A stretch of DNA of 64,000 bases from Crocinitomicaceae bacterium (GTDB lineage: Bacteria > Bacteroidota > Bacteroidia > Flavobacteriales_D > Crocinitomicaceae): contig JAQVCM010000010.1 in assembly GCA_028689775.1 (NCBI GenBank), positions 91,044 to 155,043 of the forward strand, read 5' to 3'. Below are positions 1 to 64,000 of this stretch, piece by piece; position 1 is the stretch's first letter, and the number at the start of each line of letters is the position of its first letter. Both the position numbers and the translations under genes were made by a program. The notes below the pieces were generated by a model. That model saw only the letters and a program-made list of their open reading frames with translations. It was not told the DNA's origin and ran no database searches.

Positions 1-361
1 TTCCATTTCCACCACGGAAAACGATTGGACAGTGGTATTGACCTCCAGACATTTGCAACATTTTCGCAGCACTGTTGATGATTTGGTCTGCCGCTAAAAT
101 TGCGAAATTCCAAGTCATAAATTCTACGATTGGTCTCAATCCATTCATGGATGCACCAACTGCAATACCTGCAAAACCTAATTCGGCGATTGGTGTATCG
201 ATGACACGTTTCGGTCCAAATTCGTCCAACATTCCTTGAGAAACTTTGTAAGCTCCGTTATATTCAGCAACTTCTTCTCCTAAAAGAAAAACATTTTCAT
301 CTCTGCGCATTTCCTCGTTCATTGCTTCGCGAAGTGCCTCTCTAAATTGTACCGTTTTCAT
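1..361 (-). CDS. pdhB: Pyruvate dehydrogenase E1 component subunit beta (partial, N-terminal end)
   Basis: Reading the minus strand from the ATG at 359-361 gives about 120 residues starting [18 protein letters not shown], followed by [19 protein letters not shown] and [16 protein letters not shown]. This is the typical start of the transketolase-like beta subunit of the pyruvate dehydrogenase E1 enzyme, which with the alpha subunit decarboxylates pyruvate using thiamine diphosphate. The gene runs off the left edge of the window, so the C-terminal transketolase domain is not visible. It is divergent from etfB. A minus-strand TATTTTTG (-7-like) lies at 414-421, about 50 bases upstream of the start. 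Confidence 0.93.
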
Positions 362-765
362 GTATTCAATGCTATTTAAATCGATTACTTGATTTTTCTA
401 AAAACAAGCTCGCCAAAAATAACAAATAATAATCTATAATGGATGCGCGAAAAGAGAAAACTGCCGAAATTGACTAGAAAATTGATTTTGATGCTTTTTT
501 TGAGATCTTGGATTCAATTAATCAACTCACGCTTCTTATAATAAGGTATTCAAATATTCTAAAACATTTTCTTTTCCATACTTGAATTATCTGTGTTTTA
601 TTTCTGTAATAAGACGATTCTGTCTAATTTAAATATTGGAAACATCATAGGGACTTTGTTTTGCTACGCATGCATAATAAAAACCACAAAATAATTCTAA
701 AAAGTCACGGTGAAAACAGTTTTCTTTTATTAAGTTTGTGCTTATTATTAGAAAACGTTCATAAA
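362..765. other. Divergent intergenic region between pdhB and etfB
   Basis: This AT-rich 404-base gap must carry the promoters of pdhB (minus) and etfB (plus). The only motif I can point to is a minus-strand TATTTTTG at 414-421, which fits the Bacteroidota -7 consensus TAnnTTTG but lacks a clear -33 partner. An open frame reaches upstream of etfB to 661, but it encodes no conserved sequence there. I see no RNA gene or repeat. Confidence 0.5.
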
Positions 766-1506
766 ATGAAAATATTAGTATGTATTAGTAAGTCGCCTGA
801 CACGACTTCAAAGATTGCTTTTACAGATGGCAATACGAAGTTTGATGAGAATGGTGTACAATATATTGTAAATCCTTACGACGAATGGTATGCTTTGGTG
901 CGTGCTTTAGAAATTAAAGAAACAAGTGGTGGAACGGTAACGATCATCACGGTAGGGACAGCAGCTGACGAGGCAATTATTCGTAAAGCGTTGGCAATCG
1001 GAGCGGATGACGCAGTTCGTATCGATGCTGAGCCAACTGATGCATACTTTACAGCAGGTCAAATTGCGAAATATGCGAAAGACAATAGTTTTGACTTGAT
1101 TTTAACGGGTAAAGAAACCATTAACTACAACGGTTCACAAGTTGGAGGAATGATTGCAGAAGATTTAGATCTTCCTTTCGTTTCATTGGCGGTGAAAATG
1201 GATGTAGACGGTTCAACGTTGAAAATGGAACAAGAAATTGTTGGAGGTATTCAAGTTGTTGAAGCGAACTTGCCATTGGTTGTAAGTTGTGCAAAAGGAA
1301 TGGCGGAACAACGCATTCCAAACATGCGTGGAATTATGGCTGCAAGAACAAAACCTTTGACTGTTATCGCTGCAACACCTGAAGAGGCTTTTACAGCGTA
1401 TGAAAGTTACGTTTTACCAGAAGCTAAAAAAGCGTGTAAAATGATTGATCCAAATAACATGGATGAATTGGTAGAATTGTTACATTCTGAAGCAAAAGTT
1501 ATTTAA
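766..1506 (+). CDS. etfB: Electron transfer flavoprotein subunit beta
   Basis: The 246-aa protein starts MKILVCISKSPDTTSKIAF and has the classic ETF-beta features: an alternating alpha/beta adenine nucleotide binding fold, GADDAVRIDAEP and LILTGKETINYNGSQVG. The C-terminal part holds GIMAARTKPL, corresponding to the recognition-loop region. With EtfA it forms the FAD-containing heterodimer that passes electrons from acyl-CoA dehydrogenases to the respiratory chain. I chose the ATG at 766 because the family begins MKILV; the open frame extends upstream to a TTG at 661 without homologous sequence. etfA follows after 68 bases in the same direction. Confidence 0.95.
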   Translation: MKILVCISKSPDTTSKIAFTDGNTKFDENGVQYIVNPYDEWYALVRALEIKETSGGTVTIITVGTAADEAIIRKALAIGADDAVRIDAEPTDAYFTAGQIAKYAKDNSFDLILTGKETINYNGSQVGGMIAEDLDLPFVSLAVKMDVDGSTLKMEQEIVGGIQVVEANLPLVVSCAKGMAEQRIPNMRGIMAARTKPLTVIAATPEEAFTAYESYVLPEAKKACKMIDPNNMDELVELLHSEAKVI

Positions 1507-1574
1507 TCAACGAAATTGAATAGAGGTTTGTAGTTGATTTTAAGTTGATTACAAGTTTCAAAATCTAAGAAATT

Positions 1575-2516
1575 ATGACATCATTAGTATATATAAACGG
1601 TGAACACGGATTGGTAAAATCCGCTTTTGAAGCCGTTACTTACGCCAAAAAATTAGGAGGAGACGTTATCGTTGTTTCTTCAGGTAAATCAGCTGACTTA
1701 GGAAAACTAGGTGAGTATGGAGCTACCAAAGTATTGGTTGATTCTTCTTTAGAAAAAATCGATGCACAACAAGTGACTCGTTTGGTTGCAGCTGCAGCAG
1801 AACAAGTAGGAGCAGAGGTAATCGTTTTCTCGCACGATTTAGTAGCGAAAGCAGTTGCACCACGTTTATCCGTTCGCTTAAAAGCAGGATTGGTTTCTGG
1901 AGCAACATCTTTACCAGATACAGCCAACGGGTTTTCTGTGAAAGTAAATGTTTTCTCAGGAAAAGCTTTTGGTAGCGTTTCTGTTAAAACAGCAAAAAAA
2001 ATCATCTCTTTATTGCCAAATTCGATTCAACCAGAATTGAATGGTTCAGCTTGTCCAGTAGAAGAATTTGCTGGTCACGCAGGAGAAGCTTCCATTAAAA
2101 TTTTAGAAGTTAAAATTCCAGAAGGAAACATTCCATTGCCAGAAGCAGAATTAGTTGTTTCAGCAGGAAGGGGATTGAAAGGTCCAGAAAACTGGGGAAT
2201 GGTTGAAGATTTAGCGAAAGCATTAGGAGCAGCAACAGCTTGTTCTCGTCCAGTAGCTGATATCGGTTGGAGGCCTCACCACGAACACGTTGGTCAAACA
2301 GGAGTTGCAATTCGTCCAAACCTATACATCGCAGCAGGAATTTCCGGTGCTATTCAGCACTTGGCAGGTGTAAATGGGTCGAAAGTAATTGTGGTTATCA
2401 ATACGGATGCAGAAGCACCATTTTTCAAAGCAGCAGACTATGGTGTTTTAGGAGATGCTTTTGAAGTACTTCCAAAATTGACTGAAGCAGTGAAAAAATT
2501 CAAAGCTTCTCACTAA
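1575..2516 (+). CDS. etfA: Electron transfer flavoprotein subunit alpha
   Basis: The 313-aa protein is a full-length ETF alpha subunit. The C-terminal FAD-binding domain is clear: VSAGRGLKGPENW (about 190-203), ACSRPVADIGWRPHHEHVGQTG (split here as ACSRPVADIGW and HEHVGQTG), LYIAAGISGAIQHLAG and VVINTDAEAPFFKAADYG near the end. These segments bind FAD at the interface with EtfB. It is the second gene of the etfBA operon and is followed at once by a strong hairpin terminator at 2554-2590. Confidence 0.96.
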   Translation: MTSLVYINGEHGLVKSAFEAVTYAKKLGGDVIVVSSGKSADLGKLGEYGATKVLVDSSLEKIDAQQVTRLVAAAAEQVGAEVIVFSHDLVAKAVAPRLSVRLKAGLVSGATSLPDTANGFSVKVNVFSGKAFGSVSVKTAKKIISLLPNSIQPELNGSACPVEEFAGHAGEASIKILEVKIPEGNIPLPEAELVVSAGRGLKGPENWGMVEDLAKALGAATACSRPVADIGWRPHHEHVGQTGVAIRPNLYIAAGISGAIQHLAGVNGSKVIVVINTDAEAPFFKAADYGVLGDAFEVLPKLTEAVKKFKASH

Positions 2517-2553
2517 GCTTTAGGATAAAATCAGTATTTTTACACAAAATATA

Positions 2554-2590
2554 GAATTAGGGAGGCATTTGCTTCCCTAATTCGTTTTAT
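2554..2590 (+). terminator. Rho-independent terminator after etfA
   Basis: A near-perfect hairpin runs from GAATTAGGGAGGC, through a four-base loop, to GCTTCCCTAATTC (2554-2583) and is followed by a T-rich tail (gttttatt). It lies 38 bases after the etfA stop and 28 bases before the next gene, separating etfBA from the nuclease/transporter pair. Confidence 0.85.
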
Positions 2591-2618
2591 TAATTTATTC
2601 GCATTCCTGGTATTTTAG

Positions 2619-3212
2619 ATGGAGAAAGTAAGACTTGAAATTGTTGGGTTATCCTATAGTAAGACTCAATCTGGAGCGTATGCTTTGGTGTTGGGAGAAG
2701 TTGGTGGAAAAAGAAGTCTTCCGATTATCATAGGTGGTTTTGAAGCTCAGGCAATTGCGATTGAGTTGGAGAAAATGACTCCATCAAGACCCTTAACACA
2801 CGATTTATTTAAAAGTTTTGCCACTTCTTTCGAAATAAAAGTCAAAGAAGTAGTTATTTATAACCTGAACGAAGGAATTTTTTATGCAAAATTGATTTGC
2901 GAGCGCGACGGACAAGTCAGTGAAATTGATGCCAGAACTTCAGATGCAATTGCATTAGGTGTTCGTTTTAAATGTCCATTTTACACTTTTGAAAACATTC
3001 TTGCAAGCGCAGGAATTGCGATGGATGAAAATGACGAATTGGTTGCTGATTCAAACGATGAAGAAGCGCCAACAACAGAAAACCATTTGGATACATTGTC
3101 AATTGAAGAATTGGAAGAAGAACTGCGAATGGCAGTAGAACACGAAGATTATGAAAGAGCTTCATACCTTCGCGATGAAATTTCTAGAAGATCAAATCAA
3201 CCAGAAAACTAA
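2619..3212 (+). CDS. Bifunctional nuclease (BFN/DUF151) domain protein with C-terminal UVR motif
   Basis: The 197-aa protein has an N-terminal BFN domain (about 1-130), with LPIIIGGFEAQAIAIELE, RPLTHDL and IDARTSDAIALGVRF as family hallmarks. A C-terminal segment (about 155-195), SIEELEEELRMAVEHEDYE followed by RASYLRDEI, matches the UvrB/UvrC interaction (UVR) motif. DUF151 proteins have been described as nucleases acting on RNA and DNA; that activity is inferred here from the family. It lies 21 bases upstream of the nucleoside transporter gene in the same direction, which suggests a nucleic-acid breakdown/uptake pairing. Confidence 0.88.
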   Translation: MEKVRLEIVGLSYSKTQSGAYALVLGEVGGKRSLPIIIGGFEAQAIAIELEKMTPSRPLTHDLFKSFATSFEIKVKEVVIYNLNEGIFYAKLICERDGQVSEIDARTSDAIALGVRFKCPFYTFENILASAGIAMDENDELVADSNDEEAPTTENHLDTLSIEELEEELRMAVEHEDYERASYLRDEISRRSNQPEN

Positions 3213-3233
3213 ACTTACCACAAACTCCCGTCT

Positions 3234-4691
3234 ATGGATCGCTTTATAGGACTAATTGGAATCGTTTTGATTCTAGCAATCGCTTTTCTTTTTTCAAACA
3301 ATAAGAGAAGAATCAACAAAAGACTGGTCATTAGCGGCCTGATTTTACAAATTGTTATTGCGATTTTGGTTCTTCGTGTCCCGCCAGTAAAAAGCTTTTT
3401 TCAATTAATGGGAAAAGGAATGCAACACATTGAAGCTTTTGGAAGAGAAGGTGCAGCTTTTGTTTACGGCGGAATTGCTACCGATAACGAAGTCTATAAC
3501 CCGAGAGTCCTTCGTGCGGATACGGTGGAAGCAAATGGAGTTAAAACCATCTCAAATTACATCATTTATGGTCAACAAAAAGATTCACTTCTTCCCATGT
3601 TGGCTTATCAAACGGATACAAAACAGGTAAATTACAGATATACCTTGGTTACTTTTGATGCCAAAACGCAAGAGATGAACGGACATCAAACCATTGCATT
3701 CGTGAAAGGTGTTCCAAAAGTAAGGTCCGATTTCTCACAAAATGGATTTGTTTTTGCCTTCAACATTACCGCTACGATTATCCTCGTTTCCATTTTAGTT
3801 GCATTGTTGTATCACATCGGATTGATGCAGCGAATTGTGGCAGTTATTGCCAAGGCGATGAATACCATCATGCGCGTAAGTGGCGCAGAGGCTTTGAGTA
3901 ACGTCGCATCTGCGTTTGTTGGTCAAGTAGAAGCTCAAATGATGATCAAACCTTATTTAAAGGGAATGACCAAGAGTGAATTACTCGCGTCGATGAGTGG
4001 AAGTTTGGCCTGTATTGCCGGTGGAATTCTAGTGGTCTACACAACGATGGGAGCACAAGCAGAATACTTGATTGCTGCCAGTTTAATGGCTGCGCCAGGG
4101 GCTTTGGTAATCTCGAAAATTGTTTATCCGGAAACGGAAATTTCTGAAACAATGGGTTCTGTGAAATTGGATGTAAAGAAAGAACACGTGAATGTTATTG
4201 ATGCAATTAGTCACGGAGCTGGAGATGGATTTAAAGTTTCCATGAACGTCATTGCGATGTTGATTGGTTTCTTAGCCTTGATTGCGATGGTCAATTTCTT
4301 ATTGGGAATGATCAATCCAGCGTTAACGTTGGATGCAATTTTCTCTAAAGTTTTCTACCCAATGGCTTGGAGTATGGGAGTTCCAGTTGCAGATGTTAGT
4401 AACGTTGCAACGCTTTTTGGACAGAAATTAACCATCAATGAATTCGTAGCGTTTAAGAATTTAACGAGTGACGCAACCACGATTCCAATCGTTTCAGAAA
4501 AAGGAAGATTGATTGCATCCATCGCCATTTGTGGTTTTGCAAACTTCAGCAGTGTGGGAATGCAAATTGGCGGAATTGGTGCTTTGGCTCCAGAACGTCG
4601 AGCAGACTTAGCAAGATTAGGAATGAGAGCACTTTTATGTGGAACACTTGCTTCTTATTTGTCAGCGACCATTGCTGGGATTCTTTTTTAA
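3234..4691 (+). CDS. Concentrative nucleoside transporter (NupC/CNT family)
   Basis: The 485-aa integral inner-membrane protein is a CNT-family nucleoside:cation symporter. The core is recognisable from GAEALSNVASAFVGQVEAQ, the gate region, to the family C-terminus GFANFSSVGMQIGGIGALAP and LASYLSATIAGILF. Compared with about 400 aa for E. coli NupC it carries a soluble insertion at roughly residues 75-165, between the first membrane segments and the core; such an insert is common in Bacteroidota members. It probably forms an operon with the BFN nuclease gene. Confidence 0.93.
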   Translation: MDRFIGLIGIVLILAIAFLFSNNKRRINKRLVISGLILQIVIAILVLRVPPVKSFFQLMGKGMQHIEAFGREGAAFVYGGIATDNEVYNPRVLRADTVEANGVKTISNYIIYGQQKDSLLPMLAYQTDTKQVNYRYTLVTFDAKTQEMNGHQTIAFVKGVPKVRSDFSQNGFVFAFNITATIILVSILVALLYHIGLMQRIVAVIAKAMNTIMRVSGAEALSNVASAFVGQVEAQMMIKPYLKGMTKSELLASMSGSLACIAGGILVVYTTMGAQAEYLIAASLMAAPGALVISKIVYPETEISETMGSVKLDVKKEHVNVIDAISHGAGDGFKVSMNVIAMLIGFLALIAMVNFLLGMINPALTLDAIFSKVFYPMAWSMGVPVADVSNVATLFGQKLTINEFVAFKNLTSDATTIPIVSEKGRLIASIAICGFANFSSVGMQIGGIGALAPERRADLARLGMRALLCGTLASYLSATIAGILF

Positions 4692-4768
4692 TTCAATAAA
4701 ACCAGAGACTTCTGAGCATCTTGTTTTAAAGGATCACTGATTTGCTCACGTTTTTAAAACCGAGTAAC

Positions 4769-5248
4769 ATGCCTAAAATTGAAATTCACACCGAAATAAA
4801 TTCAAGCATTGAGATCTGTTTTGACTTGTCGAGAAGCATTGATTTGCATTTAATTTCAACTTCAAAAACCAAGGAAAAAGCAATCGCAGGACGAACTTCT
4901 GGACTCGTGCAATTAAACGATACCGTAACTTGGGAAGCAACGCACTTTGGTGTTCGACAAAAACTAAGCTCGCTTATTTCAGGATTTGAATATCCATTCT
5001 ATTTTAAGGATGAGCAACTAAAAGGAGCTTTTAAATATTTCACCCACGAACATCATTTTAAGCAAGTTGGCGATCAGGTTGTAATGACTGACGTCTTTGT
5101 CTTCGAATCACCTTTTGGTATTTTAGGGCGATTTTTCAATCGCTTGGTATTGACCAAATACATGCGTCGTTTTTTGATGGAACGAAATGCAATTATCAAA
5201 GAATATGCTGAGTCTGAAAAGTGGAAAATTGCATTGACTAGAGATTGA
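4769..5248 (+). CDS. SRPBCC-fold (START/polyketide cyclase-like) protein
   Basis: This is a 159-aa soluble protein starting MPKIEIHTEINSSIEICFDL. The pattern of a beta strand, then a helix with FDLSRSIDLHL, then WEATHFGVRQKLSSLI, is typical of the SRPBCC helix-grip fold found in cell-division inhibitor-like and lipid-binding proteins. The ligand and function are unknown. I chose the ATG at 4769, because the frame continues to a TTG at 4742 but the domain begins at MPKIEI. It stands alone between the transporter and a lipoprotein gene. Confidence 0.75.
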   Translation: MPKIEIHTEINSSIEICFDLSRSIDLHLISTSKTKEKAIAGRTSGLVQLNDTVTWEATHFGVRQKLSSLISGFEYPFYFKDEQLKGAFKYFTHEHHFKQVGDQVVMTDVFVFESPFGILGRFFNRLVLTKYMRRFLMERNAIIKEYAESEKWKIALTRD

Positions 5249-5449
5249 AGCACGGTTTTTTTTGATGTATTGCGACCATCCATTAAAAAAAGGAAAGAAT
5301 TCGTTTTGGTGTAAAAAAATCAAAATTTAAAATTGTTTTTTTGTAATTTGGAGCTGATTAAAAATTCGCACAGCTGATAATAAGTAGATTTTCGCAACTT
5401 GTTTTTCTTCTGGAAACGAATACAATACGAGAAAACAAAATCAAAACGC

Positions 5450-6082
5450 ATGACTAAAAAAATCCTTTTCCTATTCGCGCTCTTAATTTCATTTAGTTGC
5501 GCAAAAAGACCAAGTTATCAAGATCCAGTTCCACTACACGAAACATTTACAATCGATTCTAAAAAAGTCCATAAAAAACGGGTCATCAACGTTTGGTTTC
5601 CTCTAAATTATAAAGAAAACGGAGTCGCTTTGCCTGTTTTGTACATGCCAGATGGTGGAATCGTAAACGAAGATTTTCCGCATGTTGCCAACACCTTGGC
5701 AGAATTAATTGCCAATCAAGAAATTGAACCGATGATTTTGGTCGGAATTCAAAATACAAATCGACGAAGAGATTTAACGGGATTTTCGGAAAACCAAGCA
5801 GATTCAATTTATTGTCCATTGTCAGATGGAGCAAAGGATTTTAGGGCATTTATCACGGAAGAATTGATGCCAGAAATCAAGTCAAGATATCTAATTACCA
5901 CCAAGAAGAGCATCATCGGTGAATCACTCGCGGGACTTTTTGTAATGGAAACTTTATTTCTTCAGCCAGATGCATTCGATTGTTATCTTGCTTTTGATCC
6001 TTCTTTGTGGTGGAATAATCAGTATTTGGTAAAAACAGCGACCAAAATAGAATCACTCCAATGGACTTTTGAGATTAATTGA
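5450..6082 (+). CDS. Lipoprotein alpha/beta-hydrolase, esterase family (BesA/IroE-like), C-terminally truncated
   Basis: The 210-aa protein starts MTKKILFLFALLISFSCAKR, a lipoprotein signal peptide with Cys at the lipobox. The body matches the esterase (putative esterase D-like) hydrolase family: LPVLYMPDGG, GIQNTNRRRDLTG, then the nucleophile elbow IIGESLAGLF (GxSxxG) and FDPSLWWNN. The frame then ends after KTATKIESLQWTFEIN. The part that normally carries the catalytic Asp/His, with the His near the C-terminus, is absent. It may be a decayed or inactive paralogue, or the product of a deletion. The next gene converges only 6 bases away. The start is chosen at the ATG, not the upstream TTG at 5399. 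Confidence 0.7.
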   Translation: MTKKILFLFALLISFSCAKRPSYQDPVPLHETFTIDSKKVHKKRVINVWFPLNYKENGVALPVLYMPDGGIVNEDFPHVANTLAELIANQEIEPMILVGIQNTNRRRDLTGFSENQADSIYCPLSDGAKDFRAFITEELMPEIKSRYLITTKKSIIGESLAGLFVMETLFLQPDAFDCYLAFDPSLWWNNQYLVKTATKIESLQWTFEIN

Positions 6083-6088
6083 ACTGAA

Positions 6089-6580
6089 TCATAACGTTTT
6101 CAACATCCAAACATCGCATGCAAAATGACCAGAATCTCCCAATGACTTGGACAAGATCTTGAAATCCATTTTTTCGTACAAGTGAATTGCTTCTTTTAAG
6201 CTTGGAAACGATTCGAGATACAGATGCGTATAACCAAGCATTTTTGCGTGTTTTATACTTTGTTCTAGCAATTGCCTGCCAATTCCCAATCCGCGAAATT
6301 CTTTTTTCAAATAGATTTTAACCAATTCAGCATAAGCTGGAGGTAGATTTAATGTCGGATAAATACCACAACCGCCAAGGACTTCGCCATCCATTTCCGC
6401 AACGAAATATGCACTCTTTGGAGCAGCATTAAACAATTCAAAAAGTGAATCTGTCGTTGGATCGGTGTAAACCGTTCCCGGTTTCGCTTCCCCATATTCT
6501 TCCAAAGCAGTGCGAATGATTTTAGCAATCAAGGGGTTGTCTGAAATTTCGATTTTTCTGATTTTGATTTGTTTCTGCAT
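6089..6580 (-). CDS. GNAT-family N-acetyltransferase
   Basis: The 163-aa protein has a complete GNAT fold: N-terminal IKIRKIEISDNPLIAKIIR, beta strands with YFVAEMDGEVLGGCGIYP, motif A VKIYLKKEFRGLGIGRQLL (acetyl-CoA pyrophosphate loop RGLGIG), and motif B HLYLESFPSLKEAIHLYEKM. The substrate is unknown. There are two in-frame starts, 6580 and 6589; I prefer 6580 because the family begins close to KIRKI. It converges with the truncated esterase. Confidence 0.85.
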   Translation of the reverse strand: MQKQIKIRKIEISDNPLIAKIIRTALEEYGEAKPGTVYTDPTTDSLFELFNAAPKSAYFVAEMDGEVLGGCGIYPTLNLPPAYAELVKIYLKKEFRGLGIGRQLLEQSIKHAKMLGYTHLYLESFPSLKEAIHLYEKMDFKILSKSLGDSGHFACDVWMLKTL

Positions 6581-6704
6581 GCGAATCATTTTGTGAATTC
6601 AAAAGTAATAAAATGAATTCATCTTGCTTTCAGCAGATTCATTTTGAAAAATATTTAAGAGTTCAATTTTAACAAAATCGACTTAAAATCGTAAACTTGC
6701 AACC

Positions 6705-7835
6705 ATGAAACCCCAGTTGACGAGTTCTAATTTTCATTTCCCACACCTCACAGGAATGCGCTTTCTTGCGGCGATGGCTGTTTTGTTATTTCATAGTTTT
6801 GGACTTGGACGTGAAATATGGGGAGATTTTAGTCAACAAATGAGTTTTAAAATGCTTGCTAAACTGTTCAATAAAGGACATTTGGGAGTTTCTTTCTTCT
6901 TCGTTTTAAGCGGTTTTTTATTGACATCCATTCTACTTCGCGAACTGAATCTCAAAGGCAAAGTAGACATCAAAGCGTTTGTTTTACGAAGAATTTTACG
7001 CATTTGGCCACTTTATTTTCTCGTTGTTTTATTCGGTTTTTTCATCTTTCCGCATTTACCTTACGGCCAAGAAACCGTACACGAATTCTGGCGTTACGCT
7101 GTCTTTTTGAGCAACATCGATGAAATCATTCACGGAATGAACGATTCGCTTACCTTCTTAACTGCCACGTGGTCGATTAGTATTGAGGAGCAGTTTTATT
7201 TGGGTTGGGCGATTATTCTTGCAATCTTTCCATTCCGAAAGAAGAAGCATTTCCTCTTTTTTTTCCTGCTGACAATCTTTGCTACACTAATTTTCAGAAG
7301 TTTAAATTATGGCGACGATCGCACGATGTATTTCCACACTTTTTCGGTTATTTCTGATTTCGCAATCGGCGGTTTATTGGCGCTAATTTACACCAATGAA
7401 AAATTCAAATGCAAATTAAGCGAATTGCCTAAATGGAAAATAATCGGACTTTATGTGCTCGGTTTTGCAATATTCTACCTCGAATACCAGCTTTTCCAAG
7501 GCGTTGCCTCCATCTTTCAACGCATCGTCATCGCAACTTTCTTCGCGTTCTTCATAGCAGAACAATTGCTATCCAAAAACTCCTTCTTCAAAGTCGATTC
7601 CATACCTGTTTTAGCACGTCTAGGCGAATGGACGTATGGTTTATACCTTTTCCACTGCATTTGGATTTACTACCTGCAGGCCATCTTCATCGCCAATAAC
7701 TGGACTTCAGGAATCCACCACTTTGCGGTTTATTTACTCTTGGTAATTGTGCTGAGTGTGAGTTCGAGTTACCTCAGTTATCGCTATTTCGAAAGTCCAT
7801 TTTTAAAGTTGAAATCGCGGTTTAGGAGGTTTTAG
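6705..7835 (+). CDS. Acyltransferase 3 family membrane protein (OafA/YrhL-like)
   Basis: The 376-aa multi-pass membrane protein has the acyltransferase-3 signature: an N-terminal HLTGMRFLAAMAVLLFHSFG (catalytic His in the first membrane helix), SFFFVLSGFLLTSILLREL, VLRRILRIWPLYFLVV and TWSISIEEQFYLGW. Members transfer O-acyl groups onto cell-surface sugars such as O-antigen or other glycans; the acceptor here is unknown. It stands alone, with a possible degenerate gene downstream. Confidence 0.88.
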   Translation: MKPQLTSSNFHFPHLTGMRFLAAMAVLLFHSFGLGREIWGDFSQQMSFKMLAKLFNKGHLGVSFFFVLSGFLLTSILLRELNLKGKVDIKAFVLRRILRIWPLYFLVVLFGFFIFPHLPYGQETVHEFWRYAVFLSNIDEIIHGMNDSLTFLTATWSISIEEQFYLGWAIILAIFPFRKKKHFLFFFLLTIFATLIFRSLNYGDDRTMYFHTFSVISDFAIGGLLALIYTNEKFKCKLSELPKWKIIGLYVLGFAIFYLEYQLFQGVASIFQRIVIATFFAFFIAEQLLSKNSFFKVDSIPVLARLGEWTYGLYLFHCIWIYYLQAIFIANNWTSGIHHFAVYLLLVIVLSVSSSYLSYRYFESPFLKLKSRFRRF

Positions 7836-8118
7836 GTTTTAGAATTCCCCAGATGTTTTCCCAATCAATTGAATCAAACGACCTTCCGTACCGGATTTAC
7901 CTTTGAGAATCGCTGTGTAATCTTTGAAGAACCAGCTACAGATCATCCGTAATGGGATGTTCTTTCTCCATGATTTGGATTCCCGTTATTTCACTTTTTG
8001 AATTTATGTCTTTTCGTGATCATGTTCTCGTCGCAGTAAATTCAAAGACTTTACCAAATTGTTTTGTTTTCCAATCACAAGGTGTTCATTTTCGATCTAC
8101 TCATGAATTCAATCTTAC
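7836..8118 (-). pseudogene. Possible degenerate ORF remnant (unidentified)
   Basis: There is no intact gene in this roughly 300-base gap, but two short open stretches on the minus strand read like protein: one ending about 7836-7970 (WFFKDYTAILKGKSGTEGR and then LIQLIGKTSGEF before a stop), and one upstream at about 8020-8110 in a different frame (HLVIGKQNNLVKSLNLLRRE). An in-frame stop and a frame change separate them. I do not recognise the family. It may be the remains of a gene broken by frameshifts, or chance. Confidence 0.25.
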
Positions 8119-8139
8119 TTTGTGTAAATATCCTTTATG

Positions 8140-8493
8140 TTAGTACTCTTCTCTTTCAATCATTTTATTTTCCAAATCAATCACCATCGAGCTAAAGTAA
8201 AAATCAAACCATTCGGTGAAAAGTTTCCAAGTGAGCTTTTGAGGCCAGTCCGTTTCATTGATACATATTCCAAACAATTGATCTTCAAAAATAAAACGCC
8301 AATATTTTTGAAGTACTTTTTTTGGGTCATCGTAGAAATGGTCTTCATTCAGTAAATAGCTGTTGTGTTCTTGCGCCGTTGCTGCACTCGCCAAAAAATC
8401 TGGTTCAGGAAAAACTGCATTTTCCCAATCGTAAAACGGTTGCTTTGGAATAATGATTACCAAGCCTCTGTTGATGGTGTGTGGTTCTATCAT
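8140..8493 (-). CDS. Hypothetical acidic protein
   Basis: This is a 117-aa soluble protein starting MIEPHTINRGLVIIIPKQPF, with no signal peptide or membrane segment. It is rich in aromatic and acidic residues (YDWENAVFPEPDFL, FTEWFDFYFSSMVIDLENK). The layout, with a PKQPFYDW segment, acidic middle and amphipathic end, resembles small conserved proteins of unknown function in many bacteria, but I cannot name a family. It is followed on the same strand by the possible gene remnant at 7836-8118. Confidence 0.6.
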   Translation of the reverse strand: MIEPHTINRGLVIIIPKQPFYDWENAVFPEPDFLASAATAQEHNSYLLNEDHFYDDPKKVLQKYWRFIFEDQLFGICINETDWPQKLTWKLFTEWFDFYFSSMVIDLENKMIEREEY

Positions 8494-8602
8494 AGTTTTA
8501 TAGTTGTTGTTTTTTTATCTTTTCTTATTATATAGTTGACTTGATCCACTTGATATTGCAATTACAAATCTTTTAAGTTTGTGATTGAAGTGATGATCTT
8601 AT

Positions 8603-9358
8603 TTAGTTGATAGTCAAATTATTTTTAAAGTTTAAATGCTCTCTCATTTCGACATATCCAAGTTGATTGGTCAACAATGTAGTCTCATTTATTTTAAATT
8701 CTGGTGTGTTTTGGTGATGATGACCATAAATCCAGAAAGTAGGCTGATGAAGTTCAATAAAATCAGTTAATTCTACGGCAAAAGCGTCGTTTAGAACACT
8801 TCCTTTATATTGTTGGGGATAATATTGAAGCGTTGGAACGTGATGCGTAACAACCACACTTTTCCCTAGTTTATTTTCAAGTAAGCTTTTACTCAAAAAC
8901 TGGAAGCTATCTTCGTGTAATTCATTAAAACGATCTACTGTAAAACGGAATGCACCATTTTTTATCACTTGAAAATCATTCACTCCACGTTCTATTTGCC
9001 ATTGGTGCGCAGGATTAATCTTTGACCACATTGTTGAGAAAATCAATAACGAATCAGCAAGTTCAACACATGTATTATTCAGTAAATGGACGTTAGATTT
9101 CACTTTCTCGTGAAAAGTTCCGCTTTTCTGAGCGATGTCAAATCCGTAATATTCGTGATTTCCAGGAATCCAATACGTTTCTTTAAAGTTGTCAGCACAG
9201 AAACTAAAAAAATCTTCGTGCTTATTCATCAATGAAAACGGCACAATATCGCCAGCAAGAATAAGAACATCACCTGAAGGAATGATTGGGTTTTCTTTCA
9301 AGAACCCTTTATTCGCTTGAAATTCGAGGTGAAGATCGGAACAGTATTGGATGGTCAT
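8603..9358 (-). CDS. Calcineurin-like metallophosphoesterase
   Basis: The 251-aa cytoplasmic protein carries the metallophosphoesterase motifs in order: SDLHLEF (DxH), LAGDIV (GD), PGNHEYYG (GNHE), VVTHHVP (H) and IYGHHHQN (GHxH). These coordinate a two-metal centre that hydrolyses phosphoesters. The substrate cannot be read from the sequence. The start at 9358 (MTIQYCSDLHLEF) places the first motif at the N-terminus, as is usual. It is a single gene with about 440 bases of upstream non-coding DNA. Confidence 0.9.
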   Translation of the reverse strand: MTIQYCSDLHLEFQANKGFLKENPIIPSGDVLILAGDIVPFSLMNKHEDFFSFCADNFKETYWIPGNHEYYGFDIAQKSGTFHEKVKSNVHLLNNTCVELADSLLIFSTMWSKINPAHQWQIERGVNDFQVIKNGAFRFTVDRFNELHEDSFQFLSKSLLENKLGKSVVVTHHVPTLQYYPQQYKGSVLNDAFAVELTDFIELHQPTFWIYGHHHQNTPEFKINETTLLTNQLGYVEMREHLNFKNNLTIN

Positions 9359-9500
9359 TGTGAGGAATTAAAAAAAACAATTTGTTATCAAATATAATTA
9401 GAAAACTTAAGCTGTATAGTTTATTTTTTCTCAAATTCCAAATTGATTTTTTTGAGTTTTGTTGATTTATAATTTTGCATTTATGACTTGAGTCAAGCAT

Positions 9501-9666
9501 ACCATATCTACCAATTACCAAACGATCTTGAATTATTTTGAAAATAGAAGTACAAATGCTTCTGCAGAATCTTTCAACGCAAAAATAAAAGCGTTCCGAG
9601 CGCAGTTTAGAGGAGTTAAAAACAAAGCTTTCTTCTTGTATCGATTAACGAGAATTTATGCTTAAT
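9501..9666 (+). pseudogene. C-terminal remnant of an ISL3/IS204-like DDE transposase
   Basis: On the plus strand the frame from 9501 reads ..ILNYFENRSTNASAESFNA, then KIKAFRAQFRGV, then FFLYRLTRIYA and a stop at 9664-9666. This is the highly conserved C-terminus of ISL3-type transposases common in Bacteroidota (ENRSTNASAESFNAKIKAFR). Upstream the frame is broken by a TGA at 9489-9491 and no earlier domain is present, so only a scar remains. It sits beside tRNA-Asp and ends about 60 bases before the tRNA terminator. Confidence 0.85.
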
Positions 9667-9724
9667 CCCCAACATTTGCGCATGATCCCGAAAATTTCCA
9701 TTTTTAAATCTTTTATAAAAAGCA

Positions 9725-9758
9725 AAACCCTCATCAATTACAACATCGATGAGGGTTT
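9725..9758 (-). terminator. Terminator downstream of tRNA-Asp
   Basis: A perfect 11-bp stem, AAACCCTCATC / GATGAGGGTTT, with a 12-base loop is followed on the minus strand by a T-rich stretch. It lies about 46 bases beyond the 3' end of the tRNA and could also act on the plus strand. Confidence 0.8.
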
Positions 9759-9803
9759 CTTAGCTTTCAGCCATAAAGCTATATCTTTAAACGAAGCGTT
9801 TTG

Positions 9804-9877
9804 CGGTCTGGACGGGACTCGAACCCGCGACCTCCTGCGTGACAGGCAGGCATTCTAACCAACTGAACTACCAAACC
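9804..9877 (-). tRNA. tRNA-Asp (anticodon GTC)
   Basis: The minus strand folds as a full cloverleaf: acceptor GGTTTGG/CCAGACC with discriminator G, D-arm starting TAGTTCAGTTGG, anticodon arm CCTGC-CTGTCAC-GCAGG with anticodon GTC, and T-arm GCGGGTTCGAGTCCCGT. It is 74 nt without CCA; the CCA end is not encoded. The D and anticodon arms match bacterial tRNA-Asp very closely. The promoter lies at 9964-9993 and the terminator at 9725-9758. Confidence 0.97.
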
Positions 9878-9963
9878 AATATGAGAAAACATCTTTGCAG
9901 ATGCGCTAACAACAGTTAGCTTTGACTTTTAATATTGTGTAATGCTTATCGTTTAAAGCGTTG

Positions 9964-9993
9964 CAAAGGTACGTATATATTTCCTTTCTGCAA
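9964..9993 (-). promoter_or_regulatory. Promoter of tRNA-Asp
   Basis: On the minus strand there is a TTG (9991-9993), a 19-base spacer, then TACCTTTG (9964-9971). This is a textbook Bacteroidota primary sigma factor promoter (TTTG-N19-TAnnTTTG). Transcription would start near 9957, about 80 bases before the mature tRNA 5' end. Confidence 0.75.
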
Positions 9994-10074
9994 GCATTAT
10001 TTCATTTAATTTTCAAAAAAAGATCGAAATAATTTTAAAGGCTTGATTCATAGACCTCATTTTTTGAAATATTT

Positions 10075-10734
10075 TTATCGATTTCCGAAGATTGTGCTTC
10101 CAAGTCGAACCATGGTGCTGCCTTGTGCGATCGCAATTTTGTAATCGCCGCTCATTCCCATCGAGATTTCTTTGAAATCAGCGTTGGATTCGAAGACGGA
10201 GCTTTTTAATAATTGGAAATAGCTGTGTAAATTTTTGAATTCTTTTTCTACTTGCCCTTCATCGTCTACGAAAGATGCCATTCCCATCACGCCAACGATT
10301 TTTATGTTTTTCAATTCAAAAAACGCTGGAGATGACAACATATCTTGTGCTTCTTCGATGCTGAAACCAAATTTGGTGTCTTCTGAAGCGATGAAAAATT
10401 GAAGCAAGCAATTGATGACACGGTCGTTTTTCAATGCTTGCTTGTTGATTTCTTGCAGTAACTTCAGACTGTCAACAGCGTGAATCAAATGCACAAATGG
10501 GGCGATGTATTTCACCTTGTTGGTTTGTAAATGACCAATTAAATGCCATTCGATATCTTTCGGCAAAGCTTTGTACTTATCAGCTAGTTCCTGAACCTTA
10601 TTTTCACCAAAAACTCGCTGACCAGCATCGTAAGCGACCTGAATATCAGCGTTGGGTTTGGTTTTAGAAACAGCAATTAATTGTACGTTTTCTGGAAGTT
10701 CATTTTTTAACTGTTGAATTCGTTCTGCTATCAT
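10075..10734 (-). CDS. YggS/PROSC-family pyridoxal phosphate homeostasis protein
   Basis: The 219-aa protein starts MIAERIQQLKNEL. The PLP lysine sits in LIAVSKTKP (about residue 24), followed by FGENKVQEL, EWHLIGHLQTNK, HAVDSL and, at the C-terminus, SMGMSGDYKIAI and VRLGSTIFG. This is a PLP-binding TIM-barrel protein that buffers vitamin B6 rather than a true enzyme. The start is the ATG at 10732-10734, which overlaps the stop of the DUF1015 gene by four bases (ATGA), indicating translational coupling. The longer frame into the upstream gene is rejected for that reason. Confidence 0.93.
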   Translation of the reverse strand: MIAERIQQLKNELPENVQLIAVSKTKPNADIQVAYDAGQRVFGENKVQELADKYKALPKDIEWHLIGHLQTNKVKYIAPFVHLIHAVDSLKLLQEINKQALKNDRVINCLLQFFIASEDTKFGFSIEEAQDMLSSPAFFELKNIKIVGVMGMASFVDDEGQVEKEFKNLHSYFQLLKSSVFESNADFKEISMGMSGDYKIAIAQGSTMVRLGSTIFGNR

Positions 10735-11966
10735 TCTTTGATGTTGTAAATGGTCAATCCACTTCTCAATTTTGGTTCCACCCAAGTGGATTTCGGTGGC
10801 ATAATCATTTCATTATCTGCAACACGTTTTACTTGCGCCATATTTAATGGAAAAAGAACAAATCCTAAATCTGCTTTGCCGCTCTTAATTGGCGCTGAAA
10901 TGGCTTCTAAGCCTAAATCACCACTGATAAAATCAATGTTTTCGTTGGTTCTTAAGTCGTGAATTTCTAAAATAGGAGTGAGGATGCGTTGCGTTAAAAT
11001 TTCAGGATCTAAACCGGAAACAGGATCGGAATAATCGATGATTTCTGGTTTACAAGTCAGGGTATACCAGTTGTTTTTCAAATTCATCGTGATGTCGTGC
11101 TCACGAGTTGGATGTTGCGGTTTATCCAATGGTTTGATTTCAAAATGAGCGCTCAGTTTTTCTAAAAAATCTTGTTCGCTGCTGTTTAATTTTTTGATCA
11201 AACGGTTATATTCTACGATGTTCAATCTTTCTTCATCAATAAAATAAGCCAAAAAGAAATGGTGGTTATCTGAATTTTTATTCTCTCCACGTTCATCTAA
11301 AAGCTCAGCCAATCTAGCAGATGATGCGGAACGATGATGTCCATCAGCAATATACGTAGCTGGAATACTTTTGAATGTTTCTGTGATGAAAAGTGTATCT
11401 TCTTCGTTTAAAATCCACACTTCGTGCTTCACTTTATCCGTCGTAGAAAATTCATATTCCGGACGATTGTGTTTAATCGATTGATATTTCGCTTCCAGTT
11501 CGGCGTGATGCGGGTAGGCGAGAAGTACTGGTTCTGCGTTGAATCCAACCAAATCCAAGTAATTCGTAAACATCGCTTCACGAGAAGTTAAAGTTGCTTC
11601 GTGTTTTTTTATTTTTTTATCGTTGTATTCTGCAACACTCGCACCGCCAATAATTCCAAGATATTGATGTCCATCTTTGGTTTGTTGGTATAAGTACAAA
11701 GCATCTTTTTCGTCTTGAATTAAAACATCATTGGCACAGAATATGTCAAATTGATTTTTGATATTTTGAAATCTTTCTTTTGAATTCGCTTTCGTTTTCA
11801 CAATTTCTCCAAATTCTGGATTGATGATGTGAATAAACGTATATGGATTGGTTTCCAATTTCGCTTTTAATACGGATTTTTTGTAGGAAGCCACTGGTCG
11901 TGTTGCTACTAAATGCGCTTTGTCTCTCGATGGACGAATTGCTTTAAATGCTTTGAGTATTGCCAT
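10731..11966 (-). CDS. DUF1015 family protein
   Basis: The 411-aa cytoplasmic protein starts MAILKAFKAIRPSRDKAHLV, as DUF1015 members do. It contains NPYTFIHIINPEFGE and the conserved YIADGHHRSASSARLAEL (about 215-232); the DGHHR element resembles the nucleotide-binding motif of ParB/sulfiredoxin-like proteins. The biochemical function is not established. It lies downstream of serC-serA, separated by a terminator, and is coupled to yggS by a four-base overlap. A link to serine or PLP metabolism is an inference from the context. Confidence 0.88.
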   Translation of the reverse strand: MAILKAFKAIRPSRDKAHLVATRPVASYKKSVLKAKLETNPYTFIHIINPEFGEIVKTKANSKERFQNIKNQFDIFCANDVLIQDEKDALYLYQQTKDGHQYLGIIGGASVAEYNDKKIKKHEATLTSREAMFTNYLDLVGFNAEPVLLAYPHHAELEAKYQSIKHNRPEYEFSTTDKVKHEVWILNEEDTLFITETFKSIPATYIADGHHRSASSARLAELLDERGENKNSDNHHFFLAYFIDEERLNIVEYNRLIKKLNSSEQDFLEKLSAHFEIKPLDKPQHPTREHDITMNLKNNWYTLTCKPEIIDYSDPVSGLDPEILTQRILTPILEIHDLRTNENIDFISGDLGLEAISAPIKSGKADLGFVLFPLNMAQVKRVADNEMIMPPKSTWVEPKLRSGLTIYNIKE

Positions 11967-12048
11967 AATTTTTGTTAATCAAGCGAATTTAACCATAATC
12001 TTTGTTATTTTATAGAAGAACCAAAAAGCTTTTAGTTGTTTACTAAAA

Positions 12049-12077
12049 AAAGCCACCCGACTTGGTCAGATGGCTTC
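12049..12077 (-). terminator. Terminator after serA
   Basis: On the minus strand AAGCCATCTGACC-AAG-TCGGGTGGCTT forms an 11-12 bp stem with two mismatches and is followed by TTTTTTT. It lies 21 bases after the serA stop and separates serCA from DUF1015-yggS, though some read-through is possible. Confidence 0.8.
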
Positions 12078-12097
12078 GATATCTATTTAAAATGAAC

Positions 12098-13060
12098 TTA
12101 ATTGAATTTTCCGAATTGGGTAATGATCAAATTTGCCAATTCTAATCCAATTCTATCCTGTGCCTCTAATGTTGCTGCTCCAATGTGCGGAGTACAAGCA
12201 ATGTTTGCGTGACATAAAATTTCTTTTCTTGGATTTGGTTCGTTGTCATAAACGTCAATTGCTGCCGCTGCGACGATACCAGAATCAAGAGCAGTTAATA
12301 AATCTGCTTCGTCGATCACTCCACCTCGAGCAGCATTCACAATGCGAACTCCTTTTTTCATCAATGCAAATTCAGTTGCTGTAATTACCGCTCTTCCATC
12401 TGCTTGCTTAGGTAAATGGATCGAAATATAATCACAAGCAGGAAGCAAAGCATTCAAGTCTTTTTCAACTTTCATCGGAACTTTTATTTTTCCAACACCT
12501 TGAATTTCTGCTAATTCGATTTCGCAATCTGGCACATAAATATCCAAAGCTCTTACTTTCATTCCGATTGCCAAAGCATACGAAGCCAAAGATTGACCAA
12601 TGCGACCAAAACCAATAATTCCCAATGTTTTTCCACGAAGTTCAACTCCTTTCGCATATTTCTTTTTCATGCTGTTGAAATCTCCACACTCCATGTTCTT
12701 AAAAGAATCTGGAAGGAATCTAGAAATTGCAAACATGTTTCCAAGAACCAATTCAGCTACAGATTGAGAAGAAGATGCAGGTGTGTTGATTACGGTCAAC
12801 CCTTTTTCACGGGCGTAATCTACGTCGATGTTGTCCATTCCTACACCGCCTCTTCCGATTAATTTTAATCCTGGACAGGCGTCGATTACTTCTTTTCGAA
12901 CAGTTGTTGCGCTGCGAACCAATACGATTTCGTAATTTTCTTTATTTACAGCTTCAATCAAATCAACTTGTTCTACTTTATCGGTGATAACCGTATAACC
13001 AGCATTTTCTAAAGCTACTTTTCCTTCGGATGAGATTCCGTCGTTTGCTAATATTTTCAT
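12098..13060 (-). CDS. serA: D-3-phosphoglycerate dehydrogenase (short form)
   Basis: The 320-aa protein catalyses the first step of serine synthesis, NAD-dependent oxidation of 3-phosphoglycerate. The substrate domain holds VRSATTVRKEV and LIGRGGVGMDNIDV; the Rossmann motif is LGIIGFGRIGQSLA (about 148-161); catalytic residues lie in VNAARGGVIDE (Arg), IDVYDNEP (Glu) and TPHIGAAT (His). It lacks the C-terminal ACT/ASB regulatory domains of long SerA enzymes, so serine feedback through an ACT domain is not expected. It follows serC with a single base between them. Confidence 0.93.
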   Translation of the reverse strand: MKILANDGISSEGKVALENAGYTVITDKVEQVDLIEAVNKENYEIVLVRSATTVRKEVIDACPGLKLIGRGGVGMDNIDVDYAREKGLTVINTPASSSQSVAELVLGNMFAISRFLPDSFKNMECGDFNSMKKKYAKGVELRGKTLGIIGFGRIGQSLASYALAIGMKVRALDIYVPDCEIELAEIQGVGKIKVPMKVEKDLNALLPACDYISIHLPKQADGRAVITATEFALMKKGVRIVNAARGGVIDEADLLTALDSGIVAAAAIDVYDNEPNPRKEILCHANIACTPHIGAATLEAQDRIGLELANLIITQFGKFN

Positions 13061-13061
13061 T

Positions 13062-14129
13062 TTATGCGTTTTTTTGTGCGAAATCTTTCATTACATCTAC
13101 CAATACTTGAACGCTAGACAATGGAAGTGCATTGTACATGGATGCGCGGTATCCGCCTACAGAACGATGTCCTGGCAATCCTACGATGTCTGCTGCTTTC
13201 CATGCTTTGTCAAATTCAGCTTCAAGCGCTTCGTTCTTCAACTTGAATGAAACGTTCATCAAGGAGCGATCTTCTACGGCAACATTTCCTTCAAACAAAG
13301 GATTGCTGTCGATTTCACGGTATAGAAGATTTGCTTTTGCGATATTTTCTTGTTCTTTTGCTTTCACACCGCCATTTTTCAATAAATCACGAAGATTCAA
13401 CATCGCAACGTACACTGAAAATACAGGTGGTGTGTTGTACATGGATTCTTTTTCAGCATGTAATTTCAAATCTAAATAAGAAGGCAAGAATGGAGAAGTT
13501 GATTTTCCAAGTGCACTGTCTTTAACGATGTAAAGTGTTGCACCTGCTGGACCAAGGTTTTTTTGAGCACCAGCATAAATTAAATCGTAATCTGCTACGT
13601 TGATTTCTTTTGAGAATATATCGGATGACATGTCGCAAACAAGCGGCAAATCTGTTTTTGGGAAATCATGAAATTGAGTTCCGTAAATGGTATTGTTGGA
13701 TGTGAAATGGATGTAATCCAAATCAGCAGGTATTTCTATGTTCTTCGGAATGTAGGTAAATTGTTTGTCTTCAGAAGAACCCAAATTTACCACATCTATT
13801 CCAACTTTTTTAGCTTCTTTAATTGCTCCTGATGCCCAAGTTCCAGTGTTGATGTATCCGGCACGTTTATGATCACGCATCATGTTCAAAGCTGCGATTG
13901 TAAATCCTAATGTTGCACCTCCTTGCAAGAAGATGACAGAATATCCTTCTGGTACATTCAATGCTTTTTTCACTAATTCAATTGCTTCAGACATCACAGC
14001 AACATAATCTTTATGCCTGTGAGAAACCTCTAAAATCGATAATCCGTTAAAATCAAGAACTGCTGCTGCAGCTTCTTTAAAAACATTTTGAGGCAATATA
14101 CATGGCCCCGCTCCGAAATTGTGTTTCAT
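13062..14129 (-). CDS. serC: Phosphoserine aminotransferase
   Basis: The 355-aa PLP enzyme of the serine pathway converts 3-phosphohydroxypyruvate to phosphoserine. The start MKHNFGAGPCILPQNVF is typical. Further hallmarks are SILEVSHRHKDY, FLQGGATLGF, the PLP lysine region IYAGAQKNLGPAGATL (about 190-205) and the C-terminal GHRSVGGYRASMYNA. It is the first gene of the serC-serA operon and has a recognisable promoter at 14182-14212. Confidence 0.96.
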   Translation of the reverse strand: MKHNFGAGPCILPQNVFKEAAAAVLDFNGLSILEVSHRHKDYVAVMSEAIELVKKALNVPEGYSVIFLQGGATLGFTIAALNMMRDHKRAGYINTGTWASGAIKEAKKVGIDVVNLGSSEDKQFTYIPKNIEIPADLDYIHFTSNNTIYGTQFHDFPKTDLPLVCDMSSDIFSKEINVADYDLIYAGAQKNLGPAGATLYIVKDSALGKSTSPFLPSYLDLKLHAEKESMYNTPPVFSVYVAMLNLRDLLKNGGVKAKEQENIAKANLLYREIDSNPLFEGNVAVEDRSLMNVSFKLKNEALEAEFDKAWKAADIVGLPGHRSVGGYRASMYNALPLSSVQVLVDVMKDFAQKNA

Positions 14130-14181
14130 CTTTTTTGTTTTTTTATAAATGTGGTACTATTTACCCAATATTTGAATGATA

Positions 14182-14212
14182 CAAAAGTGGCTTTTATTTC
14201 TGTTCTTCGCAA
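14182..14212 (-). promoter_or_regulatory. Predicted promoter of serC-serA
   Basis: On the minus strand TTG (14210-14212) is followed after 20 bases by CACTTTTG (14182-14189), one change from TAnnTTTG. Transcription would start about 45 bases upstream of serC. Confidence 0.5.
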
Positions 14213-14263
14213 CTTTTTGAGTAATTAATCCCATTTGGATTCTCAGATTTTTTTGAATAAAAA

Positions 14264-14289
14264 AAGGGCTGGTAATTATACCAGCCCTT
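14264..14289 (-). terminator. Terminator after the M43 metalloprotease gene
   Basis: A perfect stem AAGGGCTGGTA / TACCAGCCCTT with a short loop is followed on the minus strand by TTTTTTT. It starts about 20 bases beyond the stop codon at 14310. Confidence 0.85.
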
Positions 14290-14309
14290 CCATATCGTTT
14301 ATTCGATGC

Positions 14310-16448
14310 TTAAAGAATTACTACTTTTTTAGTGATGTTAAAATCACCTTGGTTAATTTTTAAGTAATAAACACCAGCTGCAAGTGGAGTTTTCAAACTT
14401 AATTTGTGAGAAACCATTGAGTTTACAGTATTGTTTGTTTCAGTTGTCAAAACTTTACCTTGAATATCCATCAATTGGAATTCAACCGCTTCACCATTTG
14501 CGTGGTAATCGATGTTGATTCCTTCGTTTGCATTTGTTGGATTTGGGTAAACGTTCAGATCCATTGAGAACAATGGGTTTTCTTCGATCCCTACAGTTCC
14601 AGAAATGTTGAAGTTGTCGATGTACAAGTTGTTTGAGTTATCAGAAGCTTTGAATTCAAAAATAACTCTTGTTTTACCGTATAATGCAGATGTGTTGATT
14701 GGAATAGTAACTGTTTTCCACTGATTTGCTGACGGAACGAAATCAATATCTGCACTATTTCCACCTGTTACCAATGCAGTTCCAGTTAGTTTTTTCTGAG
14801 TAAATCCAAGTGTACTTCCACAGTCTTGTGAAAAGAATACATTCAATTCTTCTGTCATTTCTTCAATCGTAGTTGCATTTGTTGCATACGCATAGTCAAA
14901 AGACAAAGTAGCACCAGTTGTATATCTCAAGTCAAATGAAGGAGAAATCAATTTATCTTTTGTTCCACCTAATCTGTTGTAGTACACACTTTCATCTGTG
15001 TATGGCGCTGCTGATGAAACGTCTTTGAAGTTGTTTAATTTAAACGCTTTAGAGTTGTTAACTCCTCCATTAGCGATTTCAAAACGACCCCAGTTTTCTT
15101 CAGGATTATCAACTACCCAGTTCCAAGGATATTGACCATTAAAGTCTTCACTGTATGTACCTGAGTAATCGGCCCATTGTGGAGAAATAAATACTGATTT
15201 TTGAGTGATCATTTCATCTGTACCTGTCGCGTTTGTAACTTTTAGGGTTACCGTTTTCCATCCTGGAGAGTTAAACGTAACAGATTGTGATGCAGATGTA
15301 GATGTACTAGGTGTACCATCTTGGAAAGTCCATTCTCTTGAATCAATAACTGCATTCCAAGAAGCATCTTTGAAAACAACTGGCGCACCGATACAAACAA
15401 AACGTTTGTTTGGAGCGAAATCAGCGATTGGTGCACAGATTGGAGCTGGGTTAGCCAAAGCACCTGTAACCATCAAGTTGGTGTCCTGCCAAAGGTTCAT
15501 TCTACTTGCAGTTGCAACTTGAAGAACGTTTCGCATGGATGTAATTTGGTCTTTTGTAAACATGTAAGAACAGTACGAGTAATCCATGTAGTTTTGGAAG
15601 TTTTCAACAATTACTCCATTTTCATCACAAACAATTGCTTGTGCTTCAGTTGTTGGACAAAAGTTAAACCCTTTAGTAATAGGTGTATCTGGAATGCCAT
15701 CATCACCACAAGCTACCATTGGGTCATTTGTACTACCCCAAGGGTGCGCTAAACCTAAGTAATGTCCAATTTCGTGCGTTAAAGCTCTAGATCTAAATTC
15801 ATCTCCTGATCCAATTCTTCCGATATACTGATTCAAAATGATGATTCCATCTGCGAAGAAAAATCCTCCTTCAGTTGCTGTTGGGTAATAGGCATACCCT
15901 GCAACACCATTTCGCATTGTTTTAACAACCCAAATGTTTAGATAGTTAGATCTTTTCCATTGGTTGAATTTTGAAAAATCATCACCAATGTTTGTTTCGT
16001 GTGAGTAAATGTGCTCAATTCCATTGGTACAGTTACCACTTGGGTCAATTGTTGCCAATCTAAATTCGATGTTTGCATCTCCTGCAATGGTATCAAATGA
16101 AGGGTGAATTAAATTGATGTCTGAGTTTAATTTTCTGTAATCTCTATTTAATACAGCCACTTGGTCATAAACTTGCGCATCAGAAATATTTTCTGAACCG
16201 TACTCATGAACGATGTGGAAAACAATAGGAATAATGTAAGTTGTTTTTTGATTGATTCCGTCTGAAGTAATTTGACGAGAATTGGCAATTAATTGCTCAT
16301 AATCTGCTTTCATTTGTGGGTGCTTTGCCCAAAGCTCACGATTCATTTGGTTTTGACCGCAATTGAAGTGAGTTTCTTCCTGTGCCGTTGCTGTTATCGT
16401 AAATCCGACAGCTAAAGCAAATAAAAAAGAGTGTAATTTTAGTTTCAT
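14310..16448 (-). CDS. Secreted M43-family (pappalysin/cytophagalysin-like) metalloprotease with T9SS type A domain
   Basis: The 712-aa protein begins with a signal peptide (MKLKLHSFLFALAVGFTITA, cut near TAQ). The zinc site HEIGHYLGLAH (about 225-235) and the Met-turn NYMDYSYC (about 288) identify a metzincin of family M43, an extracellular endopeptidase. A PKD domain follows (SREWTFQDGTPSTSTS, about 365-425), then a jelly-roll-like segment ending LYIDNFNISGTVGIEE. The C-terminal type A sorting domain starts VYPNPTNANEG and ends AGVYYLKI..KKVVIL. It should therefore be exported by Sec and then T9SS to the cell surface or medium. The start is the ATG at 16448, not the upstream one at 16472. 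Confidence 0.93.
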   Translation of the reverse strand: MKLKLHSFLFALAVGFTITATAQEETHFNCGQNQMNRELWAKHPQMKADYEQLIANSRQITSDGINQKTTYIIPIVFHIVHEYGSENISDAQVYDQVAVLNRDYRKLNSDINLIHPSFDTIAGDANIEFRLATIDPSGNCTNGIEHIYSHETNIGDDFSKFNQWKRSNYLNIWVVKTMRNGVAGYAYYPTATEGGFFFADGIIILNQYIGRIGSGDEFRSRALTHEIGHYLGLAHPWGSTNDPMVACGDDGIPDTPITKGFNFCPTTEAQAIVCDENGVIVENFQNYMDYSYCSYMFTKDQITSMRNVLQVATASRMNLWQDTNLMVTGALANPAPICAPIADFAPNKRFVCIGAPVVFKDASWNAVIDSREWTFQDGTPSTSTSASQSVTFNSPGWKTVTLKVTNATGTDEMITQKSVFISPQWADYSGTYSEDFNGQYPWNWVVDNPEENWGRFEIANGGVNNSKAFKLNNFKDVSSAAPYTDESVYYNRLGGTKDKLISPSFDLRYTTGATLSFDYAYATNATTIEEMTEELNVFFSQDCGSTLGFTQKKLTGTALVTGGNSADIDFVPSANQWKTVTIPINTSALYGKTRVIFEFKASDNSNNLYIDNFNISGTVGIEENPLFSMDLNVYPNPTNANEGINIDYHANGEAVEFQLMDIQGKVLTTETNNTVNSMVSHKLSLKTPLAAGVYYLKINQGDFNITKKVVIL

Positions 16449-16850
16449 CTTCTTAATAATTAGTTTGTACAATTTTAGCGAATTGTATGAGATTTTAGGC
16501 GCTAAGATAAAACTTTTATTCTTAATAGCACAGATTTTTTAATCCCATTTCAATTTCAACCAAATTTACTTCGTTTTACCTGATAAAAAAAACACTTTGT
16601 TATTTGATTGATTGAATGGTTTGTTTGAAAGGGTGAAATGTAAGTTTTGATGGAAGACATGTTTTAAAATGATCTTTAAGGGATGTTTTAAATTAGAATG
16701 AATCCTCAAAATAGCTCATCTGAAAGTCAAATGACTTAGGTGTAAAGTCGAAAAAGGGACACGTTTAATTGTGTCCCTTTAATTGATCCTAAATGGGATC
16801 TTTCCCGTACTTAAATTTAAAATTTGTTTGTTTAGTTGTGTTTGCTCTGT
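16449..16850. other. Intergenic region between two T9SS cargo genes
   Basis: This 402-base AT-rich gap holds the upstream region of the M43 gene and, at 16753-16780, the terminator of the next gene. I see no other gene or repeat. Confidence 0.5.
16753..16780 (-). terminator. Terminator after the beta-helix T9SS cargo gene
   Basis: The minus strand AAAGGGACAC-aattaaac-GTGTCCCTTTTT is a perfect 10-bp stem with a U tract. It lies about 70 bases beyond the stop codon at 16851. Confidence 0.85.
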
Positions 16851-18476
16851 TTATAATATCGAAATTCTAAAACTTTTAGTTGTTCCTGCAGTTTGAATTT
16901 TCGCTTGGTATATTCCGCTACTTAATGTAGATGTATTGACGTGGATTTTATGATTTCCTACCTGAAGGTTGTTGTGTTTTTCATCAAGTATCAGTGTTCC
17001 TCGCAAGTCGTAAATTTGGATGGTGGTTTGTGAGGCACTTGCCAACTCGAATTGAATTGTAAATTCTGTTTTTGCAGGATTTGGATATACATTGAAATCA
17101 ATGAATGGATCTTGAATTTTAGTGCTTACAAATTCACCTCCAAAGATGGCATTATTAAATGATGCTCCGCCAGCAGCAATGGATCCTGATTTCAAACGAG
17201 CATCTGGCGTATTTCCCAATGCTGGAAATAGGTTTACCCAATCAACTTGTGCAACTGTTTTGGTTGAATCGTTATTTTCAACTCCAAAGAAACTGCTGTA
17301 AAATGAAGGCAATGCGCTCACGATTGTGGACCCTGAAGTGTACCCAACCAGTATGTTGTTTGAGAAAAACGAAGTTCCAGTTGTAAAATTAGCCTCCGTA
17401 GAAGCGCCTTCAATGGACAAACCTTTTTCCCAGCCTACGGTAATGGAATTGAATACAGAAATAGCTGAATTTCTTCTGATTCTGAATGATTTTTCAAATT
17501 TCTCTCCAGTTGGTAAGGCAATACTTCCGTTTCCTTTTGGACCTACGATGGTGATGTTTGAGAAAATTGCAGCTGTTTTTGGCAATGCATTTGATCCATT
17601 TGCATCGTTGTCTGATTCAAAAGCATTGGAATCTCCTGCGGCATCTGAAAGGTCTTTGTCGCGGATGATTAAACCAAATTGGATTCTTCCTGTATATCCG
17701 TAATCTGTGTCAAAATCATCGTCCAAACCTCTGTAAGCTATTAAATGCTTGCAATCTACGGTACCTCCAAACCATTCAAAGGAATCATCTCCAGAAAAAG
17801 ACACTTGAATGTAATCTACCTCCGTTTGTTTTCCAACTGAACCAAAGGTAATTCCATTGATTTCTTTGTTAGGCTGTAAAGCAATTCCAGCAAATTCGAT
17901 GCGAATGTATTTCAAAACACCTGAATTGTCCAGGTCATTTGTTCCACCAAATTCTGTGTCATTGCTTGGCGCAATTCCTTCAATGTTGGCAATTCCTCCC
18001 GGTTGATTATTGACTGCGTTTCCTAAAATCACCAAACCTCCCCAATCTCCTTCGGCTCTGTTTCCAACACTTTCATTGGAAGTAAAAATAATCGGTGAAG
18101 TCACCGTTCCAGCAGCATTTATTTTACTGTTTCTGGTGATGATTAAAGATGCTTGTGATGCTTTGTCTCCTCGGATAATCGTTCCTGGTTCAATGGTCAA
18201 CGTTGCTCCATTTTTTACATAGACTTTGTTTTGCAACAAGATAATTCCACTCCAAGTTGTGTTGGTCGTGATGTCTGTTGAAACCGTTGTTGTAGGTGTT
18301 CCATATACGGTATTCTCAGGATTAAAATTAGACCAACCACTTGTCCAATCCGTTGCTGATGTATTATCAGTAACAGGAAACGCACCTCGGTAATTCGTAT
18401 GAGTCCAAAATGCATTTTGTGCACTCAACATTCCGCTAAAAGTAAGCGCTACGATACTTAAATAAATTCTTTTCAT
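16851..18476 (-). CDS. Secreted beta-helix-like protein with T9SS type A sorting domain
   Basis: The 541-aa protein has a signal peptide (MKRIYLSIVALTFSGMLSAQ). The middle contains a ladder of short beta repeats: KNGATLTIEPGTIIRGDKAS, GDWGGLVILGNAVNNQ, LKYIRIEFAGIALQP, EVDYIQVSFSGDDSFEWFGG and HLIAYRGLDDDFDTDYGYTG. This is typical of right-handed parallel beta-helix surface proteins of Bacteroidota. The C-terminus is a T9SS type A domain (VYPNPAKTEF ... LSSGIYQAKI ... SFRISIL). Ligand or enzyme activity is unknown. It is followed upstream on the same strand by a TonB-dependent receptor gene, a pairing seen for uptake systems, but each gene has its own terminator. The start is the ATG at 18476. 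Confidence 0.88.
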   Translation of the reverse strand: MKRIYLSIVALTFSGMLSAQNAFWTHTNYRGAFPVTDNTSATDWTSGWSNFNPENTVYGTPTTTVSTDITTNTTWSGIILLQNKVYVKNGATLTIEPGTIIRGDKASQASLIITRNSKINAAGTVTSPIIFTSNESVGNRAEGDWGGLVILGNAVNNQPGGIANIEGIAPSNDTEFGGTNDLDNSGVLKYIRIEFAGIALQPNKEINGITFGSVGKQTEVDYIQVSFSGDDSFEWFGGTVDCKHLIAYRGLDDDFDTDYGYTGRIQFGLIIRDKDLSDAAGDSNAFESDNDANGSNALPKTAAIFSNITIVGPKGNGSIALPTGEKFEKSFRIRRNSAISVFNSITVGWEKGLSIEGASTEANFTTGTSFFSNNILVGYTSGSTIVSALPSFYSSFFGVENNDSTKTVAQVDWVNLFPALGNTPDARLKSGSIAAGGASFNNAIFGGEFVSTKIQDPFIDFNVYPNPAKTEFTIQFELASASQTTIQIYDLRGTLILDEKHNNLQVGNHKIHVNTSTLSSGIYQAKIQTAGTTKSFRISIL

Positions 18477-18667
18477 TTTCTGTCTTTTTAGTTGATACAA
18501 AGTAACTAATTGGTTTTCAATTTTATATTAACGCAGTTTGATGCTTTCTTTAAGTTCGTATGAAGTCAATGTGAAGAAATTAATTTGGATGGTTTTCCTA
18601 TCTGTTTTCTTGATTTTAGGGTGATAAATTGACAAGTGTGATTTGCGATTGGCGTTTTTTACATGAT

Positions 18668-18699
18668 GTCGATACGCAATGCATTGCTTATCTGTATCG
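18668..18699. repeat. Palindromic repeat with GCAATGCATTGC core
   Basis: An imperfect inverted repeat, CGATACGCAATGCATTGC followed by TTATCTGTATCG, surrounds the core. The shape resembles the hairpin at 41076-41126 (arms GTAGAGCCGC / GCGGCTCTAC around TATGCATT) and dispersed GTAGAGACGC-type palindromes known in many bacterial genomes. Mobility is not shown. Confidence 0.5.
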
Positions 18700-18710
18700 T
18701 GTAATAAAAA

Positions 18711-18734
18711 ATCCTTCTCCAGATTGAGAAGGTT
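18711..18734 (-). terminator. Hairpin, possible second terminator
   Basis: CCTTCTC-cagatt-GAGAAGG is a perfect 7-bp stem. On the minus strand it is followed by ATTTTTTATT, so it can act as a back-up terminator downstream of the receptor gene. Confidence 0.55.
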
Positions 18735-18740
18735 TTACAC

Positions 18741-18814
18741 GCATTCATTCAATTGGAATGTGACTTTAGCCCATTCAAATAAACAAATAAAATGTGCAGT
18801 GGCTTTAGCCAAAA
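18741..18814. repeat. Dispersed GGCTTTAGCC repeat, copy 1
   Basis: The segment reads cattcaattggaatgt, then ctttagcccattca, then ggctttagccaaaat. The same modules in the same order occur at 54984-55060 (cattcaataggaatgt, ctttagctcattca, ggctttagccaaaat). The two copies are 36 kb apart in non-coding DNA. Confidence 0.65.
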
Positions 18815-18831
18815 TAATACGTTCCTACCAT

Positions 18832-18866
18832 AAAAAAAGCCTCATCCAACAATTGTGGATAAGGCA
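18832..18866 (-). terminator. Terminator after the TonB-dependent receptor gene
   Basis: The minus strand GCCTTATCC-acaattgtt-GGATGAGGC forms a 9-bp stem with one G-U pair and is followed by TTTTTTT. It lies about 65 bases beyond the stop codon at 18930. Confidence 0.8.
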
Positions 18867-18929
18867 CTTGAAAATCAGTAAAATAAATACATTTACATCA
18901 CGCTAAACGGGATTCAAATTCTCTCTCGA

Positions 18930-21794
18930 TTACAATTTGTAGGAAAGACTCAAAGAAATGGTTTGTCCAAAGGAAGTTTCTTGCCAACGATTATCTGTTT
19001 TTAAATCGTATCTTTTATTTCGATTGAGATCTTGGTATAATATTAAATCTTGTGCCAATAAATCACGGATGTTCAATTTAATTTCCATCTTTTGGTCAAA
19101 GAATTTTTTAGTGATTTGTATGTCGATTACATGTCTATGATTTTCCCAAACATCGGGTTCCTGAACATTTCCAACAATGAAAATTCTTCTTCCAACCACG
19201 TTGTAGGAAATGTTTACTGAAAAATCTTTCCTTGGATGGATAAATTGAAGTCCAGCGTTTATTAAATAAGGAGATTGTCCTTGCAATGGTCTTGAATCAC
19301 CAACAGCTCCATTTATTTTACGCACGTCAACTTTGGATTTGATGCTTGCAAAATTGGTGTAAAGTGTCGTGTTATTCAAGAATAGTTGATCTGTTTTGGA
19401 CTTTTTAAAAGTCGAAAGTTTGATTCGATATTCCAATTCAATACCATAATTGGATACTTTGTCGACGTTGGTATAGTACAGTTCGCTCGCGCCTGAAGTA
19501 CCGGTTCTGTTCACCAATTCAATCGGATTTTTGAAGTACTTATAAAATCCGGAGATGCTAAACAATTGTCCATCTTTCAAAAAAGTTTCATAGCGCAAAT
19601 CTACGTTGTCAATCAAAGCGCGTTTTAAGTTTGTGTTTCCTGAAAGGATGTTGTCCATAGCAAAATTATAAAATGCGAAGGGAGCCAACTCTCTAAATTC
19701 TGGTCTGGAAAGTGTTTTGTAATAACTCAATCGAAGGTTTGTCTTTTTGTTTAGGCCGTAAATTATGTTCAATGAAGGAAGTAAATCAATCCCAGTTGTA
19801 TCTATTTTTTTATCGATGTTGGTTCCAGCTTCGGTATAAGCGAATTTCTGATTGTATGATTCCATGCGAACGCCTCCAACGAATCTTAATTTTTGTTTCC
19901 AGTTGTAATCAAACATCCAATAAGCTGCGTGAAGCATCGAGGAAGCTTGGTAGTTATCACTTACTTTGGTTGCTTCTTCAAGTTTAAATCCTCCTTTTCC
20001 ATTGGACATAATTCCAAGGTTAGCAGCATGGAAGATTTGATCTTCAGGAAGTAATAGTAATTCGTTATCAAAATCAATTCCGTTTGCTTTGTATTTAGAA
20101 AAACCTAAGTTTCTTGCTGAAAAATCTCTACTTCGCAGCTGATGCATTCCGCCAATTTTAATTTCTAAAGGCGGTTTTTCTGTTTTTAAAGTTGTTTTCA
20201 CGGGGATGATCAAGTCGTATTTTGCACTGTAGATACCTTCGTTTGTTTTAGACCAAAACATGTTCCCTGCAGCAGTTGGAATGGTTCCATTGTTTTGAAT
20301 CACAGCGATATATGGCTCAGCGGGATCTGTTTCTTCCAGTGCTGTTTTCTGATAAACAACTCGGCGCATGTTTGGTACTGTTCTATTAACATTACTCATT
20401 CCCAAGTTCCAATTGAATTTAATTTTTGATTTTTTCAACTGATGATTTCCTTCCAATTGACTTGTGTACAGCTGATTTTGAGTAAAGGAACGATTGGACG
20501 ATTTTTCAAAAATGTGTGGATCATTATCCATTTCTCGAATTCCTTTTCGAATGTTTACTTGATCTTCAGAATGCATGCTGTACAGGTTTTTAAAACTGAT
20601 TTGATTTCCCGAATTGATGTCATAATTTAAGTTCAACATGCCACTATTCAGTACTTTTTGGGTGTAAATACGATCAGTCAAACGTGATTTTTCTAGTACG
20701 CCGGATGCTTGTTCTTCAAATTCTCTTCGGATTTTTTGTTCTGTTGCAAAATTGTTTTGATAAGTGTACGCAAAAGCAATTCCTAGTTTTCTTTTTCCCA
20801 AAGCGATGTTTCGTCCCAGAGCATATTGCAAATTTAAATTAGGTAACGCCAACCGATTTTTGATTGCCCAAGAAGGTGTGATTTGGGTCGCTAGATTTGC
20901 CCGATCAGTGTTGTTGAGTGAATGAAATGTTTTGGTATTTGGAATTTCTTTACTCAAAGCGCGAGTTCCGTCATCGAAACCCAACCAATCTGTTTTTCCG
21001 CCTTGATAAGTACTAAATTTTTTAAAGGTGCTCAACGTATTGAAAGAAGATCCAATGGAAATCGTTTGAAAATTACTGTCTTTGGGTTGTACGGTGTTGA
21101 TGTAAATTACTCCGCCAGCAAATTCTCCAGGCATATCAGGTGTTGCTGTTTTTTTGATGAGGATTTGGTCCAACATGACCGCTGGAAAAATGTCATAAGA
21201 AAATGCTTTTCGATCGCTTTCAGAGCTAGGAAGTGGCGCTCCATTGATAAAGGCGCTGTTGTATCGGTCATTCAAACCGCGAATGATGATGAAGCGATTT
21301 TCTTGGATGCTTGCTCCACTAATTCGTTTTAAAACATCACTGGCTTTGTTGTCTGGTCTGCTTTTCATTTCTGTGGATGATATTCCATCAGAAACGCTCG
21401 CACTATTTTGTCTTTCCTTGATAAGTGCAATTGAACTTCCTTTGTCAAGTGTTGCCGAAATGAAGATTTCATCGATGACTTTTACATCGAGTTCCATGTT
21501 AACTGAAATGATGTTGTTTTGACCTTTCGTCAGTAGGATTTTTTCCAAAACCTTGGATTTATATCCTGCATATCTGAATGTCAAGGTAATGTGTTCTTGC
21601 TGAATTTCAGAAATGTTAAATTGACCGTCAAAATCAGTTCGAAGTGGTTTGGTTTCATTGTTTAGAAAAATTAATACGGCTGGAAAAGTTTCACCATTTT
21701 CTTCATACACAACTCCAGAGATGGAAGTATTTTGTGAAAATGTGTACAAGCTAAGACAACTAACTAAGGTGATTAATGCAATTTTAAGGTTCAT
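18930..21794 (-). CDS. TonB-dependent receptor with N-terminal carboxypeptidase-like domain
   Basis: The 954-aa outer-membrane protein has a signal peptide (MNLKIALITLVSCLSLYTFS), a carboxypeptidase-D-regulatory-like domain (ISGVVYEENGETFPAVLIFL, about 22-105), a plug domain (RISGASIQENRFIIIRGLND, NSAFINGAPLPSSESDRKAF, PDMPGEFAGGVIYINT, about 130-240) and a C-terminal 22-strand-type barrel ending LSLSYKL. It lacks a SusD partner gene and has no regulator nearby, so the substrate cannot be named. The neighbouring T9SS beta-helix protein on the same strand may be a surface partner. Confidence 0.92.
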   Translation of the reverse strand: MNLKIALITLVSCLSLYTFSQNTSISGVVYEENGETFPAVLIFLNNETKPLRTDFDGQFNISEIQQEHITLTFRYAGYKSKVLEKILLTKGQNNIISVNMELDVKVIDEIFISATLDKGSSIALIKERQNSASVSDGISSTEMKSRPDNKASDVLKRISGASIQENRFIIIRGLNDRYNSAFINGAPLPSSESDRKAFSYDIFPAVMLDQILIKKTATPDMPGEFAGGVIYINTVQPKDSNFQTISIGSSFNTLSTFKKFSTYQGGKTDWLGFDDGTRALSKEIPNTKTFHSLNNTDRANLATQITPSWAIKNRLALPNLNLQYALGRNIALGKRKLGIAFAYTYQNNFATEQKIRREFEEQASGVLEKSRLTDRIYTQKVLNSGMLNLNYDINSGNQISFKNLYSMHSEDQVNIRKGIREMDNDPHIFEKSSNRSFTQNQLYTSQLEGNHQLKKSKIKFNWNLGMSNVNRTVPNMRRVVYQKTALEETDPAEPYIAVIQNNGTIPTAAGNMFWSKTNEGIYSAKYDLIIPVKTTLKTEKPPLEIKIGGMHQLRSRDFSARNLGFSKYKANGIDFDNELLLLPEDQIFHAANLGIMSNGKGGFKLEEATKVSDNYQASSMLHAAYWMFDYNWKQKLRFVGGVRMESYNQKFAYTEAGTNIDKKIDTTGIDLLPSLNIIYGLNKKTNLRLSYYKTLSRPEFRELAPFAFYNFAMDNILSGNTNLKRALIDNVDLRYETFLKDGQLFSISGFYKYFKNPIELVNRTGTSGASELYYTNVDKVSNYGIELEYRIKLSTFKKSKTDQLFLNNTTLYTNFASIKSKVDVRKINGAVGDSRPLQGQSPYLINAGLQFIHPRKDFSVNISYNVVGRRIFIVGNVQEPDVWENHRHVIDIQITKKFFDQKMEIKLNIRDLLAQDLILYQDLNRNKRYDLKTDNRWQETSFGQTISLSLSYKL

Positions 21795-21984
21795 CTTTTA
21801 TGTGATTTTTTATACCACAAAGTTGATGTTGTATTTTTAATTACACGTTAAATCCAGATGATTTCATTGTGAAATCAACGTGTCTTTTATATTAAGAAGT
21901 AGGAAAGTTTATTGAATTCCAAAGATGTTTCCCGAAATCGTTAATAGATGCCAGATTACAAATTCACTGGTGGCTTTTGCGGTG

Positions 21985-22030
21985 CAGATCACCGACAACC
22001 CATCACCGATCACCAGCAACCGATCACCCA
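21985..22030. repeat. Short degenerate direct repeats (gatcacc/caac units)
   Basis: The segment contains cagatcaccgacaac, ccatcaccgatcaccagcaac and cgatcaccca in a row: repeated atcacc and caac words. It is low-complexity, GC-richer than its surroundings, and lies between the receptor start and the GGGP synthase stop. Function is unknown. Confidence 0.4.
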
Positions 22031-22071
22031 TTGAAGACCAAAATCGATATTTAGGAACAGCTAATCTCCAT

Positions 22072-22818
22072 TTAATCCATAATCGTTTTGAAAGCTTGAA
22101 TGTCTAACAAGAAATCGATGTTTTCTTCCAAATGATTACCAATTACCAAGACATTCGCACCTGCCTTTTTGAAGGCAATTAAGTCTTCTGAAGTGCGAAT
22201 TCCGCCGCCTACTATAATAGGTGTATGAATCGACTTTTTTAGTTTTTGAATAAATTCGACAGGAACGGTTTCTTTTGCGCCACTTCCTGCATCGAAGTAA
22301 ACCAATTTCTTGCCTTGGAGTATGGCCGCCAAAGCTGTGTTTACCCCAATGTTGGTTTGGTCTCGCGGAATAGGGGTAGTCTGACTGACATAAGCAACCG
22401 AACTTTTAGTTCCGCCATCCACTAAAATGTATGCAGTTGGTATTACTTCCACATTCATCTGAATCAATTCCTCAATGCAATTAACGTGGTGCGTAATTAA
22501 AAAATCAGGATTTCTGCCAGACACCAAACTCAAAAATAAAAGTGCATCTGCGTCGTTGGATAGCTGCGTTGAACTTCCTGGAAACAGCACAACGGGGATC
22601 GTACTGGAAGCTTTTAATATTTGAACCGTCTTTTCCAAATCTTTTCGGAGTACGGTACTTCCACCGACAAAAAAATAGTCAATTTTAGCAAAAGTAGCTT
22701 TTTCGATCAAGGGAATCAATTCAGCTTCCGTATTGGTTTTTTCTGGATCAATCAAAACGGCTATTTGTCCAGTTGATTCACCAAAGCGCTCCCAGATATT
22801 TGTTTTATTTTCGAACAA
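22072..22818 (-). CDS. Geranylgeranylglyceryl/heptaprenylglyceryl phosphate synthase family protein
   Basis: The 248-aa TIM-barrel prenyltransferase begins with IAVLIDPEKTN, the glycerol-1-phosphate binding start of the family. It continues with DYFFVGGSTV, VVLFPGSSTQLSNDADALLF, SGRNPDFLITHHV, VIPTAYILVDGGTKSSV, LVYFDAGSGA and IIVGGGIRTSEDL. Enzymes of this family join a polyprenyl diphosphate to sn-glycerol-1-phosphate, the first ether-bond step of archaeal-type lipids. In Bacteroidota the natural product is not well defined. It overlaps the upstream phosphopantetheinyl transferase gene by 14 bases, so the two are co-transcribed. Confidence 0.93.
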   Translation of the reverse strand: MFENKTNIWERFGESTGQIAVLIDPEKTNTEAELIPLIEKATFAKIDYFFVGGSTVLRKDLEKTVQILKASSTIPVVLFPGSSTQLSNDADALLFLSLVSGRNPDFLITHHVNCIEELIQMNVEVIPTAYILVDGGTKSSVAYVSQTTPIPRDQTNIGVNTALAAILQGKKLVYFDAGSGAKETVPVEFIQKLKKSIHTPIIVGGGIRTSEDLIAFKKAGANVLVIGNHLEENIDFLLDIQAFKTIMD

Positions 22819-23431
22819 CAGGTAATTTATTAATAGTTACTATTTGATTTTGATACAAGAAAGCATGCAAAGATACTTCAATCGTTTCTGATGGATTGAT
22901 GATTGTCCCCGTCAATCCATCGGAATCGTTTTTGTTTAAAAGCAATTCCTCTTTGAAGTCGATGAAATTTCTTCCTGCAAGTTTATACAAGGTTTCCTTT
23001 GCAGACCAGCAAGTAGTCATTTCCAATTCGTCTTCTAAGTCAAAGATAATTTTTTCATGCTGATTTAAAAATTTTGAATGGAGTCTTTTTGCTTTGTCGG
23101 AATTGTTTTCGAGATCAAAACCGATTTGAAAATCTTTGTTCACCGCAATGCCAATCAAATGATCAGAGTGACTAACAGATATAAAACCAGCATCCTCTAT
23201 ATAAGGTGCACCGACCGCATTATAATGAATGTGTTTGAATCCAAAAATGGAATGACGAAGAATTCTCGTTGCAACAAATTCGCATTGACGCTTTGGATGG
23301 TTGAATTTAAAAAACTGTTCTCTTTCCAAGCTTGTTAATTGATCCATGAAATCCTGCGGATCGAAAACACCATATTCTAAAAAATACACCGTACTTCCAA
23401 ATGCCTCAATTTGATCGTGGATAAAATTCAT
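22805..23431 (-). CDS. 4'-phosphopantetheinyl transferase superfamily protein
   Basis: The 208-aa protein belongs to the Sfp/AcpT class that transfers phosphopantetheine from CoA to carrier proteins. Visible motifs are FISVSHSDHLIGIAV (substrate pocket), IGFDLENN (first Mg-binding Asp; the second acidic residue is Glu) and TCWSAKETLYKLAG (WxxKE(A/T)xxK, about 143-155). The partner carrier protein is not in this window. The start is MNFIHDQIEAFGS at 23431; the gene overlaps the GGGP synthase gene. Confidence 0.88.
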   Translation of the reverse strand: MNFIHDQIEAFGSTVYFLEYGVFDPQDFMDQLTSLEREQFFKFNHPKRQCEFVATRILRHSIFGFKHIHYNAVGAPYIEDAGFISVSHSDHLIGIAVNKDFQIGFDLENNSDKAKRLHSKFLNQHEKIIFDLEDELEMTTCWSAKETLYKLAGRNFIDFKEELLLNKNDSDGLTGTIINPSETIEVSLHAFLYQNQIVTINKLPVVRK

Positions 23432-23901
23432 TCCATAAAGATATGTATTAACAAGGAATTAGAAATCTTACTTTAAATCTATTTTTGACCTGAAAAAAGA
23501 AATTTCAATTTCATTCGATCTTTATCGGATACGGTGCGGTCGTCGCCGTTCGTAAAACAGACGATATCAGCGACCACCCAAAATTAATTTTAGGGATACG
23601 AATGTAAACAAAGAGATATATCACCTAATTTTTGGCAGATTCACAGAGTTATCCACAGCAAATTAAGGATACATCAGTCTATAAATCAAAAGAACAAGTG
23701 AAATTCAAGAATTAGATGTGTATAATTATAGAAAAAAAGATAAATTAAATGGATGTCTTTTCGATATTGATTGTCTATTTTTGTTAAAGTAATGTAAAAG
23801 AATTTTAAATGAAAAATGGCTTCAAAACCTCTTTCTCATTTTTAATTTCTATATTTACGCGCTTTGTTGCTAAAAGGAAGTATAAAATTTAAACAGTACT
23901 T
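23432..23901. other. Long divergent intergenic region upstream of the outer-membrane operon
   Basis: This 470-base gap includes a GC-rich hairpin near 23534-23578 (GGT-gc-GGTCG pairing with CGACC-ACC), unusual in this AT-rich setting, and a TATTTTTG -7-like box at 23776-23783. A second, weaker box TATATTTA lies at 23850-23857. No coding sequence or RNA family was recognised. The length and hairpin suggest regulation of the downstream operon, but this is inference. Confidence 0.4.
23776..23783 (+). promoter_or_regulatory. Candidate -7 promoter element for the outer-membrane operon
   Basis: TATTTTTG matches TAnnTTTG exactly; a T-rich TCTTTTC around 23756 could be the -33 element. It would give a leader of about 115 bases before the ATG at 23902. 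A TATATTTA at 23850-23857 is an alternative with a shorter leader. Confidence 0.4.
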
Positions 23902-26900
23902 ATGTTACGAAAACTAAATTTATTATTGCTAGCTGTCTTGATGACAGTTTCTTACGGTTTCTCCCAGTCAGGGATGGGTACCGTAAAAGGCTCCGTTTTG
24001 GACGGAAAAACGAAAGAACCTCTGTTTAACAGTAGGGTTACTTTGAAACAAAATGGAACTATTAAAGGTGCTGTCAGCACCGATGATGATGGAAAGTTCC
24101 AAATTAACAGTTTAACTCCAGGGTCGTATGACGTTGAAGTGAAAAACGAAGGAGAAGGATATCGTTCTTCTTTGCTTAAAGGCGTAATCGTCTCAGCAAA
24201 CCAGATTACTTTCTTAGATGGCATGAAGCTGGAAAAGTTAGTAAGTGAGTTAGACGAAGTAATCGTTTCCACGTTTAAAGTTCCTTTGATTAACAAAGAT
24301 GGTGGTTCTACTGGTGGAACTTTAACCCGTGAAGACATTGCCAAACTTCCAGTTCGTTCTGCAGCAGGTGTTGCAGGTACAGTAGGAGGAGTGAACGCTC
24401 AAGAGGGTTCTGGTGAGATTAGTGTTCGTGGTTCTCGTTCAGATGGTACCTACTTCTACATTGATGGTATCAAAGTACGTGGTTCATCCAACTTACCGAA
24501 GTCTGCTATTGAAGAGGTATCTGTTATTACAGGTGGTGTTCCAGCAAACTACGGAGACGTTACAGGTGGGGTAATTTCGGTTACTACTCGTGGACCTTCT
24601 TCAACTTATTTCGGAAGTTTTGAAGCGGTAACTTCAGGTTTTTACTTTAAAGGTAAAGATGCAAATGGATACGACGGAAAAGTTTTTGGATTAGATAAAT
24701 ACGGATACAACTTATTAGAAGGAATGCTTTCAGGTCCGCTATGGATGCAGAAAGATTCTTTAGGAAATAAAACAAAACCAAGATTAGGTTTCTTGATTTC
24801 TGCAAACTACACGAATGAGTTGGACGGGCGTCCATTGGCAAACGGTGGTGCTTATAGAATCAAGAAAGATGTAAGAGATGAGCTTTTGGCAAATCCATTG
24901 CGTCCTACTGCTTCTGGTATTGGAACCTATCACAATGCTGACTTCTTAAGAACAGATGATTTTGAGCAGGTGAAATGGAGAATGAACGCAAGAAGAAGTA
25001 CCGTTTCTGGTTCTGGAAAAATTGACGTGAACGTTGGACCAAGTGTAAACTTGACGTTTGGTGGTTCATTAAACTATAACACAGGAAAAGAATATTCTAG
25101 ATCTGGTTCTTTGTTGAACTTTACGAATTTTGGAGATAGTAGATCTTTAGACTGGAGAGTTTATGGACGTTTATCTCAGCGATTCACAAACAACCAAGAA
25201 GGAACAAGTTCTAAGATTAAAAGTGCATTCTACTCTTTAATGGTAGATTACTCTAAATCGAAGTCTGAAAGATTTGATGAGAAACACAAATACAACATTT
25301 TCAATTATGGACATGTTGGTAAATTCGTTACAACAAGAGAGAATTCGTACGAAATCAACACTACTGATTTAACACGTGAGCACAATGGTTTTAGAGATGT
25401 TATTGTAGATTTTACACCTTCTGAAACAAATGCTGCTTTGGCTGCAATTACAACTCAGTATTACAACATCTTCGCTGGTAACCCAGTTGGAAACTATGAA
25501 AACTTATTCCAAATTCAATTAGGGAACGCATTGAGAAATGGAGATAGTCCACAAAGTGTTTATGGTATTTGGTCAAATATCGGTTCACCATACAACTTCT
25601 TTGGAAAAACTGAAAACGATCAATTCCGTGCTACAGGTTCAGGATCTGTGAACATTGGTGATCACTCCATCTCATTAGGTTTTGAGTTTGAACAACGTTT
25701 TGACCGTGGTTGGACTTCTGGATCAACTACTTCAGGTAATACAAACGGACCAGTTGGAATTTGGACAGTTGCTCGTCAGTTAGCTAACTTCCACATTCGT
25801 GAGTTAGACAAAACGAGCGCTACAGTTGTAAATGATGGTCCTTTGGCTACAATTACGTATGACAGATTGAACTCTGGATATGCTGCAGCAAATGGTGGCG
25901 TTTATGGTGGACAGAAAAACAACGATGAGCAATCATTCTTTGACTACAACTTGAGATTGAAAACAAATAGAGCTGGAAGTAATTCTGATTTCCTTGACAT
26001 CGATAGTTATGACCCAAGTTTGTTTACTTTGGATATGTTCTCAGCAGATGAATTATTGAACTCTGGAAATACATTCGTTTCTTACTGGGGTTTCGACCAG
26101 ACTGGTAAAAAAGTAAGAGGTAAAACAGATATCAATAAATACTTCAATGATTACGACGAAAATGGAAACTACAAACGTTTCGTAGGTTCTTTCCAACCAA
26201 TTTATGCTTCTGCTTATGCAATGGATAAATTCTCTTTCAACGATTTAGTTTTCAACGTAGGACTTAGAATGGACGTTTTTGATGCAAATCAACCAGTATT
26301 GAAAGATCCATATTTATTATTCAACGCTAAAAATGCAAGTGAAGCGAGAGCTTTAGCTGGTACAGCTGGAAATGAGTGGTTAATTGTTCCTGAATCTATT
26401 GGTGATGATTATACAGTTTATGTGAATGATTTAACAAATCCAACTGCAATCAACGGTTTCCGTAAAGGTGACAAATGGTACAACGCACAAGGTGTTGAAG
26501 TAGATGATGCTAAATTATTACGTTCTCCTGCTGGAATTGCACCTTGGTTAATTGATCCAACACAAAGAACAGTTTCTGCTGACGCTTTTACACAGTACAA
26601 ACCTCAGTTCAACTTCATGCCGCGTATTGCTTTCTCATTCCCTATTTCGGATGAAGCATCTTTCTTCGCGCACTATGATATCTTAACAAAAAGACCTACT
26701 TCAGGTTTCCGTTTTGATCCAGTTGACTACCAATTCATGCAATCAAGATCTGCGATTATTAATAATCCAAACTTGAAACCAGAAACAACGATTGATTACG
26801 AGTTAGGTTTCCAACAAGTATTAGGTAAAACTTCTTCTTTGAAGATCTCTGCTTTCTACCGTGAACAAAGAAATCAAGTTCAGTTGATCAATGTATTTGA

Positions 26901-27675
26901 AGCATACCCGAACTCTTACAGAACATACGGTAACCGTGATTTCGGTACAGTAAAAGGTTTGACTGTTTCTTATGACTTAAGAAAAACTGGAAACGTTCGT
27001 ATGACTGCCAACTATACTTTACAGTTTGCTGAAGGTACAGGATCTGATGCGACATCTGCGCAAGGTTTAATCAACGCTGGTTTACCAAACTTGAGAAACA
27101 TCTTCCCGTATGATTTCGATCAAAGACACGCTTTCCAAATCGTATTTGATTACCGTTACGGAAGTGGAGCTGCATACAACGGTCCAATGATTGGTGACAT
27201 TAAAATTTTAGAAAATACAGGTTTGAACATTGTATCTAATATTTACTCTGGTTCACCATATTCTGCTCAACAAAACATCACAGACGAAGGATCTATTAAC
27301 CCACAATCTTCAGGTTTATCTGGAACGTTGAATGGTTCAAGAATTCCATGGTCTTACCGTTTGGACATGCAATTAGACAGAACATTTGAACTTGAAGTTG
27401 GTAAAGCTGATAAAAACAACAAGAAGAAAACAACTTACTTGAACGTTTATATCCGTGCAACTAACTTGTTGAACCAATTTAACTTATTGAATGTTTACCG
27501 TGCAACAGGTAACTGGGATGATGATGGTTATTTAGCTGCATCTCAATTCCAAACTTCAATTCAAAATCAATTGGATGAGCAATCTTACAGAGACTACTAC
27601 GTAATGAAAGTTGAAAATGCATACAACATCAGTGTACCTAGAACAATTCGTTTGGGTGTTAAATTTGATTTCTAA
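23902..27675 (+). CDS. Large TonB-dependent receptor-like outer-membrane protein, first gene of a three-gene operon
   Basis: The 1257-aa protein has a signal peptide (MLRKLNLLLLAVLMTVSYGF, cut near SQS), a carboxypeptidase-like domain (VKGSVLDGKTKEPLFNSRVT, about 27-110), a plug (VGGVNAQEGSGEISVRGSRS, YFYIDGIKVRGS, ITGGVPANYGDVTGGVISV, about 140-235) and a very long barrel region ending VPRTIRLGVKFDF. At over 1250 residues it is longer than many siderophore receptors, implying big extracellular loops. No SusD gene follows; instead a 1407-aa secreted protein starts 18 bases later, then a PorV-like barrel. Arginine codons are, by eye, nearly all CGT or AGA, which suggests high expression. The cargo is unknown. 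Confidence 0.9.
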   Translation: MLRKLNLLLLAVLMTVSYGFSQSGMGTVKGSVLDGKTKEPLFNSRVTLKQNGTIKGAVSTDDDGKFQINSLTPGSYDVEVKNEGEGYRSSLLKGVIVSANQITFLDGMKLEKLVSELDEVIVSTFKVPLINKDGGSTGGTLTREDIAKLPVRSAAGVAGTVGGVNAQEGSGEISVRGSRSDGTYFYIDGIKVRGSSNLPKSAIEEVSVITGGVPANYGDVTGGVISVTTRGPSSTYFGSFEAVTSGFYFKGKDANGYDGKVFGLDKYGYNLLEGMLSGPLWMQKDSLGNKTKPRLGFLISANYTNELDGRPLANGGAYRIKKDVRDELLANPLRPTASGIGTYHNADFLRTDDFEQVKWRMNARRSTVSGSGKIDVNVGPSVNLTFGGSLNYNTGKEYSRSGSLLNFTNFGDSRSLDWRVYGRLSQRFTNNQEGTSSKIKSAFYSLMVDYSKSKSERFDEKHKYNIFNYGHVGKFVTTRENSYEINTTDLTREHNGFRDVIVDFTPSETNAALAAITTQYYNIFAGNPVGNYENLFQIQLGNALRNGDSPQSVYGIWSNIGSPYNFFGKTENDQFRATGSGSVNIGDHSISLGFEFEQRFDRGWTSGSTTSGNTNGPVGIWTVARQLANFHIRELDKTSATVVNDGPLATITYDRLNSGYAAANGGVYGGQKNNDEQSFFDYNLRLKTNRAGSNSDFLDIDSYDPSLFTLDMFSADELLNSGNTFVSYWGFDQTGKKVRGKTDINKYFNDYDENGNYKRFVGSFQPIYASAYAMDKFSFNDLVFNVGLRMDVFDANQPVLKDPYLLFNAKNASEARALAGTAGNEWLIVPESIGDDYTVYVNDLTNPTAINGFRKGDKWYNAQGVEVDDAKLLRSPAGIAPWLIDPTQRTVSADAFTQYKPQFNFMPRIAFSFPISDEASFFAHYDILTKRPTSGFRFDPVDYQFMQSRSAIINNPNLKPETTIDYELGFQQVLGKTSSLKISAFYREQRNQVQLINVFEAYPNSYRTYGNRDFGTVKGLTVSYDLRKTGNVRMTANYTLQFAEGTGSDATSAQGLINAGLPNLRNIFPYDFDQRHAFQIVFDYRYGSGAAYNGPMIGDIKILENTGLNIVSNIYSGSPYSAQQNITDEGSINPQSSGLSGTLNGSRIPWSYRLDMQLDRTFELEVGKADKNNKKKTTYLNVYIRATNLLNQFNLLNVYRATGNWDDDGYLAASQFQTSIQNQLDEQSYRDYYVMKVENAYNISVPRTIRLGVKFDF

Positions 27676-27693
27676 TATTAAAAGATAGAGATT

Positions 27694-30600
27694 ATGAAAA
27701 AAACTATGAAATACATCGGAATAGTATGGTCGCTCCTTTTAGCGACCAATACATTCGCTTATCACGTCGTAACGAATAAGTCTAAGACGAATGAAGGCCA
27801 AAATGATGGAATTGTTGGGAAGGCAAATTGTTCTGCACCAACAGCGAAATTGATTTTTGATTTCAACGACGTACGAGCACAATTAAACACCAATGGGGTT
27901 TTATTTTATGACCGTGCAAATGGTGTTGCAGGTTACGAAGTTCCTAAATCTGAATCTGGATTGAAGTACAGAGCGATTTTCGCTGCTTCACTTTGGATGG
28001 GAGGTGTGGACATCAACAACCAGCTAAAATTAGCAGGGGTTACCTTTACAGGAAATGATTTCTGGACTGGACCTTTGTCTGTTTCGCCGAATGGAACGTA
28101 TGATCCAGGAATTCCTGTTGGAGATGATGCGATCAGAGATCACGGTGCAGCGACAATTGACCCGGGAACTTGTCAAGCGTATGACAAATACTTTACAATT
28201 CGTAAAGCAGAAGTTATCGCTTTCATCAACTGGTTCGAATATGATCCAAACATGCCTGGTGATCCAGTAGACATGCCAAGTGGTGAAGTCATGAATCGTA
28301 TTTACAACTGGCCAGCTCACGGAGATATTTCTTTAGGTCAAGATTTTTACTTAGCTCCTTTCTATGACCGTGCTCCGGCTCCAGGTCAACAAGGTGATGG
28401 TATTTACAATCCATTAGAAGGTGATTATCCTTGGTATGATGACATCATCGGAAGAGATGACATCGTTTGTGGAAGCGACCGTCGTATTTCTCTTTTTGGA
28501 GATGAGACACACTGGTGGGTATTTAATGACAAAGGAAACATTCACTCTGGATCTTTCGGAGACCCAATTGGAATGGAAATCCGTGCGCAAGCGTTCTCAT
28601 TTACTACCAATGATGAAATTAATAAAATGACGTTCTACAACTACGAAATGATTAACCGTGGAACGCAGACACTTTTCAATACTTACTTCGCACAATACGT
28701 AGATCCCGATCTTGGTAATCCAGATGATGATTATGTTGGTTGTGATGTATCTAGAGGTTTAGGATATTGCTTTAATGGTGATCCTTTTGATGAGCCTAAA
28801 AATGGTGGTGCTGGTTACGGTGCGAATCCTCCTGCAATTGGTGTAGATTTCTTTGAAGGACCTTACCAAGATGCGGATGGAAGAGATAACTATGGACCAT
28901 ACAACGATCCGATTACAGGTCTTCCTGCTCCGATGGATGTTTTTGCTGCTATGAATGATACTGGTATTGTTTATAAAGGAATTGGTATTGGATATAAAGA
29001 TGGTATTGTTGACAACGAACGTTTTGGAATGAGAAGATTTAGCTACTATATCAATGGTACTGCAGCTGCAAAATCGGATCCTTCTACTGCGGCACAGTTC
29101 TACAACTACATGTCTGGTAAATGGAGATTTGGTGATCAAATGGTATTTGGTGGTACAGGTTACCCTGGTGATCCTGGATCAACTTCTACGCCTGCTGACT
29201 ACATGTTCCCGGGTGATTCAGATCCATTATTCTGGAGTACAAAAGGTCAACCAACTTCTTTTGATTGGGCTGAAAACAACACTGGTTCAACTGATAACCC
29301 AGCTGGAGATAGACGTTTTGTTCAATCTGCAGGACCGTTTACTTTGAGACCAGGTGCAATCAACAACATTACTGTTGGAATCGTATTTGCGAAAGGTGGT
29401 GAAGGTGATTTATTATCTTCAGTAAGAGCATTGAGAAATGCAGATACAAAAGCACAAGCATTGTTTGATAACTGTTTTGAGATTTTAGATCCGCCAAATG
29501 CGCCGGTATTGAAAATTCAAGAATTAGAAAACCAATTGGTCTTGATGATCAGTAACCCTGTTCAATCAAATAACAAAAACGAATCTTACATTCAAGAAGA
29601 TAAAATTAACATCGTTGACCCTGTTGGTGGACCAGTTTATGATAAATTCTACAAATTCGAAGGGTACCAAATTTTCCAAATGAAAGATGCTACGATGTCT
29701 GTATCTGATATCGATGATCCTGCGAAAGCACGTTTAGTTGCACAGTGTGATATTAAAAATAACATCGCTAACTTGTTGAACTACGATTTAGATGAAGAGT
29801 TAGGGATTTCAGTTGGTAAATTAAAAGTCAAAGCTGGTAACAAAGGAATCAAACATACTTTCAGTGTAACTGAAGATTTATTTGCTACTGGAAACAGAAG
29901 GTTAGTAAACCATAAAAAGTATTACTTTATTGCTGTAGCATACGCTCAGAATCAATTTAAGGTCTACAATCCAACTGATCCAACAGCTTTAGATGGTCAG
30001 AAAATGCCGTACATTGCTTCTCGTATCAATGCAGACGGTTCAGCGAATAGAGCAATGGAAGCAATTCCTCACAATACTCTTTCTGAATTAGGTGGAACCG
30101 ATCAAAAAATTGGATATGGTTCAACACCACAAATTACACGTTTGGATGGTATTGGAAATGGAAATAGATGGATGGAATTTACGAAATCAAGTTTGTCTAC
30201 AATCTTGAATAGTGGTAAAATTGCGAACCCAACGTACGAATACGGTCAAGGACCATTAAACGTAAAAGTTGTTGACCCATTGAACTTGGTAGGAGGATAC
30301 TTTGAGTGTAAATTCAGAGATTACTCTTACCCTGCAAACAGTAAAGAATACATCAATTACTTGGCATCCGATACAGCGTCTTGGACAATTTACCGTTACG
30401 ATCAAGAAGGTGGTAACTTGTTAGACTTTGTTGAATCAGAGCGTACGATTAAATTCCAAAATGAGCAAATCATCCCACAATGGGGTATTTCTGTTGAGAT
30501 TTTCCAAAAATTGTATCACTTGTCAAATGATCCAGAAGATAAAGCGGGTATTGCTTCTAACGAAGCGAAACGTTATACTTCACCAATTGGTTCTTCATTG

Positions 30601-31917
30601 ACATTCGCGGATTCTTCTAGACGTTGGTTGACTTTCGTGAAAGATGATGCTCAGTATTTCCCAACAAACTGGATTTTATCTGGTACGTACAAAGCGGAAG
30701 GTATTGATACGATGTCTGCAACTCCACTTTACCGTTCTCCTTACTTGTATAGTGCTGAGTTCAACAAAGATGTGAATGAACAATATACAAACTTAATCGA
30801 AGGAGGTATTGCTCCGCACGGTTTAGTTGGTTACCAAGCTGAGTTCATGCCATTGGCTTACCCAATTGGTGTCGGAGGATTCTTGAAAGGTGATGCGGTT
30901 TCAATTCGTGAAAACCACGGTATTTCTAAAGAATCTAGTATTGACATCGTAATTACAGCTGATAAGTCTCTTTGGACACGTTGTGCAGTAATTGAGTTAG
31001 GAAGAGAGCCTTTGTTGAACGTTGGTGGTGCAAAACCAGGAACGTTGAGAAAAAGTCCAAGTGTTGACAAAAACGGTAATCAAATCGCTGGAAGTACTGG
31101 TATGAGTTGGTTCCCAGGTTATGCTGTTGACATTGAAACTGGTGTTCGTTTGCAAATGGCTTTTGGTGAAAACTCTTTCTTAGGAAGTGATAATGGTACG
31201 GATATGATTTGGAATCCATCTAGTCGTTTGTTAGACAATTCAGGTCGTCCGATCATGGGAGGTCAGCACCCGATTTATGTATTCGGTTACAAAATTGGTA
31301 ACTACAACTATGCTTCTGATTGTCCAGAGTATACTGAAAGCAACAACTGGGTTTACGATCAATTAACGATTGGAAACAAAGAAAGCTTCAAGAAAGTGTA
31401 CAATGCATTGAGCTGGGTTGTGAATCCACTTCTTCAAGAAGGAAGAGAATTGTTGTCTACGAATGTTACAATCAAAGTTCGTATCAACAAAGAATACAGT
31501 GAATATACTGCGACTGGACGTAACAACGGTAAACCAATGTACTCTTGGAGTATGGATGATATCCGCACAACAACAGGAAGTAAGGACCGTTTGGCTGAAT
31601 CATTGAAATTGATCAATGTGGTGCCAAATCCATACTATGCATTCTCTACTTATGAAACATCTAGATTAGATGCTCGTGTTAAAATCACCAACTTACCGGA
31701 TGTTTGTACTGTTAAAATCTACAACGTAAGTGGTAAATTGATACGTACCTTTAAGAAAGATAATCCAATCACTTCAATCGATTGGGATATGAAAAACAAC
31801 AAAGGCATTCCAATCGCATCAGGTGTTTACTTGATTCACGTGGATGTTGAAGGTGTTGGAGAAACAATTATTAAGTTCTTTGGCGGTGTTCGTCAACCAG
31901 ACCTTGAAGGTATTTAA
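27694..31917 (+). CDS. Very large secreted surface protein, second gene of the outer-membrane operon
   Basis: The 1407-aa protein has a signal peptide (MKKTMKYIGIVWSLLLATNT, cut near TFA). The N-terminal half has conserved-looking WMGGVDINNQLKLAG, GDIS, DETHWWVFNDKGNIHSGSFG, PIGMEIRAQAFSF and GCDVSRGLGYCFNGD. I associate this pattern with a family of large proteins of unknown function in Bacteroidota. The C-terminus has a FlgD/T9SS-like Ig domain (VVPNPYYAFSTYETS, VKIYNVSGKLIRTF, PIASGVYLIHVDVEG) but ends GGVRQPDLEGI, not in the usual type A pattern. The cell-surface location is inferred. Gap to the next gene is 28 bases. Confidence 0.85.
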   Translation: MKKTMKYIGIVWSLLLATNTFAYHVVTNKSKTNEGQNDGIVGKANCSAPTAKLIFDFNDVRAQLNTNGVLFYDRANGVAGYEVPKSESGLKYRAIFAASLWMGGVDINNQLKLAGVTFTGNDFWTGPLSVSPNGTYDPGIPVGDDAIRDHGAATIDPGTCQAYDKYFTIRKAEVIAFINWFEYDPNMPGDPVDMPSGEVMNRIYNWPAHGDISLGQDFYLAPFYDRAPAPGQQGDGIYNPLEGDYPWYDDIIGRDDIVCGSDRRISLFGDETHWWVFNDKGNIHSGSFGDPIGMEIRAQAFSFTTNDEINKMTFYNYEMINRGTQTLFNTYFAQYVDPDLGNPDDDYVGCDVSRGLGYCFNGDPFDEPKNGGAGYGANPPAIGVDFFEGPYQDADGRDNYGPYNDPITGLPAPMDVFAAMNDTGIVYKGIGIGYKDGIVDNERFGMRRFSYYINGTAAAKSDPSTAAQFYNYMSGKWRFGDQMVFGGTGYPGDPGSTSTPADYMFPGDSDPLFWSTKGQPTSFDWAENNTGSTDNPAGDRRFVQSAGPFTLRPGAINNITVGIVFAKGGEGDLLSSVRALRNADTKAQALFDNCFEILDPPNAPVLKIQELENQLVLMISNPVQSNNKNESYIQEDKINIVDPVGGPVYDKFYKFEGYQIFQMKDATMSVSDIDDPAKARLVAQCDIKNNIANLLNYDLDEELGISVGKLKVKAGNKGIKHTFSVTEDLFATGNRRLVNHKKYYFIAVAYAQNQFKVYNPTDPTALDGQKMPYIASRINADGSANRAMEAIPHNTLSELGGTDQKIGYGSTPQITRLDGIGNGNRWMEFTKSSLSTILNSGKIANPTYEYGQGPLNVKVVDPLNLVGGYFECKFRDYSYPANSKEYINYLASDTASWTIYRYDQEGGNLLDFVESERTIKFQNEQIIPQWGISVEIFQKLYHLSNDPEDKAGIASNEAKRYTSPIGSSLTFADSSRRWLTFVKDDAQYFPTNWILSGTYKAEGIDTMSATPLYRSPYLYSAEFNKDVNEQYTNLIEGGIAPHGLVGYQAEFMPLAYPIGVGGFLKGDAVSIRENHGISKESSIDIVITADKSLWTRCAVIELGREPLLNVGGAKPGTLRKSPSVDKNGNQIAGSTGMSWFPGYAVDIETGVRLQMAFGENSFLGSDNGTDMIWNPSSRLLDNSGRPIMGGQHPIYVFGYKIGNYNYASDCPEYTESNNWVYDQLTIGNKESFKKVYNALSWVVNPLLQEGRELLSTNVTIKVRINKEYSEYTATGRNNGKPMYSWSMDDIRTTTGSKDRLAESLKLINVVPNPYYAFSTYETSRLDARVKITNLPDVCTVKIYNVSGKLIRTFKKDNPITSIDWDMKNNKGIPIASGVYLIHVDVEGVGETIIKFFGGVRQPDLEGI

Positions 31918-31945
31918 GCGATAATTCATTTCAATAGTTAATAGA

Positions 31946-33016
31946 ATGAGAAATTTTAAAAACATATTAAGAAATACAGCATTCATTGGAGCAGCAATTT
32001 TATCCTGCTCCAGTGTCTTCGCTGGAAACGAAGACCGTGTTGGTTCCGCAGGAGCTACGCAGTTATTAGTAAATCCATGGGCTAGAAGCACAGGTAGTGC
32101 GGATGCTGGTATTGCGAATGTGAACGGTTTGGAAGCTACCTTTATGAACATTGCAGGTTTAGCGCATACCAAGAAAACTCAAATTAAATTCAATTATACG
32201 AATTGGTTAGGGAATAGCTCGGATATCCGTTTTATGTCTGCCGGTCTTGCACAACGTATTTCTGAGACAAGTGTAATTGCTGTTAGTATTCAATCCATGA
32301 ACTTTGGTGATATTGATATCACAACAGTTGAACTTCCAGAAGGTGGTATTGGTGTTTTCTCTCCACGTGTGAATATCTTCAACGTTGGTTATGCAAAACA
32401 ATTTACAACAACAATTTCTGGGGGAATTAACTTCAAAGTAATCTCTGAAAGTATTTCTAACCTGAAAGCAAATGGTGTTGCAATTGATGCTGGGATCCGT
32501 TATGTAACTGGTGAACAAGAGCAAATCAAATTTGGTATTGCGTTGAAAAACGTTGGTCCTACGATGCGTTACAAAGGAGATGGTTTGGCAACTCAAATCA
32601 ATTACATCTCTACAGGTGGAAAAGCAACTTTGGAACAACGTTCTCAAGCGTTTGAAATGCCATCTTTGTTGAGTATTGGTGGTTCTTATGATTTCATCTT
32701 TGATGAAAACAATAAGTTAGCTGCGATGCTTGGTTTTACAGCAAACTCTTTTGGTAATGACCAATATAGACTTGGTTTGGATTATGGAATGACGACTGAT
32801 AAAGCAGCCTTCAATTTGCGTGCTGGGTACATTTACGAGAAAAACATTTTCAGTATTGAAAACAGAACCAATGCGTTGACTGGTTTCACTGCAGGTTTCT
32901 CTGTTGATGCTTTAGTCGGTAAAGAGAAATCAGCTTTAGGTTTAGAATACGCAATGCGTTTAGCTGGACCTTTCGGATTAATCCACACAATTGGTGCTAC
33001 GATTAGCTTGAAATAA
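31946..33016 (+). CDS. PorV/PorQ-family outer-membrane protein, third gene of the operon
   Basis: The 356-aa protein has a signal peptide (MRNFKNILRNTAFIGAAILS) and then the PorV/PorQ start: GATQLLVNPWARSTGSADAG and LEATFMNIAGLAHTKKTQI. The rest alternates like a FadL-type beta-barrel, ending LIHTIGATISLK. PorV is the T9SS shuttle that binds the C-terminal domain of cargo. Whether this paralogue serves T9SS in general or only the 1407-aa neighbour is unknown. A terminator follows at 33041, closing the operon. Confidence 0.88.
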   Translation: MRNFKNILRNTAFIGAAILSCSSVFAGNEDRVGSAGATQLLVNPWARSTGSADAGIANVNGLEATFMNIAGLAHTKKTQIKFNYTNWLGNSSDIRFMSAGLAQRISETSVIAVSIQSMNFGDIDITTVELPEGGIGVFSPRVNIFNVGYAKQFTTTISGGINFKVISESISNLKANGVAIDAGIRYVTGEQEQIKFGIALKNVGPTMRYKGDGLATQINYISTGGKATLEQRSQAFEMPSLLSIGGSYDFIFDENNKLAAMLGFTANSFGNDQYRLGLDYGMTTDKAAFNLRAGYIYEKNIFSIENRTNALTGFTAGFSVDALVGKEKSALGLEYAMRLAGPFGLIHTIGATISLK

Positions 33017-33040
33017 TTAGATTTATATTTTACTTTTAAT

Positions 33041-33075
33041 AACAAGAGGGTCCAAAAGGCTCTCTTGTTTTTTGT
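33041..33075 (+). terminator. Terminator closing the three-gene outer-membrane operon
   Basis: AACAAGAG pairs perfectly with CTCTTGTT around a 13-base loop, followed by TTTTGTTAT. It lies 25 bases after the stop of the PorV-like gene and about 16 bases before greA. Confidence 0.8.
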
Positions 33076-33091
33076 TATAAATAGACGAGAC

Positions 33092-33565
33092 ATGGCAAAA
33101 ATTACATATTATACAGAACCTGGACTTAAGAAATTAAAGGATGAATTGCACGAGATGAAAACGGTGCTACGTCCAGCGATTTCAAGTCAGATTGGCGAAG
33201 CGATTGATAAGGGTGACCTTTCAGAAAACGCGGAGTACGACGCTGCAAAAGAAGCGCAAGGACTTTTGGAAATGAAGATTTCTAAGTTAGAAACGGTCTT
33301 GAGCAATGCGCGTTTGATTGACGAGTCTACAATTGATAGTTCAAAAGTGTTTATTCTTTCAACAGTTCGCATTAAAAATATTCAGAATGGAATGGAAATG
33401 ACTTACACCTTGGTTGCTGAAAGTGAAGCAGACTTGAAATTAAAAAAGATCTCTGTTGATTCTCCAATCGGAAAAGGACTTTTAGGTAAATCAATTGGTG
33501 ATGTTGCAGAAATTGAAACACCTGTTGGAATAATGAATTTTGAAATTCTTGAAATCTCCCGCTAA
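33092..33565 (+). CDS. greA: Transcription elongation factor GreA
   Basis: The 157-aa protein starts MAKITYYTEPGLKKLKDEL. It has the N-terminal coiled coil with GDLSENAEYDAAKEAQGLLE (acidic tip residues DLSENAEYDAAK) and a C-terminal FKBP-like domain ending DVAEIETPVGIMNFEILEI. GreA rescues backtracked RNA polymerase by stimulating transcript cleavage. The ATG at 33092 is chosen over the upstream one at 33065, which lies inside the terminator. The stop overlaps the start of the HIT gene by one base (TAATG). Confidence 0.97.
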   Translation: MAKITYYTEPGLKKLKDELHEMKTVLRPAISSQIGEAIDKGDLSENAEYDAAKEAQGLLEMKISKLETVLSNARLIDESTIDSSKVFILSTVRIKNIQNGMEMTYTLVAESEADLKLKKISVDSPIGKGLLGKSIGDVAEIETPVGIMNFEILEISR

Positions 33566-33954
33566 TGGCTACGATCTTTTCTAAAATAATTACGGGAGAA
33601 ATTCCTGCTCATAAAGTTGCTGAAAATGATGATTTTTTAGCTTTCTTGGATTTATTTCCTTTAAGAAAAGGACATGTATTGGTCATTCCGAAGAAGGAAA
33701 CAGACTATATTTTTGACATGGAAGATTCGGAAATCTCTGAATTTATGATTTTCGCAAAAATGGTTGCTAAAAAAATTAAAACTGCTTTTCCTTGTACCAA
33801 AGTTGGAATGACCGTAATCGGTTTAGAAGTTCCGCATGCGCACATTCACTTAATTCCGATTAACGGGATTGCAGATATGAATTTTGCGCAAGAAAAGCTG
33901 AAATTAAGTGACCAAGAGCTGAAGGACATTGCAAGTTTGATTGCAAAAGCATAA
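33565..33954 (+). CDS. HIT family (histidine triad) nucleotide-binding protein
   Basis: The 129-aa protein is a small nucleotide hydrolase/transferase. FSKIITGEIPAHKVAEND is the usual start, KGHVLVIPKKET precedes the helix, and the triad VPHAHIHLIPI (HxHxH, about 91-99) sits near the C-terminus. It is translationally coupled to greA by the TAATG overlap. Confidence 0.95.
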   Translation: MATIFSKIITGEIPAHKVAENDDFLAFLDLFPLRKGHVLVIPKKETDYIFDMEDSEISEFMIFAKMVAKKIKTAFPCTKVGMTVIGLEVPHAHIHLIPINGIADMNFAQEKLKLSDQELKDIASLIAKA

Positions 33955-33966
33955 AATAAAAAATTG

Positions 33967-33995
33967 AAAGAGGCCATGTAAGTGGTCTCTTTTAA
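33967..33995 (+). terminator. Terminator after greA-HIT
   Basis: AAAGAGGCCA-tgtaag-TGGTCTCTTT is a 10-bp stem with one G-U pair, followed by TTAAT, just 12 bases after the HIT stop codon. Confidence 0.8.
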
Positions 33996-34015
33996 TATGA
34001 GTTCTTTTTTACCTA

Positions 34016-34042
34016 TTTACTGTTTTTCTTTCCTTACTTTTG
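34016..34042 (+). promoter_or_regulatory. Promoter of the M1 aminopeptidase gene
   Basis: TACTTTTG at 34035-34042 is an exact TAnnTTTG -7 box, 20 bases before the ATG, so the leader is very short. The region about 19 bases upstream (tttac near 34016) is T-rich but has no exact TTTG. Confidence 0.6.
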
Positions 34043-34061
34043 TAAGTCAATTCCGCGATTA

Positions 34062-35990
34062 ATGAATATATTCAGATTCTATCCTCTTTTTTTGTTGCTT
34101 TTGCTTAGCTCGTGTAACCTTTTTTCAGCTGATGAAGAGAAAGAAGTACATAAGATTTATCCGTCTGCAACCAATGTTGATGAACATAGCTATGCGAATA
34201 TCTCTAAAATTAATACCGTTCACCTTTCGTTGGAATTAGATGTTAACTTTAAAAACAAATCCATTTATGGTGTTGCGAGACATCAGATGCATAACACCGG
34301 TGTAGATACTGCGATTTTCGACATCAAAGGATTGGATATTCAAAAAGTAACATTGGGGAAGAAAGACTTTGAAATCAATACCGATTTTGTGATTGGAAAA
34401 GAAGATTCTATTCTCGGAGCACCTTTGAGCGTGAAAATACAAGACACGACCAAGTTGATCAACATTTATTATAAAACAACTGAATTGTCAGATGCAATTG
34501 ATTGGTTAGATCCAAACATGACGCAAGGTAAAAAGCATCCGTTTTTATATACCCAAGGTCAAGCGATTTTGACCAGAACATGGATTCCTACGCAAGATAC
34601 GCCGTCCAACCGAATTACCTATTCTGCAGATGTCACAGTGCCAAAAGAGTTGATGCCTTTGATGAGTGCTGAAAATCCGGTTGCGAAAAATGATTCTGGA
34701 AGTTATCACTTTGAAATGAAACAGGCCATTCCCGTTTATTTAATTGCATTGACTGTTGGAAATTTTGAATATAGAAGACTAGGAAAAGATTGTGGTGTTT
34801 ATGCTGAACCTGAATTAATTCGTCAAGCAGCGTGGGAATTTAACGACCTGCGTAAGATGATTGTTGCCGCTGAAAGTATTTATGGAAAATACCAATGGGG
34901 ACAATACGATGTGGTGATGTTGCCGTATTCTTTCCCGTTTGGTGGAATGGAAAATCCACGCTTGACCTTTGCGAATCCAACGTTGATTGCTGGAGATCGT
35001 AGTTTAGTTTCTGTGATTGCGCATGAATTAGCACATTCTTGGTCAGGAAATTTAGTAACGAATGCGAGCTGGGATGATTTTTGGTTGAACGAAGGTTTTA
35101 CCGTTTATTTCGAGCAGCGCATCATGGAAAAACTATACGGAAAAGATGTTTCCGACATGTTGGCCATCATCGAATTTCAAGAATTAGTTGCTGAAATCGC
35201 GGAGATGAACAAAAGTGAATATCCAAATGATTCTTTTTTGAAAATTGATTTAGCAGGTAGAAATCCAGACGATGAAATGACCACGATTCCGTATGTAAAA
35301 GGAGCTTTCTTTCTGAAAACTTTGGAGGAGTTAGCGGGAAGAGAAACCTTTGATTTGTTTATGAAGTTTTATTTCAAAAAATTCCAATTTAAAACAGTTA
35401 CCACAGAAGAATTTATCGCTTTTTTGGATGCTCACTTGTTGAAACCAAATAAATTGAAATTCAATACGAATGAATGGATTTATGAACGAGGTATTCCTAA
35501 AAACTGTGTTCGTGTTGAATCTGAACGTCTAAATAACGCTGAAAAGATGGCGAAAGATTTAGTAGCTGGAAAAGACATATTCACCATCAGAAAGAAAAAT
35601 AAAAAAGTTAAATTGAAAAGAGAAGATTTAACTACACAAGAATGGATGGCATTTATTCGTGCGTTGCCAAGAGATCTTCCGAATGAAAAAATGGAATTAG
35701 TTGACAAGAAGTTAAAGTTTAAAACGTGGAGTAATTCTGAAGTGGCAACCGAATGGTACATTTTGGGAATAGAAAGTAATTACAAAGACATTCAAGCCCC
35801 GTTAGATCGTTTCTTAAACAAAGTAGGAAGACGTAAATATCTTTTGCCTTTGTATAAAAGTTTAGCTAAAAACCCACAAGATTTACTTTGGGCGCAGGAA
35901 GTTTATTTAAGAGCAAGACCAAATTACCACGCGATTTCGAAAAGTACCGTAGATGAAATCTTGGGATATAAATCAATCATCAAGGAGTAA
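34062..35990 (+). CDS. M1 family metallopeptidase (aminopeptidase), lipoprotein
   Basis: The 642-aa protein begins with a lipoprotein signal (MNIFRFYPLFLLLLLSSCNL, Cys about 18), so it should be anchored in a membrane facing the periplasm or surface. The substrate-recognition motif FGGMENPRLTF precedes the zinc site HELAHSWSGN (about 321-330) and NEGFTVYFE, whose Glu is the third ligand. The C-terminal helical domain resembles leukotriene-A4-hydrolase-type enzymes. It removes N-terminal amino acids from peptides. Monocistronic, with its own promoter. Confidence 0.93.
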   Translation: MNIFRFYPLFLLLLLSSCNLFSADEEKEVHKIYPSATNVDEHSYANISKINTVHLSLELDVNFKNKSIYGVARHQMHNTGVDTAIFDIKGLDIQKVTLGKKDFEINTDFVIGKEDSILGAPLSVKIQDTTKLINIYYKTTELSDAIDWLDPNMTQGKKHPFLYTQGQAILTRTWIPTQDTPSNRITYSADVTVPKELMPLMSAENPVAKNDSGSYHFEMKQAIPVYLIALTVGNFEYRRLGKDCGVYAEPELIRQAAWEFNDLRKMIVAAESIYGKYQWGQYDVVMLPYSFPFGGMENPRLTFANPTLIAGDRSLVSVIAHELAHSWSGNLVTNASWDDFWLNEGFTVYFEQRIMEKLYGKDVSDMLAIIEFQELVAEIAEMNKSEYPNDSFLKIDLAGRNPDDEMTTIPYVKGAFFLKTLEELAGRETFDLFMKFYFKKFQFKTVTTEEFIAFLDAHLLKPNKLKFNTNEWIYERGIPKNCVRVESERLNNAEKMAKDLVAGKDIFTIRKKNKKVKLKREDLTTQEWMAFIRALPRDLPNEKMELVDKKLKFKTWSNSEVATEWYILGIESNYKDIQAPLDRFLNKVGRRKYLLPLYKSLAKNPQDLLWAQEVYLRARPNYHAISKSTVDEILGYKSIIKE

Positions 35991-36074
35991 ATACGCTTTA
36001 GAGATGAGCTAGATTCTGAATCTGTTTTATAATTAGTAACTTTACGTCAATCCATTTAGATAATAGAATTTTAG

Positions 36075-37316
36075 ATGAAACAATTTGAAATCCCCGAGTA
36101 TTACCGTTCACCAATCATCAGCAAGGTGAAAAACATGCGAAAGTTGCAAGATCCGAGAAAGAAAGATTTCACTCCGACGCAATTAGATTTTGGAAAAGTT
36201 ACTTTTTTAATCGCGCGTCATTTTGGTTTTTGCTATGGTGTTGAAAATGCCATCGAAATTTCATACAAAGCAATTCACGAAAATCCAGATAAGAAAATAT
36301 ATTTGTTGAGTCAAATGATTCACAATCCAGGTGTAAACGAAGATTTATTAAACAATGGAGTTGAGTTTATTCAAGATACATCCGGGAATCAAATTATTCC
36401 GTGGGAAGCGCTAAACAAGGACGACATTGTCATTATTCCTGCTTTCGGCACAACCGTTGAGATTCAAACGAAACTTGAAGAGTTGGGCGTAAATGTGCAC
36501 GGATACAATACAACATGTCCTTTTGTGGAAAAAGTTTGGAATCGCTCCAATAAACTTGGAGAAGATGACCACACCATCATCATTCACGGAAAGTCAACAC
36601 ACGAAGAAACGCGTGCTACGTTCTCGCACAGTGCTCAAAATGCTCCAGCAATTGTAGTTCGTGACATGGAAGAAACCAATTTCTTACGCGATTACATTTT
36701 AGGTAAAAAGACGACGGCTGAATTACTGACTTATTTTGAAGGAAAATTTACAACTAATTTCAATCCAGAGATTCATTTGGAAAAAATTGGTGTGGTGAAT
36801 CAAACGACGATGTTGGCGACCGAAACTGAAGAAATAACCAATACTTTACGCGATGCGATGCTGGAAAAGTATGGCGAAGCAGCTATCAAAAATCACATTG
36901 CAGATACGAGAGATACACTTTGTTATGCAACCAACGACAATCAATCCTCAACGTATGGATTGATGGAAAACGAGGCTGACCTAGCAATCGTAGTTGGAGG
37001 TTATAACAGTTCCAATACAACGCATTTGGTAGAGATTTTAGAAGAGAAATTTAAAACGTTCTTCATCACCAATGCGGATTATATTTTAAATGAAAAACAA
37101 ATTAGTTCGTTTGATATTCATCAGAAAAAAGAAATAATTCATGATGATTTCTTGCCTTTGGATAAAGAGAAACTGAAAGTGGTAATTACTTCGGGTGCTT
37201 CTTGTCCAGACTCAATCGTGGATCAAGTGATACAAAAGATTTTGGCTTTATTGCATGTGGAAACAAGCATTGATGAAGTTTTTAAAAATGAATTTGAACG
37301 TTTCAATCAGCAATAG
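36075..37316 (+). CDS. ispH: 4-hydroxy-3-methylbut-2-enyl diphosphate reductase
   Basis: The 413-aa protein carries out the last step of the MEP isoprenoid pathway, reducing HMBPP to IPP and DMAPP. The three [4Fe-4S] cysteines are in HFGFCYGVENA, YNTTCPFVEKVW and ITSGASCPDSIVD. Other motifs are LSQMIHNPGVNEDL, IIHGKSTHEET and VVNQTTMLATETEE. It is longer than E. coli IspH (316 aa), as in other Bacteroidota. The pseudouridine synthase gene follows within about 10 bases. Confidence 0.95.
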   Translation: MKQFEIPEYYRSPIISKVKNMRKLQDPRKKDFTPTQLDFGKVTFLIARHFGFCYGVENAIEISYKAIHENPDKKIYLLSQMIHNPGVNEDLLNNGVEFIQDTSGNQIIPWEALNKDDIVIIPAFGTTVEIQTKLEELGVNVHGYNTTCPFVEKVWNRSNKLGEDDHTIIIHGKSTHEETRATFSHSAQNAPAIVVRDMEETNFLRDYILGKKTTAELLTYFEGKFTTNFNPEIHLEKIGVVNQTTMLATETEEITNTLRDAMLEKYGEAAIKNHIADTRDTLCYATNDNQSSTYGLMENEADLAIVVGGYNSSNTTHLVEILEEKFKTFFITNADYILNEKQISSFDIHQKKEIIHDDFLPLDKEKLKVVITSGASCPDSIVDQVIQKILALLHVETSIDEVFKNEFERFNQQ

Positions 37317-37321
37317 ATTTA

Positions 37322-38014
37322 ATGTTAATGAAAGATTTAATTGAAGTTTTACATGAAGATAATCATGTGATCGTAGTCAACAAACGCGCTTCAGACATTG
37401 TCCAAGGAGACAAAACAGGAGATGTAACGATGCCTGATTTAATCAAAGAATTTCTGAAAGTAAAATACGATAAACCTGGAAATATATTTTGTGGTGTCGT
37501 ACATCGGTTAGACCGTGTAACAAGTGGTGCAGTCGTTTTTGCGAAGACGAGCAAAGCTTTGACTCGTTTAAATGAACAGTTTAGAGAACAAGATACCAAG
37601 AAAACTTATTGGGCAATTGTAGAAAAAGCTCCAAAAAATAAAACTGGTACTTTAACCAATTACCTACTAAAAAACGAAAAACAAAATAAGTCATACATAC
37701 AAGAGAATGATCTAAAAGGAGCTAAAAAAGCAACGCTGAACTACAAGCAAATTGCTGAATCTGATCGCTATTTTTTACTGGAAGTAGACTTGGAGACAGG
37801 TCGTCATCACCAAATACGTGTTCAGCTGGCAAACATAGGTTGTATCATCAAAGGCGACTTGAAATACGGTGCTAAAAGGTCCAATCCGGATGGTTCAATT
37901 CACTTGCACGCGAGAGGTTTAGATTTCATCCATCCAACAACCAAAGAACTGATTAAAATTGTAGCACCCGTTCCAAATGATAATTTGTGGAAATGGTTTG
38001 AGGAAAGAGTTTAG
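37322..38014 (+). CDS. RluA-type RNA pseudouridine synthase
   Basis: The 230-aa protein has the RluA catalytic motif VVHRLDRVTSGAVVFAKT, whose Asp forms the covalent intermediate, then GRHHQIRVQLANIG and a C-terminal HLHARGLDFIHP. It modifies a uridine in rRNA or tRNA; the exact site cannot be told. There is no S4 domain. The start could be either 37322 or the ATG at 37328; the spacing to ispH suggests an operon. Confidence 0.9.
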   Translation: MLMKDLIEVLHEDNHVIVVNKRASDIVQGDKTGDVTMPDLIKEFLKVKYDKPGNIFCGVVHRLDRVTSGAVVFAKTSKALTRLNEQFREQDTKKTYWAIVEKAPKNKTGTLTNYLLKNEKQNKSYIQENDLKGAKKATLNYKQIAESDRYFLLEVDLETGRHHQIRVQLANIGCIIKGDLKYGAKRSNPDGSIHLHARGLDFIHPTTKELIKIVAPVPNDNLWKWFEERV

Positions 38015-38088
38015 AGACAAACAATAAATTCTTGTGCAGTGAATCTGCCAACGTAAATAGCGTGTCACCTTCGGGTTTAACTTTTTTT

Positions 38089-38178
38089 CTTAGCGTACAA
38101 CTTCGCGCACTTTGCGTTTAAATTCACCCTTAGCGTACTTCGCGTAGAACTTTGCGCCCTTTGCGGTTAAATCCACCC
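38089..38178. repeat. TTAGCG...CTTTGCG repeat, two tandem copies
   Basis: Copy 1 (about 38089-38129) reads cttagcgtacaacttcgcgc then actttgcgtttaaattcaccc; copy 2 (about 38129-38178) reads cttagcgtacttcgcg, then actttgcgccctttgcggtt, then aaatccaccc. Related words (cttagcgcactttgtgttaaa) occur at 45505-45565. Such elements are spread through many Bacteroidota genomes; function is unknown. Confidence 0.65.
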
Positions 38179-38273
38179 ACAACATACAACTTTCATTTTA
38201 GCACACTACCTTTTAGCAGTTATCAATTTAGCTATGTTCCCTTGTGCTTTCACCGAATGTTCTGCGGTATAAA

Positions 38274-38305
38274 CCAAAAAAGAGGAAAGCCTAAACTTCC
38301 CTCTT
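38274..38305 (-). terminator. Terminator after the thiamine-type TonB receptor gene
   Basis: The minus strand AAGAGG-g-AAG-tttagg-CTT-t-CCTCTT forms a stem with one mismatch, followed by TTTTGG. It lies about 25 bases beyond the stop codon at 38329. Confidence 0.7.
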
Positions 38306-38328
38306 CCTTGAATCAATTTTTATTTTCT

Positions 38329-40803
38329 TTACAATTTAAAAGTCACGCGACCCAAAACATTAACTCCCGCTTGCGGAAAGTAGAAATTCTCGTTAATTGT
38401 TTCTCCTGAAGAGATGTAACTATAGGTATAACCATTGTTTTCAAACATGTAATTGAAAACGTTATTCACCAACAATCCAAATTGAACTTCTTTGAAGAAG
38501 GTGTTTTTCAACGTGTAATCTACACTCAAATTTGTCAAGAAATACTCATTCAACATTTTACGATCGCTGGAAGTATTGTCCATGAACTGTTTTCCGACAT
38601 ATTTTGTCAACACGTTGAAATTTAGATTTTTTATTGGTTCGTAATTCAACCCAAGTGTTGCAATCAAATTAGGTGTAAAAGCCAAATCGGTATTTCTGTG
38701 AATCGTTTCTACTTGACCTCCGTTGTCATAATCGTCAATGTATTCTTTGAATTCTTTGATTTTATTTTGACTCAAGGTGATGTTTCCTGTTAAACTTAAA
38801 TTCTTCAAGATTTTATATCCCGCTTCTAATTCAATTCCAGTTCGGTAACTTTCAGGTGTGTTGGTTCTCGTGTAACCACCTACATCGTTTATCTGTCCCG
38901 TTAAAATCAATTGGTTTTTGTAGTACATCAAGAAGTAATTCGCTGTCGCAAAGAAACGACTTGATTTTCTTTTGTAACCAGCTTCTAAGTTGTAAAGTTC
39001 TTCTGCTTTTGGACGATTAGCAGCTGTGTTTTCAATGAAATCTTTACGGATTGGTTCTCTATTGGCAACACTTACAGATGCGTACACATTGTTTTTTTCG
39101 TTGAAATCATACATCAATCCGGCTTTTGGATTGAAGAAGGTGTAGCTTACATTTTGCTGAACATCCAATTGTTGCCCATTTTCTTCTTGTACTCCTAAAA
39201 ATGAATACTGAATCGTACGAACTTGCATGTCTGCGTATAATTTGAATTTTTTGATTGCATACGTTGCTTTCACATACGAATTGGCATCTAGTTTATTGGA
39301 AGTGTTTTCATAATAACGATCTCCGATTTCAGAACTTGAAGCAACGCGAGCCCAAATAATTTCTCCGAAGTGATCTCCGGTATATTGATTAATTCCACCA
39401 CCCCAAGTTATTTGAAGGTTTTTCAAGTTGTTGTAATTTAACGACATAACCGTTCCGTAAAAATCATTATCCAACCATTTCTGTCGAATTAAATCAGTTC
39501 TGTTGATGGTTACGCCACCAATTACAACTGGTGTTAATCCGTAAGCACTGAATTTTGCATTGCTTTTATATTCTTCATAATATCCGCGACCTTTCGTATA
39601 ATGTCCTGAGATATTTACATTCAACTTATTGGTGAAGCGATGCGTGAAGTGCAATTGGTAATGATCCTGCTGATAATTATCAGTCTGATTTTCATAGGTA
39701 AACGAGTTGTATCTACGATCTGAATTCAATAAGTTTTCTCTATCTTCTTGCGACAAGCCATTTCGGTCTGCATAGGCATTCATTCCAGCAACATCATTCT
39801 TAATCCTGCTTTCTGGCGAACCGTTCCAAGCTTGATACGAAGTTTGTTTTCCGCTAAAAACATTCAAACGCAACAAGGATTTTTTACCAATCCAAGCACC
39901 TGAAAGGTAAAAAGATTTTAAGTTTGAATTGGCTCGGTCGATGTAACCGTCTGATGTAATTCTGGATAAACGGGTATCAACGGTAAACTTATTATTAATC
40001 AATCCGGTTCCAGCTTTCACGCTTGTTCTCAGTGTGTTAAATGATCCATACGCATTGTCTGATTCTGCATAACCTGTTTTGACTACTTGATCCGTTTTGA
40101 TGTTTAAACTTGCGCCAAAAGCAGCTGCTCCGTTGGAGGATGTTCCAACACCACGTTGAACTTGGATGCTTTCAGCAGAAGACGCAAAATCGGGCATATT
40201 CACCCAAAAAACGCCGTGAGATTCTCCATCATTAACGGGAATTCCATTAATCGTCACATTAGTTCTCGTTGGGTCAACACCACGAATTCGAACACCTGTG
40301 TAACCAACGCCAGCGCCAGCATCAGAAGAGACAACTGTTGAAGGAGTGCTTTCCAGCAAGTATGGTAAATCCTGTCCAAAATTTGCTTTTTCAATCTCTT
40401 TCTTTGTGAGATTGGAATAGGTAGTCGGCGTTTTTTCGTTTGCACGTGTTGCTGAAACTTGAATTTCTTCAATCAATTCTGCAGCTAAGTTCAATTGAAA
40501 ATTCACTTCTTGGTTTTTGCCATCGATTTTAATGGCTTTAAAATGTGATTCATAACCCGAAAGATTGGCTTCGAATTCATACGAATCATTTTTTAAATTA
40601 CTGATTTTGTAAAAACCCTCTGCATTGGTAAACGCAGTTTGATAGGTGTTGAGAATGGTAATTTTCGCACCAGAAAGAGCTTGTCCATCTTGGTTGATCA
40701 CTTTTCCTTGGATCTCATAGCGATTGGATTGGTTTTGTGCTTTCGCACCGATTGGCACCGCTAATGCAAGTGCGAATAACATTTTGAAAATTCTTGTTTT
40801 CAT
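38329..40803 (-). CDS. TonB-dependent receptor under TPP riboswitch control, probable thiamine receptor
   Basis: The 824-aa protein has a signal peptide (MKTRIFKMLFALALAVPIGA, cut near KAQ), a carboxypeptidase-like domain (IQGKVINQDGQALSGAKITI, about 30-110), a plug (VRIRGVDPTRTNVTINGIPV, QRGVGTSSNGAAAFGASLNI) and a barrel ending VNVLGRVTFKL. EIQVSATRANEKTPT before the plug is a possible TonB box region. A TPP riboswitch lies about 70 bases upstream of the ATG, so the gene should be repressed by thiamine diphosphate. This points to uptake of thiamine, its phosphates or a precursor; TPP-regulated TonB receptors are known in Bacteroidota. No inner-membrane partner (PnuT-like) is adjacent. Confidence 0.93.
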   Translation of the reverse strand: MKTRIFKMLFALALAVPIGAKAQNQSNRYEIQGKVINQDGQALSGAKITILNTYQTAFTNAEGFYKISNLKNDSYEFEANLSGYESHFKAIKIDGKNQEVNFQLNLAAELIEEIQVSATRANEKTPTTYSNLTKKEIEKANFGQDLPYLLESTPSTVVSSDAGAGVGYTGVRIRGVDPTRTNVTINGIPVNDGESHGVFWVNMPDFASSAESIQVQRGVGTSSNGAAAFGASLNIKTDQVVKTGYAESDNAYGSFNTLRTSVKAGTGLINNKFTVDTRLSRITSDGYIDRANSNLKSFYLSGAWIGKKSLLRLNVFSGKQTSYQAWNGSPESRIKNDVAGMNAYADRNGLSQEDRENLLNSDRRYNSFTYENQTDNYQQDHYQLHFTHRFTNKLNVNISGHYTKGRGYYEEYKSNAKFSAYGLTPVVIGGVTINRTDLIRQKWLDNDFYGTVMSLNYNNLKNLQITWGGGINQYTGDHFGEIIWARVASSSEIGDRYYENTSNKLDANSYVKATYAIKKFKLYADMQVRTIQYSFLGVQEENGQQLDVQQNVSYTFFNPKAGLMYDFNEKNNVYASVSVANREPIRKDFIENTAANRPKAEELYNLEAGYKRKSSRFFATANYFLMYYKNQLILTGQINDVGGYTRTNTPESYRTGIELEAGYKILKNLSLTGNITLSQNKIKEFKEYIDDYDNGGQVETIHRNTDLAFTPNLIATLGLNYEPIKNLNFNVLTKYVGKQFMDNTSSDRKMLNEYFLTNLSVDYTLKNTFFKEVQFGLLVNNVFNYMFENNGYTYSYISSGETINENFYFPQAGVNVLGRVTFKL

Positions 40804-40869
40804 TTTTAGAAAAACTTTAACAAGAACAAGGGGCTAATTCTTTGGATGAATAATTAGCTTAATATAAAT

Positions 40870-40950
40870 TGGTCACTTCCCTTCGCAGGCATTATCCTGA
40901 GCAGGTACAATGGGTATAATCTCAGCCTTTTCACGGGCACCCCTTAGAGA
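40870..40950 (-). ncRNA. TPP (THI-element) riboswitch
   Basis: On the minus strand, the conserved blocks occur in order: AAGGGGTGCCC (40935-40945), CTGAGA (40920-40925), ACCC (40912-40915), ACCTG..GGATAATGCC (40888-40906) and GCGAAGGGAA (40877-40886). This matches the thiamine diphosphate aptamer. Downstream, before the ATG, GCTAATT..AATTAGC forms a hairpin followed by CCCCTT, which could pair with the AAGGG of the aptamer's closing strand. That switch mechanism is inference. Confidence 0.95.
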
Positions 40951-40956
40951 ACGCCG

Positions 40957-40988
40957 CAAAGGTATGTGATTAAAATTGATAATTCCAA
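40957..40988 (-). promoter_or_regulatory. Promoter of the TPP riboswitch-receptor transcript
   Basis: The minus strand has TACCTTTG (40957-40964), an exact TAnnTTTG box, with a TTGG-like element about 21 bases upstream (40986-40988). Transcription would begin near 40950, right at the start of the aptamer. Confidence 0.65.
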
Positions 40989-41075
40989 GGAATTTAAAAA
41001 GAGATTTATTTTAAAAGTGTAAAATGTTGATTTCGAGCATATCTGTCGATGTTTTATCTAGTTTAATTGCTGATA

Positions 41076-41126
41076 TTTTTTTTATTGTAGAGCCGCTATG
41101 CATTGCGGCTCTACAATAAAAAAAAA
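41076..41126. terminator. Perfect inverted repeat: bidirectional terminator-like palindrome
   Basis: Arms ATTGTAGAGCCGC / GCGGCTCTACAAT flank a TATGCATT loop and are extended by T8 and A9-10 tracts, giving about 21 bp of perfect pairing (41076-41096 with 41105-41125). It follows dnaX (minus) by about 90 bases and fits a terminator in both directions. The GTAGAG..CTCTAC palindrome with TGCATT centre also looks like a dispersed repeat. Confidence 0.7.
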
Positions 41127-41218
41127 CAATTCCTTGCATCAGAACCTGTCTTTCTGAAAAATTTGAAAAGAAATTTGGGGAATTTTTTTTGAATGTCAAA
41201 TTTTACGTATCAGATATT

Positions 41219-42960
41219 CTAAAACTCTAAATCCAAATTAAACGTCTTTTGCAAGGTGATCAAATTCACATTTCTCTCCGCCAAAATATTGAATTTATCT
41301 TTTCCTGTCAGCATTTTATTAGTCTCTTCATCCGGCGTTTCATTGATGGTAAACTCAACTTCGATTGCCCAATTCTGCAATTTATTTCGAAGGAAATCGA
41401 TCAACAATGGTGCGAATTGAGATTGCATGATACTCAACTGAATGGCATTGTCAAGCTCCAAATGAATTTTACCCATTTCAGGCATTTTCGGATCCCGTTT
41501 CGTTAAACAAGAACTAATTGTTTCAGCACCATCCAATTGATCTGCTTTGATTTTAAAGGCAAATTGACGGACATACATTTTTAGGTCATCCAATGAAAAT
41601 GGATTTTTAGGACGGTTCGCTAAATCTTCAGAAGAAGGTTGTGCATTTTCTTTATCCTGCGCCTGCATTTCCGAAATGGAAATGTGACGTGTTTGCAGAT
41701 TTCCAGTAGGAGCGTGCAAGACTTTTGCCTCTTTTTTGAAGGTCATTGGAGCACGTTCTTGAGCTTGTGCTGGCTTTCCCGCAGGTTTTCCAGCTGCAGG
41801 TCTTAATGATTGTCCTGGAAACGGAATGATTTCTACTGGGTCAGAGAATCCTTTTTTTTTTCGAGTTCTTGTTTGACAGAACACAATTGCATCAAAGCCA
41901 ATTCAACCAACAAACGTTGATTTTTGGATGCTTTGTATTCTACATCTGTTTTACTTAAAACAGTCAGACAACGTAAAATATAATCAGAATCCAAGATTTT
42001 AGCTTGTTCGATGTAACGATTTTCAACGCTTTCACCAACTTCTAATAATTTTGCTGTTCGAACGTCTTTACAAACCAATAAATTCCTGTAATGATCAGCC
42101 AATCCAACAACAAAGTTGTGACCGTCAAAACCGCGTTCTTGTATGTCGTTGTAAAGCAAAATCGCTGCTGGAATATCTTCCTTCATTGCAGCTTCTACAA
42201 TGCGAAAGTAATAATCGTAATCTAGAATATTTAAATTCTCTAATACTGCTGCAAGCGTAATCTTATTTCCTGCGAAACTAACAATTTGATCGTAAATCGA
42301 CAAAGCATCACGCAAAGCACCGTCGGCTTTTTGACCAATTAAATGCAACGCTTCTGCCTCTGCTTCAATACCTTCTTTAACAGAAATGTTTGCCAAATGA
42401 TCTGCGATGTCTTTCACTTTGATTCGATTGAAATCAAAAATCTGACAACGAGATAAAATCGTAGGAATAATTTTGTGTTTTTCTGTGGTCGCTAAAATGA
42501 AAATAGCGTGTGGTGGCGGCTCTTCTAGTGTTTTCAAAAATGCATTGAAAGCAGCAGAGGATAACATGTGGACCTCATCGATGATATACACTTTTCGAGT
42601 TCCAATTTGAGGCGCAATTCGCACTTGATCAATCAAGCTTCGGATATCCTCAACACCGTTGTTGGAGGCAGCATCTAATTCGTAAACGTTTAGAGAAGCG
42701 CCTTCGTTGAATGAAAGACAAGAATCGCATTGATCGCAAGCTTCAATTTCTTCCGTTGGATTAAAACAGTTAACCGTTTTAGCCAATATTCGTGCAGTGG
42801 TCGTTTTACCAACACCACGTGAACCGCAAAATAAAAAAGATTGTGCAAGATGGTTGGTCTTAATCGCACTCTTCAAGGTTGAAGTGATTGATTTTTGACC
42901 GACAACAGTTTCAAAAGTCTGAGGTCTATATTTTCTTGCCGAAACGATAAATTCTTCCAT
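41219..42960 (-). CDS. dnaX: DNA polymerase III subunit gamma/tau, with probable frameshift at an A10 run
   Basis: The clamp-loader ATPase starts MEEFIVSARKYRPQTFETVV. It has Walker A GSRGVGKTTTAR, the Cys4 zinc module CFNPTEEIEACDQCDSC, Walker B VYIIDEVHMLS and SRC box ILSRCQIF. The zero frame ends after 375 residues (stop 41833-41835) just past an A10 run (plus-strand T10 at 41852-41861). The run contains A-AAA-AAG in frame. A -1 shift there joins to a second open frame through FSDPVEIIPFPGQSLRP to QKTFNLDLEF (stop at 41219), giving about 580 residues with a tau-like C-terminal region. Both products may be made, or the run may be a sequence error; see findings. Confidence 0.9.
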
Positions 42961-43290
42961 GCTCCCACAAAGATAAAAAGACTTTTTTAATAAGTCCTTG
43001 TTGTGAAGAATTTAATTTTGAAATTGATGTAAATAACTGAATATAATAGGATTATATTTTATTTGTTAAGTTTTTAAATCCATTTATGGATAGTTTAAAT
43101 TGCTTCTTAAGAAAGGAGCGTAGCTCTGTTTTCTTTTGGTATGTTTTTCGTTTGTTTTTGTGATATAGATTAACATTCAATAGGCTCTCAAAGAATTCAC
43201 CACTACGTGGCTTTGTTGAAAATTATAAATGAAAAATCTCTTCAAACTTCTTTGCGGTAAAAAAAGTATCAATTAGGGATAATTAAAACT
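42961..43290. other. Intergenic region between truA and dnaX
   Basis: This 330-base gap contains the dnaX promoter (-7 box at 42968-42975) and fragments resembling the dispersed repeats: cattcaatagg near 43174 and ctttgcggtaaa near 43250. No gene was recognised. Confidence 0.5.
42968..42975 (-). promoter_or_regulatory. -7 element of dnaX, very close to the start codon
   Basis: The minus strand TATCTTTG is an exact TAnnTTTG box ending only 7 bases before the dnaX ATG (42960). The transcript would be leaderless or nearly so. No good -33 TTTG is seen at the right distance. Confidence 0.5.
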
Positions 43291-44025
43291 CTAATATTCA
43301 ATATCCCACAAAAACAAGGCGTGTGCTGGAACGGAAGCTTTCGCTGCGCCACGATCTTTCTCTTCCAAAATGGTTTTGAAATCTTCCGGTTTGATTTTAC
43401 CTTCGCCAATTTCAATCAAAGTTCCAACCGTTGCGCGAACCATGTTTCTTAAAAAACGATTCGCTGTAATTTCAAAATACATTTCATTTTCAGAAGTTTT
43501 CACCCAATGTGCTAAAGTAATTTCGCAAATGTTCGTCTTCACATCGGTGTGTAATTTTGAAAGCGAAGTAAAATCTTGTTTTCCCATCAAATATTGACAA
43601 GCATCTTGCATTGCTTTTAAATCCAGTTGACTAGGAAAATACAAACTGAAATCAGTATTAAATCCATCTTTTTGTTGGTGAATGAAATAGCGATAGGTTC
43701 GATTTTTCGCGTCAAATCGTGCGTGAAAATCTTTATCTACTTGTTGAATTTGATGAACCACAATGTCCTTCGGTAACATTTTGTTGAGCTTGCTTATCAA
43801 GTTCACGTTGTATATTTGATCCGTTAAATCAACGTGTAAAATATAACGTTTCGCATGCACACCAGAATCGGTTCTACCGCAACCAACGATGGAAATTTTC
43901 TCGTTGCGATTCAATTTAGTAAGCGCATCTTCAATTTCCTGCTGAACAGAATTTTGCCTCGGCTGACGTTGCCAACCAAAATACTCTTTCCCATTGTATG
44001 AAATTTCGAATGTGTACCGATTCAT
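43291..44025 (-). CDS. truA: tRNA pseudouridine(38-40) synthase
   Basis: The 244-aa protein starts MNRYTFEISYNGKEYFGWQR. It has the catalytic VGCGRTDSGVHAKRYI (Asp in RTDSGVHA), FHARFDAKNRTYRYFIH and the C-terminal FLRNMVRATVGTLIEIGEGK. It converts uridines at positions 38-40 of the tRNA anticodon arm to pseudouridine. It stands alone on the minus strand, divergent from the acyltransferase gene. Confidence 0.97.
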   Translation of the reverse strand: MNRYTFEISYNGKEYFGWQRQPRQNSVQQEIEDALTKLNRNEKISIVGCGRTDSGVHAKRYILHVDLTDQIYNVNLISKLNKMLPKDIVVHQIQQVDKDFHARFDAKNRTYRYFIHQQKDGFNTDFSLYFPSQLDLKAMQDACQYLMGKQDFTSLSKLHTDVKTNICEITLAHWVKTSENEMYFEITANRFLRNMVRATVGTLIEIGEGKIKPEDFKTILEEKDRGAAKASVPAHALFLWDIEY

Positions 44026-44176
44026 CGTGTAAAATTAAGAAGGATTATTGAGTTGTAAGCTTTGAAAGTCGATTGTTTTCAAATTGCACAAGCACAAAAA
44101 GATTGCTTGTTTGTCATTTAAAACCTCTTTTAGTATGGTTTTTGTTAGCTTTGATTCTTTTAAAAATGAGAATCGA

Positions 44177-45496
44177 ATGTTATACCGAATTCTAAGGATC
44201 ATTGTTGCAATCGGAATAAAGCTCTATTACAGAGAAATTAAAATCAAAAACGCTAAGAATTTTAACGTCGATGGTCCTTGTATTATTCTTGCCAATCACC
44301 CAAATACTTTGATGGATGCTTGGATGGTTGGATATGTGACCAAGCAACCTGTTTATTTCATGGCGAAAGCTTCTTTCTTCAGTTCGCCTTTTAAACAGAA
44401 AGTGTTGCGGAGTTTGAACATGATTCCCATCAACCGAAAAGGGGAAGCGGTAATGAAAGGCGTTGCCAATAAAGATTCTTTTGAAGCTTGCTATCAAATT
44501 TTGGAAGAAGGTAAGACCTTGGCAATTTTTCCTGAAGGAACCAGTTATTTGGAACGTCATTTACGAGAATTAAAAAGCGGAGCTGCTCGAATTGCTTTGG
44601 AAGCAGAAAACCGAAATGATGGGAAATTAGGCGTTAAAATCATTCCGTTGGGTTTGAATTATTTGCACGCCGATCAATTTAGAAGTGATGTATTGGTGAA
44701 TGTCGGCGCGCCGATGGAAGTGAGGCCATACCTAGAAGATTATCAAAATAATGCAGGATTAACCGCCAAAAGATTAACCGAACAAGTCCGTATTCGCCTA
44801 GAGCAATTGTTGGTCAATTCTGATTTAAAAGAAGAAGAAAAGTTGGTGGAAGAATTGTACGCTGTTTTCTCCTCTAAATACATCAAGGCAGATCACAAGG
44901 GCGTAGAAGGTCAAGTGAAAATGATTAAACAAATTCGCGATGCTTTGGAAGAACTTCGATTGCGTGAACCTTGGAAGATTGATGAAATTCGCGCTTCTCT
45001 AACCAAAATTCAATGGAAATTAAACAAGTTTGAAATTCGTTCTGATTTTTTAGATAGACGATTTCGTTCCGTCATGTTTTTACGTCAAATTTTTGTTTCC
45101 GCAGTTTTCTTGTTGATTGGACTTCCTTTGTTTATTTATGGATTTATTCACAATTTCATTCAGTATAAATTGGTCGATTTGTTGATTCCGAAATTAACCA
45201 AAGAACCAGAATATTATGCGCCATTGGCTGTGCTCATTAGTTTGGCGCTTTATCCTTTGGTTTACTTGTCATTTTTGTTTGGTGCAAATGCAGTATTTGG
45301 ATTGAATTTCTTTCAAAAATTTCTTTATTTTTGGAGCATGCCTTTGATGGGAATGTTTGCTTTCCAGTTTTTCAATTACCTCAATCACATTGCTTTCAAG
45401 TGGAAATTTGTGTTTTTGATTATCAATAACAAGCAAACGATACTTGAACTTCAAGCGGAGAAGAATCAGTTAAGAGATATTTTGTTTGAAGTATAA
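44177..45496 (+). CDS. PlsC-like 1-acylglycerol-3-phosphate acyltransferase family protein
   Basis: The 439-aa protein begins MLYRILRIIVAIGIKLYYRE, probably membrane-associated. It has the acyltransferase motifs ILANHPNTLMDAWM (HxxxxD), IPINRKGE, AIFPEGTSYLERHL (FPEG) and KIIPLGLNYLHAD. A helical middle (about 225-300) is followed by two or more membrane helices (VFLLIGLPLFIYGFIHNFI, YAPLAVLISLALYPLVYLSF). It is longer than classical PlsC (about 245 aa); such two-part forms are seen in Bacteroidota. It probably acylates lysophospholipids. I chose the ATG at 44177 over the upstream one at 44084 because the family begins with the amphipathic segment. Confidence 0.85.
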   Translation: MLYRILRIIVAIGIKLYYREIKIKNAKNFNVDGPCIILANHPNTLMDAWMVGYVTKQPVYFMAKASFFSSPFKQKVLRSLNMIPINRKGEAVMKGVANKDSFEACYQILEEGKTLAIFPEGTSYLERHLRELKSGAARIALEAENRNDGKLGVKIIPLGLNYLHADQFRSDVLVNVGAPMEVRPYLEDYQNNAGLTAKRLTEQVRIRLEQLLVNSDLKEEEKLVEELYAVFSSKYIKADHKGVEGQVKMIKQIRDALEELRLREPWKIDEIRASLTKIQWKLNKFEIRSDFLDRRFRSVMFLRQIFVSAVFLLIGLPLFIYGFIHNFIQYKLVDLLIPKLTKEPEYYAPLAVLISLALYPLVYLSFLFGANAVFGLNFFQKFLYFWSMPLMGMFAFQFFNYLNHIAFKWKFVFLIINNKQTILELQAEKNQLRDILFEV

Positions 45497-45504
45497 TTTT
45501 TTTT

Positions 45505-45565
45505 ACTGCAAAGTTGCGGCAAGATATGCGCAAAGTTTGCGAAGCTTATCTTAGCGCACTTTGTG
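45505..45565. repeat. TTAGCG/CTTTGCG-type repeat, degenerate copy
   Basis: Between the convergent acyltransferase and aroQ genes the sequence reads tgcaaagttgcgg, tgcgcaaagtttgcg and cttagcgcactttgtgttaaa. It is related to the tandem copies at 38089-38178. Confidence 0.55.
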
Positions 45566-45575
45566 TTAAAAGTTT

Positions 45576-45989
45576 TTATTTTAACTCTGAAAAATATTTC
45601 AAAGCCAATTCATAAGACCTCATTCCAAATCCAAAAATACAGCCTACACAAACGGGAGAAAGAAGGGAAGTATGGCGAAATTCTTCACGTGCTGTGATGT
45701 TTGAAATGTGTACTTCAATCACCGGTGTTTTGATTGCAGCAATACAATCCCGAATCGCAACACTGGTATGCGTATATCCTCCTGCGTTGATGATAATTCC
45801 TGTTGCTTTGGTTTGTTGAAGTTGATCGATAATTTCACCTTCAATGTTGGATTGAAAATAATGAATCGGAAAAGAAAACTTCGATTTTAATGCTTCGAGA
45901 TAATCTTCAAAGGTTTGATTTCCATAAATATGTGATTCTCGCTTACCGAGTAAATTTAAATTTGGACCGTTGATGATTAAAATTTCCAT
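45576..45989 (-). CDS. aroQ: 3-dehydroquinate dehydratase, type II
   Basis: The 137-aa enzyme of the shikimate pathway converts 3-dehydroquinate to 3-dehydroshikimate. It starts MEILIINGPNLNLLGKRESH (active-site loop with Arg and the Tyr in HIYGNQTF), then IINAGGYTHTSVAIRDCI and VIEVHISNITAREEFRHTS (His and Arg of the active site). The ATG at 45989 is chosen because the family begins M-x-ILIINGPNLN. Its start lies only 25 bases from that of the divergent xerD gene. Confidence 0.96.
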   Translation of the reverse strand: MEILIINGPNLNLLGKRESHIYGNQTFEDYLEALKSKFSFPIHYFQSNIEGEIIDQLQQTKATGIIINAGGYTHTSVAIRDCIAAIKTPVIEVHISNITAREEFRHTSLLSPVCVGCIFGFGMRSYELALKYFSELK

Positions 45990-46014
45990 ATTTTTAGCAT
46001 TAAATTCATTCACA

Positions 46015-46917
46015 ATGAGCAATTGGGAAGGCTATATTAAGCATTTTGTTTCGTATTTGAAAATCGAAAAGGGAATGTCGGAAAATTCTATTTTCGCTTA
46101 CCAAGCAGATGTCCGAAAATTAATGATTTTTGCTGAAACCATTCCTGTTGAACCGGAAAAGATTTCGATTTCCGATTTGAAGTATTTTGTGGCTTCGCTT
46201 TGCGATATTGGAATCAGTGCAAGAAGTCAAGCGCGTATCATTTCTGGAATCAAACAGTTCTTTCAATTTCTAATTTTAGAAGATACGATTTCTCAAAATC
46301 CGAGCGAATTATTGGAAATGCCCAACATCGGACAAAAACTTCCTGAAGTCTTGGAAATGGAAGAAATTGATCAATTAATAGCCGCTATTGACTTAAGTAA
46401 AAATGAAGGTCATCGCAACCGAGCTATCATAGAAACCCTATACAGTTGCGGACTTCGGGTTAGTGAACTGGTCAATTTACGATTTTCTGATTTGTATTTT
46501 AACGAAGGATTCATTCGCGTAATCGGAAAAGGAAATAAAGAAAGATTGGTTCCTGTGAGTCCAAGTGTAGAACATGAAATTGGAATTTACAACGATGCCA
46601 TTCGACGTCATCAAAACATTCAACCGGGAAATGAAAATGTGGTTTTTTTAAATCGCCGAGGCGCAAAATTAACGCGGGTGATGATTTTCACAATCGTTAA
46701 AAACTTAGCCAACGAAATCGGATTGAAGAAAAATATCAGTCCACACACATTCCGACATTCTTTTGCAACCCATCTAATCGAAGGCGGAGCAAATCTAAGA
46801 GCAATTCAAGAGATGCTAGGTCACGAATCGATTACGACCACAGAAATCTACACGCACTTAGATCAACGATTCGTTAGAGAAGCAATCAATTTATATCATC
46901 CCAGAAATCAGAAGTAG
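46015..46917 (+). CDS. xerD: Site-specific tyrosine recombinase XerD-like
   Basis: The 300-aa protein has an N-terminal SAM-like core-binding domain (FVSYLKIEKGMSENSIFAYQ) and a C-terminal catalytic domain. Catalytic residues are visible: Arg in LYSCGLRVSELVNL, Lys in VIGKGNKERLVPV, HTFRHSFATHL (HxxR), GHESITTTEIYTH (His and the nucleophile Tyr). It most likely resolves chromosome dimers at dif, though in Bacteroidota two Xer-like proteins occur and I cannot rule out a XerC role. No dif site was identified. The start MSNWEGYIKHF at 46015 is preferred over 45970. Confidence 0.92.
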   Translation: MSNWEGYIKHFVSYLKIEKGMSENSIFAYQADVRKLMIFAETIPVEPEKISISDLKYFVASLCDIGISARSQARIISGIKQFFQFLILEDTISQNPSELLEMPNIGQKLPEVLEMEEIDQLIAAIDLSKNEGHRNRAIIETLYSCGLRVSELVNLRFSDLYFNEGFIRVIGKGNKERLVPVSPSVEHEIGIYNDAIRRHQNIQPGNENVVFLNRRGAKLTRVMIFTIVKNLANEIGLKKNISPHTFRHSFATHLIEGGANLRAIQEMLGHESITTTEIYTHLDQRFVREAINLYHPRNQK

Positions 46918-46940
46918 ATTTCTTTGCCGGTGTGCAAGTT

Positions 46941-47453
46941 TCACTTTCTCGGTGCTTTATAAACTGGCACAGTCGAACAGGGCTCGCCGTACATGATACT
47001 TTTCGCAATCGGCTGAAGTTTTTGAGTCAATTTGACCATTGCAAATGCTGGATCAACAATTTCTGAACAACCTTTGATGATGAATCTTTCATCCTGATAG
47101 TTTGAAAGATCAAACTCTTGAATTGATTTTGCAATCAATGCTTTTTGCAGGTCTAGTTTAGAACCAACGATTGCAAGATTTACAATTCCAACCAATTTAC
47201 TGGCAACTAACATGTATGCCCAAGTTGGAACGATTGCATCAGCAGAACAGTGAACGTAAACATTTTTATCTTGATAAACATTCCAATCGTGATCAGCAAG
47301 AAATGCTCTAAAATCTTTTTCCTTCAGAACCAAACCTTGCCATAAATGATTGGCGATGTCAAATTCAACAATGCTTTCTTCGTTTGGTTTGAAGACTGCG
47401 ATGTCCAAATTAATCAATCCACTTTCTGCAATTTTATTTCTAATTTCTTCCAT
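46941..47453 (-). CDS. DUF2480 family protein
   Basis: The 170-aa soluble protein starts MEEIRNKIAESGLINLDIAV and contains HLWQGLVLKEKDFRAFLADH, CSADAIVPTWAYMLVASKL and KLQPIAKSIMYGEPCSTVPV. I recognise these as the Bacteroidota DUF2480 pattern, with no known function. The start at 47453 is preferred to the one at 47468. It converges with xerD. Confidence 0.8.
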   Translation of the reverse strand: MEEIRNKIAESGLINLDIAVFKPNEESIVEFDIANHLWQGLVLKEKDFRAFLADHDWNVYQDKNVYVHCSADAIVPTWAYMLVASKLVGIVNLAIVGSKLDLQKALIAKSIQEFDLSNYQDERFIIKGCSEIVDPAFAMVKLTQKLQPIAKSIMYGEPCSTVPVYKAPRK

Positions 47454-47541
47454 AACAAATCTTTTCAAAAGCTATTTTTAGCCTTGAATTTAATAGTTTA
47501 AAGATACTGAATTTCTTGTTGATTGATCTCTGAGATTGGAT

Positions 47542-48375
47542 TTAATCTTCCGCTAATTTTTCCTCGAAAAGTGAATCTCCGCACTTTCCGCAGAAATTTG
47601 AATCGAAACTATTGATGTGACCACATTGATCGCATTTCACTAAATTATCATCAGATTTACGTGCTAATTTAGCGAATTCAGCAGTCATAATTCCTGTCGG
47701 AACAGCGATGATGGAGTAACCTGTCAACATGATCAGCGATGAAATCATTTTCCCTAAAGCTGTTAAGGGTACAATGTCCCCAAAACCAACGGTTGTGATG
47801 GTCACAATTCCCCAATAAATACTTGAAGGAATACTTCTAAATCCAGGATTATCGTGCTCAATGGCATACATCAAGGTACCCAATAAAACAACAATCGTGA
47901 AAATCAAGGACATAAAAATGATGATTTTTCGTGCACTTGCTCTCATTGCTTTTGCCAAAACCTGCCCTTCACTCATAAACTCAAAGAGTCTAAGAATGCG
48001 GAAAATACGAAGTAAACGCAAGATTCGAATCATCAAAATAAACTGGTAACCAGTTACAAAGAGTGCGATGTACGATGGAATTATCGAAATGAAATCAATC
48101 AGCCCCCAATAACTAAAGATGTATTTGAATTTTTTCTCCGAAACAAGAATTCGAAGTACGTACTCCACGGTAAAAATCCCAATGAAAAACCAGTCAACAA
48201 TTCTAAAAGTATTGTAACCGTATTTGGCTTGCATCTCCGGAATACTCTCAATTGATACGTTGATGATGCTGAATAAAATCAACCATAGCAAAACGATATC
48301 AAATCTTTTACCTGCTTTGGTACTGGTACCAAATATTACAGTGTTCAAGGAGCTCTTTAATCTTTTTAATGTCAT
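47542..48375 (-). CDS. Voltage-gated-type ion channel with C-terminal zinc ribbon
   Basis: The 277-aa inner-membrane protein has six-segment potassium channel architecture: S1 about 27-45, S4 with regularly spaced arginines RILRLLRIFRILRLFEF (about 115-131), a pore helix and selectivity filter TITTVGFGD (about 190-198) and S6. The filter GFG instead of GYG is a tolerated potassium channel variant. The C-terminal tail holds VKCDQCGHINSF and NFCGKCGDSL, four cysteines forming a zinc ribbon. That tail is an unusual addition and could be a sensor or an interaction site (inference). Confidence 0.88.
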   Translation of the reverse strand: MTLKRLKSSLNTVIFGTSTKAGKRFDIVLLWLILFSIINVSIESIPEMQAKYGYNTFRIVDWFFIGIFTVEYVLRILVSEKKFKYIFSYWGLIDFISIIPSYIALFVTGYQFILMIRILRLLRIFRILRLFEFMSEGQVLAKAMRASARKIIIFMSLIFTIVVLLGTLMYAIEHDNPGFRSIPSSIYWGIVTITTVGFGDIVPLTALGKMISSLIMLTGYSIIAVPTGIMTAEFAKLARKSDDNLVKCDQCGHINSFDSNFCGKCGDSLFEEKLAED

Positions 48376-48444
48376 TATTTCGAATTGCTTGTATTAAGCT
48401 ATTGATTTTAAGATTGTCAAATAAGATTGAAAGATAGTCAAAGA

Positions 48445-49830
48445 TTATAGAATTTCCTTTATTTCTGAAATGATTTTTTCTGCCAATGCATTTGCACTTT
48501 CTGCAGAATTGCTTTCAGAATAAATTCGAATGATTGGTTCGGTATTACTTTTTCTCAAGTGAACCCATTCATTTCCGATGTAAATTTTCACACCGTCGAT
48601 GGTATCGACTTCTTCATCTTTGTATTTATCAGCCATTTTGGATAAAACTAAATCTACGTCATCCGTCGGATTTAATTCAATCTTATTTTTAGAAATGGTA
48701 TATTTTGGATAAGAATCTCTCAACTCAGAAGTTTTCATTCCAGATTTCGCCAAATGCGTTAAGAATAATGCAATTCCAACCAAGGCATCACGTCCGTAGT
48801 GTGCTTCTGGATAGATGATTCCACCATTTCCTTCGCCACCAATGATTGCATTCTCTGCTTTCATTTTTTCAACTACGTTCACTTCGCCAACTGCAGCAGC
48901 AAAATATTTCTCGCCTCTTTTTTCTGTGATGTCTCGCAACGCACGCGTAGAAGAAAGGTTTGAAACAGTTGTTCCTGGCGTATTTTCCAACACGAAGTCA
49001 GCAACCGCAACCAACGTATACTCTTCACCAAACATGGTTCCGTCTTCACAAACCATCGCCAAACGATCTACGTCCGGGTCAACCGTAAACCCTACGTGTG
49101 CACCAACTTCTTTTATTTTGTCTGACAAATCAGTCAAATGTTCTGGTAAAGGTTCTGGATTGTGTGGAAATTCTCCTGTTGGGTCACAGTATAATTCTAC
49201 GATGTCTTGAACGCCCAAATCTCTCAAAAGTGCAGGAATAAAGATTCCTCCAGTTGAGTTTACGGCGTCAATTACCACTTTGAAATTTGCTTGTGCAATG
49301 GCACTAACATCTACCAAAGGTAAATTCAAAACTGCTTGAATGTGCTTGTCTAAATACGTGTCGTTGAGTTCAACTTTTCCGAGTTCGTCTACTTCAGCGA
49401 AATTGAATGCTTCGTCTTCAGCAATTTGGAGTAAAATTTCTCCGTCTAATTGTGAAATGAATTCTCCTTTTTCGTTCAGTAATTTAAGTGCGTTCCATTG
49501 TTTTGGATTGTGGCTGGCAGTTAAAATAATTCCACCGTGCGCTTCTTCCATTGGAACAGCAATTTCTACTGTTGGGGTAGTTGATAAACCCAAGTTGATG
49601 ACATCGATTCCCAATCCAACCAAGGATGAGATTACTAAATCGGATATCATTTGACCAGAAATTCGAGCGTCGCGTCCAATGACAACTTTTAATTTTTGAT
49701 CTTTATTTCTTTGTTGAAGCCACGTACCATAAGCAGCGGCAAATTTAACGGTATCAATAGGAGTTAACCCTTGGTCAACTTTCCCTCCGATTGTTCCTCG
49801 GATTCCAGAGATGGATTTAATTAATGTCAT
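48445..49830 (-). CDS. glmM: Phosphoglucosamine mutase (phosphohexomutase family)
   Basis: The 461-aa protein starts MTLIKSISGIRGTIGGK. It has the phosphoserine loop ILTASHNPKQWNALKLL (Ser about 103), metal loop DPDVDRLAMV, sugar-binding GGEGNGGI and phosphate-binding RKSNTEPIIRIYSE. It interconverts glucosamine 6-phosphate and 1-phosphate for UDP-GlcNAc synthesis; a phosphomannomutase role is the main alternative. It lies 33 bases downstream of ribH on the same strand. Confidence 0.9.
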   Translation of the reverse strand: MTLIKSISGIRGTIGGKVDQGLTPIDTVKFAAAYGTWLQQRNKDQKLKVVIGRDARISGQMISDLVISSLVGLGIDVINLGLSTTPTVEIAVPMEEAHGGIILTASHNPKQWNALKLLNEKGEFISQLDGEILLQIAEDEAFNFAEVDELGKVELNDTYLDKHIQAVLNLPLVDVSAIAQANFKVVIDAVNSTGGIFIPALLRDLGVQDIVELYCDPTGEFPHNPEPLPEHLTDLSDKIKEVGAHVGFTVDPDVDRLAMVCEDGTMFGEEYTLVAVADFVLENTPGTTVSNLSSTRALRDITEKRGEKYFAAAVGEVNVVEKMKAENAIIGGEGNGGIIYPEAHYGRDALVGIALFLTHLAKSGMKTSELRDSYPKYTISKNKIELNPTDDVDLVLSKMADKYKDEEVDTIDGVKIYIGNEWVHLRKSNTEPIIRIYSESNSAESANALAEKIISEIKEIL

Positions 49831-49863
49831 GGTGAGTGAGTTAGGTTATTTGAGTTTTGGATT

Positions 49864-50358
49864 TTATCCTTCCAAATCTCTTTTTAATGCAATCATTTTC
49901 ATACAGGCAACTGCACATTCAACGCCTTTATTTCCGTATTTCCCTCCGGAGCGGTCGATTGATTGTTGCATGTTGTTGTCGGTTAATAAACAATAAGAAA
50001 CAGGTGAGTTGTATTCCAAATTCACTTGCATAATCCCTTGTGTAGCGCCTTGACAAACGAAATCAAAGTGTTTTGTTTCACCTTGGATAACAACACCAAT
50101 TACGATTACACCTTCAACATCTGTCTTGTCTAGCATCAATTGAGCGCCCAAAGGCAATTCAAATGCTCCAGGAACATAGCGAATTAAAATATTTTCTTCT
50201 GGAACACCATTTTCCAGTAACGTGTCTTTCGCTCCTTTTAGAAGTGCAAAAGTGATTGAATCGTTCCATTCAGAAACAACAATGCCGACTTTAAAATCGG
50301 CACCATTTGGAATGTTATCTTTTGAATAAACGGATAAGTTTTTTAGAGCTGTTGCCAC
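49864..50358 (-). CDS. ribH: 6,7-dimethyl-8-ribityllumazine synthase
   Basis: The 164-aa enzyme of riboflavin synthesis has the family motifs VGIVVSEWNDSIT, YVPGAFELPLGAQ, VIGVVIQGETKHFDFVCQGA (His of the active site) and PVSYCLLTDNN. It condenses 5-amino-6-ribitylaminouracil with dihydroxybutanone phosphate and self-assembles into large capsids or pentamers. Only six bases separate it from the upstream TPR protein gene. Confidence 0.96.
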   Translation of the reverse strand: MATALKNLSVYSKDNIPNGADFKVGIVVSEWNDSITFALLKGAKDTLLENGVPEENILIRYVPGAFELPLGAQLMLDKTDVEGVIVIGVVIQGETKHFDFVCQGATQGIMQVNLEYNSPVSYCLLTDNNMQQSIDRSGGKYGNKGVECAVACMKMIALKRDLEG

Positions 50359-50364
50359 GACTTA

Positions 50365-51006
50365 TTATTTATTAGATTTATTTTTAGTTCTTGCGATGTA
50401 TTTATCAATGGTTTTTTGATTTGCGTACGTTGGATACTCATTTTTGATTTGAGTGTACAAATCTGCAGCAGCTGAATTATCATTCAATTTTTCTGAAACC
50501 AATCCAGCTTTGAATAAAAACTCTGGAGTTGTCTTGTGATTTTTGTTTTTTGCAGAAGCTTTGATGTACAAATCTTTTGCTTCTTTGTATTGTTTCAATT
50601 CTGATTTACAATCTCCTTGAAGACCAATTTTGTAAATTGAAAGGTATGTATCTGTTAATTTAACACCATCCAATTCTTCCAAAGCTTTTTTGAAATCACC
50701 TTTCGCCATCAATTGTCTTGCTAAAACAAACTGCGCTAATTCGCCACCTTGCTTCCCATCATATTGCTTTTTAGCACGAGTCAATTCTTCGATTGCAGCA
50801 TTTGTAGAATCTACAGCAGCATAATTTAATCCAACCCAATAAGCATCTTTAGATTTTTCATTACTTGGAGACCAAATGAATGTTCGGTATGCAAAATAAC
50901 CAATTACTAGAATTACGATAGCTCCTACGAAGTAAGTAACTAAACGCAATGCTTTGTTTTCTTTTAATTGAGATTTAAAATCTTTTCCTGATACGTTTTC
51001 TAACAT
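50365..51006 (-). CDS. Tetratricopeptide-repeat protein with one N-terminal membrane anchor
   Basis: The 213-aa protein has a short cytoplasmic N-terminus, one membrane helix (ALRLVTYFVGAIVILVIGYFAYRTFIW, about 20-45) and a periplasmic-side region with TPR-like helical pairs (AIEELTRAKKQY, LAQFVLARQLMAKGDFKKAL, KQYKEAKDLYIKA, AADLYTQIKNEYPTY). The layout resembles YfgM/Tol-Pal-type scaffold proteins. It is the first gene of a TPR-ribH-glmM cluster. Confidence 0.82.
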   Translation of the reverse strand: MLENVSGKDFKSQLKENKALRLVTYFVGAIVILVIGYFAYRTFIWSPSNEKSKDAYWVGLNYAAVDSTNAAIEELTRAKKQYDGKQGGELAQFVLARQLMAKGDFKKALEELDGVKLTDTYLSIYKIGLQGDCKSELKQYKEAKDLYIKASAKNKNHKTTPEFLFKAGLVSEKLNDNSAAADLYTQIKNEYPTYANQKTIDKYIARTKNKSNK

Positions 51007-51118
51007 GGATACTTTTTTTAGCGTTGCAAAAGTAAATTTATTTTTTGATTAAACACGCAATAATCGCTTTAATATCGTGAAAGATACCAACAATTGTTGA
51101 AAAATCAGCTATATGGAT

Positions 51119-51155
51119 ACTCATTGCATCTTTATCTGATGAAGATGCAATGAGT
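51119..51155. repeat. Perfect 14-bp inverted repeat
   Basis: ACTCATTGCATCTT (51119-51132) and AAGATGCAATGAGT (51142-51155) flank a nine-base loop. Neither side has a T tract of terminator type. It lies between the 50-aa acidic ORF and the TPR gene. It could end the small gene's transcript, process the TPR operon leader, or bind a regulator. Confidence 0.6.
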
Positions 51156-51204
51156 AAAAGCATGCGAGGGTAAGATTTACTTTTTACAATTTTCAAGTAT
51201 CAGA

Positions 51205-51357
51205 TTAGGCTTCTCCGTCTTCGTCCGGATGACTACTCGGTATTTGTGGATCGTCTTCTGTTCCGATTAATTCTGGATTCACCGGTTTTCCTAATTTTTT
51301 ACGGTATGCGTTTTTCTCCTCTTTTTTCTCTTCTTCTGTTTTGTTATCTGTATCCAT
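51205..51357 (-). CDS. Small highly charged acidic protein (50 aa)
   Basis: The minus strand from the ATG at 51355-51357 encodes MDTDNKTEEEKKEEKNAYRK, then KLGKPVNPELIGTEDDPQ and IPSSHPDEDGEA before TAA at 51205-51207. It is 50 aa, with a Lys/Glu-rich start and a Pro/Asp-rich tail and no membrane segment. Codon use is like that of neighbours, and an A/G-rich AGAGAGAAAT stretch precedes the start. No family was recognised. I think it is a real small gene, but only composition and start context support it. Confidence 0.55.
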   Translation of the reverse strand: MDTDNKTEEEKKEEKNAYRKKLGKPVNPELIGTEDDPQIPSSHPDEDGEA

Positions 51358-51442
51358 GATTTCTCTCTTTTTAAGATTAATATCTATAAATATAAACTTT
51401 TTCAGGACATAGAAGTCCGTTTTTGGGAATTTTTAGGATTTA

Positions 51443-51473
51443 TTTCTACACCTTTCATTTTTGAGTATTTTTG
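51443..51473 (+). promoter_or_regulatory. Promoter of trmH-kinase, probably leaderless transcript
   Basis: TTTC (51443-51446), a 19-base spacer and TATTTTTG (51466-51473) make a good Bacteroidota promoter. The ATG at 51478 starts only 4 bases after the -7 box, so the transcript probably begins at or next to the start codon. Confidence 0.6.
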
Positions 51474-51477
51474 TGAA

Positions 51478-52158
51478 ATGGATGAAAAAGTGTTGGATGA
51501 GTTTTATAAAATCATCACGCCAAACAAAGTAGAGATGTTTGACAGAATTGCGCCGTTGAGAACGAAGTATTTGACGGTGGTGATGGAAAACATTCATCAA
51601 GAACACAATGCAAGTGCTGTTTTGAGATCTTGCGATTGTTTTGGAATTCAAGAGTTACATGTCATTGAAAAAGACAATGAATATTTGGTTCAGCGCGACA
51701 TTGCTTTGGGTGCTGGTCGTTGGGTTGATATGCATACCTACGACAATGAAAATACAGCCACCGCGGATTGTATTCAAAATCTTAAGTCACAAGGATACAA
51801 GATCGTTGCAACTACACCGCGCAAAGATTCTCGTTCGATTACCGAATTGGATTTATCTCAACCGATTGCTTTGGTTTTTGGAACCGAGCGAAAAGGAATT
51901 AGTGACGAAGTGATTGAAATGGCGGATGAGTTTGTGACCATTCCCATGTATGGATTTACGGAAAGTTTCAACATATCAGTTTCGGTAGCCATTATTTTAA
52001 ATACACTTCGACAGCGCTTGGAAAATAGCGAGGTGAAATGGAGGTTGTCTGAAAGAGAACAAATGTTGTTGAAAATCGAATGGTGCAAGCGAATTTTAAA
52101 TGGAGGACCAGAAATGGATACACATTTCAGGAAATTAATAGCGGAAGATAAACTTTAA
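51478..52158 (+). CDS. trmH: SPOUT-type tRNA/rRNA 2'-O-methyltransferase, TrmH-like
   Basis: The 226-aa protein has the SpoU motifs IHQEHNASAVLRSCDCFGI (motif 1, Arg), IALVFGTERKGISDEVIEMA (motif 2) and VTIPMYGFTESFNISVSVAI (motif 3), which form the knotted SAM site. The C-terminal WRLSEREQMLLKIEWCKRI matches the TrmH-type extension, so Gm18 of tRNA is the likely target. The protein kinase gene starts only 3 bases after its stop. Confidence 0.9.
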   Translation: MDEKVLDEFYKIITPNKVEMFDRIAPLRTKYLTVVMENIHQEHNASAVLRSCDCFGIQELHVIEKDNEYLVQRDIALGAGRWVDMHTYDNENTATADCIQNLKSQGYKIVATTPRKDSRSITELDLSQPIALVFGTERKGISDEVIEMADEFVTIPMYGFTESFNISVSVAIILNTLRQRLENSEVKWRLSEREQMLLKIEWCKRILNGGPEMDTHFRKLIAEDKL

Positions 52159-52161
52159 AGA

Positions 52162-53058
52162 ATGAATTTAATTTCTGACTTTGAGGTAGTTGAATCGTTG
52201 GGACGACAAAAGGTTCGTAAGTTTAACGAGGTTGTTTTGGTAAAGAATCGCCAAACTGGAATTTTAGGTGTTCAAAAAACCTTCGGTATTCATTCAAAAA
52301 ACGAGCATTTAATTCCGCTGATCAAGCAAGAATCAGAACTGAATTTTAATTTCACTGGATTACCTCATACCTTGGCATTTGAAGAAAGAGAAACTGAATT
52401 GATATTAATTCGATCATACTTGCCTGGAATTCCATTGGATGAATATTGGAGAAAACTTCCTAAAGCAAAACGATTCGAATTTTTAAAAGTTTTTTTCCAA
52501 AAACTAAGTCTGATTTTTTCGGAGTTAAATCGTTTGTCAATTGTTCATGGCGATATCAAGCCAACGAATATTTTGGTTACTGAAGAATGGGAGTGCAGCT
52601 TGATTGATTTTGGAATGGCTGTTCAAAAAGAAAATATTTTTTCTCGGAAAACGTTATTTGCCTTGGGTTATGCTGCTCCTGAATTGATTTTAAATGAATT
52701 GGATTTGGTCAATACTTCGACAGATATTTTTGCATTAGGAATTACCATTTGGCAATTATTTACGGGCGAATTACCATTGAGACATGCAAATCCGGGCATC
52801 ATGACCAATTTGCAAATCACGTATCCTATGCCAATTGATCGAAGAGTGCCGAAAGTTTGGATGGAAATTATTCAGAAAATGTGTTTCAAACATCCATTCA
52901 GAATGCCACCTTCTCAGCTTGAAAAAGAAGAAGTAAGGTTGTCTTTAAAAACCGCAATGACACAACGATATCAGAATTTGGAAGAAATATCTCAGGAAAT
53001 TTCCCTTTACAAATCAGAAAGAAAATGGTTTAATTTTTGGAAAACCGGTGGCCTTTAA
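52162..53058 (+). CDS. Serine/threonine protein kinase-like protein
   Basis: The 298-aa soluble protein has a Hanks-type kinase core: catalytic loop IVHGDIKPTNILV (about 127-139), metal motif LIDFGMAV (DFG, about 146-153), GYAAPELIL (APE) and STDIFALGITIWQLFTGELP. The glycine-rich loop is degenerate (LGRQKVRKFNEVVLV), but a lysine in GVQKTFG may be the VAIK lysine. No membrane segment, PASTA or TPR domain is seen. The substrate is unknown. The 3-base gap after trmH indicates co-expression. Confidence 0.85.
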   Translation: MNLISDFEVVESLGRQKVRKFNEVVLVKNRQTGILGVQKTFGIHSKNEHLIPLIKQESELNFNFTGLPHTLAFEERETELILIRSYLPGIPLDEYWRKLPKAKRFEFLKVFFQKLSLIFSELNRLSIVHGDIKPTNILVTEEWECSLIDFGMAVQKENIFSRKTLFALGYAAPELILNELDLVNTSTDIFALGITIWQLFTGELPLRHANPGIMTNLQITYPMPIDRRVPKVWMEIIQKMCFKHPFRMPPSQLEKEEVRLSLKTAMTQRYQNLEEISQEISLYKSERKWFNFWKTGGL

Positions 53059-53067
53059 GAGAAAGAA

Positions 53068-53727
53068 TTAGAAAAAGATATTTTTCTTGTATCCTAAAGC
53101 AAACGTAAACAACAAAGGACTTCCGAATTGCTCATATCCGTTCACTGCAGTTTGGTTGCTTGGAAATGCAAGAATGGCATAATCGAAAGAAGCTTCAAAA
53201 TACAAAGTTCCCCAAGAGAAATCATTTTTAACGCCTCCACTTAATCCAAATGCTAAGTTGAAAACGTTCCCTTTTGATTCTTGACCAGATTGAAGTCTAT
53301 AAAGAGATTTATCATAATCCCCGATTTCTACTTTTGAAGTGTTGAAAATAGCCATCAAGTGCGTTCCGCCATAAGGAGCAAAGCCAAAGTCATATCCATT
53401 TCCAAAATACAATCTTCTACCACCTTCAATGGTTGTATAGTTAAAAGTAGTCTTCGTATCGACCTCTAGTAAAGATGGTGAAGTGTTGAAGTTGATTGCA
53501 TCTGCATAAACCGGGAAGTTTTCACCTGTTTGTTTGCCGTAAAAAGTTACTTTCCCGTAAAAGGAAGCGTATTCATCAACTGGAAATTCAGCTAAAATAT
53601 GACCACCGAAATAAGGTGCTTTAACACCAAAAGCTTTCAACATGGAAAATCCGCCACCGAGAGCAGTTTGACCAAAAGAAATTGTAGTCAATAAACCGAC
53701 AAATAAAATGCTAAGTATTGCTTTCAT
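53068..53727 (-). CDS. Hypothetical outer-membrane beta-barrel-like protein
   Basis: The 219-aa protein has a signal peptide (MKAILSILFVGLLTTISFGQ) and alternating aromatic/polar strands (PYFGGHILAEFPVDEYASFY, RRLYFGNGYDFGFAPYGGTH, FSWGTLYFEASFDYAIL), ending LLFTFALGYKKNIFF with a terminal Phe as in barrel proteins. No specific family was recognised. Its first 17 bases overlap the end of the glycosylase gene on the same strand. Confidence 0.7.
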   Translation of the reverse strand: MKAILSILFVGLLTTISFGQTALGGGFSMLKAFGVKAPYFGGHILAEFPVDEYASFYGKVTFYGKQTGENFPVYADAINFNTSPSLLEVDTKTTFNYTTIEGGRRLYFGNGYDFGFAPYGGTHLMAIFNTSKVEIGDYDKSLYRLQSGQESKGNVFNLAFGLSGGVKNDFSWGTLYFEASFDYAILAFPSNQTAVNGYEQFGSPLLFTFALGYKKNIFF

Positions 53728-54265
53728 ATTTTAACCAATTGGGTTGTTCTTTTAGAACATTTTGATAAATTAAACAACTATTTTCGTGCGCTCCTTTTAG
53801 ATATCCTGCACTCATGAGAAACTCGTTCACAATTTCTCCGCCCACAAATTTAAAGTATTTTTTAAACAATAACACCCATTCTTGTAAGTTTTTAGAATCG
53901 TTGAGGTTTAACCAAGCCTGGAATGAACCATGCTCCTCTATCAACGTCAGAACTTGTTTGGCATTGTGTATAACGGCATTGATTTTTAGTTTATTTCGAA
54001 TGATACCTGTATTTTGCAATAACTCCTCGATTTTTGCCTCATCATAAAGAGCTATTTTTTCAATGTTAAATTCATCAAAAGCCAACCTGAAATTTTCTTG
54101 TTTCTTCAAAATTGTAAGCCAAGAAAGTCCTGCCTGATTGATTTCTAGGATTAATCTACCAAATAATTCATCGTCTGAATGTATTGGAAAACCGTACTGA
54201 TTATCGTGGTATTGTCTGCTAATGTCGTCTTCTGATAGCTTGGCGCAATGTTGGCAATAACTCAT
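53711..54265 (-). CDS. tag: DNA-3-methyladenine glycosylase I family
   Basis: The 184-aa base-excision repair enzyme removes 3-methyladenine. It starts MSYCQHCAKLSEDDISRQYH and continues DNQYGFPIHSDDELFGRLIL and INQAGLSWLTILKKQENFR, all Tag features. Zinc ligands would be the N-terminal Cys and His in YHDNQYG and the C-terminal His/Cys in KGAHENSCLIY. KFVGGEIVNEFLMSAGYL is the usual end region. The start at 54265 is chosen over the longer frame to 54589, which runs over the divergent promoter and the next gene. Confidence 0.88.
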   Translation of the reverse strand: MSYCQHCAKLSEDDISRQYHDNQYGFPIHSDDELFGRLILEINQAGLSWLTILKKQENFRLAFDEFNIEKIALYDEAKIEELLQNTGIIRNKLKINAVIHNAKQVLTLIEEHGSFQAWLNLNDSKNLQEWVLLFKKYFKFVGGEIVNEFLMSAGYLKGAHENSCLIYQNVLKEQPNWLKYESNT

Positions 54266-54285
54266 TTTTTCAATTTTTATCTGAA

Positions 54286-54315
54286 TTGTAAAGTTAGCTT
54301 TAATTCGTACTTTTG
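54286..54315 (+). promoter_or_regulatory. Promoter of the PaaY-like gene
   Basis: TTG (54286-54288), a 19-base spacer and TACTTTTG (54308-54315) form an exact Bacteroidota promoter. The ATG at 54329 follows after 13 bases, giving a very short leader. Confidence 0.7.
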
Positions 54316-54328
54316 AAAAAAAAAGAAC

Positions 54329-54931
54329 ATGGCAATTTACGAATTCAATGGCTTTATTCCAGTAATAAAGGAAAGTAGTTTTGTTCATCCGCTCGCGGCT
54401 GTTACGGGAAATGTGATTATCGGAGAAAATGTTTACATCGGTCCAGGCGCTGCAATTCGCGGAGATTGGGGACAAATTATCATTGAAGATGGTTGCAATG
54501 TGCAAGAAAACTGTACGATTCATATGTTTCCAGGTACGACAACAATTCTCAAAAAAGGAGCACACATCGGTCACGGAGCAATTATCCACGGAGGAATCAT
54601 TGGAGAAAATTGCTTGATTGGAATGAATAGTGTAATCATGGATGACGCCAACATTGAAGAAGAATGCATCATCGGCGCTTTGTGCTTCGTTCCTGCAAAA
54701 ATGACCATTCCAAGAAGAAGTTTAGTCGTTGGAAATCCTGCCAAAATAATCAAAGAAGTATCGGACGAAATGATTGCCTGGAAAACCAAAGGAACGCAGC
54801 TTTACCAAGCTTTACCGGGTGAATGTCAAGCCCATTTAAAAGAAGTTGAACCTTTGCGAGAAATGGAAGAAAACCGCCCACAACAAGATCAAATGTTTCA
54901 GACATGGGAGAAGGTGAAGAATCAGAAATAA
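54329..54931 (+). CDS. Gamma-carbonic anhydrase/PaaY-like hexapeptide-repeat protein
   Basis: The 200-aa protein has a left-handed beta-helix of hexapeptide repeats (VTGNVIIGENVYIGPGAAIR, GCNVQENCTIHMFPG, AHIGHGAIIHGGIIGENCLI). Zinc-binding histidines are in IHMFPG and HIGHGAIIHG. The longer C-terminal helix (RRSLVVGNPAKIIKEVSDEM onwards) resembles PaaY/CaiE, thioesterases or acyl-group salvage proteins. No paa or cai genes are nearby, so a general carbonic-anhydrase-like or thioesterase role is possible. Confidence 0.85.
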   Translation: MAIYEFNGFIPVIKESSFVHPLAAVTGNVIIGENVYIGPGAAIRGDWGQIIIEDGCNVQENCTIHMFPGTTTILKKGAHIGHGAIIHGGIIGENCLIGMNSVIMDDANIEEECIIGALCFVPAKMTIPRRSLVVGNPAKIIKEVSDEMIAWKTKGTQLYQALPGECQAHLKEVEPLREMEENRPQQDQMFQTWEKVKNQK

Positions 54932-54983
54932 ATAATTTATTCGAATTTATTTGGTTCTTACAAATTAGCCTCGACTATTGAGG

Positions 54984-55083
54984 GACAAGCATTCAATAGG
55001 AATGTAGCTTTAGCTCATTCATATTTGATGGACTTATTAGTTATCGGCTTTAGCCAAAATGGGTGTTGTTTTGGCTAAAGCCG
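54984..55083. repeat. Dispersed GGCTTTAGCC repeat, copy 2, with perfect 15-bp inverted repeat
   Basis: The first part matches 18741-18814 module by module. The second part forms CGGCTTTAGCCAAAA / TTTTGGCTAAAGCCG (55045-55059 and 55069-55083) with a nine-base loop. It lies in the gap between the PaaY-like gene and the alaS terminator, whose loop also carries cagctaaagcg. Confidence 0.7.
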
Positions 55084-55100
55084 AGGACAAAAGAATCAAC

Positions 55101-55129
55101 AAAAAAGCCTCCAGCTAAAGCGAGAGGCT
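55101..55129 (-). terminator. Terminator after alaS
   Basis: The minus strand AGCCTC-tcgctttagctg-GAGGCT is followed by TTTTT. It lies about 40 bases after the alaS stop codon. Confidence 0.85.
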
Positions 55130-55170
55130 ATTAAATTTTCGGTGTGAATTTACAGCTAGAAATTAGTCAT

Positions 55171-57789
55171 TTACGAAACAACCAACTCTTTAAATTCTGC
55201 TATTGCTTTATCCAAACCATTTGCATTTTTCCCTCCCGCTGTTGCGAAGAAAGCTTGTCCACCGCCACCACCTTGGATGTGCGTTGAAAGTGTGCGAATG
55301 ATTTTTCCTGCATCTAATCCTTTTTCTGCAACGATGTTTTCAGAAATGATTAAAGTTAAATTACATTTATCATCTTCAATTCCCCCTAAAACAGCAACGA
55401 AATTATTGAATTCTCCTTTCAGTTGGTGCAAGATGTCTTTGATGTTTCCAGCATCTAAATTTACTTTTTCGCCAAGGTAATTGATTCCATTGATCAGCTC
55501 CACTTTCGCTTTCAAATCAGCTTTAACCAATTGACCTTTTTCTCTTTGGAAAACTTCAATTTGTTTTTGATACGCGTGATTTTTCTGAATCATGTCTTCA
55601 ACAACTGCTTTCAAATCTTTTGGATTTTTAAACAAACTGTTGATTGCATCTAATTTTTCAGCTTTTTCTGTCAATAAATTTTCAGCAGTCGTGCTGGTAA
55701 TTGCTTCAATTCTTCTAATTCCTGCAGCAACTGCACTTTCAGCTGTTAATTTGAAAAGACCGATTTGACTGGTATTGTTCACGTGCGTTCCTCCACAAAG
55801 TTCTAGCGAAGGACCAAATTGAATCACACGAACTGAATCACCGTATTTTTCTCCAAATAAAGCCATTGCACCCATTTGTTCTGCAGCTTCAATCGCAACA
55901 TTGCGGTGTTCTTGCAATGCAATTCCGGCTTTGATTTCACGGTTTACGATGTCTTCAATCTCTTTCAATTCTTCTGCAGTCACTTTTGAAAAGTGCGAGA
56001 AGTCAAAACGAAGATTTTTTTCGTTTACCAACGAACCTTTTTGTTCTACGTGTGTGCCCAAAACTGTTCTCAAAGCGTGGTGCAACAAATGCGTTGCCGA
56101 GTGATTTGCAGTTGTCAGTGCTCTTTTGGAGACATTTACGTGTGCATCAAAGTCTGAGCCTGGAAACTCAGGTAATTTTTCAGTCAAATGAATGATGAGG
56201 TTGTTTTCTTTTTTGGTGTCGAAAATGATTGTTTTCTCACCGTTATGTTCGATAAATCCAGTATCTCCAACTTGTCCACCGCCTTCTGGATAGAATGGAG
56301 TTTGGTTAAATACCAATTGGTAGAATGTTTTTTGTTTTTGACTTACTTTGCGGTAACGAACGATTTTCACACGAGCAACCAAGTTGTCATATCCAACAAA
56401 TTCTTCTTGCGCATCTGGAATTAAAGTAATCCAGTCGCCAGCTTCAACTGCTGTTGCGGCACGTGAACGAGTTTTCTGTTTGTCTAATTCTATCTCGAAA
56501 GCTTCTTCGTCAATCGTTAAATTATTTTCTCTTGCGATCAAGGAGGTTAAATCAACCGGGAAACCAAAAGTGTCATACAATTCAAAAACGGCAGCGCCAT
56601 TTAAGATTGTTTTATTATCCGCTTTGGTGTTGATCATCAGGGCATCCATTCTTTTGATTCCGTGCTCCAACGTTCTGAAAAAACTCAATTCTTCCTCGTA
56701 GATTACTTTTTCAATGATGTCTTTTTGATTCAACAATTCCTGGTACGGATCGCCCATTTCTTTTCCAAGTACTACTGAAAGTCCAGAGAGGAAAGGTTCT
56801 TTTAAGTTCAAGGTTTGGTAACCATAGCGAACAGCTCTTCTTAAAATTCTGCGGATTACATATCCTGCACCCGTATTGGAAGGTAATTGTCCATCTGCAA
56901 TTGAGAATGCAATCGTACGAACGTGATCTGCAATTACACGCAATGCGATATCAGTTTCTTCTTTTACGCCGTATTTCACGCCTGACACACGTTCCATTTC
57001 AACAATCAATGTTTGAAATAAATCCGTATCGTAATTGGATGTTTTTCCTTGCAAAGCCATCGCTAAACGTTCCAAGCCCATTCCAGTATCCACGTGTGTT
57101 TCTGGTAATGGTTCTAAGCTTCCGTCAGCTTTTCTGTTGAATTGCATGAATACGTTGTTCCAAATCTCAACTACTTGCGGATGATCGTTGTTCACCAATT
57201 CAATTCCAGAAATCGCTTTTCGATCTGCTTCTGGACGAATGTCTACGTGAATTTCAGTACACGGACCACAAGGACCAGTTTCTCCCATTTCCCAAAAGTT
57301 ATCTTTTTTGGAAGCCAAGATGATGCGATCTTCTGCGATGAATTTTTTCCAAATTTCAATACTTTCTTCGTCTTTTGGAACGCCGTCTGCATCGTCACCT
57401 TCAAAAACGGTCACGTATAATTGATCTTTCGGAATTTTATAAACTTCTGTCAATAACTCCCACGCCCAAGCGATGGCATCTTTCTTGAAATAATCTCCAA
57501 ATGACCAGTTACCAAGCATTTCAAACATGGTGTGGTGATAGGTGTCAACTCCAACTTCTTCCAAGTCGTTGTGTTTTCCAGAAACGCGTAAACATTTTTG
57601 AGAATTGGCAATTCGTCTTACTTTTGGAACGTTATTCCCTAAAAAGTAATCCTTGAATTGATTCATTCCGGCATTCGTGAACATCAATGTTGGATCGTTT
57701 TTTACGACCATCGGAGCTGATGGAACGATTTTATGTCCTTTACTTTCAAAGAAATCAAAAAAATGTTGGCGTATCTCGTGCGTTGTCAT
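55171..57789 (-). CDS. alaS: Alanine--tRNA ligase
   Basis: The 872-aa enzyme charges tRNA-Ala. It starts MTTHEIRQHFFDFFESKGHK. Class II core motifs include LMFTNAGMNQFKDYFLG and MFEMLGNWSFGDYFKKDAI. The editing domain has the zinc residues NHSATHLLHHALR (HxxxH) and LELCGGTHVNNT (CxxxH). The C-terminal C-Ala part has the GGGGGQAFFATAGG motif. A -7 box TAACTTTG lies at 57852-57859 upstream. Confidence 0.98.
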   Translation of the reverse strand: MTTHEIRQHFFDFFESKGHKIVPSAPMVVKNDPTLMFTNAGMNQFKDYFLGNNVPKVRRIANSQKCLRVSGKHNDLEEVGVDTYHHTMFEMLGNWSFGDYFKKDAIAWAWELLTEVYKIPKDQLYVTVFEGDDADGVPKDEESIEIWKKFIAEDRIILASKKDNFWEMGETGPCGPCTEIHVDIRPEADRKAISGIELVNNDHPQVVEIWNNVFMQFNRKADGSLEPLPETHVDTGMGLERLAMALQGKTSNYDTDLFQTLIVEMERVSGVKYGVKEETDIALRVIADHVRTIAFSIADGQLPSNTGAGYVIRRILRRAVRYGYQTLNLKEPFLSGLSVVLGKEMGDPYQELLNQKDIIEKVIYEEELSFFRTLEHGIKRMDALMINTKADNKTILNGAAVFELYDTFGFPVDLTSLIARENNLTIDEEAFEIELDKQKTRSRAATAVEAGDWITLIPDAQEEFVGYDNLVARVKIVRYRKVSQKQKTFYQLVFNQTPFYPEGGGQVGDTGFIEHNGEKTIIFDTKKENNLIIHLTEKLPEFPGSDFDAHVNVSKRALTTANHSATHLLHHALRTVLGTHVEQKGSLVNEKNLRFDFSHFSKVTAEELKEIEDIVNREIKAGIALQEHRNVAIEAAEQMGAMALFGEKYGDSVRVIQFGPSLELCGGTHVNNTSQIGLFKLTAESAVAAGIRRIEAITSTTAENLLTEKAEKLDAINSLFKNPKDLKAVVEDMIQKNHAYQKQIEVFQREKGQLVKADLKAKVELINGINYLGEKVNLDAGNIKDILHQLKGEFNNFVAVLGGIEDDKCNLTLIISENIVAEKGLDAGKIIRTLSTHIQGGGGGQAFFATAGGKNANGLDKAIAEFKELVVS

Positions 57790-57851
57790 TTGCTTAACGT
57801 GTTGTTTGACAAAACCTTAACGGAAAGGTTCGTTTTTTTAAAATTCGGATA

Positions 57852-57859
57852 CAAAGTTA
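57852..57859 (-). promoter_or_regulatory. -7 element of alaS
   Basis: The minus strand TAACTTTG is an exact TAnnTTTG box about 63 bases upstream of the alaS ATG. No convincing -33 element was found. Confidence 0.45.
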
Positions 57860-58038
57860 GGCATTTAACCGACATTGAGCGGTTTTGAAAACAAATTTAT
57901 TTTAGGAAACAAATTTAACCGCTTTGCGCTGAGTTTTATCGAAGTAAAGAATACAAAAGAGATTACTTAATTAACTTCTGAAAAATGTAATTTCCTGGAA
58001 GATGATTTAAGATTTGGCTCTATGTGTCCATTAAAAGT

Positions 58039-59532
58039 TTATTTGTAATGATATTCATAGATGGTATATCCCATATAGTCATCTTCTTTCCATTTCTTAA
58101 CCTTCTTTAGTTCTGATTTAACTCTTTTACTTTTCTTCCTGATGTGTTTTGGTGGAATTAACGTATTAGTTTTTCTATTTTGGGATCTCCTCTTAGTTTT
58201 TCGTTTCAAGATTTTAAATTCAGGATTAGCCATTATTCCTTCCTTTAGTATCAAATTTGCTTTTCCTAATTTAACTAAATCAATATTCGGATAGATAGAA
58301 ACAATGTCAAATTTACGTTCAACGGTCAGATTAGATTCCTTAAAATATAGTTTATAAGGGGTTTGCCTTTCAACTAATTGAATATCATTTTCATAATTTA
58401 CTTTATGTGAAGGACGTGAATAAACTGTGCAAGTAAGCGTATCTCCATTTGAGCTAATGGCTAGTGCATTTCCTTTGAAAATGTAGCCATTTGAATCTCT
58501 AATGATGTGTATAGTCCTTTTTCTTAATGTATCAAATTTAAGCCATAATGACTTGTTATTCATATAGGTATATTCTAATGGATGATTACCTATAATATCG
58601 TAGTGGGAGATATAATTACCTTCTTCTAAGAACGTTTTTATTTTAATATCATAAAGTGTGTCATTTTTTATGACTTTTGTTAGTCGCTGATTTGTATTGT
58701 TGGAAATCGAGTCGTACGAATAAGAATCAATTGTATTTTCATCTATTTGCCTTCTTTCTTCATAGCTAGTTATCACATTGTTGTTTCTTTTAAACAGATG
58801 TTTCCGCTGTCCTTTGAAAATAGTGTCAATTTGAATTGACTTATTTGAAAAAACACTATCTATGTCGTAATTTGTAGTGATTAACGTATCACCTTGTTTG
58901 ATAGATTCCCATATTTCCCACTTTAGTTTTTCCTTGGTGAGTTTTTTCCAATTGTAAATTTCTGGTGTTTGTAATGAATTCGTTAAGCCAATATATTTAT
59001 TACACCAATTTTTATAGTAGTCGATAACATCTTGATTTAACTTGTAAAAATCTGTTTTATCTAAATTATAATATTCCTTATCATCTTGATTTAACTTGTA
59101 AAAGTCTGTTTTATTTAAATTACGATATTCATTTGTGATAGACCCAAACTCCAATGAATCTAAACTTATTTCAAACTCAATTTTTAGCGTATTAGCGCTA
59201 ATAGTGTCTATGATTTCGTGCGCAACATAAAAAATTTCATCTTTACGCCAATAAATGTATATAGTTTCTAGTTCTCCATAAGACTCCAATGTGTATGCAT
59301 CTAGTTTTGAGTTGGGCAGATAGCTAAGTTCTTTTGTCATTCTGGAACGGTCGTTTGGATCTTCTTTCTCAAGATAGACGCTTAAGATAACTAAATCTGC
59401 ATTTTCAGAATAGTCAATCGGACTATACTTGATTGTTTTAATAAAATCCAATTGTTTTTTTTGACCGATAGAAAAACAAGATGTCAATAAAATAATCAGA
59501 GTAGATAATATGGTTTTACACTGTGTTTTCAT
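58039..59532 (-). CDS. Hypothetical secreted/lipoprotein with internal tandem duplication
   Basis: The 497-aa protein starts MKTQCKTILSTLIILLTSCF; LLTSC could be a lipobox, or cleavage may occur at SIGQ. The rest is a mix of beta strands and charged stretches with a Lys/Arg-rich segment near the end (KRKTKRRSQNRK, KKSKRVKSELKKVKK). An 18-aa unit NLNKTDFYKLNQDDKEYY / NLDKTDFYKLNQDVIDYY is present twice in tandem. No family was recognised. The region is AT-rich and its codon use differs from neighbours, possibly an acquired or orphan gene. It follows the ROK gene by 9 bases. Confidence 0.7.
   Translation of the reverse strand: MKTQCKTILSTLIILLTSCFSIGQKKQLDFIKTIKYSPIDYSENADLVILSVYLEKEDPNDRSRMTKELSYLPNSKLDAYTLESYGELETIYIYWRKDEIFYVAHEIIDTISANTLKIEFEISLDSLEFGSITNEYRNLNKTDFYKLNQDDKEYYNLDKTDFYKLNQDVIDYYKNWCNKYIGLTNSLQTPEIYNWKKLTKEKLKWEIWESIKQGDTLITTNYDIDSVFSNKSIQIDTIFKGQRKHLFKRNNNVITSYEERRQIDENTIDSYSYDSISNNTNQRLTKVIKNDTLYDIKIKTFLEEGNYISHYDIIGNHPLEYTYMNNKSLWLKFDTLRKRTIHIIRDSNGYIFKGNALAISSNGDTLTCTVYSRPSHKVNYENDIQLVERQTPYKLYFKESNLTVERKFDIVSIYPNIDLVKLGKANLILKEGIMANPEFKILKRKTKRRSQNRKTNTLIPPKHIRKKSKRVKSELKKVKKWKEDDYMGYTIYEYHYK
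59028..59135. repeat. 54-bp tandem duplication inside the hypothetical gene
   Basis: Two in-frame copies with period 54 bases start at 59028 and 59082 (catcttgatttaacttgtaa, then aatctgttttat / agtctgttttat). They differ at a few positions and encode the 18-aa repeat of the lipoprotein. Confidence 0.85.
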
Positions 59533-59541
59533 AAGCAATTA

Positions 59542-60492
59542 TTACTGATTTTCTTCTTTCTCCAACTCCAAATAAATCGAAGCTGCCGTTCCTAAAACTG
59601 CAGCATTTCGGTCATGCAAAGAGGAGATTTTAACTTCAATGCGATTTTGATAAATGTCCAAGATGTTTTTCTCCATGTATGCTTTCACCTTGTTGGCAAA
59701 ACCTTCGCCACTTTGTGCGATTCCTCCAAATAAAACATACGCTTCAGGATCTGAAAAAGCGGCAAAATCTGCCAAGGCATTTCCCAAAGTTTCAGCTGTG
59801 AATTCAATGATTTCGATGGCGAAAAGATCTCCTTCTTTTGCTAATTTGAAAACACTTTCTGCTTTTGGTTTTTCAAGTTTCATCAACTTAGAATTCACTT
59901 TATTTTCAGAGGGTAATTCTTGAATACTTCTCACAACTCCAGTTGCAGAAACGTAGGTTTCCAAACAACCCAATCTTCCACATTTGCATTTTCTACCGTT
60001 GTGAACAACGCGTATGTGTCCGTATTCTCCAGCAATTCCATGTGCCCCATAAATGATTTCTCGGTTCATTACAATTCCGCTGCCCAAACCAGTTCCTAAA
60101 GTTACGGTGGTAAAATGCTGGTAGTTTTGCGCCACACCAAATAGCATTTCACCGTAAGCCGCAGCATTTGCGTCGTTGGTTAACATCGTTGGAACATTGA
60201 ATGCTTTTTGAAACATCTCCGCAAGCGGAATTATTCCTTTCCAATGTAAGTTTGGAGCATTCAGAATTTCACCCGTATAATAACTTCCATTTGGCGCGCC
60301 GATGCCAATTCCTAGGATTTGATAATCACTTTTTTCCTTGAAGTATTTTAATATAAAATCAATAAAATCAGCAGGTTGCTCAAATTGTTTTGTTGGAAAA
60401 CTTTCTTCCATTAAAATGTCTCCAACTTCATTTACCAATCCAAAAGCGATGTTGGTAGCACCGATGTCAATTCCCAATACGCACTCTTTCAT
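59542..60492 (-). CDS. ROK family sugar kinase (glucokinase-like)
   Basis: The 316-aa protein has the ROK ATP motif LGIDIGATNIAFGLV (about 5-19), LTNDANAAAYGEM (catalytic Asp), TVTLGTGLGSGIVMN and the ROK zinc motif GEYGHIRVV..CKCGRLGCLETY (CxCGxxGCxE, about 170-178). It has no N-terminal helix-turn-helix, so it is a kinase, probably for glucose or N-acetyl sugars, rather than a repressor. The next gene begins 9 bases downstream, forming a small operon. Confidence 0.92.
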   Translation of the reverse strand: MKECVLGIDIGATNIAFGLVNEVGDILMEESFPTKQFEQPADFIDFILKYFKEKSDYQILGIGIGAPNGSYYTGEILNAPNLHWKGIIPLAEMFQKAFNVPTMLTNDANAAAYGEMLFGVAQNYQHFTTVTLGTGLGSGIVMNREIIYGAHGIAGEYGHIRVVHNGRKCKCGRLGCLETYVSATGVVRSIQELPSENKVNSKLMKLEKPKAESVFKLAKEGDLFAIEIIEFTAETLGNALADFAAFSDPEAYVLFGGIAQSGEGFANKVKAYMEKNILDIYQNRIEVKISSLHDRNAAVLGTAASIYLELEKEENQ

Positions 60493-60596
60493 AAACTTAT
60501 TTTTAGCATTTGTAAATCTACGAATAAAAAAATGTCAGGAATCAAATCAAATTTCAAATTTCAAAATCCAAAATCATCAAGAAACTAAAACCCAAT

Positions 60597-62516
60597 CTAT
60601 TTCACCAAATGCACAAACCCATCCGCTTTCACCTCTAAATTTTGCCCGACAATTTGCGAACGAACCGTAATCTGATAAAAATAAGTTCCATCAACGGCAT
60701 CTTCACCGTTCCAAAGTGGTGTAAATGGAATTCCTGCTTGAGATTTTAAATTCTGACCAGATGCCATTACATTTCCCCAGCGATTGAAAATCTGAAAATC
60801 TATGAAAACAGGAATGTTGGTGGTGATGCCAAAAAGATCGTTGTTGCCGTCTTGGTTGGGTGTAAACACGTTGGGAACTTGCACCATCAACGAATCGTAA
60901 ACGTGAATGTGAACCGTAAACGTATCTGCGCACGTTGGATTGTTTTGCCAAGCGATGAGCGTTGTTGTGTAAACTCCAGTACTGTCAAAAAGATAATTGG
61001 AAAAACTAGAACCTTGCGAAACGCCATCTACAAACCATTCGTAATTAGAAGCATTCGTACTTTGATTGGTAAAATCTACAGCCAAAGGTGCGCCACCGCT
61101 TGGCGGATTGGCTACAAACAAGGCATTTACCGAAATGATTTCTGGAATAAAAATGACGCTGTCTTTACTGCAACCGTTGGAATCTAAAATACTAACTGTG
61201 TGAAAGCCAGAACTCAATTGGTTAAAAATACCCGACGATTTTGGAACACTTCCGTCGATGGAATATTGAACGGGTTGACTGGATTTTGCAATTAAAGTTC
61301 CTGTAGATTCTCCACATTCTGAAGCTGTGAATTGAACACTAGAAAAAGAAGGCAATGGATTCACGTTGACTTTAACCGAACGAACCACCGAACAGGTATC
61401 GTTGTTCCAAATGCGAACGGTGTAAAACCGAGAACTATCCGTGTTGACAATTGGATCTGGGCAATCTGCGCAACTTAAACCAGTTGCGGGTTGCCATTCG
61501 TAGCGTGAACCGCCAGTTGCGTGCAGTTGTAAAGGGGAATTGAAGCAGGTTGTAGTGTCTGGTGTTACGATGACATCGAAAGGTTCGCAGGGAGAAACGT
61601 AGGTTAGGAAAAGTTGGAAGATGGGATTGGTTAATGGAGCAATATTACTTTGATATTCAAAACTCACATCAAAAATATTATTATTAATATAAGGACTGAT
61701 ATCTGCTAAGGCATCTGCTCCACTCATGATATTGTCGGGAGTGTCGTTCCCTAAACCAAATAAGGTTTCGTTTTGATAATAAAATGAACCTGATACACCT
61801 GAACAAGTAAATGGATTGTTATATTCAGATCCTCCTAAAAGACCAAGACTAATATTATTTATCTTGATATAACTACCATCTTTAATTGTGTCGCAAAAGT
61901 GTCCAGCATTTAATGCAAGACCAATTGGCTTGCTTAAATCTATTAAATTAAAAGTTGATAAATTGTAATTTACAATTGGAGCGGTATTAAAATCATTATT
62001 ATAAATTATCGTATTAATAGAAGATAACGAAGGATTATCATAAGTTATAAATAGATAATAATCAGCGAATGTCCCTCCTAATGAAGGCGAATACTGATAT
62101 GGAGGAATAAATGGATAAATATTTTGAGTAGGATTTATTAATTGGGAAACGTCAGTCATAATAGTTTCAAGATTCCAACCAATATTAGCACCAAATGGCA
62201 TCATTATAAAATGATTATTTAACGAATTATCTCGGGATAACTCAATGTTGGCTCCATTAAAAACTATATTTTTGGGCAACGGCGAATTATACGCTGTCGA
62301 AAATAAATAAGCGCTTCTAATAGTACTTCCGGGTTCAATGAATACACTAAATTCTCCAGAAGCACTAGAAAATCCTGGATTATAACCATCTCCTGTCACG
62401 CCACCTTTAAGAATATCTTGATGTATTATAGTTTGACCCATACAAAAAGATATTGTAGAAATCAAGTATATAAATAATATTTTAAGAATTATTTGCAAAT
62501 TCAAAATATTTAGCAT
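60597..62516 (-). CDS. Large secreted protein with T9SS type B (gliding motility-associated) C-terminal domain
   Basis: The 639-aa protein has a signal peptide (MLNILNLQIILKILFIYLIS..FCMGQ). An N-terminal region of about 300 residues is of unknown type. Then come an Ig-like segment (LQLHATGGSRYEWQPATGLS), a SprB-like repeat (YSIDGSVPKSSGIFNQLSSG), a PKD domain (FVANPPSGGAPLAVDFTNQS) and the type B CTD (VPNVFTPNQDGNNDLF, FQIFNRWGNVM, WNGEDAVDGTYFYQI, KADGFVHLVK). It would be exported by T9SS to the cell surface. The N-terminal half is visibly more AT-rich than the C-terminal half. The start at 62516 leaves only 31 bases to the divergent gene. Confidence 0.9.
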   Translation of the reverse strand: MLNILNLQIILKILFIYLISTISFCMGQTIIHQDILKGGVTGDGYNPGFSSASGEFSVFIEPGSTIRSAYLFSTAYNSPLPKNIVFNGANIELSRDNSLNNHFIMMPFGANIGWNLETIMTDVSQLINPTQNIYPFIPPYQYSPSLGGTFADYYLFITYDNPSLSSINTIIYNNDFNTAPIVNYNLSTFNLIDLSKPIGLALNAGHFCDTIKDGSYIKINNISLGLLGGSEYNNPFTCSGVSGSFYYQNETLFGLGNDTPDNIMSGADALADISPYINNNIFDVSFEYQSNIAPLTNPIFQLFLTYVSPCEPFDVIVTPDTTTCFNSPLQLHATGGSRYEWQPATGLSCADCPDPIVNTDSSRFYTVRIWNNDTCSVVRSVKVNVNPLPSFSSVQFTASECGESTGTLIAKSSQPVQYSIDGSVPKSSGIFNQLSSGFHTVSILDSNGCSKDSVIFIPEIISVNALFVANPPSGGAPLAVDFTNQSTNASNYEWFVDGVSQGSSFSNYLFDSTGVYTTTLIAWQNNPTCADTFTVHIHVYDSLMVQVPNVFTPNQDGNNDLFGITTNIPVFIDFQIFNRWGNVMASGQNLKSQAGIPFTPLWNGEDAVDGTYFYQITVRSQIVGQNLEVKADGFVHLVK

Positions 62517-62547
62517 AAGTTTAACGTAAATATAAAAAAAATACACT

Positions 62548-64000
62548 ATGAAACAATCTATTATTAATTATTTAACATTGATATGTATCATATTGATGTT
62601 TGGGAGCAATTTGTTAGCTCAAAATCCTGCACAAATTCTCACTCCACATTATTTTATGGATATTAACCAGACTCAAACATATGACTCCCTGCCCAAAGCC
62701 CCTGGCTATATCCCTGGCGATCTGTTTTTCGGCTATAACGGCGACAAAGCTGTAGGTTCTCAAAACATACAAGTAGATGCCGAAGGCAAAATTATGTTCT
62801 TCATCGTAGATGGTTATATCTTTGACCGAAAAGGAAATTTATTTGGTCTCGTTGCGTTGAATGCGGCAACTTCAAGCTCTAATACAGGATTGGGAGATGG
62901 TGGTTTTACGGAAACTTCTATCATTCCTTCGCCAGATTGTGGAGAATCTAATGCTTTTTTTATCTTAACCACCTACAAATTAGCAACTGGAACAGAAGGC
63001 TATTTAGCTTGCTGGGATAAAATCGTTATTTCTTATGATAGTAACGATAATCCTATACCAGATTCATACGTTCTCTCAAAAAAAATTAATTTAGGTCAAA
63101 GCTCAATGCCTTTGGGTGATTTATTATTGGAAAATTTAGCTTCTGGATTTGGCGATATGGGTGTATTTGGACATTGTAATGCGCCTTACATGGCAACATC
63201 TAGAGTTTTAAGCGGCAACAAACGTTTTGTTTATGTCCTCAATCGAGCAAAAATATATCGATTTAAAATTCAAAGTAATCAATTTACGTATGATAATTAT
63301 TCGGTAGATTTAAATCCTTTATTTCACGATATCATACAATGTAGCCAAGACGATCGTTCAGAAATGGAATTGGTTACTTTACCCAATGGCAACCTACGTT
63401 TGGCTTTTCGAGTACAAGCAAATCCAATAATAAATCCAACAGCCATCAGACCGGGATTTGCAACGCTTGATTTTAATTCATCCTCAGGAAATGTGATTCC
63501 CGGGAGTTTAAAAAATATATATTATCCCATTGGGAGTTCTTATAATGAAAATAGTTTAGATATAAAGGGCGCAGAATTATCTCCAGACGGGTCTAAATTA
63601 TACCTTTCTCACAATTTGCAAATCGCTTATCCGAGTACCTTAGATATGTTTGATTTGACAGCAAGTAATCCAACTGCAAGTCGTGTAGCATTAAGCAATC
63701 TATCCGATTTTGGAGATAGCCAAATAGAATCGGGAATGGGTGGTATTTTGTTAATACCTTCCAATAATCAATTATATAAAATTGGCAATCCAAATACAAA
63801 TACGCCTACTTTAGCGGCATACCAAAGTCTAGCAGGTTATACGCCAAATTGCCCATTCAGTTATTGCAACCCCGATGACCTCGTTCGGTACATGCAAGAT
63901 CAAATCGACGGAGAAGATTATAGTGTTTATGGCAACATAAACTATTCAGCTGATACCTATACCGTTTCAGGAACAGAAACATGGAGTTCAGGTGTTGGAA
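62548..64000 (+). CDS. Large secreted protein, N-terminal part (runs off window)
   Basis: Reading from the ATG at 62548 the frame stays open to the window end (about 484 residues). It begins with a signal peptide (MKQSIINYLTLICIILMFGS, cut near LLAQ). The sequence contains FFGYNGDKAVGSQNIQVDAE, SPDGSKLYLSHNLQI and CNAPYMATSRVLSGNKRFVY, short beta-rich blades such as in a beta-propeller. Given the neighbour, it is probably a T9SS cargo with its sorting domain outside the window. A 207-base minus-strand frame near 63.6-63.8 kb overlaps it and is not real. Confidence 0.8.
   Translation, partial: MKQSIINYLTLICIILMFGSNLLAQNPAQILTPHYFMDINQTQTYDSLPKAPGYIPGDLFFGYNGDKAVGSQNIQVDAEGKIMFFIVDGYIFDRKGNLFGLVALNAATSSSNTGLGDGGFTETSIIPSPDCGESNAFFILTTYKLATGTEGYLACWDKIVISYDSNDNPIPDSYVLSKKINLGQSSMPLGDLLLENLASGFGDMGVFGHCNAPYMATSRVLSGNKRFVYVLNRAKIYRFKIQSNQFTYDNYSVDLNPLFHDIIQCSQDDRSEMELVTLPNGNLRLAFRVQANPIINPTAIRPGFATLDFNSSSGNVIPGSLKNIYYPIGSSYNENSLDIKGAELSPDGSKLYLSHNLQIAYPSTLDMFDLTASNPTASRVALSNLSDFGDSQIESGMGGILLIPSNNQLYKIGNPNTNTPTLAAYQSLAGYTPNCPFSYCNPDDLVRYMQDQIDGEDYSVYGNINYSADTYTVSGTETWSSGVG

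Follow-up and report, generated by a model that had tools for sequence, protein, structure and literature searches.

A split dnaX gene with a conserved A10 run in Crocinitomicaceae: likely transcriptional slippage yielding gamma and tau

In a genomic window from a Crocinitomicaceae bacterium (the whole stretch of 64,000 nt that was analysed), the dnaX gene is split into two open reading frames (ORFs) at a run of ten A. From the comparison of this hinge across the phylum, it is likely that RNA polymerase slips on the A10 run, one gene thereby yielding both gamma and tau. The window belongs to contig C24 of a draft genome (3.47 Mb, 48 contigs). Its best-matching named loci (best 80 of 591 matches) come from metagenome-derived Bacteroidota genomes; most carry the label Flavobacteriales, and one that of Crocinitomicaceae.

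Two halves of one dnaX gene

The features of the gene are listed in Table 1. On the minus strand, the hinge reads ...GAA CTC GAA AAA AAA AAG GAT TCT CTG ACC CAG TAG. The original prediction had described this gene as dnaX, with a run of ten A, a zero frame stopping five codons later and a -1 frame open for 210 codons, and the sequence confirms this description. The zero-frame product matched positions 1-371 of the 614 positions of NCBIfam PRK14971 (E 2.6e-202), with a score of 674 bits, just below the whole-protein cut-off of 685 bits. It also matched NCBIfam dnaX_nterm (427 bits for a cut-off of 250) and, above cut-off, the Pfam families DNAX_ATPase_lid and DNA_pol3_gamma3, which together cover the ATPase, the lid and domain III. 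The Pfam domain III of gamma/tau spans residues 235-369, and the zero-frame product ends just beyond it. The -1 tail matched the last 170 positions of PRK14971 (444-613 of 614; E 9.8e-17), and no Pfam family was matched by this tail. The two ORFs match the start and the end of the same NCBIfam dnaX family; they therefore encode gamma and the tail of tau as parts of a single gene, of which a single full-score match was found in the whole genome. The frames also bear out the proposal that gamma lies in the zero frame and tau in the -1 frame, an order opposite to that of E. coli. Because both ORFs belong to a single gene, gene callers will break dnaX in two in genomes of this kind.

Table 1. Coordinates of the dnaX features in the window, and loci of the relatives that are split without an A run
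Feature	Position	Strand	Remark
dnaX zero frame, gamma-like product	42960-41833	-	375 codons, 42.0 kDa, domains I-III
A10 run, proposed slippage site	41861-41852	-	T10 on the plus strand; kept in relatives
A-AAA-AAG heptamer	41857-41851	-	in zero frame at the end of the run; not conserved in the family
Zero-frame stop TAG	41833-41835	-	five codons after AAG
Stop TGA closing the third (+1) frame	41841-41843	-	just past the run; from sequence and closure test
Tau tail, -1 frame	41851-41222, stop 41221-41219	-	210 codons, 23.7 kDa
TTTCCAG..CTGGAAA, candidate stem of the original prediction	41787-41821	-	not conserved in the genus
Run-less loci (L221-L228, L230-L236, L238)			

An AlphaFold model of the tail, based on 54 sequences, had a mean pLDDT of 84 and a pTM of 0.56, with a well-predicted C-terminal domain. 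When this model was used in a fold search, DnaA domain I ranked first with a weak match (E 0.07; TM 0.71 by target length), and nothing reached an E of 0.001 or better. A profile search of the tail against solved structures gave four hits, none of them convincing (best E 0.28; DnaA domain I, E 0.93).

Two other elements were observed near the gene. The gap after dnaX contains an inverted repeat (41076-41125) with 25-nt arms, 96% complementary and without spacer, which is perhaps a two-way terminator. An 824-codon ORF (40803-38329) presumably encodes an outer-membrane TonB-dependent receptor. A TPP riboswitch (40860-40954, minus strand; Rfam RF00059, 58.4 bits) lies just before this ORF.

Conservation of the run and of the split in the family

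We then read the hinge in related genomes. In total, 233 gene stretches were read from 232 genomes, and seven that could not be framed (truncated or broken) were dropped, leaving 226 framed genes; one locus with two long open frames (L190) was assigned to -1 by hand. For the family, 150 genomes were drawn, of which 146 matched and 145 were read (G148 was left out), giving 139 framed gene copies. Outside the family, we read 40 of the 47 matching genomes of the order and 47 of the 94 further matching genomes of the phylum. All counts below concern related sequences, which are not independent.

A run of at least nine A (range 9-13) was found at the hinge in 123 of the 139 family copies, the other 16 having no run of nine or more A. 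The original prediction had named an uninterrupted dnaX in close relatives as a refutation; all five genomes of the genus are split, as are 122 of the 123 run-bearing family copies, and 121 of these have the tail at -1 after a run of 10-13 A. The two odd copies are G052 (A11, in frame) and G101 (A9, tail at +1). In three genomes of the genus (G002, G003 and G004), the A10 of the window and its following G are replaced by A11 with an unchanged frame relation, as a substitution would give, which speaks against a local error.

The run at the hinge is commoner than chance predicts. Over 384,709 nt outside the hinge, the 226 dnaX genes contain five A9 runs, and none of their A or T runs reaches ten; the whole genome of the window contains 14 separate A/T runs of at least ten, the hinge run included. 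Other A10 runs in this genome lie within open frames of 478, 289 and 669 codons (L372, L381 and L383) and may be further slippage genes or tolerated runs.

The codons of the run are nearly fixed in the 121 family genes. Codons 368 and 369 are AAA in all of them; at codon 367, 116 genes have GAA, 5 have CAA and none has GAG, so that glutamate is encoded by GAA each time (116/116). The base that follows the run is variable (G in 51, T in 44 and C in 26). A-AAA-AAG is thus present in the window but not conserved. Two codons before the run, at codon 365, glutamate is encoded by GAG in 110 of 118 family genes, compared with 24% in the gene body, which makes it the second strongest bias among 116 two-fold positions. 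Unlike most family genes, the window has GAA there. Outside the family, the corresponding codon is GAG in just 11 of 77 run-bearing genes, including three +1 genes of f3 and one of f6, and we did not adopt it as a stimulator. The bias points to a local constraint, possibly a signal read by the polymerase or by the ribosome, in the latter case perhaps Shine-Dalgarno-like; 32 of the 121 family genes have a Shine-Dalgarno-like match within 24 nt upstream of the run.

The frame of the tail across the phylum

Outside the family, a run of 9-11 A was present in 77 of the 87 framed genes. Each of the ten run-less genes is read in a single frame; nine lie outside the class. Among the A10 genes outside the family, the tail is in frame 0 in 27, at -1 in 30 and at +1 in 8; 20 of the 47 further phylum genomes were hand-picked, many for a short-looking open frame, and these shares are therefore not a fair sample of the phylum. 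Among named species, examples from Pedobacter, Hymenobacter and Chitinophaga have A10 in frame, and two Flavobacterium species (L084 and L086) have A10 with the tail at -1. Among the named loci (80 of 591 matches, which may overlap the other genomes sampled), 66 carry a run of at least nine A with a readable frame (49 at 0, 16 at -1 and 1 at +1), 2 carry a run with an unreadable frame and 12 are run-less.

To count frame changes, we used a DnaX tree of 136 rows, built from the N-terminal part only by a quick search under LG+G4, in which no family genus is represented by more than two run-bearing genomes, L089, L114 and L210 aside; 42 of its 132 inner branches are weakly supported. This tree requires at least 18 frame changes within the 88 A10 rows, and 21 within all 110 run-bearing rows (19 without G052 and G101). 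Selection seems to keep the run, not the template frame.

Stops and candidate signals around the run

In the family, both frames other than that of the tail are closed within six codons of the run in 121 of 121 genes with the tail at -1, compared with 17.5% at control places. Outside the family, this was the case in 27 of 34 frame-0 genes and in 27 of 35 -1 genes, closure at control places in the same tails being 10-18%. It was weaker in the +1 genes, 3 of 8 being closed within this distance. In the family, part of the stop pattern may be due to conserved residues downstream of the run.

The original prediction had been doubtful about the only paired element seen downstream of the run, TTTCCAG..CTGGAAA, and this doubt was justified. 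Both arms were found in one of the five genus genomes, and downstream folding was like that of controls (mean z -0.42, n = 30, vs. -0.31, n = 90). These results gave the stem no support; as it is not conserved in the genus, it is probably not part of the mechanism. A search of Rfam at the gathering score over positions 40600-43200 detected no frameshift element, the TPP riboswitch being the sole entry.

Transcriptional slippage and its alternatives

Under transcriptional slippage, transcripts with the templated A10 would follow the zero frame, whose end five codons later, just past domain III, gives gamma. Transcripts with one additional A (or two fewer) would join the zero frame to the -1 tail and give a tau of about 580 residues, and those shifted to the third frame would meet a stop immediately, which would yield a further gamma-like product. 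This would be the Thermus mechanism with the templated and slipped products exchanged.

The main alternative is programmed -1 ribosomal frameshifting at A-AAA-AAN, similar to that of E. coli dnaX, tau then being the shifted, long form. We consider it unlikely as the sole source of tau. An A-AAA-AAG in frame is present in the window, a strongly biased GAG lies about eight bases before the heptamer in the family, and the shift has a nearly fixed direction (-1 in 121 of 123 run-bearing family genes), which speaks for ribosomal shifting under the rule given by Antonov et al. (2013; PMC3711429). However, the G that completes the heptamer follows the run in fewer than half of the family genes, the stem is not conserved and downstream structure is not in excess. 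The run also exceeds what a -1 heptamer needs, as codons 367-369 show, which is a point for slippage. Moreover, A10 is also kept in genes with the tail at 0 or +1; since the run is kept whatever the frame, a -1 ribosomal site alone is an insufficient explanation. The Flavobacterium ribosomes examined so far rely little on anti-Shine-Dalgarno pairing (McNutt 2021), and frameshifting is reportedly low at the prfB site of F. johnsoniae (PMC12421855). Because the frame changes at constant run length, the heptamer is not conserved and there is no conserved stem, the comparison favours slippage over E. coli-type ribosomal frameshifting, with a possible ribosomal share. The original prediction had regarded slippage as being as likely as ribosomal shifting; slippage stands as a serious candidate, and putting the two on an equal footing appears too cautious.

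Two further explanations are far less probable. The tail could be a separate protein, made from its own start or by stop-start coupling without fusion into tau, and a start codon does overlap the zero-frame stop in 3 of 16 run-less genomes. However, 72 of the 121 run-bearing family genes lack any ATG, GTG or TTG in the open tail frame as far as 45 nt beyond the zero-frame stop. The window has its closest starts 49 nt before this stop (GTG) and 89 nt after it (ATG), and the four relatives in the genus have no start as far as 90 nt beyond it. In addition, the whole of tau is in one frame in other families of the phylum. We hold a separate tail to be very improbable for the run-bearing genes. It is just as hard to retain a sequencing error, a pseudogene or DNA phase variation by change of run length. 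In their favour, runs such as A10 mutate easily and are prone to error, the genome assembly is a draft of 48 contigs, and G052 and G101, unlike their relatives, may be errors or real variants. Against this, the split is found throughout the genus and in all but one of the run-bearing family copies, 121 of which share one frame relation, and also in the single-contig genomes G060, G070 and G095. The tail is conserved as a protein, and the single full-score dnaX match leaves no second copy of that score in the genome. Under phase variation, assemblies would spread over the frames. Sequencing error, pseudogene and phase variation were rejected on the conservation of the split and of the run. Slippage on A10 is the most probable reading for the dnaX gene of the window.

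A sub-clade without the run

In 16 family genomes from five genera (g5, g9, g12, g20 and g23), dnaX is split and has no A run (Table 1); one of them, G008, is a single-contig genome. These genomes keep the split, which therefore does not always depend on slippage. The tree places them in a single fork that also includes a run-bearing genus (g24); two changes were counted, and a single loss is possible. In 6 of the 16 genomes, the tail frame opens just 10 nt before the zero-frame stop, and no slippery heptamer was seen in these 10-nt stretches. Three loci have a start codon in overlap with this stop, namely L225 (ATGA), L233 (GTGA) and L238 (TAATG). In the other 13, the first base of an ATC lies four bases ahead of the first base of the stop. 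ATC occupies this tail position in 14 of 16 genomes, compared with 109 of 541 isoleucine codons in the gene body, these genomes being related and the sample not independent. In L221, L223 and L230, AAGGAGG lies four bases before the ATC; an A-AAA-AAG in frame is also present in these three loci, and ribosomal shifting is therefore possible there.

Downstream folding was not unusual in the run-less genomes (z from -1.53 to 1.37), and an alignment of three of the run-less loci gave nothing beyond the locus-by-locus reading. A run-less query against 239 family genomes (E up to 1e-172) detected no further genome of these genera, G026 being below the cut-off. We also considered a cassette like that of prfB (AGGAGG UAU CUU UGA C), and rejected it for a misfit of register, because the tail is at -1 and not at +1.

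The run-less split is possibly a case of stop-start coupling and gene fission, a suggestion drawn from the sequences and less sure than the main claim. More tentatively still, the phylum hinge might be an ancient, frame-blind slippage switch in which gamma and tau alternate as the templated product. The run-less branch (16 genomes, 5 genera) would then have lost the switch but kept the split. Its C-terminal part of tau would be a protein of its own, made by stop-start coupling and in many cases begun at a non-canonical AUC codon, the clamp-loader gene being in the course of fission. We regard this wider scenario as doubtful. The branch nevertheless offers a natural experiment on whether the tail of tau must be covalently tied to the clamp loader.

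Comparison with known systems

Few cases of programmed transcriptional slippage have been described, and the present set adds a large comparative sample to them. It also suggests a reading rule, namely that the run is conserved and the frame is not. The wide keeping of the run suggests that gamma and tau both matter to the replisome of the phylum. In the open-licence literature, we found no report of phylum-wide frame flipping at constant run length, nor of a split group without the run.

Thermus and E. coli provide the classical dnaX cases. In Thermus thermophilus, according to later papers that cite Larsen et al. (2000), dnaX undergoes transcriptional slippage, the template encoding tau and slippage giving gamma. 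The hinge described here resembles it by a conserved run of at least nine A (123/139 in the family and 77/87 outside) and by nearby stops in the frames other than that of tau, found in every one of the 121 family genes. It differs in that tau is in one template frame in Thermus, whereas the window has gamma as the templated product, with the tail of tau at -1. With the -1 ribosomal frameshift of E. coli, the window shares the gene, the two products and A-AAA-AAG in frame. However, gamma is the shifted product in E. coli and the zero-frame product here, and neither the heptamer nor the stem is conserved in the relatives of the window.

Tau as the shifted product in some bacteria is mentioned in the review by Atkins (2016). 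Antonov et al. (2013) described 17 dnaX genes from 12 genera as needing recoding for tau, nine of them with ten A, and proposed slippage. The window is like these genes in its two adjacent ORFs, the -1 relation at the DNA level, the A10 at the junction and the recoded tau. The reversed A10 layout is thus already in print, and the window is a further case of it; compared with the 17 genes of that paper, the run is traced here through 226 framed genes and three tail frames.
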